Source: a virus. From it: 25,263 nucleotides of DNA. Location: IMG/VR virus record IMGVR_UViG_3300020109_000123, positions 1 through 25,263 of that record; one strand, given 5' to 3'. A program made the position numbers and the translations under genes. Shown here piece after piece: positions 1-25,263 of this stretch. A model generated the notes under the pieces. It saw only the letters and a list, made by a program, of their open reading frames with translations. It did not search any database and was not told the origin of the DNA. Every line of letters starts with the position of its first letter. Positions within the stretch are counted from its first letter, which is position 1.

Positions 1-20
1 TAGTAAAATAAAAAAAAATG

Positions 21-61
21 TTGATATGTTGTGAATAATTATTATATTACTTGGTAAGGAG
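21..61 (+). promoter_or_regulatory. Candidate sigma70-like promoter and RBS of the head operon
   Basis: TTGATA at 21-26 and TATATT at 43-48 are separated by 16 bp, and each differs from the sigma70 consensus at one position. TAAGGAG at 55-61 is a strong ribosome binding site 9 nt before the ATG at 71. The stretch 1-70 is AT-rich and shows no gene. Late phage promoters often depend on an activator, so this could be one of several promoters, or a chance match in AT-rich DNA. Confidence 0.45.
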
Positions 62-70
62 TGCTATTTT

Positions 71-1258
71 ATGAGTGAAAAAACATGCTGGAAAGCCCTA
101 ATAAATAAAACAACCGATACACTAGACATACTTTTGCATGATGAGATTGGTTTTTTTGGGGACAATTCCAAGGATTTCACGAATTTACTTAAGGAAAACA
201 AAGACCGCGTTCTGAATATTGAAATAAATTCTCCCGGCGGTTCTGTTTTCGACGGTTTCGCGATTTATGACGCGCTCAAAAATCACCCGGCCCCCGTAAA
301 TATCCGCGTTACCGGTGTCGCAGCTTCGATTGCTTCGGTTATCGCAATGGCCGGGGAAGAGAAGCCGATCATGCCAGAAAATAGTATGATGATGATTCAC
401 CCGCCGTTTTTGTCTGCAGGTGGAAATTCTACTCAGTTACGGGAACGCGCCGAAGTTCTCGACAAAATGCAAGATCAAATAATTACCGCATACCTCCGGC
501 ACTCGACCGCAACCCGCGAAGAACTTGAAGCCATGGTTAATAAAACAACATGGATGACCGCTGAAGAGGCGGCCGGTTTCGGTCTGGCTTCGTTCGTTCC
601 GGAAAAAGTTTCGATTTCGAATATGTACGACTTCACCATGTACAATTATGCTGAAATTCCCGCGCACGTTGCAGAAAAGTACAAGCAGCCGGAAATTGAA
701 CCTGAAAAAACAATTCTCGATAAAGTTGTTGATTTGCTTAAAAACACCACTAAAAAGGAGCCGTCCGGCATGAGCAAAGAATTTGAAAACAAAATTGCAG
801 AGCTCGAAACTGCAAATCAGGCGTCGGAGGCTAAAATTACAGCCCTCGCTTCTGAGAATGACGCTTTGAAGGTTGAGAATTCAACTCTTAAAGCATCAAT
901 CGAGGCGGCCAACGCCGCAAAAGTTACCGGGGAAATCAAGGAGTTTCTTGATGGACTGGTAAAAGAAGGCAAGCTTTTGCCGGTTAATCTTGCAACCCAG
1001 AGCAAGAAACTTGAAGTTCTCGCGAAAGCAGACGCGGAACTTTTCAATGCTGAGAAAGCGATTCTTTCTGCAGGCGCGGTTCTTGTTGATGTAAGCGGGG
1101 AACACTTCGCGGACAACAATAGCGCACCGGCTCCGGTTTCGGCTTCAAAACTTGAATCCGCTGTCGAGGCTAAAATCGCAGCAAATCCCGGTATGACATA
1201 CAGAGCGGCTCTTGAAGCTGTTCTTTTCGAAAATCCTGAACTTTCAGAGGAGGTCTAA
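71..1258 (+). CDS. Head maturation protease (ClpP-like, S14 type) fused to a scaffold domain
   Basis: This 395-aa protein is a prohead protease that would cleave scaffold and capsid proteins during head maturation. Residues about 15-185 are ClpP-like: the substrate-binding loop NSPGGSV (53-59), the nucleophile region TGVAASIAS with Ser86, and the histidine motif MMIHPP with His110. The usual phage third-residue position, just before WMTAEEA, holds Asn157 where many relatives have Asp. Residues about 234-300 form a heptad-like coiled coil (AELETANQAS...ENDALKVENSTLK) typical of capsid scaffolds, followed by an Ala-rich tail. A strong internal RBS and in-frame ATG (770) would also give the scaffold alone. 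The start at 71 is set by TAAGGAG at 55-61. It is followed 1 nt later by the decoration gene. The family call is firm; the scaffold role of the C-terminal part is inferred from position and coiled-coil character. Confidence 0.9.
   Translation: MSEKTCWKALINKTTDTLDILLHDEIGFFGDNSKDFTNLLKENKDRVLNIEINSPGGSVFDGFAIYDALKNHPAPVNIRVTGVAASIASVIAMAGEEKPIMPENSMMMIHPPFLSAGGNSTQLRERAEVLDKMQDQIITAYLRHSTATREELEAMVNKTTWMTAEEAAGFGLASFVPEKVSISNMYDFTMYNYAEIPAHVAEKYKQPEIEPEKTILDKVVDLLKNTTKKEPSGMSKEFENKIAELETANQASEAKITALASENDALKVENSTLKASIEAANAAKVTGEIKEFLDGLVKEGKLLPVNLATQSKKLEVLAKADAELFNAEKAILSAGAVLVDVSGEHFADNNSAPAPVSASKLESAVEAKIAANPGMTYRAALEAVLFENPELSEEV
770..1258 (+). CDS. Nested scaffold protein from an internal in-frame start
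   Basis: The ATG at 770 lies in frame within the protease gene, at codon 234, and is preceded by AAAAAGGAG at 752-760 with 9 nt spacing. This signal is as good as those of the neighbouring genes. Initiation here would give a 162-aa protein with a coiled coil in its first 65 residues. Lambda uses the same layout (protease C with nested scaffold Nu3), where the scaffold is made in excess over the protease. The arrangement is visible in the sequence; actual use of the start is inferred. Confidence 0.65.
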   Translation: MSKEFENKIAELETANQASEAKITALASENDALKVENSTLKASIEAANAAKVTGEIKEFLDGLVKEGKLLPVNLATQSKKLEVLAKADAELFNAEKAILSAGAVLVDVSGEHFADNNSAPAPVSASKLESAVEAKIAANPGMTYRAALEAVLFENPELSEEV

Positions 1259-1259
1259 A

Positions 1260-1637
1260 ATGGCTAGTCATTCAGACAGCGATTATATTTCTAAAATTGC
1301 GGGCGAGGATCTTTCTTCGTCTCAGTATCGTTTTGTTGAACTTGTTTCCAAAACGAATGTTGAACTTGCGGATGCAATTACCGACAAGGTTTACGGCGTT
1401 CTTCAAAATGCACCAACTGCGGGCATGGAGGCCGTTATCAAGGTTCGCGGAGAGACAAAAATTGTCACCGCTGCAGGCCTTGCGGTTAATACCATTGTCG
1501 GTCCTGCTACAAGTGGAAAAGCCCAAACCGCCGTTGCGACCCAGTTTCCTTGCGGCCGTGTTGTTGAACCGACCGGTGCTGATGGCGACGTTGGCGTTAT
1601 CGAACTTTTTTCAAGTGGCATCGCCATTTCAGCATAA
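1260..1637 (+). CDS. Capsid decoration (cement) protein
   Basis: This 125-aa protein lies between the protease/scaffold and the major capsid gene, the usual place for a head decoration protein that binds the outer capsid surface. It is rich in short beta segments (VIKVRGETKIVTAAGLAV, then a Gly/Ala-rich stretch). The open frame extends upstream to 1212, but the ATG at 1260 is the right start: GAGGAGG at 1247-1253 lies 6 nt before it and the longer version would run into the protease gene. The stop codon TAA (1635-1637) forms part of the capsid gene's RBS, coupling the two genes. Its size fits the lambda gpD or DUF2190-type families. The exact family is not certain. Confidence 0.7.
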   Translation: MASHSDSDYISKIAGEDLSSSQYRFVELVSKTNVELADAITDKVYGVLQNAPTAGMEAVIKVRGETKIVTAAGLAVNTIVGPATSGKAQTAVATQFPCGRVVEPTGADGDVGVIELFSSGIAISA

Positions 1638-1650
1638 GGAGTAAAATAAA

Positions 1651-2643
1651 ATGGTTAAAAATTCACAGAAAATCGTCGTTCGTGGCATTCTTCAAAATGT
1701 TTCACAGGCATATCGTAACCCGGAATTCGTCGGCGATCGACTTTTCCCTATTATCAGCGGTCTTTCAAGAAAAACTCAGGTTCCGAAGTATCATAAAGGC
1801 CCTTGGTTCACCGATGAGGCCGAAGTTCGCGCACCAGGCACCGCTGCTCGTATTTCCGAATTCTCTGTTGATCTGCAGAACCTTGACCCGGTAAATTATG
1901 CCACCGCGACAAAGGTAACAGACGAAGAGAGAGAAGATGCAGCGCAGGCCGGAAACCTTCCAGTTTCTCCTGATTCCGACGCTATGGAATTCATGGCGAA
2001 CAAGCTTGATCTGAAAAGAGAAGTTCGAATTGCTGCGCTTTTGCACGCTACTAACTGGAGCGCCGTCGGTGCCGGTGGCGAAGACGCCGAAGGTCACTGG
2101 GGTGACGCAACCGCTGCAAACGATACTTTCCTTGCTGATATCAAGAAAGCCCGCGACACTATCCGTAAAAACACTGGTATGATAGCAAACACACTGTTCA
2201 TGGATTATGTTTGTTATTCCCAGCTTTGTGTTGCACCAGCTTTGATCAGCCTTCTCTATCCGCAGTCGGTAAGCGCAAATGCACCGCTTCTCAATGAGCA
2301 GTCACTTGCGACACTTGCGAAGGTTAAGGAAGTAATCGTTGGAAGCGCTGTAAAAAGCACTGACGAAGAAACCGTTGCTGGTACCGAGTTCACTGCTGTT
2401 GATCTTTGGGACACTACCGGAAAAGGTATCGCTTTCCTTTACTACAAACCTGCGAAACCCGGCCTGAAAGTTCCTTCTCCCGGTTATCAGTATCGCCTTG
2501 CTCGTGATGGTGGTTTCCGTCTCATTACCACATGGTACGAGAACGATATTCACAGCACGATGTACGACGCGGAAGAATCGGTTGACATTTCTGCAGTTGG
2601 TCTCGATCTTGGATATATGTTCAAGGATACCGCGACTACCTAA
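1651..2643 (+). CDS. Major capsid protein
   Basis: This 330-aa protein is the likely HK97-fold shell subunit. It follows protease, scaffold and decoration genes, and its size is typical of lambda gpE-like capsid proteins. The N-terminal part has the pattern common in these proteins (RNPEFVGDRLFPII, then KYHKGPWFTDEA), leading into VTDEEREDA and a long helical segment LDLKREVRIAALLHA around residues 116-130 that could be the spine helix. The C-terminal part is beta-rich and ends in a conserved-looking stretch of aromatic and charged residues (TTWYENDIHSTMYDAEE). AAGGAG at 1636-1641 lies 9 nt before the ATG. An intrinsic terminator follows directly, consistent with a gene expressed far above its downstream neighbours. 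Confidence 0.85.
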   Translation: MVKNSQKIVVRGILQNVSQAYRNPEFVGDRLFPIISGLSRKTQVPKYHKGPWFTDEAEVRAPGTAARISEFSVDLQNLDPVNYATATKVTDEEREDAAQAGNLPVSPDSDAMEFMANKLDLKREVRIAALLHATNWSAVGAGGEDAEGHWGDATAANDTFLADIKKARDTIRKNTGMIANTLFMDYVCYSQLCVAPALISLLYPQSVSANAPLLNEQSLATLAKVKEVIVGSAVKSTDEETVAGTEFTAVDLWDTTGKGIAFLYYKPAKPGLKVPSPGYQYRLARDGGFRLITTWYENDIHSTMYDAEESVDISAVGLDLGYMFKDTATT

Positions 2644-2668
2644 TTTTGACGGTTGTTTGTTTGTTGAC

Positions 2669-2703
2669 ATGGCGCGGACGGTAAAACGCCGCGCCATTTT
2701 TAT
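2669..2703 (+). terminator. Intrinsic terminator behind the capsid gene
   Basis: A perfect 9-bp stem (ATGGCGCGG at 2669-2677 pairs with CCGCGCCAT at 2689-2697) has an 11-nt loop and runs into TTTTTAT. It lies in the 79-nt gap between the capsid gene and the next gene, which have the same direction. It probably reduces, rather than abolishes, transcription into the neck and tail genes, since no convincing promoter is seen between 2703 and 2723. Confidence 0.8.
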
Positions 2704-2722
2704 AAAAGGGGTTGGTGATTAA

Positions 2723-3382
2723 ATGCCATTAGTTACTATTCAAAGCGCAGGAAATTCAACAGTTTCACCGGCCGGAATAATCACCGTCGATGTAGGTGAT
2801 AGTATTTCGATATTAAACATACCAACGCCAGGTTTTAAGCATTCTACATGGTCCGCAACCGGCGGGCTAATAATTGCAGATTCTTCTTTAGCAGCAACTC
2901 GCGTTGTCAGTGTTTCCGGCGATGGAACCATTACGGCTTCGGTCGTTGCTCTTGATTTGTATAGCACTATTTCAGATCTTAAAAAATACATGGAACCTGA
3001 AATAATTCGACAGCTTACCGATGATAATAACACCGGGGAAATCGATACAAAGATCGTTTATGACTGCATTTCACAGGCAGATAATTTGATCGATTCATTT
3101 TTGCGTGGTAGATACCCGGCCGATATGGAAGTTTCCGATGTTCCAGGGCTAATTTCTGATATTTCGACAAAACTCGCTGCTTATAATTTATATCGCCGGA
3201 AAATGCAGCTCACATTGCCGGAAACGATTTCGAAGGATTACAAGTTCTGTGTCGATATGCTGCGTGATATCCAGAGTGGCAAGGTTTCACCGTTCCCGAT
3301 CGAAAGCGAACCAAGTATAATTTTGACCAATAAAACGGCAGAAGATAAACAATATTCGCCGTCGTTATGGAGAACATACTGA
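2723..3382 (+). CDS. Mu gp36-like head-completion/connector protein with extra N-terminal Ig-like domain
   Basis: The C-terminal two thirds of this 219-aa protein match the Phage_Gp36/DUF1320 pattern. From about residue 79 it reads YSTISDLKKYM, then IRQLTDDNNTGEID, then the helix ISQADNLIDSFLRGRYP, and DVPGLISDISTKLAAYNLYRR. These proteins join the head to the tail. Family members are usually near 140 aa. Here about 78 residues precede the domain and form a beta-rich module (VDVGDSISILNIP, SATGGLIIADSS, VVSVSGDGTITASV) resembling a bacterial Ig-like fold. Such Ig modules often decorate phage surfaces and bind carbohydrate weakly. The start has a moderate RBS (AAAAGGGG, 2704-2711). It stops 1 nt before the next gene. 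The gp36 part is confident; the Ig assignment is by pattern only. Confidence 0.75.
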   Translation: MPLVTIQSAGNSTVSPAGIITVDVGDSISILNIPTPGFKHSTWSATGGLIIADSSLAATRVVSVSGDGTITASVVALDLYSTISDLKKYMEPEIIRQLTDDNNTGEIDTKIVYDCISQADNLIDSFLRGRYPADMEVSDVPGLISDISTKLAAYNLYRRKMQLTLPETISKDYKFCVDMLRDIQSGKVSPFPIESEPSIILTNKTAEDKQYSPSLWRTY

Positions 3383-3383
3383 A

Positions 3384-4019
3384 ATGTTAGATAAAATTTC
3401 AGAGAAAATACTTGAACATCTAAATAAAAACGGTTTAGATGTTCAGGATATTGATTTCAATCAATTAGTTGACCGTCAAACTGGTTCTATCATGCGTCCG
3501 AAAGTCAATATTTCTATCGACTCCGGCGTTCATAAAAAAGTTACAATGACAACCTATAAACAAATACCAGTCATTTCGTTGTTTTTGGTTACACAGAATC
3601 TTGGCGGAGAGAAAAAATCACGTTTTGCAGCCTATAAATTACTCGACGCGATTGTTAATAACTTGTTGATAACTGATTTAGGGTTGCCACTTCAGGACAA
3701 ATTAACGCCTTTGAATTTCCAAAATATCACCGACGAAGAGTATGCAAGGGCTGGTTTTTCGTTGTATCAGATCGATTTTACATGCAGTTTCAACTATACC
3801 GCGACTCTGGAAATCGACGCGGATCAAGGCGAACTTTTGAAAATAGTGAATACCTACTATGTTGATAACTCAGAAACAATGGTTTCTGAAGTAAATACTT
3901 CTGACGTAAACGCCGGAGGAGCATTTTCGCAACATATTGAAAATATTTCCGGTGGTTTAGCCGGAACAAAAGATTATATTGAAGGTATAACCGGAGGAAC
4001 CGCAAGAAATGAACCGTAA
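3384..4019 (+). CDS. Mu gp37-like tail completion/neck protein
   Basis: This 211-aa protein directly follows the gp36-like gene, as gp37 follows gp36 in Mu-type phages. It shows the general features of the Mu gp37/DUF1834 family: an N-terminal amphipathic helix (ISEKILEHLNKNGL), a beta region VNISIDSGVHKKVTMTTYKQIPVISLFLV, a helix AYKLLDAIVNNLLITDLG, and a final strand YQIDFTCSFNYTA. These proteins close the end of the tail or neck. The last 40 residues are Gly/Ser/Asn-rich and appear flexible (ENISGGLAGTKDYIEGITGG). Its end overlaps the next gene by 11 nt. The RBS is weak (GGAG in the end of the preceding gene), so translation probably depends on coupling. Confidence 0.65.
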   Translation: MLDKISEKILEHLNKNGLDVQDIDFNQLVDRQTGSIMRPKVNISIDSGVHKKVTMTTYKQIPVISLFLVTQNLGGEKKSRFAAYKLLDAIVNNLLITDLGLPLQDKLTPLNFQNITDEEYARAGFSLYQIDFTCSFNYTATLEIDADQGELLKIVNTYYVDNSETMVSEVNTSDVNAGGAFSQHIENISGGLAGTKDYIEGITGGTARNEP

Positions 4020-4320
4020 AATTATACCACGACGCGACACAATAGCAAACTGGACCACTGCAAACCCTGTTTTAGCTGACGGGGAACTTGCCATTATAAA
4101 AGACACCGGGCGGATGAAATTCGGGGACGGAATAAATCATTTTAACGATTTGGCATATTTTATCCCGGCGGCCCCGTCTTACACCGTTTCAACGGTACCG
4201 ACGGCAACCGGTAAAACCGGTGCTATGATTTTTGTGTCGAATGAGGCCGGCGGTGCGGTAATTGCATTTTCTGACGGTACAAACTGGCGTCGTGTAACCG
4301 ATCGCGCTATTATTTCATAG
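4009..4320 (+). CDS. Small protein with an Mtd_N-like (tail-fibre N-terminal) domain
   Basis: This 103-aa protein opens with a clear pattern found at the start of many phage fibres and of the Bordetella phage major tropism determinant: RRDTIANWTTANPVLADGEL, then DTGRMKFGDGINHFNDLAY (residues about 8-50). The rest is a short beta segment (GAMIFVSNEAGGAVIAFSDGTNWRRVTD). In fibres this domain is an attachment or trimerisation module at the N terminus. Here it stands alone among neck genes, not with the fibres, so it may decorate the neck or serve as a small appendage. GGAGG at 3993-3997 sets the start, 11 nt upstream. No reverse transcriptase or variable repeat was seen, so no diversity-generating system is claimed. 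Confidence 0.65.
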   Translation: MNRKIIPRRDTIANWTTANPVLADGELAIIKDTGRMKFGDGINHFNDLAYFIPAAPSYTVSTVPTATGKTGAMIFVSNEAGGAVIAFSDGTNWRRVTDRAIIS

Positions 4321-4330
4321 GAGGAATATT

Positions 4331-4492
4331 GTGAAAGTAAAGGCTGGAAAAGGTTTAAGTTTCTGGATTCAATCGCAAAAGGTTGACGAAGAAACTGTTA
4401 TTTCTGTGCAACCGAACCATGATATCCGTTGTAAACTTGCAGACGGATCTCTGATAGAAGTCAAGGAAACTAAAAAGGAGTCTGTAAAATGA
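4331..4492 (+). CDS. 53-aa hypothetical neck protein, GTG start (DUF2635-like position)
   Basis: A GTG at 4331 preceded by GGAGG (4320-4324, 6 nt spacing) opens a 53-aa frame that ends in TGA overlapping the sheath ATG (ATGA, 4489-4492). The protein begins MKVKAGKGLSFWI and continues RCKLADGSLIEVKETKKE, a small basic beta-rich protein. Mu-type phages carry a tiny gene (gp38, DUF2635) at exactly this place, between gp37 and the sheath, whose product also starts with a VKPAPGL-like motif. The homology is suggested by position and the short N-terminal resemblance only. The GTG start and short length make it easy to overlook. Confidence 0.6.
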   Translation: MKVKAGKGLSFWIQSQKVDEETVISVQPNHDIRCKLADGSLIEVKETKKESVK

Positions 4493-5922
4493 CAATCGCT
4501 TTTCAAAACATTCCGTCATCGATACGGAAACCGGGGCGCTATAGCGAATATAACGCATCCCTTGCAAGCCGTGGATTACCCGCAAACGCGCAAAAAGTTT
4601 GCATTATCGGACAGAAAACAAGTGCCGGAACTGGCGTTTCAAACGTCCCGGTTCAGGTTTTTTCCTCCGAAGATGCGAAAGTATACGGCGGTGCCGGTTC
4701 AAACGTTTATTTAGCCGCGAAAGCCGCATTGAAGGCAAATCCGAACCTTCAGTTGTGGATTGTCCCGGTTCCTGACGGTGCGGGCGCTGCAGCGGTTGGC
4801 ACTATTACAATTGCCGGTACCGCATCAACAACCGGTTCAATTGAAATCTGGATAGGAAACGTTCGCGCCGAAGCGACAATTTTCACCGGTGATACTCAAG
4901 CAGAAATTGCAACAGCGATTAAACTCGCGATTGAAGCCGTTCACCTTGAAACACCGGTTATTGCAACGGTAAACGCTGCGGTTGTAACCCTTACCGCTCG
5001 GAACCTTGGGACGCTTGGAAACAATATCGCCGTTTCGTACCGTAATAACAATGTCGGTACTTCGACGGTTACCATTGTTCAGCCGACAAGCGGTGCAACC
5101 GACCCAAGTATTGCAACCGCGCTTACCGCGATTTTCCCGGCCGATTACAACAAAATCATGGTTTGTAACAACGACGCGACGAATCTCGCACTTTTGAAAA
5201 CGCATCTTCAGGATGCAAGCGCACCGACCGAAGGCCGGACCGCAGTAGGGTTTTTCGGTTATACCGGTGTTCAGGCAACACTTGAAACACTTGCAGGGAC
5301 AACTTTGAACTATGAACGGTTGACCGTTGCGTATTTAAAGCAGACCAAAACAACCCAGCGCGGGCACTCGCTTGATTATGAAATCGGCGCTGCTTATTGC
5401 GCGGTTTCCGCCGGTGAATCAGACCCGGCAATGCCTTTGAATACTTTGGCGCTTAAAGGTATTGGTCCGGTTGCTCTTGAAGATCAACTTTCCCGTTCAC
5501 AGCAGGAATCTTGCTTGCTTAACGGTGTTACGCCTCTTGAAGTCGGCCCCGGCGATACGGTTCAGATTGTTCGTGCGGTTACTACATACACGACCAACGC
5601 AGCCGGATCAAAATCAGAAGCGTATCTTGATCTGACAACGATACTTTCGATGGATTACGGAAAAATTGCAATCGAAAGCCGTGAAGCGGAACGTTTTGGA
5701 AGAACAAAGAAAACCGAAAGAACAAAACTCGCTCTTGGTGATGAGGTTTTTGATGTTTGTCGCTTGCTGAAAGAGCTTGAAATCTGGAACCCGGTAACCC
5801 GTGAAGAAATCATTGTTGAGGATGATTTGCAAAATGTGGGCCGTGTCAACGTGTCAATCCCGGCGAAAGTTGTCGCAGGAATGCACATAATCGCAAACCG
5901 TCTCGATCTTATTCTGAGTTAA
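4489..5922 (+). CDS. Contractile tail sheath protein (Mu gpL-like)
   Basis: This 477-aa protein is the tail sheath subunit, which wraps the tube and contracts on infection. It starts MTIAFQNIPSSIRKPGRYSE, the usual N-terminal arm of Mu-like sheaths (an F-x-x-IP-x-x-x-R-x-P-G pattern), has the KVCIIGQK segment with a variable Thr/Ala/Val-rich outer domain around residues 100-200, and ends in a conserved-type C-terminal domain (DVCRLLKELEIW ... NVGRVNVSIPAKVVAGMHIIANRLDLIL). It is followed at once by the tube gene, as in all myoviruses. AAAAAGGAG at 4472-4480 lies 8 nt before the ATG, which overlaps the preceding stop. Confidence 0.88.
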   Translation: MTIAFQNIPSSIRKPGRYSEYNASLASRGLPANAQKVCIIGQKTSAGTGVSNVPVQVFSSEDAKVYGGAGSNVYLAAKAALKANPNLQLWIVPVPDGAGAAAVGTITIAGTASTTGSIEIWIGNVRAEATIFTGDTQAEIATAIKLAIEAVHLETPVIATVNAAVVTLTARNLGTLGNNIAVSYRNNNVGTSTVTIVQPTSGATDPSIATALTAIFPADYNKIMVCNNDATNLALLKTHLQDASAPTEGRTAVGFFGYTGVQATLETLAGTTLNYERLTVAYLKQTKTTQRGHSLDYEIGAAYCAVSAGESDPAMPLNTLALKGIGPVALEDQLSRSQQESCLLNGVTPLEVGPGDTVQIVRAVTTYTTNAAGSKSEAYLDLTTILSMDYGKIAIESREAERFGRTKKTERTKLALGDEVFDVCRLLKELEIWNPVTREEIIVEDDLQNVGRVNVSIPAKVVAGMHIIANRLDLILS

Positions 5923-5935
5923 GGAGGAATAAAAA

Positions 5936-6307
5936 ATGGCTGAATATGTAACAAGATGTTCGATCGAATATAACGGTCAAAACTTCGAAGATTTTTCCGG
6001 GTACAAAGAAAACTCTGTTGCCCTTTCAAAACCGGTTGCTCTGATGAACAAATCTGGTACCGCGAAACTGCAGCCCCGTTACGGGTTCACTGTTGACGCG
6101 AAAATTCCGAAATCTGTTGCCGGGGTGGATCCACGCCGGATTTTTGGAGGTACTTTCACCGTTCAGTATGACAACGGCGACCGCGTAAAATTCGGAGGCG
6201 TTGCAATTACCGAGGTTGGTGATTCACCGATTGACGGCGAGAACGAGGCAACCTACACGCTGTCTTATTCCGCCGAGACACGTTCACCGGATCTGGAGTT
6301 GATCTAA
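5936..6307 (+). CDS. Tail tube protein (Mu gpM-like)
   Basis: This 123-aa protein follows the sheath and has the size and pattern of Mu gpM-type tail tube subunits: an N-terminal strand with YNGQNFEDFSGYKENS, a central SGTAKLQPRYGFTVDAKIP, and a C-terminal FTVQYDNGDRVKFGGVAITEVGDSPIDGENEATYTLSYSAE-like beta sheet that forms the tube wall. AAGGAGG at 5921-5927 gives an excellent RBS 8 nt before the ATG. The stop TAA shares its last base with the next ATG (TAATG). A strong hairpin lies 14 nt past the stop. Confidence 0.85.
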   Translation: MAEYVTRCSIEYNGQNFEDFSGYKENSVALSKPVALMNKSGTAKLQPRYGFTVDAKIPKSVAGVDPRRIFGGTFTVQYDNGDRVKFGGVAITEVGDSPIDGENEATYTLSYSAETRSPDLELI

Positions 6308-6558
6308 TGAACAAAAAGATCGGTGGCACCGTAAAAAGTGCCACCGTTTCCGATTTACAAAAGGAAAACACCGAGCTGCTCGAAGTTCACGCCATGATAA
6401 AAGATGATTTGAACGAACGAGCAAAAGGTTTTCCGGTTCCGTGCATGGCTAATAAAGCGCGTGTCATTGAGGCGCTTAACGGTGCAAAACTGAAATATCC
6501 AGAACTGACGGCATTCTTGACCGAAGTTCAGAATTTTATCGATAGCAGGGTAGCATGA
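6307..6558 (+). CDS. Small helical protein between tail tube and tail chaperone
   Basis: This 83-aa protein starts at the ATG overlapping the tube stop. It is mostly helical and charged (LQKENTELLEVHAMIKDDLNERAK, then MANKARVIEALNGAKLKYPELTAFLTEVQNFIDSRVA). I do not recognise its family. Its place, between the tube and the chaperone genes, suggests a tail assembly role. A 9-bp hairpin (6321-6346) occupies its codons 5-14. Its end overlaps the next gene by 4 nt (ATGA). Confidence 0.6.
   Translation: MNKKIGGTVKSATVSDLQKENTELLEVHAMIKDDLNERAKGFPVPCMANKARVIEALNGAKLKYPELTAFLTEVQNFIDSRVA
6321..6346 (+). other. Stable hairpin just after the tail tube gene
   Basis: CGGTGGCAC (6321-6329) pairs perfectly with GTGCCACCG (6338-6346) around an 8-nt loop (CGTAAAAA). 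Only three T follow on the + strand, so it is at best a weak terminator, but it could attenuate transcription or mark an RNA processing point behind the highly expressed tube gene. On the - strand a run TTTTT follows three bases after the stem. Confidence 0.6.
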
Positions 6559-7043
6559 ATTTACTCGAAAAGCTTCGACAAGGTACTGCGGTATACAAGG
6601 ACGTTGAAATTCCCGGTTCTCCGGGTGATTTCATTCGTGTAAAACTGTTGTCCGAAGATGACGAACTACAGGCGACACTTGCAGCCGATAAAATTTTTGA
6701 TGGTCATAAAGTAGGTTTTGAAAATGTCCGCATGTACGATGCTGAAATCGAAACGCAAATGCTTTATAGATCGCTGAAAGATCCATCAACCGGAAACGGT
6801 ATTTCGAAGAATATTACTGATTTCAGATCGGCATTTACGCCGGAAATGAAAGAGTATTTTATTACTGAGCTTGACAATCTGCGAAAAGAGTTTTCGCCGT
6901 CTCTTGACAAAATGAGTCCTGAAGACTACGATAAACTCATGGAAGATTTAAAAAAAAAGCCAGAGGAGATTGTTGGGAGCGTTTCAAATATCGATTTAGC
7001 GAAAAGGCTAATTCTATCTTTGGTAAAGCTTCTACAGAACTAA
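6555..7043 (+). CDS. Tail assembly chaperone, short (frame 0) form
   Basis: This 162-aa acidic helical protein sits directly before the tape measure gene, where tail assembly chaperones (lambda gpG, Mu gp41) lie. Chaperones of this class bind the tape measure during tail assembly. The core has LLSEDDELQATLAADKIFDG, a helix MYDAEIETQMLYRSLKD, and ITDFRSAFTPEMKEYFITELDNL, a pattern seen in many such proteins. A slippery run at 6947-6959 and an open -1 frame indicate a longer second product. The RBS is weak (CAGGG) and the ATG overlaps the preceding stop (ATGA), so translation is probably coupled. Confidence 0.7.
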   Translation: MNLLEKLRQGTAVYKDVEIPGSPGDFIRVKLLSEDDELQATLAADKIFDGHKVGFENVRMYDAEIETQMLYRSLKDPSTGNGISKNITDFRSAFTPEMKEYFITELDNLRKEFSPSLDKMSPEDYDKLMEDLKKKPEEIVGSVSNIDLAKRLILSLVKLLQN

Positions 7044-7102
7044 CAACCGGGCAATGGTTGTACATTCGTGCAATGGAAACGGTCGAAAACGAGGGTAAAT
7101 AA
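6555..7102 (+). CDS. Tail assembly chaperone, -1 frameshift fusion form
   Basis: The coding path is 6555-6959 in frame 0, then 6959-7102 in the -1 frame, giving 182 aa. The slip site is A AAA AAG at 6953-6959, overlapped by A AAA AAA and T TTA AAA. The -1 frame is closed by TAA at 6932-6934, opens exactly across the slippery run, and then continues for 47 codons to TAA at 7100-7102, whose last A starts the tape measure ATG. The added part (FSEKANSIFGKAS, TGQWLYIRAMETVE) looks like real protein. This reproduces the gpG/gpGT arrangement known for lambda and shown to be conserved in many tailed phages, including Mu (which uses -2). The evidence is strong in sequence, but not experimental. Confidence 0.75.
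6947..6959 (+). promoter_or_regulatory. Programmed -1 ribosomal frameshift site
   Basis: The run TTTAAAAAAAAAG contains three overlapping X XXY YYZ heptamers in the reading frame: T TTA AAA, A AAA AAA and A AAA AAG. The last is the slippery sequence of E. coli dnaX and among the most efficient in bacteria. GGAAG at 6941-6945 could act as an upstream Shine-Dalgarno-like stimulator. I see no strong downstream hairpin. Confidence 0.75.
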
Positions 7103-8865
7103 TGGCAGATATAGACATATCCATTGGCGGCGATAATAAAGAGCTTCTGAAAGAAGTTGCAGAAGCTAAACGGGTATTAAATAAAGAAGCGCGGGAACAG
7201 GAACGAATAGACGCCCGCCTTTCCCGTAAAAAGGCCCGCAACCGCTTAAAGGTAATCCGCGAAACAAGAAAAGCCGAAGAGCAAAGCGCCCGCGAATCTG
7301 AACGGATGGAAGATCGGCTTTTCCGGAAGCGTGCTCGAAATCGTTTAAAAGATATTCGCGCCCGCGTTCGTGAAGAAAAAGCAGCCCATCGTGAAATCGA
7401 AAGAGCTGAAAGGTTATCCGCAGAACGCCGTTCTCGTTTATTCCGTCGCGGTGTTGCCGGTGCCGTTGGTACCGGTTTAGCCGTCGGCGCTGCGGGCGTT
7501 GTAATGGGTCGCGGAATCATTGAATACGAAGAACGCCTTGCGAGAACTGCGGTACAAGCGAAAAAGTCAAGGGAAGAGCAGGCGGCACTTGGAGAATCGA
7601 TAACCGCTGCTTCGATTAAATACGGTGTTTCGCGTGATAATATTTTATCAACATTCGAGGCGATTGTTGATAAATCCGGCGATTTTGATCTTGCCGCCCA
7701 GAATCTCGACAAAATCGGAATGACCCTGCGCGGTACCGGGTCGGACGCTTCCGAACTTGGTATTTTGATAGCAGCGCTTAAGAATTCAATCAACGAATCT
7801 GGAACAAAGCAGACCGGCGGAATATTCGATTTTCTCGATGTTTTGATTGCGCAAGGTGACGAAGCCTCTATTAACCTTTCGGAACTTACAAGCGAAGCGC
7901 AGAAGCTTATGGGAGCGTTTACGCAAGCCGGTTTTGAAAACATGAAACAGTTTACCGAATTCGGCGGATTGTTTCAGATTGCCGGAAAGGGCGCCGGGAA
8001 AGCCGAGGCTGCTACCTATGTCGCTTCGTTCCTTCGTGAAATAGGGAAGCGGTCGAAGGATATCGAAAAAGCCACCGGCGTTAAAACAACAAAAAAAGGC
8101 GGAACCCTTCGCGATCTCGGCGACGTTATACCGGAACTTTTGAAAGCTACCGGCGGGGATATCAACAAAATAAACGCGCTTTTCCCGAACGCAGAGGCCG
8201 CTATTCCTTTGAAACTTCTCGCGGTTGAATACCAGAAGACCGGGGGAGAAATCAAGAGTTTTAACCGTCTTCTTGAACTTGGAGGAATGGCTGCAGAAGT
8301 CAACGCCGAAAGATACAAACGAGTTTCTGAAACATCAGGACAGGCATTCGGAAAGGCCGGGGCGCTCGGCACCATGTTAGCCGATAAAGCACTTGTTCCC
8401 GTGATTGATGATTTATCGGTTAGCCTTGAACGGTTGCTTTCAGATCCGGGGAAATTAAAGCAGCTTGAAAATACTTTCATGGCGATAGGTGAAACATTAA
8501 AGCTGGTTGGTAAATTCGGGGTCGCTTTCGGAAATATCATTTCCCCGATAGTAGGTATTGCCGGGGATATTAGCCGTTCCGGGCAACTTAACGAAAGAAT
8601 CAAAAAGTTACCAGAAACAGCAAAAAAACGGCTAAAGGACGAACTCGGCGTTGGTTTCCTCGAACCAATAGTAAATGCTGGTTCAACCCGGTCAAGTATG
8701 AACGCCGTTGAAAGCGCCCTGAACAATATTGAATTGAGTCTGGTTGTCAATAACACAATGGGAAGAACCGACGCAAAACTTGAAGGACTTTCAAATTCTG
8801 ACACCGGATCGAAAAGGTTTACCAATTACGCCGTCGGTCGTAATCAATGGAGGTTTGGTCAATAA
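7102..8865 (+). CDS. Tail tape measure protein
   Basis: At 587 aa this is the long helical protein that sets tail length; it follows the chaperone, whose frameshift stop overlaps its ATG. The N-terminal 115 residues are extremely charged (Arg/Glu/Lys) and contain a near-repeat, RLSRKKARNRLKVIR (39-53) and RLFRKRARNRLKDIR (72-86). A hydrophobic Gly/Ala stretch (117-138) and a PhageMin_Tail-like central region (FEAIVDKSGDFDLAAQNLDKIG, then LLKATGGDINKINALFPNAEA) follow. At the usual 0.15 nm per residue this predicts a short tail of roughly 90 nm. GAGGG at 7091-7095 is the RBS. The large open frames on the opposite strand are shadows of its codon bias. Confidence 0.85.
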   Translation: MADIDISIGGDNKELLKEVAEAKRVLNKEAREQERIDARLSRKKARNRLKVIRETRKAEEQSARESERMEDRLFRKRARNRLKDIRARVREEKAAHREIERAERLSAERRSRLFRRGVAGAVGTGLAVGAAGVVMGRGIIEYEERLARTAVQAKKSREEQAALGESITAASIKYGVSRDNILSTFEAIVDKSGDFDLAAQNLDKIGMTLRGTGSDASELGILIAALKNSINESGTKQTGGIFDFLDVLIAQGDEASINLSELTSEAQKLMGAFTQAGFENMKQFTEFGGLFQIAGKGAGKAEAATYVASFLREIGKRSKDIEKATGVKTTKKGGTLRDLGDVIPELLKATGGDINKINALFPNAEAAIPLKLLAVEYQKTGGEIKSFNRLLELGGMAAEVNAERYKRVSETSGQAFGKAGALGTMLADKALVPVIDDLSVSLERLLSDPGKLKQLENTFMAIGETLKLVGKFGVAFGNIISPIVGIAGDISRSGQLNERIKKLPETAKKRLKDELGVGFLEPIVNAGSTRSSMNAVESALNNIELSLVVNNTMGRTDAKLEGLSNSDTGSKRFTNYAVGRNQWRFGQ

Positions 8866-10118
8866 TGTCTGATAGATTCATACCACAAATTGCAGGGTTT
8901 TACCTGAATATTGTTTCTGTTTCGAATGGATTTACTTCGTCGGTTATAAAACACGAATACCCATTTTCTAACCGGAACAAGCTGGAAAACACCGGGCAAA
9001 ACACGCGGACATATACCGTTGATTGTGTTTTTATGGCTAATCCGCCAATTACACAAGGTTGGGAACCTTCGACGGCGATTTTTCCAACGTATGAATCGTT
9101 TTTAAACTTCAAGGCAACACTTGAACAAACCCGCGAGCCGGTCGATTTTATTCACCCGGTTTTTGGTGAGATGTCCGGCATGGTTGAAGGTTTTTCAAGC
9201 GTTGACGACGAAACAAAAAAATTCGCTTCGGTGAGTTTTACGTTTGTCGAAGAGGTTACTTCTGATGAATCGACGTTTGTCCTTTATATACTTCCGGCGC
9301 AGGGGGTACAATTTAGGTTAGCAAGCGCCGGAATATCCGACAGGCTCGCGGAATTGCAGCGATTGGCGGCGTCTCTCCGTGCGTTTGTTGCGACAATGGC
9401 AGCTTTCAAGGGAAAACTCGACGCATATTTGAATCGAATAGTATCGGCTGCAACATCGATTAAAAATACCGTTGACTACGTTCAAGGGTTACCCGGTGAA
9501 ATTGTTTCTTCGATAAATTCTGCAATTGATCGTTTGGTTGTAAGTTTTGCCACCGCGAGCAGTTCACCGGCTGCATTTATCAACAATATAACGCAAGCAA
9601 CACGCGATTTAGCCGACACTTTCACCGACGCGACCCAAAGGACGGCGGTAATCGTTTTAGGGGCTTCTCGTGTCGCATACGAAGCCGGGAACGTTTATCA
9701 AGAAGATGACAAGAAACGCGACAAAATTTCAAAGAAGGAAAAGAAAGCTTCGTTCGACGCAGCCGGAAACTATGTCGGCGGTGACCCTATCCCTGACGCA
9801 ATGACCGCGCAGGAGCTCGAAGAAACGCTTTTTAATGTTAAAGCCCTAATATATGACGCATTGCTTTTGGATCGGGAAAACGCACCTCTGCGCGATCAGG
9901 CGAAGACTTTGCAGACGTATATCAACGAAATAAAACTTTCACGGGAAAGAATGGAAACGCAAGAACTTCCAATGCAGAGTTTGCACACTACCGCAATAAT
10001 GAACGGTATGAATTATCAATCTGCAGAACGTATTTTGAAACTGAATCCGCATATTAAAAACCCGACTTTCGCAAGCGGTGCCGTTAAAGTAATATTTCCA
10101 AGGTCAGCAAATGGATGA
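8865..10118 (+). CDS. Mu gpN-like baseplate/DNA circularisation family protein
   Basis: This 417-aa protein matches the DNA_circ_N family by its N-terminal pattern: IAGFYLNIVSVSNGFTSSVIKHEYPFSNRN, TGQNTRTYTVDCVF, then PVDFIHPVFGEMSGMVEGFSS and VSFTFVEE (residues 8-137). In Mu gpN this protein belongs to the baseplate hub region; the circularisation name is historical. The C-terminal end (TAIMNGMNYQSAERILKLNP, then NPTFASGAVKVIFP) corresponds to the small LysM-like end common in this family. The open frame extends to an ATG at 8847, but the start at 8865 is better: GGAGG at 8849-8853 lies 11 nt upstream, and TAATG couples it to the tape measure stop. Confidence 0.8.
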   Translation: MSDRFIPQIAGFYLNIVSVSNGFTSSVIKHEYPFSNRNKLENTGQNTRTYTVDCVFMANPPITQGWEPSTAIFPTYESFLNFKATLEQTREPVDFIHPVFGEMSGMVEGFSSVDDETKKFASVSFTFVEEVTSDESTFVLYILPAQGVQFRLASAGISDRLAELQRLAASLRAFVATMAAFKGKLDAYLNRIVSAATSIKNTVDYVQGLPGEIVSSINSAIDRLVVSFATASSSPAAFINNITQATRDLADTFTDATQRTAVIVLGASRVAYEAGNVYQEDDKKRDKISKKEKKASFDAAGNYVGGDPIPDAMTAQELEETLFNVKALIYDALLLDRENAPLRDQAKTLQTYINEIKLSRERMETQELPMQSLHTTAIMNGMNYQSAERILKLNPHIKNPTFASGAVKVIFPRSANG

Positions 10119-11274
10119 GATTCGAATAATCATAACGAATAAATACGGCGAAGTTATCTCTGATGATAATCAATATTCTGATTATTCTTTCCTATCAGAT
10201 TATAACAACCTTGCAAATCCGTTTTCTGTTACCTTGGTTAATGTTGATTTCTCGGTTTCAGTCGGTGATAAAATTCAGTTTATGGTGAACGGAAAAACCG
10301 AGTACACCGGGATCATTCAACGGAAACAGGCAAGCGGTGATAAAAGTTCACAGATAGTTACATTATCAGGAAAAGACCGCGCCGGAATACTTGTCGAAAG
10401 CTTCTGCAACAATTTCAAGGATTTTAACAATAAAACGCCGAAATTTATCATTGAGGCGTTGATTAAGCAGACGGATTTCTATGTTAAACCTCGCGGATCG
10501 GCGGAAAATATCGAAGATTCAACCGGTTTTAATAGTTCTTCAGACGTAAGTAGTCGCAATTCTGCGACTGTTGCAGACGTTAATAACTCAAAAACCGTTG
10601 ATGGATCTGGTTATTCTACGGTTTACGATCAAGCTTTTACTGGGTTAAAAGCCAGGAAACACTACAAAATAAACGTCGGAGACCGCGTTTTTGACAAAAT
10701 AAACCAGCTTGTTAAGGCGCTTGGGTATGAAATTCTTTATGAAAACGAAGGCACTTTGTATATCGGCGATCTGAACCGGAAGCGATACAACGACACAATC
10801 GAATATTCGATTACTTTCCGGCGTGACGGTATCGGAAATAATGCTTTGTCATACGATTTTTACGAAGATATTTCCGGGCGGTATAGTTCAATTATGGTTT
10901 CTTCGCAAGTTGATGATCCCGACTCTGATACTGTTGGTCATTTCAAGATTGCAAAAGATTCAACGGTGCCAAATATTAAGTTTATGGCTATGCAAGTTGA
11001 TGACGAACAAGAAAGCCCGCGCCTGATAGCGATTCAGGAACGCGAGGATCAACGAATTGAAGGTTTTGGGGTTACATATACGGTACAAGGACACACGGCC
11101 GAAAACGGGGAAACATGGAACGTTAATCGATACGTTAATGTTTTTGATGATATCAACGAGATTACAGAATATTTAGTTATTTATTCGCGTGAATTCAAAT
11201 TTTCAAGAACCAACGGGACCACGACAGAAGTATTTTTATCGAAGGAAAAATTAACTTCGGAGCTTGAAATATAA
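10111..11274 (+). CDS. Baseplate hub protein (Mu gpP / P2 gpD-like)
   Basis: This 387-aa protein has the layout of the gp27-like hub at the tip of the tail tube. The first domain includes FSVTLVNVDFSVSVGDKIQFMVNGKTEYTGIIQRKQ and the second part VTLSGKDRAGILVESF. A Ser/Asn-rich stretch (residues about 128-180) is inserted before the typical KINQLVKALGYEILYENEGTLYI segment and looks like a surface insertion. The C-terminal domain reads RLIAIQEREDQRIEGFGVTYTVQGH, as in other late control D-type hubs. The gene overlaps the N-like gene by 8 nt and shares a base with the spike gene (TAATG). Confidence 0.8.
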   Translation: MDEIRIIITNKYGEVISDDNQYSDYSFLSDYNNLANPFSVTLVNVDFSVSVGDKIQFMVNGKTEYTGIIQRKQASGDKSSQIVTLSGKDRAGILVESFCNNFKDFNNKTPKFIIEALIKQTDFYVKPRGSAENIEDSTGFNSSSDVSSRNSATVADVNNSKTVDGSGYSTVYDQAFTGLKARKHYKINVGDRVFDKINQLVKALGYEILYENEGTLYIGDLNRKRYNDTIEYSITFRRDGIGNNALSYDFYEDISGRYSSIMVSSQVDDPDSDTVGHFKIAKDSTVPNIKFMAMQVDDEQESPRLIAIQEREDQRIEGFGVTYTVQGHTAENGETWNVNRYVNVFDDINEITEYLVIYSREFKFSRTNGTTTEVFLSKEKLTSELEI

Positions 11275-11786
11275 TGCAAGTTTTTAAAGTAGTCGTTTCT
11301 GAAATAACCGCGAGCGATCGACATTCATTGGTTGACGCTATCGGGCGGGCCGGGGAAGAAATTACCCAGCGTCCAAGTTATCAGCACGCGGGATTTCATA
11401 GCACATTGAAGCCGGGAACAAACGGTTACATGATCGCAAGCGGTGAAAATATTACCATGATCGCAAGCGCTGACACCGCCGAAGATCGTCCGGAAGGTTT
11501 AGAAAACACTACAACGATTTACCGCGATGCGAATAAATACGTTAAAATTGCGGAAAATGGTGATATTACGGTTGCGAACAACCAAAATAAGATTATATTA
11601 AAGAGTAATGGCGATATTGAACTTGGTTCAAGTGCGTTAAAAAAGTTGGTTACGGAGGATATTTTGTCAGTTCTAACAGCGCATACGCATACTTGCGGGA
11701 CACCGGGAAACCCAACAACCGCAACTATTTTTACGCCGCCATTGTCTGCAGAGTTGCACTGCACCTCAAAAGTTAAAGGTCAATAA
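11274..11786 (+). CDS. Baseplate central spike protein (Mu gp45-like)
   Basis: This 170-aa protein lies directly after the hub, the place of gp45 in Mu and gpV in P2. It is a short OB-fold plus beta-helix spike protein that pierces the outer membrane. An N-terminal strand region is followed by repeated short strands (TIYRDANKYVKIAENGDITVANNQNKIILKSNGDIELG) that read like a triple beta-helix. Near the end HTHTC (His137, His139) supplies the HxH motif that binds an iron ion at the tip of P2/Mu-type spikes. Length fits the family. A spike with HxH fits a target envelope with an outer membrane. Confidence 0.8.
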   Translation: MQVFKVVVSEITASDRHSLVDAIGRAGEEITQRPSYQHAGFHSTLKPGTNGYMIASGENITMIASADTAEDRPEGLENTTTIYRDANKYVKIAENGDITVANNQNKIILKSNGDIELGSSALKKLVTEDILSVLTAHTHTCGTPGNPTTATIFTPPLSAELHCTSKVKGQ

Positions 11787-12169
11787 TGGATTTCGCAATT
11801 GTACAAGGTCCGAATGGTGTACCGGAAATGTCATGGGAAAAGCCGACAAACATCGGTAACCTTTTGTATTTCTCGATCAACATTAAAAAAGGAACACTTT
11901 TTAATAATCCGGGTTTCGGCCTTGATTTGTCTGATATCAAAAAGTTGACTGATGAAAAACTGCCATTAATTCAGGACAGAGTTGAAAAATCACTCAAGTG
12001 GATTCTTGACATAGGCAAGGCGAGAGAAATTCTTGTTACCGTTGAAAAAAACATTCAGGCTATCGGGCGCGTTGACATATTTATAAAAGCAACGCAGGCC
12101 GACGGAACGCCTGTCGATTTAAGCACTTTCAGAAGTGTAGGAGGGCCCGCCGATGGCTTTATTGTATGA
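11786..12169 (+). CDS. Baseplate wedge protein (Mu gp46 / gp25-like)
   Basis: This 127-aa protein belongs by size, position and pattern to the GP46 family, related to T4 gp25, which nucleates sheath assembly in the wedge. It shows the GTLFNNPGFGLDLSDIKKLTDEK segment, a central helix with VEKSLKWILDIGKAREILV, and a beta hairpin IQAIGRVDIFIKATQADGTPVDL. It overlaps its neighbours on both sides (TAATG with the spike; 17 nt with the J-like gene). The RBS is AAAGG, 6 nt before the ATG. Confidence 0.78.
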   Translation: MDFAIVQGPNGVPEMSWEKPTNIGNLLYFSINIKKGTLFNNPGFGLDLSDIKKLTDEKLPLIQDRVEKSLKWILDIGKAREILVTVEKNIQAIGRVDIFIKATQADGTPVDLSTFRSVGGPADGFIV

Positions 12170-12992
12170 AAAAGATTTTGATCAGATATTAAGAGATATT
12201 CTCACCGACTACCAGAATCTCGATTCAAACCCGGACGTGTCTCAAGGCTCTATGCCTTTTATTATGGGTTCCGTTTTGGCTTCTATGATTTGGGGTATTT
12301 TCAAGAAGTGCGACTATAACAAAAAGCAAATGTTCGTCGATACTGCAGACGCCGAAAACCTCAGAAAATGGGGCGCGATTTATGATATTCCTTACCTCGA
12401 AACGGATACCGATTCGACGTATTTGAATAAAATATTGCGCTTCATTCGTCAAGCTCCGGCTGGTGGGAACAAGCAGGATTTTGAAGACTGGGCACTTGAT
12501 CAGAATAATTGTTTTTTCGAATACGACGGAACCGTATATTATAACAATCTCGCAACTGTTGTAAACGCCGGTTTCGGTGCCGGTACCGTTGGTATTTTCA
12601 CGGTGCCAACCGATGAAACGATCATTGATGTTGTAAGCCCGGTAAACATCGAAGAGGAACTTCGCTCGGTAACGCAAGATTATATTGAAACCGTTCGACC
12701 GCTCGGAATGCTTGCGGCTTCGGTTGTTTCTGCAAAACCGCTTTCGCAATCGGTTACAATGACGGTGCAAGCCCCGGAAGGTCAATTTGTCGATGAGGCT
12801 GCAATAGCCGAGGCCATTCGCGATAACATGAATTTAATGGTGCCCGGTGAGCCATTATACACCGCGACGCTTATTTGTATTGCGATGTCATACGGTGCAA
12901 TAAACCCTGTTTTGTCGCTTCCTGCGGGTAATGTTTTAGCAGCAAATGACCGGTTTATTCGGCCGAATGTAATAACGGTTACGGAGGTATAA
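12153..12992 (+). CDS. Baseplate wedge protein J-like (Mu gp47)
   Basis: This 279-aa protein is a Baseplate_J-family wedge component. It has the N-terminal pattern ILRDILTDYQNLDSNPDVSQGS and a helix NLRKWGAIYDIPY, then ILRFIRQAPAGGNKQDFEDWALD. The typical beta domain follows (GAGTVGIFTVPTDETIIDVVSPVNIEEELRSVTQDYIETVRPLGMLAASVVSAKP), and the C-terminal part (EAAIAEAIRDNMNLMVPGEPLYTATLICIAM) matches gp47/YmfP-like proteins. It is shorter than many J proteins (350-380 aa). GGAGG at 12139-12143 sets the start. In Mu the gp48-like gene follows next; here it lies 4.5 kb further on. Confidence 0.8.
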   Translation: MALLYEKDFDQILRDILTDYQNLDSNPDVSQGSMPFIMGSVLASMIWGIFKKCDYNKKQMFVDTADAENLRKWGAIYDIPYLETDTDSTYLNKILRFIRQAPAGGNKQDFEDWALDQNNCFFEYDGTVYYNNLATVVNAGFGAGTVGIFTVPTDETIIDVVSPVNIEEELRSVTQDYIETVRPLGMLAASVVSAKPLSQSVTMTVQAPEGQFVDEAAIAEAIRDNMNLMVPGEPLYTATLICIAMSYGAINPVLSLPAGNVLAANDRFIRPNVITVTEV

Positions 12993-12993
12993 A

Positions 12994-13407
12994 ATGATTC
13001 GACCAGTACATTACAACATGGAATACCCCGGAAATTTTGAGGTTATTGAATGTCGTGAAGGTGCGACAGCTTCCGGGAAAATTCTATTGAACGTTGAAGG
13101 ATTGACCGACATTCTCGAAAGCGCGGTTTCAATTTACCGGGCGACAAAGCCGGACGCCGATCAGGAAAAATGGACAACATCCGGCTCTGATTTATACGCT
13201 GCTGATGTTTTCACGTTGACATTTTCACGAATGGCCGACGGTCGTATTGTCGCTAATTGGTGTTTTGATCCGGTTGAGATTACCGGGATCGAGCAAGGTT
13301 TTTACGCTATCACAATCTATATTAATTCTGATTCTGCTGCCGATGTTAAGCAGGCATGCGTTGAATTTATCGTTAAAATAAAAAATTCAATTTCGATTGG
13401 TGTTTAA
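12994..13407 (+). CDS. Hypothetical beta-rich baseplate/fibre-region protein
   Basis: I do not recognise this 137-aa family. The protein alternates short strands with charged turns (FEVIECREGATASGKILLNV, FTLTFSRMADGRIVANWCF) and ends QACVEFIVKIKNSISIG, much like small Ig-like or baseplate-upper-protein N-terminal domains. It opens the cassette between the J-like and gp48-like genes, so it probably connects fibres to the baseplate. GGAGG lies 6-7 nt before the ATG. The stop is directly followed by the next ATG. Confidence 0.55.
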   Translation: MIRPVHYNMEYPGNFEVIECREGATASGKILLNVEGLTDILESAVSIYRATKPDADQEKWTTSGSDLYAADVFTLTFSRMADGRIVANWCFDPVEITGIEQGFYAITIYINSDSAADVKQACVEFIVKIKNSISIGV

Positions 13408-13743
13408 ATGGATGAATTCGATAGTAAATATGTGATAATCAAGGCCGACACAATCGAAGCCTCGAACGAAATATTGCGAACTGCGACTATTTCCTTGGGT
13501 TTGTCCGAAAACAATTTTAAATATTTGATCGGCGAACGCAACGAAGGTAATATAATCGGCGTTGAAATTAAGAACAACAATGTTCCTGTATTTATAAACG
13601 GTTTCGCTCTTTACGAAATAGACAAGCATATTGTCGAGGCTCTTGATACTTGGATAGAATTAAAAGTTTCGCAAATTGTAAACGTTTGGTATGTATCACA
13701 AAACAAGGTATGGGATATAATACCGAATGAGGTGTTAATATGA
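13408..13743 (+). CDS. Hypothetical protein in the fibre cassette
   Basis: This 111-aa protein of unknown family has no membrane segment. The middle has strands (GNIIGVEIKNNNVPVFINGFALYEI) and a helix VEALDTWIELKVSQIVNVWYV. Its ATG follows the preceding stop without a gap and its TGA overlaps the next ATG (ATGA, 13740-13743), so it is translated within a coupled block. A fibre accessory or assembly role is inferred from position only. Confidence 0.5.
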   Translation: MDEFDSKYVIIKADTIEASNEILRTATISLGLSENNFKYLIGERNEGNIIGVEIKNNNVPVFINGFALYEIDKHIVEALDTWIELKVSQIVNVWYVSQNKVWDIIPNEVLI

Positions 13744-14549
13744 TTGGAAGTTTTAACGAAGCCAATGTTGTTTTTGCGCTTGTTCCAAAATGCGAGACAT
13801 TCAGAACTGCTGATGCTAATACCGGCTATTCTATGCTTTATAACGGCCCTCAATCTGGCGGCACTATTACCGGAACACTTACCAATATGGCAACTGGTTA
13901 CGGTTTTAGACTTGCACAAAAGGACTATAATATTGATGGTTCCAATGACGTTATAAATTTAAGTGGATCGACGCTGATTTTTAAAAATAAAACAACATTC
14001 TCAACCATAACGAGAATAAAGACAACAGACTTAACAACAACAAGAAATATATACCAAACACTTACCGACACATCAAACAGAGTTGCACTTCGCATTGAAG
14101 GCGGACTGCTTTATATTTTTGTAACGAACGGTGCAAACGCATACGGATCCGTTGCATTGTCTAGCGTATTAACTTCTGGTGTATACTCTGATATTTGCGT
14201 GGTTTACAATGGCGCAGGTGCAGCAAATGCAGACAGGCTAAAATTGTATGTTAACGGAGTAGCTGTTACGCTTTCATTTTTTGGTACGATTCCTGCAACG
14301 ACAACTAATGCGGCGTTACCCAATTTGGTTTTATTTAATATTCATAACGGGCAGGCAGAATCAGCAATAGTATACTCTAACGCATTAAGTGCTAGTGACG
14401 CATTATCGATATACAATTTAGGCCCAAACCTTGGTGGTCTTACCGGTGTTGATAATGGAAACGGAACAATGAATTTATTAGGCGGTTTTGGTCATATACA
14501 TAGTGTTGGAATGGGTATTGGCGTTGGCGTTGGTGTTGGAATAGTGTAA
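13740..14549 (+). CDS. LamG/concanavalin-like lectin-fold tail protein with Gly-rich tip
   Basis: This 269-aa protein shows the jelly-roll lectin pattern of LamG/ConA-like domains in residues about 55-230: TTFSTITRIKTTDL, RVALRIEGGLLYIFVTNG, SGVYSDICVVYNG, DRLKLYVNGVAV, then LFNIHNGQAESAIVYSNALSASDALSIYN. This is the form in which such domains are usually recognised in phage fibres. The final 25 residues are a hydrophobic Gly-rich tip (GFGHIHSVGM then GIGVGVGVGIV). It likely binds a surface glycan or forms part of the adhesin. The DNA is more AT-rich than the baseplate genes before it. Confidence 0.65.
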   Translation: MIGSFNEANVVFALVPKCETFRTADANTGYSMLYNGPQSGGTITGTLTNMATGYGFRLAQKDYNIDGSNDVINLSGSTLIFKNKTTFSTITRIKTTDLTTTRNIYQTLTDTSNRVALRIEGGLLYIFVTNGANAYGSVALSSVLTSGVYSDICVVYNGAGAANADRLKLYVNGVAVTLSFFGTIPATTTNAALPNLVLFNIHNGQAESAIVYSNALSASDALSIYNLGPNLGGLTGVDNGNGTMNLLGGFGHIHSVGMGIGVGVGVGIV

Positions 14550-14569
14550 TTTAACGGAGGTTTTAAGAT

Positions 14570-17248
14570 ATGGAAGTTTTAGATTTTAAACAGATAGTAA
14601 GGGGTTCAGGTGGATACCTTTCTTTTATTGTCCCTATGATTGATAGCGCAAACAGGCCATCATATAAAACTGGTTTAACAGTAACGGCTATAATAACCAA
14701 GCTTGGTTATGATGGAATTGCTACCACAATAACTCCGACATACACTGTTACTGAAATTGGCAGTACTGGAAGATATGTTTTTTCTATGTCTAGCGAACAC
14801 GCAAATAATACAATAAAGGACTATGATAAAAGTATTTGTGTAACATTATCAGCAACCGGAGCCGATCCGCAAACACAAATAATAAATAATACAAGCAAAG
14901 AAAGATCTGTTTATTCTGGGGGGTCTGCAGTTCTTAATAATTTGGTTCTATCATCCGGCACCCTTGGGGACATGGATATACGAAACGGCTCCAACACCGT
15001 TTTTGAGCAAAACGGAAACGGGGTACCTTCTTTAGTTGTAAATTTTTCAATACCTTCTGGTTGGTATCCTAAATATCTTCAAACGTCAATCGGTATTAAT
15101 GGCGGAGACGGTTACGATGTTTATATTTCAAATGCAAATTTACCTATGGTGAACTATGAATTAGATTACGAAAAGGTATCCGATGATTACCGATCAAGAA
15201 TTCAAACTGGAATAAGTTCATACTTGTATTCTTATAGACTTAATGAGTCCAATATGTTATGGAACGGAATTTTACAAGTAAAGTTCGTCGGGTTGGATTC
15301 TGTCGCAGGTAATCAATTAATAATAGATCATATTGCAGTTTTAGCAACAAACGAACTAACTTCTATTTCTAGTGAATTAACAAGTATTTCAGGTATTCCA
15401 CTAGCAACTGGAAAATCAATATTTGCGTTACAGCAATTAAATGTTATCAATCAAAACGGTCAAGCAGTAAAGATTTATGGAAATGGTAACGACCCGGCTT
15501 TTGATATTTGGAACCAAGGAAGCGGAAGCGATATCGCTGCTAAAGAACTTTTCCCTCTTAATACTCTTGATAGTAAACTCGATACAATCGACGGAGTTGT
15601 TGATTCAATACTTGTAGATACTGGAACAACTCTTGATACAAAGATCGACACAGTAACAACAAGGATCGGAACACCGGTCGCACTGTCCGGCGGTGCTGCA
15701 ACGATAGCATCAAACTTAACAAAAATGGCAGATAACGCAAACGGCCTTGCATTTGATTCTTCAACCGATTCCCTCGCAGAATTGCAGGGTGCTATCGTTG
15801 AAGGTGTTCCAGAAAACGAAATTGCGCTATCTTCAACAGTAACTTCAGGCGTTGTTACGTCTGGAACTTACACCGACACGCATACTAAAAACGATGTTTA
15901 TCTGAAAGTAAGACCTGACGGAGTAAATGTTTTTGATTTTTATCTTGAATTTCAAATTGAGGACAAAGTTCCGCAATCGGTTTACATAAACGGAAAAACT
16001 GTCGTTGTTGGGGGTGGCACCGCAGCGACTAACGTTTTTGCCTATAACTGGGTAACAATGGCATGGCAACAGATTTCTGGTGTGTCTACTCAGATCGGTG
16101 AATCTGCAACCGATCTAAATTTTACTTATCCGCTTATTTCTCAACACCGCGAAAATTCTCCTGAAGGTCGTGTTCGAATAGCTTTCCGGTCAATCAGAAA
16201 CAACGTTGCGGATATCGTTGAACTTGATCAGGTTCTTGTTCGTGCCGTCGCCGTAGGATTAACCGCTGCAGAAATTTCTGATGCTGTTTGGTTGCAAGGT
16301 AATCAAGTTTTTTATGGTGCGAAAGTCTACATTGACACATTGCACGGAACACCGGGCGCGGTTGTTGGTGAAAACGGAACACCTCAAAACCCTGTCGATA
16401 ACCTTGATGACGCAATTACTATAATGAATTTGTCGAGATTTAACCATTTACACATGGATGCAAGATCGGCGCTGACATTGACACAGGGACTTGACGAAAT
16501 TGATGTTGAAGGATACGCATATACTTTAACACTGAATAATCAGGATATCGGAAACGCAAGAATAACAGGTGCTCGTTTAATTGGTACTGCGGTATCAACA
16601 AACCCAGCGCCGGTAAGAATCGAAGAATGCCACCTTTCAGATCAGGGTGTTACGCTTCCGAGCTTCAGAATGTTCCGTTGTTCTTTCGGAGGTGAAATAA
16701 CTGGTTACAATGATTCACAGTATATCGCACACCATTGTTATTCAGGTGTTGCTGGTACCGACACGCCAATATTTAATTTCGGAACCAATTCGACACTTGA
16801 ATTACGAAGCTATTCCGGCGGAATGAGAGTAAAATCTATGTCTGCAGGTTGCAGAATGTCAATCGAAGGAAACGGGCAACTGATTATTGATGCAAGTTGT
16901 ACCGGTGGAACGATTGCGATCCGTGGAAATTTCACAATAACGGATTATTCAGGCGGTGCGGTTACTATTTCTGATGACGCACGTTTTGCCGTTGATCAAC
17001 TTGAAACAGAGCTTGCAGACATAGAAGCTGCTGTTGTTGGTGCGATTCCTGAATTGACAGGCGTAACAAGTGCAACTCCAACCTTGAAAGAAGCGATTCA
17101 ATTATTGCACATGGCTTTAAGAAACGAGAAGACCCAAACCACAAGTTTGAGACGGTTTACAAACGATGCTGATACACCTATTTGTGAAGCTGATACAACC
17201 GATAACGGAAGCACGTTTGTTGTCTCTCAATTAAGGAATTTGTCATAA
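14570..17248 (+). CDS. Large tail fibre / host-recognition protein
   Basis: At 892 aa this is the largest gene in the window and the likely main fibre. The N-terminal part (MEVLDFKQIVRGSGGYLSFIVPM, then KTGLTVTAIITKLGYDG) resembles the attachment domain of siphovirus/myovirus fibres. Residues about 325-365 carry a linker with a common fibre motif (LDSKLDTIDGVVDSILVDTG, LDTKIDTVTTRIG), probably a trimeric coiled coil. Residues about 590-795 look like a beta-helix: VYIDTLHGTPGA, NPVDNLDDAITIMNLS, then many short strands separated by Gly and Asn, as in pectate-lyase-like fibre domains. The C-terminal end is helical. GGAGG at 14555-14559 is the RBS. Base composition changes sharply near 15540, within the gene. 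Confidence 0.7.
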   Translation: MEVLDFKQIVRGSGGYLSFIVPMIDSANRPSYKTGLTVTAIITKLGYDGIATTITPTYTVTEIGSTGRYVFSMSSEHANNTIKDYDKSICVTLSATGADPQTQIINNTSKERSVYSGGSAVLNNLVLSSGTLGDMDIRNGSNTVFEQNGNGVPSLVVNFSIPSGWYPKYLQTSIGINGGDGYDVYISNANLPMVNYELDYEKVSDDYRSRIQTGISSYLYSYRLNESNMLWNGILQVKFVGLDSVAGNQLIIDHIAVLATNELTSISSELTSISGIPLATGKSIFALQQLNVINQNGQAVKIYGNGNDPAFDIWNQGSGSDIAAKELFPLNTLDSKLDTIDGVVDSILVDTGTTLDTKIDTVTTRIGTPVALSGGAATIASNLTKMADNANGLAFDSSTDSLAELQGAIVEGVPENEIALSSTVTSGVVTSGTYTDTHTKNDVYLKVRPDGVNVFDFYLEFQIEDKVPQSVYINGKTVVVGGGTAATNVFAYNWVTMAWQQISGVSTQIGESATDLNFTYPLISQHRENSPEGRVRIAFRSIRNNVADIVELDQVLVRAVAVGLTAAEISDAVWLQGNQVFYGAKVYIDTLHGTPGAVVGENGTPQNPVDNLDDAITIMNLSRFNHLHMDARSALTLTQGLDEIDVEGYAYTLTLNNQDIGNARITGARLIGTAVSTNPAPVRIEECHLSDQGVTLPSFRMFRCSFGGEITGYNDSQYIAHHCYSGVAGTDTPIFNFGTNSTLELRSYSGGMRVKSMSAGCRMSIEGNGQLIIDASCTGGTIAIRGNFTITDYSGGAVTISDDARFAVDQLETELADIEAAVVGAIPELTGVTSATPTLKEAIQLLHMALRNEKTQTTSLRRFTNDADTPICEADTTDNGSTFVVSQLRNLS

Positions 17249-17249
17249 T

Positions 17250-17477
17250 ATGGCAGTAGATACCGCACAAAAAAGGGCCATGGCATTAAACGTCGGAGTT
17301 AATTTCTCCGACTTAACAATGCCGTGGCCCAATGATGAAGAACGTATAGTTGACGACATGGAACAAGTCCATTTGCTGCATGGGTATTATTTATTTGAGC
17401 CTTACCAGTGGGATAGTAGACACCGCCGGGCGTTATTGCGATTGTTTCCTGTAAAGGGGTTAATCACCGATGAATAG
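17250..17477 (+). CDS. Small hypothetical protein between fibre and gp48-like genes
   Basis: This 75-aa protein has aromatic and acidic residues in its middle (MPWPNDEERIVDDMEQVHLLHGYYLFEPYQW) and a basic end (DSRHRRALLRLFPVKG). The family is not recognised. The ATG begins 1 nt after the fibre stop, with AAGGA at 17233-17237. Its end overlaps the gp48-like ATG by 8 nt. A large palindrome (17275-17330) lies inside codons 9-27. Role in baseplate or fibre attachment is inferred from context. Confidence 0.55.
   Translation: MAVDTAQKRAMALNVGVNFSDLTMPWPNDEERIVDDMEQVHLLHGYYLFEPYQWDSRHRRALLRLFPVKGLITDE
17269..17330 (-). terminator. Leftward intrinsic-terminator-like palindrome inside a rightward gene
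   Basis: GGGCCATGGCATT (17275-17287) pairs with AATGCCGTGGCCC (17318-17330), 13 positions with one mismatch (T opposite G, so a wobble in the + strand RNA). Inside, GTCGGAG (17292-17298) pairs with CTCCGAC (17306-17312) around a 7-nt loop. Six A at 17269-17274 become TTTTTT directly after the stem on the - strand, the form of an intrinsic terminator for leftward transcripts. No T-run follows on the + strand. Confidence 0.6.
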
Positions 17478-17982
17478 TATGAATAAAATGCAGGAAAATT
17501 TCGCGGTAATCGGTGAACATTTGGACATGACCGAAGATGCTGCGGATGAATTACTTGTTAATTTATTTCCTGATGTGACCGTTGATTTTCTTGAAGAATA
17601 TGAAAAAGAATACAATCTAGTTTCAACCGGGACAAATCAACAGCGACAGAATCGAATTTTGTCGGCGATGCGTCAACGAGGCGGATTATCGAAAGCGTAT
17701 TTTGAAAACATCGGTAACGTTTTAGGGGCCGGGCAATATACCGTTGTGATAACCGAAGGTTCCGGCGTGTTTCCGTTTATTGTCGCTCCGTATTCGTCGA
17801 ACACTTCGCCAACCGGAACTGCAACACTGATTCCCGGTGAAGTTACGTCTGGTAATGGACTTGACACATGCTATCATATAACGTGTACTGTTACCGGTGT
17901 TGCATCGGCCCCGGAACTTGAGAAATTATATTTGCGCTTACAGCCCGCGTGGACGGTCTGGAGCTTCGTTTATATACCATAG
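17470..17982 (+). CDS. Mu gp48-like baseplate protein (DUF2313)
   Basis: This 170-aa protein fits the gp48/YmfQ family, which lies at the baseplate wedge next to the J-like protein and fibre attachment. It carries the typical N-terminal pattern ELLVNLFPDVTVDFLEEYEKEYNL, then QRQNRILSAMRQRGGLSKAYFENIGNVLGAGQYTV, followed by a beta region and an end EKLYLRLQPAWTVWSFVY. Its place after the fibre block is unusual; in Mu, gp48 comes directly after gp47. AAAGGGG at 17453-17459 is the RBS, and the start overlaps the preceding gene. Confidence 0.75.
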   Translation: MNSMNKMQENFAVIGEHLDMTEDAADELLVNLFPDVTVDFLEEYEKEYNLVSTGTNQQRQNRILSAMRQRGGLSKAYFENIGNVLGAGQYTVVITEGSGVFPFIVAPYSSNTSPTGTATLIPGEVTSGNGLDTCYHITCTVTGVASAPELEKLYLRLQPAWTVWSFVYIP

Positions 17983-17994
17983 GAGTAAAATATT

Positions 17995-18534
17995 ATGGCT
18001 AAAACTTTATGGCCCTCGACGCCACCATTCGGATTTATAACACCGGCTTTAATGGAATCTTACTGGGGTATAAATGCGAACACTGGACACAATCACAGGG
18101 GGCAAAACTCAGACGGAAGTTGTCCGAAGGTTCAACTTGATGACGAGGTTTCAGATTTTGTGTATGATGATTTTCAATGCAAAGTTACAAACGTATATTT
18201 CAACCAAGAAGTTACTTTTGAGGTTAGATATATAACTCAGGCCGCTAAACTTATTACTCTATTTTTTCCAACCGGTATAACCGGATTAATAAACGGGTCA
18301 AGATCGACTTTCAGAATAGAAGCTGTTACAGATATGCCGTTGAATTTTTTGAGTAATGGTGCTGCTCCAGAAATGCCAGCTTTGATTTTTGACAATTCAA
18401 ACGTTAAAAGTATTGGTACAATTACAATGCCTACAATAGCAGATCAATTTTTTACAGTTTCAAAACTTGGGGGTAATTTTATCGGAACGACGAGTTTGAG
18501 TATTGGATCGTTCTCGTTCTTGCGGTTTATTTAA
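17995..18534 (+). CDS. Short tail appendage/fibre-tip protein with HNHxG motif
   Basis: This 179-aa protein has TGHNHRGQNSDGSCPKVQL (residues about 30-48), a form of the HNHDG motif found near the N terminus of many phage tail and baseplate appendage proteins. The rest is beta-rich and ends GGNFIGTTSLSIGSFSFLRF, consistent with a short fibre or needle. It is the last late gene; AGGAG lies 9 nt before the ATG and the bidirectional terminator follows 20 nt after the stop. Confidence 0.6.
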   Translation: MAKTLWPSTPPFGFITPALMESYWGINANTGHNHRGQNSDGSCPKVQLDDEVSDFVYDDFQCKVTNVYFNQEVTFEVRYITQAAKLITLFFPTGITGLINGSRSTFRIEAVTDMPLNFLSNGAAPEMPALIFDNSNVKSIGTITMPTIADQFFTVSKLGGNFIGTTSLSIGSFSFLRFI

Positions 18535-18553
18535 AAAATCGGTTATATTTAAC

Positions 18554-18587
18554 AAAAGAGGCTCCGTTTTTGGAGCCTCTTTTTTTT
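18554..18587. terminator. Bidirectional intrinsic terminator between convergent operons
   Basis: AAAAGAGGCTCC (18554-18565) pairs perfectly with GGAGCCTCTTTT (18572-18583) around a 6-nt loop. The T-run continues to 18587 on the + strand, and the A-rich left side gives TTTTGTT on the - strand. It separates the rightward late operon (ends 18534) from the leftward early operon (ends 18590). Confidence 0.92.
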
Positions 18588-18589
18588 AT

Positions 18590-19144
18590 TTAGTTAAAAA
18601 ATTCTTCGGATTCTGCGGCACCTTCCGGCGGTGTTTCTTGTGTGTCTGGCACTTCGATAGCCGCGACAACATCAGTCGGAACCTCTTCAGGTTGTTCGGT
18701 TTTTACAAGATCAACGACTTTCTCTGCTATTACTGCAGCGGTTGCGTTTATTTGTTTATCCTGCTCCTCCTGTTTCTTTTTCTCCTTGTCTTCTTTTTCG
18801 CGAAGGTCAAGAACCTCCTGAAGATCGCGCTCGGTGATAATATCCTCTTTACAGATTGCGTTCGAATCACGACGGCGCCAATATTTTGTTTTATTGTCCC
18901 AGTCATATTCGATGTCGCAAACAATCTCGCGAAATTCCTTACCGGTTGAAACCTTTGTTGATAATGAATTAATATTTGCATCGTGCGCGTCGATCGTTGC
19001 TTTTGCCTGCGATTTATAAGCCGTCAGGCGGTCGGTAACAACGGCTTTATCCTTGATGTGATTCGCAAGCTGCTTTGAATACTCAAGGCGCTCTTCCGGT
19101 GTCAGATTGCATTCAAGTTCAAGTGTTTCTTTTGTCAATCTCAT
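18590..19144 (-). CDS. Conserved phage early protein with acidic C-terminal tip
   Basis: Residues 1-105 of this 184-aa protein follow a pattern I know from unnamed phage early proteins: LTPEERLEYSKQLANHIKDK, a helix of Ala/Lys/Asp, then INSLSTKVSTGKEFREIVCDIEYDW and RRRDSNAICKEDIITERDLQ. Its function is unknown. Residues about 108-135 are a highly charged coiled coil and residues 150-184 an acidic, Pro-rich tail ending ESEEFFN. It is the last gene of the leftward operon, 2 nt behind the 39-aa gene, with AAAGG as RBS. The tip resembles those of two other operon members. Confidence 0.6.
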   Translation of the reverse strand: MRLTKETLELECNLTPEERLEYSKQLANHIKDKAVVTDRLTAYKSQAKATIDAHDANINSLSTKVSTGKEFREIVCDIEYDWDNKTKYWRRRDSNAICKEDIITERDLQEVLDLREKEDKEKKKQEEQDKQINATAAVIAEKVVDLVKTEQPEEVPTDVVAAIEVPDTQETPPEGAAESEEFFN

Positions 19145-19146
19145 TT

Positions 19147-19266
19147 TTAAAAACCTTTCGTGAAAATAAATTTGATTGCTAGAATAATAATGATTATCGA
19201 TGCGATATTTACAGCGAGAATCATTCCTGTGATAAATTTCAAAATGAGCCTTTCAAGCGTTTTCAT
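19147..19266 (-). CDS. 39-aa single-span membrane protein
   Basis: The ATG at 19266 overlaps the stop of the helix-turn-helix gene (ATGA), and AAGGAG lies 11 nt upstream. The product begins MKTLERLILKFITGMILAV, continues IASIIIIILAIKFIF and ends TKGF. It has a basic start and one long hydrophobic span (about residues 8-35). Family unknown. It could regulate a host membrane process or simply be a small accessory protein; there is no evidence for a lysis role. Its tight packing between two genes and a good RBS support it as real. Confidence 0.55.
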   Translation of the reverse strand: MKTLERLILKFITGMILAVNIASIIIIILAIKFIFTKGF

Positions 19267-19439
19267 TTCTTCAAAAGCTCCTTTTCAAATTTTAAAACCT
19301 CATCGAGCGGATATCGAACACCGCCCAATTTAATAAACGCTGGACCCTTTCTTTCGTGCCTCCATTGATTTAATGTGTTTACCGACATTGACCAGCGCAA
19401 AGCCAGCTCTTTCACGGTCAATAATTTGTTGTTTTTCAT
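19263..19439 (-). CDS. 58-aa MerR/AlpA-type helix-turn-helix protein (excisionase-like)
   Basis: The frame reads LLTVKELALRWSMSVNTLNQ (residues 6-25), then WRHERKGPAFIKLGG and VRYPLDEVLKFEKE. This is the winged-helix pattern of the HTH_17/excisionase family: a helix-turn-helix (VKELALRWSMSVNTLNQW), then the GPxFIKLGGxVRY wing and an end helix. Such small proteins bind DNA and act as excisionases or transcription regulators. GGAGA lies 10-11 nt upstream and the ATG overlaps the preceding stop. No integrase is in the window, so excision is one possibility and early regulation another. Confidence 0.8.
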   Translation of the reverse strand: MKNNKLLTVKELALRWSMSVNTLNQWRHERKGPAFIKLGGVRYPLDEVLKFEKELLKK

Positions 19440-19846
19440 TTTTTTAAATCTCCGTTTTTCCTTAAAGTTCCGGCGGCCTTGTCTAAATTATCGCCAAAGA
19501 TCAAAGCAAAGCATATCATAAAAGCAAAATAGTTTTTTGATACTATTGTTAGTACGAGTGCAATCAAAAGCATTAAAGCAGATAGCGAGAATAGTAACGT
19601 GCTCTTTTTGATTTTTGGTTTGTTTTTTGCCTTGATTTCAATTGGTACTATTTCAGTATCAAGAAAGAAAAAGATAGATTCTGATTCGCATAATGTTGTA
19701 TCAGCATATTTTTTCAATTCTTTAACTGGAACGTCAACTCCGATCGGTGTTTTTTCGCAAACACTTCCTTCGACCGTTATTGGAAAATTAACGCCTTTAA
19801 GAAAATTAAAATGCCCGTCATTAAGCAATTTGTATTTCTTCAACAT
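19436..19846 (-). CDS. Two-helix membrane protein of unknown function
   Basis: This 136-aa protein has a soluble N-terminal part (residues 1-80: LLNDGHFNFLKGVNFPITVEG, VPVKELKKYADTT, SIFFFLDTEIVPIEIKAK), then two hydrophobic helices (83-102, LLFSLSALMLLIALVLTIV; 105-118, YFAFMICFALIFG) and a basic end. The frame is open far upstream to 20158, which would give 240 aa, but I chose the ATG at 19846: it follows the stop of the preceding gene by 1 nt, has AAAGGA 11 nt upstream, and the upstream residues look like out-of-frame sequence. The DNA here is AT-rich (20 G+C in the 60 bases from 19561). A cargo gene is plausible. No family recognised. Confidence 0.6.
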   Translation of the reverse strand: MLKKYKLLNDGHFNFLKGVNFPITVEGSVCEKTPIGVDVPVKELKKYADTTLCESESIFFFLDTEIVPIEIKAKNKPKIKKSTLLFSLSALMLLIALVLTIVSKNYFAFMICFALIFGDNLDKAAGTLRKNGDLKK

Positions 19847-19847
19847 T

Positions 19848-20152
19848 TTACGACTTATCCTTTCTGGCAATTTCACATGCCTTTGATAAAAAAGCCTCTG
19901 CTTGATCAAATGACCAGTTTTCATGTTCAAGGATTTCTTTACACAAATCAAGAGCCTCTTGTTTTGTGTCGTTGTTTGGATTCTCTTCTGTAAGCAATTC
20001 CACAAGTCAGAATAACCCATGTCATCTATTAAAACAAAATACGCGTTTATTTTTATAACACAAATGACCTCTTTCTCTATCCAGCTATTGCCGTACATCT
20101 TTTTTACCCAAACGGTAAATTTTTTACCGCCTTGATATATCATATCTCCCAT
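19848..20152 (-). pseudogene. Small early gene apparently split by a -1 frameshift
   Basis: The ATG at 20152 has AAAGAGG just upstream and lies 2 nt after the ATPase stop. It opens a protein GDMIYQGGKKFTVWVKKMYG, continuing IEKEVICVIKINAYFVLIDDMGYSDLWNCL, a credible beta-rich domain. From about 19991 the -1 frame gives TEENPNNDTKQEALDLCKEI, then HENWSFDQAEAFLSKACEIA, ending at TAA 19850-19848, 1 nt before the next ATG. The other frame becomes Lys/Arg/Gln-rich with no protein-like pattern. A single missing base near 19991 would restore one gene of about 101 aa. No slippery heptamer is visible there, so a mutation, an assembly error or an unusual recoding event are all possible. As read, the upstream frame runs on into the membrane protein gene. 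Confidence 0.5.
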
Positions 20153-20154
20153 AA

Positions 20155-21825
20155 TCAAACCTCTTTCGCAACAGAGTTTTCAACCCAGTAACAACGCCCG
20201 CCCATGTTTTTAAGCTTGCCGGAAAGCTCCGCAACCTTTTCCTTTGATTGCATAGCTGCAACCGCGATACAAGGTATCTTTGTATTCAAGATTGCCTTTA
20301 ACATTTGCGAGCGAACCGATTCAAGAAGTTCATCAAGATCATCGATGACCATAAACTTTGATGATTCCGCACATGCGACCATGATCTGCAACAAAATTCG
20401 CGCCCGGTACCGTTCCGATTTTGCAATCATTCTACCGTATGGAACACCGCCGAAAATAATTTCGCAGTTTTCGTTCAATTCTAGTTTTTTCCATCCGGCA
20501 CCGTCGCAGATTACCGCTAACGAACGATTGATTTTTGCATACGCTTCGGTCAATTTCTTGTTTCTGATTCCTTTCGGTTCCAAGATTTCAACCAACTTTT
20601 CGTTCGTTTCGATATTCCGGTGCGCTTTCAATGCCTTTTTGTAAATCTGGTAAGCACTCAAACGCGATTCTGCAAGTTCAAGTTTCTGTAGAACTTCGGT
20701 AACAGAATGTTCCGGCTGCTCCGGTGCCGATCGAAGTTCCGCAAGCTTGTTTCTCGCTTCGATAGCTTCGGAAAGTTTCTGTTTTTGCGCTCCATACGCT
20801 TCAACGTGGCTCTGCTTTGTTGCAATCCAACCGTTTCCGCGATTTTTAAGGTCGGTAACGTCTTCGGCCTGCTTTGGAACGCGGTCTGTTTTAACCAGCA
20901 CCGAGTTTTCAAAATCAAGCTTCTGTTTGCATGCCGGGCACTCAAGAACCGGTTTATCAGCCTTGGTTTTTTCGTCGATCTCGGTTTTAATCTTCGCGAT
21001 TTCGTCGTTGCATTCGCGTATTGCTTGTTCAAGAGAAACCATTTTTTTCTCGATATCCGGCATAGCGTCAACCTGAATTTGCAGGGTGTCTTGCTCATAT
21101 TCAGAAATCGATTGTTCTTTTAAGGCTGCGTCTCTCCATTCTTTGCAATCCTTGACAATCTGAACAAGTTTTTCTTCGCCGATTCCTTCAAGTTCCGCCG
21201 ACCAGTCTTCCGGGATCCAAGATTCAGCAATACGTTTTCCGTATTTTTTCTCGCCGGTCGTGTCTTCCCAAACGCCTTTTAATTTGGTTCCTTTTTCGCG
21301 TGCCTGTTTAGCGGCGTTATCCCAGCCGTTTATCTCGATCGTTTCCCAAAGTTTAACGCAAAGCTCCGTTTCCGTAGGTTTTGCCGTGCCTTCCGGTATG
21401 AGACCTACCTTGACAAGCTCCGAAGCGAGATCTTCGATTGTAGGGGTTGCTTTCATCATTGTAACGATATAATTGATGCGGTCAGGAATTTTCATATCAC
21501 ACAACGAATCGATTCCGGCTGCAATATCGGAAATTAAAACCGGTTGTTTCACCGATGAGTATTCCATTGACGGGAAAGACACCTTTGAAACCGTTTCACC
21601 GTCAACATATTCAACCGACCCAGAAGGCGTCCCGGAATGAACCAGCATTGAGGACTCTTTTTTCGTTACATCCTTGAAAGGGTTAGGTTGTCCGGTTGCT
21701 GCGCACATAATCGCCTCGATAGTGCTTGATTTACCGGAACCATTCAACCCGGTAACAAGCGCGAGTTTATCAAGTTCGATATCGGCGGTGCCGATCCCTC
21801 TATAGTTTCTTACTTTGAAAATCAT
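20155..21825 (-). CDS. Rad50/SMC-like AAA ATPase
   Basis: This 556-aa protein has the split-ATPase layout of Rad50/SbcC/T4 gp46. Walker A is GLNGSGKSS at residues 26-34, with the KVRNYRGIGTADIEL start typical of this class. Coiled coils occupy residues about 225-290 and 335-410. CPAC (296-299) at the turn is a zinc-hook-like motif that would dimerise two molecules. A signature-like AKSERYRA lies at 468-475 and Walker B FMVIDDLDE at 491-499. It is shorter than SbcC (about 1000 aa), close to T4 gp46 in size. The start overlaps the preceding stop (ATGA), with AGGAGGAC upstream. Likely role: DNA end processing or recombination with the nuclease in the same operon; no Mre11/SbcD-type partner is seen. 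Confidence 0.85.
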   Translation of the reverse strand: MIFKVRNYRGIGTADIELDKLALVTGLNGSGKSSTIEAIMCAATGQPNPFKDVTKKESSMLVHSGTPSGSVEYVDGETVSKVSFPSMEYSSVKQPVLISDIAAGIDSLCDMKIPDRINYIVTMMKATPTIEDLASELVKVGLIPEGTAKPTETELCVKLWETIEINGWDNAAKQAREKGTKLKGVWEDTTGEKKYGKRIAESWIPEDWSAELEGIGEEKLVQIVKDCKEWRDAALKEQSISEYEQDTLQIQVDAMPDIEKKMVSLEQAIRECNDEIAKIKTEIDEKTKADKPVLECPACKQKLDFENSVLVKTDRVPKQAEDVTDLKNRGNGWIATKQSHVEAYGAQKQKLSEAIEARNKLAELRSAPEQPEHSVTEVLQKLELAESRLSAYQIYKKALKAHRNIETNEKLVEILEPKGIRNKKLTEAYAKINRSLAVICDGAGWKKLELNENCEIIFGGVPYGRMIAKSERYRARILLQIMVACAESSKFMVIDDLDELLESVRSQMLKAILNTKIPCIAVAAMQSKEKVAELSGKLKNMGGRCYWVENSVAKEV

Positions 21826-22172
21826 TGAAAAATGTCCTCCTGTTTCGGTTCAGGTTTAGATTCAAGCGCCTTTGTAATTCTTGGGTCTGCAATCACCGGG
21901 TTTTTCGGTCCGGTTTTCTTGATATCTTCGGCGGTCTTCGGCGGTTGCTTTGGTTCCGGTACCGGGGCCGGTTCCGGCGTTGATACGAAAACCGGCTGCG
22001 GATTCGTTTTAACACTTGAAAGGTATTCTGTAACATAGCTTTCAATATCCGCAAGCATTTTATCAAGCTTCGGTTTTAATTCCGGTTTATGGCTCTCAGG
22101 TAGCCTGTTATAAGATTCAAGCGTGCGATTAAACTTCACGCCGGTAACGATGATTTTTTCGAGTAGTTTCAT
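21822..22172 (-). CDS. Proline-rich early protein with acidic-aromatic C-terminal tip
   Basis: This 116-aa protein has a helical N-terminal half (residues 1-52: MKLLEKIIVTGVKFNRTLES, then KPKLDKMLADIESYVTEYLS) and a disordered Pro/Glu/Lys-rich second half (EPAPVPEPKQPPKTAEDI), ending KQEDIFQ. No family is recognised. It lies between the gp3-like gene and the ATPase, overlapping the latter by 4 nt, so it may be an adaptor of this module. AGGAGA sets the start. Confidence 0.6.
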   Translation of the reverse strand: MKLLEKIIVTGVKFNRTLESYNRLPESHKPELKPKLDKMLADIESYVTEYLSSVKTNPQPVFVSTPEPAPVPEPKQPPKTAEDIKKTGPKNPVIADPRITKALESKPEPKQEDIFQ

Positions 22173-22187
22173 TTTGGTTTTCTCCTG

Positions 22188-23312
22188 TTAAAAAAGATCT
22201 TCGGGAATATCCCCGAAAACGGTTGTTTGTACTGGTTCTTTTGCTGCGATCGGCTCCGATGCGGGTTCCGGTTTCGTTACTGGTACCGGTGCTGATACTT
22301 CGGCGGTTACTTCCACGGCAACCGGTTCTGGTTTTTTCGTTGGTTTCTTTGTTGGTTCAGGTTTTGGTTCCGGTACCGGATCAACTGGAACAACTTCGGC
22401 TTCAAGAACGATTTCTTTCGCACCTTCCGGCGGTAATACTTCGGGTTGTCCGTGTTCTTCCGGGTAATATTCATCAACAATGTCTGCAGCTTCGTCAATA
22501 TATGCGCTGTCAACAGAAAGTAAAAGTTTTGCCTCCTCTTCAATATGCGCTAATCTTTGGCGATAAGTCGCGTCTCCGAGTGATATTTTCATTCCAGCAT
22601 CGCGCAATTGTTGAACGTTTCCGGCAAATTCAACGCCAACAACATAAACGGTAACCGCTGAATTATCAACCGGGTTTGTTGCGACCTTCGGAACGATTGT
22701 CAAATTCAAAGGTATTCCTGCAAGCGCCCCGCCTGTTATCGTTTTTATCAATGATAGCGAGGACAAAATTCCGACCGTTGAATTATAACCTGTTGTCCTG
22801 AATTTCCATACTCCGCCGACGGTTGAAGCTTTGCAAGCGATCATAACCGAAAGAGTTCCGTTAATTTTGCACTTTCCTTTTCCTTTGCCGTCATCCCCGG
22901 TAAATGTCGGGTCGTTTCTATGGCATGGGCACGGTACTTCATGGCGCTCCGGTGAGTCTTTCGCCTTCAATCTGTCAGCGCATTCGCCGTCACCAGAACA
23001 ATACAAAGTTTTACCGAAATAGCAAGTATAACGACACTGGAAATTTAGGGAAATATCATCGTACAATAAAGTTATCGGAATAACTTTCGGAGCTTCGCCC
23101 AGTTCTTCGTGTATTTCCTTGTTGATAACAAAATTGTTATCCTTTCCGCGTTCAAGCGTTGTAATAAGGAAATGGTCGAGCTTTTGCGGCAACTGGTAGA
23201 CACCGTTTGAACCGTTTCTTTCGGCTCCCTTTTTACCGATTTTGATTTTGCCCCTCTCCGATAAACCCGGCATTAGGTTTTTGATTATCGGTGATTTTCT
23301 TCTTTCAGGCAT
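22188..23312 (-). CDS. gp3-like (recombination directionality factor-like) cysteine-rich protein
   Basis: Residues 18-235 of this 374-aa protein fit the gp3-like family, often annotated as recombination directionality factor or as hydrolase/metal-binding protein: SERGKIKIGKKG, LPQKLDHFLITT, a cysteine cluster (C93, C97, C105, C111, C128, C130, C148, C160), then GTLSVMIACKASTVGGVWKF and TTGYN, and TGGALAGIPLNLTIVPK. The cysteines probably bind zinc. Residues about 285-374 are a Pro/Glu/Lys/Val-rich disordered tail ending FGDIPEDLF, like the acidic tips of single-strand binding proteins. Its place between nuclease and ATPase fits DNA metabolism better than site-specific excision; function is open. 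It starts 8 nt before the end of the nuclease gene with GGAGAGG upstream. Confidence 0.65.
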   Translation of the reverse strand: MPERRKSPIIKNLMPGLSERGKIKIGKKGAERNGSNGVYQLPQKLDHFLITTLERGKDNNFVINKEIHEELGEAPKVIPITLLYDDISLNFQCRYTCYFGKTLYCSGDGECADRLKAKDSPERHEVPCPCHRNDPTFTGDDGKGKGKCKINGTLSVMIACKASTVGGVWKFRTTGYNSTVGILSSLSLIKTITGGALAGIPLNLTIVPKVATNPVDNSAVTVYVVGVEFAGNVQQLRDAGMKISLGDATYRQRLAHIEEEAKLLLSVDSAYIDEAADIVDEYYPEEHGQPEVLPPEGAKEIVLEAEVVPVDPVPEPKPEPTKKPTKKPEPVAVEVTAEVSAPVPVTKPEPASEPIAAKEPVQTTVFGDIPEDLF

Positions 23313-24147
23313 TATTCACCTCTCCTTTTTTGTAATATTTACAGAAATCCGTACCAAACGCGGCACAGTATTTTTCACTGCATAAACTGCAATTTGGATT
23401 AGCGACGAATACCGCCGGGTTTCCGCATTGCTGAAAACTCTTTATATCTCGAATTAGCTGATTCGTTAAATACCACGCTTCGTTCATCGAAAAATCGACT
23501 TCATAACCGGCGTTTTTAGTTCCGGGGTAAGGTTTATCGACCATCACACGCGGCAAATAGTTAGTTATCAAAAATTTCGGCTTCCAATTCCTTGTCGATA
23601 CTAACAGATTTGCATACATACCCAACTGCGCGTGGTACGGTCGAACCGTTTTACCGGATTTAGTATCGAGAACCGAAGTTTCAGAAATAACGTCAACATG
23701 GCCGGTAATTTCAAAACCTTGAATCTCGGCGCGCAGTGCAACCTCTAAATGGTCGTCTGGGTTGCATCCTTCAGGAAACTTGATCTTCGGGGCAACATCC
23801 CTATAATATGCAGCCGTCAGCGTCTTAATCTGTCGCTCTGCGTGGTTCTGGTTTACCGTCGTATCATCGAAAATAACGCCTTCGGTTTTCTGTAGATTCT
23901 CCGAAAAATCACTCATTGCCGAATCGATCGCCTCAGAATACGATGGAAGCGCGCCGGATATGATTTTTTTACGCAAAATGGTTTCGTTGCCCTTATGTAC
24001 CGCCGTACCTATTAGGCTATAAATACCCGTTCTACGTTCGTTTAAATCAAACCCGGCTTCCGTGATGATTTCACGCTGAGAATTAGCGACCGCCATTCTG
24101 CAACAGTCTGAAACCGACGGAAGCGAAGAACATCGAATATTGATCAT
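23305..24147 (-). CDS. Cas4/RecB-like PD-(D/E)XK nuclease
   Basis: This 280-aa protein carries the full set of RecB-family nuclease motifs: GTAVHKGNE (His51), ITGHVDVIS (Asp152), LDTKSGK (Asp161 and Lys163) and QLGMYANLL (Q174xxxY178). Cysteines near the end (C253, C256, C261, C269; CSLCSEKYC then FGTDFC) look like an Fe-S ligand set as in Cas4 and AddB, perhaps with C15/C16 at the N-terminus. Such enzymes degrade DNA ends, usually exonucleolytically. No Cas1/Cas2 or repeat array is present, so a CRISPR role is not suggested. The ATG overlaps the preceding stop (TAATG). Together with the Rad50-like ATPase it could form a phage end-resection system. Confidence 0.85.
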   Translation of the reverse strand: MINIRCSSLPSVSDCCRMAVANSQREIITEAGFDLNERRTGIYSLIGTAVHKGNETILRKKIISGALPSYSEAIDSAMSDFSENLQKTEGVIFDDTTVNQNHAERQIKTLTAAYYRDVAPKIKFPEGCNPDDHLEVALRAEIQGFEITGHVDVISETSVLDTKSGKTVRPYHAQLGMYANLLVSTRNWKPKFLITNYLPRVMVDKPYPGTKNAGYEVDFSMNEAWYLTNQLIRDIKSFQQCGNPAVFVANPNCSLCSEKYCAAFGTDFCKYYKKGEVNNA

Positions 24148-24431
24148 TATATAGCCATCCTGTGCAGGTGCGTCGAACCGGCCCTATCATTGCAATAATA
24201 TTCAAGGAAACGCCCGTCGATTCTGAACCCGTCCGGGCAATCCGGGCGCTTTAAAGGTTCCATTCCATCCCCGGAAGCTGCTATTAAAAGCATCTTCGCA
24301 ATCTTTAACCCAGACGGGCACCTTGAATCATTGCATGCACCGAAAGGCGCTATTTTCCCACACTCAGGACAGCGAACGAATACTTTGTTGCCAGCCTCGA
24401 CCCATGCACCGCGTTTTTGAATTACACCCAT
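24147..24431 (-). CDS. Small zinc-ribbon protein, first gene of the leftward operon
   Basis: This 94-aa protein has CPECG (C21, C24) and CNDSRCPSG (C33, C38), a compact zinc-ribbon, followed by a helix and DCPDGFRIDGRFLEYYCND. Function unknown; zinc-ribbons in phage early operons often bind nucleic acid or RNA polymerase. The open frame reaches 24518, but its first 29 residues would be a very hydrophobic stretch read from the AT-rich promoter region. The ATG at 24431 has AAAGGAGG 5 nt upstream and is clearly the start. Confidence 0.7.
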   Translation of the reverse strand: MGVIQKRGAWVEAGNKVFVRCPECGKIAPFGACNDSRCPSGLKIAKMLLIAASGDGMEPLKRPDCPDGFRIDGRFLEYYCNDRAGSTHLHRMAI

Positions 24432-24480
24432 GAAAACCTCCTTTGTTATGAATAATATAATCGATTTCAAAATAAAAGTG

Positions 24481-24510
24481 CATAAAAAAATATAAAAAAA
24501 TATAAAAAAA
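24481..24510. repeat. Three phased A-tracts (bent DNA) in the divergent control region
   Basis: Three consecutive decamers, CATAAAAAAA, TATAAAAAAA and TATAAAAAAA, place seven-A tracts exactly 10 bp apart. A-tracts phased near the helical repeat bend DNA. They lie upstream of both divergent transcription units, about 40-70 bp before the predicted rightward start, where curved or UP-element-like DNA stimulates RNA polymerase. Confidence 0.75.
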
Positions 24511-24511
24511 A

Positions 24512-24542
24512 TTAACACTTTAATTCAGAAAATGTGTATATT
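24512..24542 (+). promoter_or_regulatory. Candidate rightward early promoter
   Basis: TTAACA (24512-24517) and TATATT (24537-24542) each differ from the sigma70 consensus at one position; the 19-bp spacer is slightly long. Transcription would begin near 24549, at the inverted repeat, about 60 nt before the first gene. The region 24432-24511 also serves the leftward operon; a TATATT lies at 24454-24459 on the - strand, but no good -35 was found for it. Confidence 0.5.
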
Positions 24543-24549
24543 ATTAGTA

Positions 24550-24570
24550 TGATAGTTGAGGTGACTATCA
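24550..24570. promoter_or_regulatory. Perfect inverted repeat, candidate operator
   Basis: TGATAGT (24550-24556) and ACTATCA (24564-24570) are exact inverted copies around 7 bases. The repeat lies immediately after the predicted -10 box and over the probable start point, the classic position for a repressor site. As RNA it could also form a 7-bp leader hairpin. No second copy was seen in the window. Confidence 0.55.
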
Positions 24571-24575
24571 AAACA

Positions 24576-24600
24576 ACAACAGCCCCACGGGGCGGAAGGA
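24576..24600 (+). promoter_or_regulatory. Hairpin-RBS leader element, copy 1
   Basis: ACAAC is followed by the hairpin GCCC-CACG-GGGC (24582-24593), whose last base abuts GGAAGGA (24594-24600), the RBS 7 nt before the ATG at 24608. The same design occurs before the next gene. Confidence 0.65.
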
Positions 24601-24607
24601 TGGGAAA

Positions 24608-24856
24608 ATGAGATATATAAGATACGACAACGATTTGCAAATAGGGGCTAAACTCCCGAGCAGTCGTGTCTATAATGATGGAGACTTAACAGGTGAAACT
24701 CTATCGGGAACATCTGTCCTTGAGGTTGGCACTGAAAGGGACGGTGTGTATCCATACCCGCATAAATATATTGTTGACGGTGATTTTTTAGAGTACGGCG
24801 AGGACACGGGTGAGGTTGTAGTCGCAAACTGTGTAGTATTAGAGCGGATATACTAA
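24608..24856 (+). CDS. Hypothetical first gene of the rightward early operon
   Basis: This 82-aa acidic protein of unknown family reads MRYIRYDNDLQIGAKLPSSR, then beta-like segments (TSVLEVGTERDGVYPYPHKY, VDGDFLEYGEDTGEVVVANC). It looks like a small beta-barrel with several Gly-Asp turns. It is the first gene after the divergent promoter and so probably acts very early after infection or induction. GGAAGGA is its RBS. Confidence 0.6.
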   Translation: MRYIRYDNDLQIGAKLPSSRVYNDGDLTGETLSGTSVLEVGTERDGVYPYPHKYIVDGDFLEYGEDTGEVVVANCVVLERIY

Positions 24857-24886
24857 CAACAAAATAGCCCTTAGAGGGCGGAAGGA
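24855..24886 (+). promoter_or_regulatory. Hairpin-RBS leader element, copy 2
   Basis: The 40-nt gap between the two small genes holds AACAACAAAATA, the hairpin GCCCT-TAG-AGGGC (24867-24879) and, directly joined, GGAAGGA (24880-24886), 10 nt before the ATG at 24897. It matches copy 1 in order and wording, with a changed loop that keeps the stem. Confidence 0.65.
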
Positions 24887-24896
24887 AGGTAATGAA

Positions 24897-25160
24897 ATGC
24901 TAGGACGTCCCAAAGGTTCCAAATCCGAGATAAAAACGAGAGTTTGCGCGTGCGGTAAAACGTACCGATACGGATCTGGCGCAAAGTATTCCTGTGATGC
25001 GTGCAAATATAAAAGGGATTCGGCTTCTTCGGCTAAATGGCGGAAGGCTAACCCGGATTATCAGAAAAGATACTTGCAAGGGCTAACTGCGGAACAAAGA
25101 CAAGCACGAAAAGATTATTACAAAAACTATTACATTATGTCAAAAGGGGTTAAAAAATGA
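24897..25160 (+). CDS. Small Cys4 zinc-finger DNA-binding protein with AT-hook-like start
   Basis: This 87-aa basic protein begins with GRPKGSK (residues 3-9), an AT-hook-like minor-groove motif. It then has CACG (C17, C19) and CDAC (C33, C36), a zinc knuckle, and a Lys/Arg/Tyr-rich helix (WRKANPDYQKRYLQGLTAEQ) like that found in small HNH-type phage proteins. No His-Asn-His catalytic set is visible, so DNA binding rather than cleavage is suggested. Its stop overlaps the next ATG (ATGA). Confidence 0.6.
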   Translation: MLGRPKGSKSEIKTRVCACGKTYRYGSGAKYSCDACKYKRDSASSAKWRKANPDYQKRYLQGLTAEQRQARKDYYKNYYIMSKGVKK

Positions 25161-25263
25161 AAGTAATTTTAAAAAATGGCGGAGTATACGGAACGTTTAA
25201 AGGGGGAGTTTTTCCTGTTGAACTTAATGCAACTGTTGCTAATGATAGAAGTTATTGCCTTAT
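25157..25263 (+). CDS. Partial gene running off the right edge
   Basis: The ATG at 25157 overlaps the preceding TGA; AGGGG lies about 8-12 nt upstream. The frame stays open for 35 complete codons to the window edge (MKVILKNGGVYGTFKGGVFP, then VELNATVANDRSYCL). No family can be named from this fragment. Confidence 0.5.
   Translation, partial: MKVILKNGGVYGTFKGGVFPVELNATVANDRSYCL

Follow-up and report, generated by a model that had tools for sequence, protein, structure and literature searches.

Organization of the tail chaperone locus

The window, as the whole stretch of 25,263 nucleotides is called here, is an IMG/VR virus record with Mu-type sheath, tube, tape measure and baseplate genes, and it encodes a baseplate protein like Gp48. 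A G-type chaperone gene is positioned between the tail tube and tape measure genes (Table 1), and the same order is seen in relatives. Directly before the chaperone gene is an 83-aa ORF (6307-6558) with zero matches in Pfam or PHROG. Counterparts of this ORF, sharing a MANKARV/FANKARV motif, occur in two related loci, L004 and L006. Elsewhere, positions 19436-24518 hold a block of genes on the opposite (-) strand, which encodes an AAA/SbcC-like ATPase (20155-21825), a Gp3-like recombination directionality factor domain (22188-23312) and a PD-(D/E)XK nuclease (23305-24147).

Table 1. Features of the tail chaperone region, with positions in the window
Feature	Positions	Strand	Basis
Mu-type tail sheath gene	4489..5922	+	phrog_165, E 9.6e-125
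Tail tube protein gene	5936..6307	+	phrog_185, E 1.5e-4
G-type chaperone gene, 0 frame, 162 aa	6555..7043	+	ORF in the window sequence
TAA shutting the -1 frame 5′ of the slip site	6932..6934	+	window sequence
Slip region, T TTA AAA AAA AAG	6947..6959	+	window sequence
-1 extension (T part, 48 codons + TAA), KARGDCWERFKYRFSEKANSIFGKASTELTTGQWLYIRAMETVENEGK	6956..7102	+	open frame, relatives, substitution pattern
Tape measure protein gene	7102..8865	+	phrog_794, E 1.1e-19

The chaperone has no PHROG match, no Pfam match above threshold and zero matches among 50,697 phage records. Its first 134 residues, which are also the first 134 of the 182-aa fusion described below, gave an AF2 model with a mean pLDDT of 80. 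The top PDB match of this modeled G part is the HK97 tail assembly chaperone 2ob9 (probability 0.99), and the matches to viral structures include several annotated tail chaperones. Gene order supports assignment of the protein as a tail assembly chaperone, and the predicted fold points the same way. The 2ob9 match itself, at E 0.038 and 14% identity, is suggestive and falls short of proving common descent.

The slip site and the -1 frame

Around the slip site, the 0 frame reads ...GAA GAT TTA AAA AAA AAG CCA GAG..., with GAT through AAG at 6945-6959. The A9 run spans 6950-6958 and is followed by G6959. Three overlapping heptamers lie in phase: T TTA AAA (6947-6953), A AAA AAA (6950-6956) and A AAA AAG (6953-6959). 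The original prediction had named A AAA AAG and two overlapping heptamers at this place, and its positions proved accurate to the base. It had also described a -1 frame that is shut upstream by a TAA, open across the slip site and terminated by a stop overlapping the tape measure ATG. Those coordinates were confirmed as well, the open -1 frame covering 6935-7099 and the stop TAA (7100-7102) sharing one base with the ATG. The predicted fusion (...DLKKKARGDCWER...) has 134 + 48 residues, giving the second product of 182 aa that had been proposed, and the peptide ASTELTTGQWLYIR lies in its T part. All three ribosomal slip registers yield this same 182-aa protein, as does insertion of one A by RNA polymerase.

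Overlapping short genes occur often in phages, and the -1 frame might be a small gene in its own right, expressed from its own start codon or through reinitiation. However, its only start codons are a TTG and then an ATG, both close to the end of the frame and 3′ of most of the motif conserved among relatives, so separate initiation cannot make most of the conserved -1 part. In the window's chaperone family, moreover, the open -1 frame begins just 5′ of the slip site. Late starts and a frame that opens at the slip site come close to excluding separate initiation, and we regard it as very improbable.

Taken alone, the site is only weakly improbable. Further in-phase A AAA AAN heptamers occur within other genes of the window (for example at 8091, 8622 and 11639), so the heptamer by itself proves little. 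In 5000 synonymous-codon shuffles of the gene, 2.4% retained an in-phase heptamer from which the -1 frame stayed open beyond the 0-frame stop. These figures leave room for chance, with a heptamer that only looks slippery happening to sit next to an open frame. Against this stands the conservation, in divergent phages, of both the -1 protein and the site.

Frame relation of the two halves across relatives

A search with the chaperone sequence retrieved nothing beyond the window's virus and two more sister types, and the tail sheath was therefore used as the anchor. Viral contigs and bacterial genomes were scanned and phage records added, giving 166 sheath-anchored loci, the window included, which were classified with profile HMMs for each half, drawn from two chaperone families. 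Both halves were recognized in 146 of the 166 loci (non-deduplicated) by HMMs trained on loci of this same set, and the counts accordingly test the frame relation and not homology: the relation is -1 in 100 loci and +1 in 45, and in 1 the halves share a phase but form separate ORFs. Thus the halves are out of frame in 145/146 loci, and a single fused ORF was found in none (0/146). Automatic site picks at L031, L032, L063, L084, L088, L110, L164 and L169 were wrong or doubtful and were excluded from the site counts.

Judged from these comparisons, conservation across relatives settles the doubt over a chance origin of the window's site. A fortuitous heptamer and open frame is excluded on this evidence, and we give it next to no weight.

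Some loci, prophages mostly from Chromobacterium, had no chaperone halves recognizable by HMM. At L141, L143, L145, L150, L151, L155, L157, L158, L171, L174 and L175 the tape measure gene comes soon after the tube gene, and these HMMs recognized no halves between the two.

The window's chaperone family

Within the window's own chaperone family, the -1 relation holds in 25/25 loci (HMM). Homologues with a lost or stop-ridden -1 extension would speak against a fusion; the opposite was found, the extension being open and conserved in all examined members. The conserved -1 motif is FERFKYRxAEKAxxxFG..LTxGQWLY, members having variants of KYRxAEKAxxxFGxPAxxLTxGQWLYxLxM in the extension, and the +1 frame is interrupted by stops. 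Between the window and its relative L021, substitutions at -1 codon positions 1/2/3 number 14/8/23, and 5/2/9 in the part beyond the 0-frame stop. Since substitutions pile up at third positions, the -1 frame appears to be translated, and this pattern shows that the -1 half is under selection at the protein level. The claim of a G/GT-type chaperone pair is supported by the -1 relation throughout these loci, the conserved extension and the gene order, with the fold match as a suggestive addition.

The junction reads TA AAA AAA A in 18/18 tabulated members, and also at four extra loci found by HMM (L097, L109, L110 and L156). Run length is A8 in 7 tabulated members and A9 in 11. In every one of them the run begins at codon position 3, and the next base is C, G or T. 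Other A8+ runs in the same loci number only 3 in a total of 67,314 bases. Comparison of the junctions shows that the halves are always encoded out of frame and that the junction sequence is fixed. A AAA AAG is found in 3/18 tabulated members plus L110, its only carriers being the window, L021, L073 and L110. The original prediction, which named A AAA AAG, is to be corrected on this point: the heptamer is present in the window, but the constant element of the family is the A8-A9 run with A AAA AAA.

Runs of nine A are prone to sequencing errors, which raises the question of whether a homopolymer assembly error causes the frame break. A second virus contig, however, has the same A9 run (L002/L003; 10,413/10,419 compared bases identical). 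The recurrence of the same frame relation in all family loci, an A8-A9 run throughout the family and a 0-frame tail of at least 26 codons in 18/18 tabulated members also argue against an error. Unless most relatives share the same one, the comparison excludes this explanation, and its probability is negligible.

The conserved run could instead act during transcription. The fusion would then be made mainly by transcriptional slippage, with the polymerase adding one A and the resulting A10 message being read in a single frame. A runs longer than 7 serve transcriptional realignment, and frameshifting in reporters rose from 10% with A7 to 40% with A9 (PMC3711429). Genes that use transcriptional slippage are recognized by a conserved run of about 8-9 or more A or T, which the window's family has, and the free base after the run in all 18 tabulated members fits such a mechanism. 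However, A AAA AAA is equally valid as a ribosomal site, and the run keeps one codon phase, needlessly for a slipping polymerase, though the encoded residues could explain the phase. Sister chaperones, moreover, have A6 or G GGA AAG at this position, and neither sequence is expected to make the polymerase slip. On balance, we consider transcriptional slippage as the main route unlikely, though a serious alternative. A peptide over residue 135 cannot separate it from ribosomal slippage because the protein is identical, and trypsin would cut the KKKAR junction of the fusion to pieces.

-1 members of the sister family

The same tail-operon position is occupied in other Mu-like phages by a sister family, phrog_508, annotated 'tail assembly chaperone' (SuMu, Mannheimia 3927AP2 and Klebsiella ST405-OXA48phi1.1), in which a -1 relation is likewise found. 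Homology between the window's family and phrog_508 was undetected by hhalign (G half, 3.6%; T half, 23%). The -1 members of phrog_508 have A runs of 6, 7 or 8 that begin at codon positions 3, 2 and 1, respectively, and 52/53 keep the in-phase A AAA AAG ending. At the same junction, G GGA AAG replaces the A run at L115:6121, L144:6097, L147:6079 and L148:6102. Because the heptamer is constant while the length of the A run varies, and because four members have G GGA AAG, the pattern points to tandem ribosomal slippage in phrog_508. The constant unit there is A AAA AAG within a run of 6-8 A, whereas in the window's family the run is longer and the base after it varies freely.

TTT CGA junctions in +1 members

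About a third of the related phages have a conserved TTT CGA in place of the A heptamer, and their second half lies in the +1 frame. An in-frame TTT CGN is found at codon 97-104 of the sister-family chaperone gene where the A heptamer is missing. At 34 non-redundant loci the second codon is CGA in 28, CGC in 5 and CGT in 1, compared with 85 CGA among the 1622 Arg codons of the sheath and tape-measure genes of those loci; because the loci were searched for TTT CG, the CGA bias and the fixed position alone are not products of that search. Examples of TTT CGA among related Mu-like phages are L047:6110, L025:6085, L033:6086, L054:6110 and L099:6078, with some 35 further loci. Exceptions to TTT CGN are TTT CAA (L026, L032) and TTT CCC (L084). 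The chaperone gene of Vibrio phage martha 12B12 (L014:5854-6330) carries GGGGGCGA towards its end, apparently similar to the -2 site of Mu.

Members with the +1 relation and those with the -1 relation are homologous in both halves, G (hhalign 99.9%, 8e-32) and T (98.8%, 1e-16). TTT CGA looks like a candidate +1 frameshift site, at which the P-site tRNA-Phe would move from UUU to UUC beside a slow CGA codon. The motif resembles the UCC_UUU_CGU of influenza PA-X (PMC3498833). Frameshifts of tail genes in either direction are already known (PMC5009743, PMC10885494), and we found no report of the TTT CGA motif in tail genes among the open-access papers searched.

A two-product model for the window's chaperone

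It is very likely that one message gives two products and that a fusion of both halves is made. The locus probably encodes a lambda-type G/GT chaperone of a Mu-like myophage, with a -1 shift that is mainly ribosomal and takes place on the A9 run. Most decoding would stop at 7043 and yield a G-type protein of 162 aa. In a minority of cases, tandem tRNA-Lys slippage at A AAA AAA / A AAA AAG would move decoding into the -1 frame and on to 7102, yielding the GT-type fusion of 182 aa. The occurrence of the shift, its mainly ribosomal nature, its rate and the roles in assembly given below are inferred.

The free base after the A8-A9 run and the rarity of A AAA AAG count against ribosomal slippage, making its signature weaker in the window's family than in phrog_508. 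A downstream stem-loop and an upstream Shine-Dalgarno sequence were considered as stimulators and found no support. RNAalifold found no conserved downstream RNA structure in 18 sequences (-0.14 kcal/mol for stem-loop folds), and the upstream Shine-Dalgarno showed only a weak excess that was not significant. The tail chaperone frameshift of Mu occurs at about 2.2% (PMC3498833), and since Mu shifts at so low a rate, a weak site may suffice in the window.

Lambda G/GT (Xu, Hendrix and Duda 2004), in the account given in PMC5009743, consists of a short product and a -1 C-terminal extension. In both lambda and the window, a short product with a -1 extension is encoded between tube and tape measure, and the likeness is one of arrangement. 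The window differs in that its site is an A9 run and its 0 frame continues for 27-28 codons past the slip. The Mu chaperone shares the tail operon type and the product pair; Mu, however, shifts -2 at a G-rich site, whereas the shift predicted for the window is -1. By analogy with lambda, G would coat the tape measure protein, with recruitment of the tail tube protein by the T part, so that GT would bridge the tape measure protein to tube subunits. Neither G nor GT would be expected to stay in the virion.

Implications

The window's chaperone belongs to a known kind of system, the frameshifted tail chaperones, and represents a new family that neither Pfam nor PHROG includes. Known frameshifted tail chaperones thereby gain a family absent from both databases, and the locus shows a second chaperone half that gene callers overlook, in agreement with the original prediction. 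Phages with one tail operon type retain the two-product design while the slip site and the direction of the shift (-1 or +1) change. If transcriptional slippage were the main route in the window's family, its G:GT ratio would be set at transcription, and the sister lineage would reach the same architecture by a ribosomal shift, either -1 (A AAA AAG, G GGA AAG) or +1 (TTT CGA). These phages are well suited to studying what determines the mechanism and the ratio of frameshifting.
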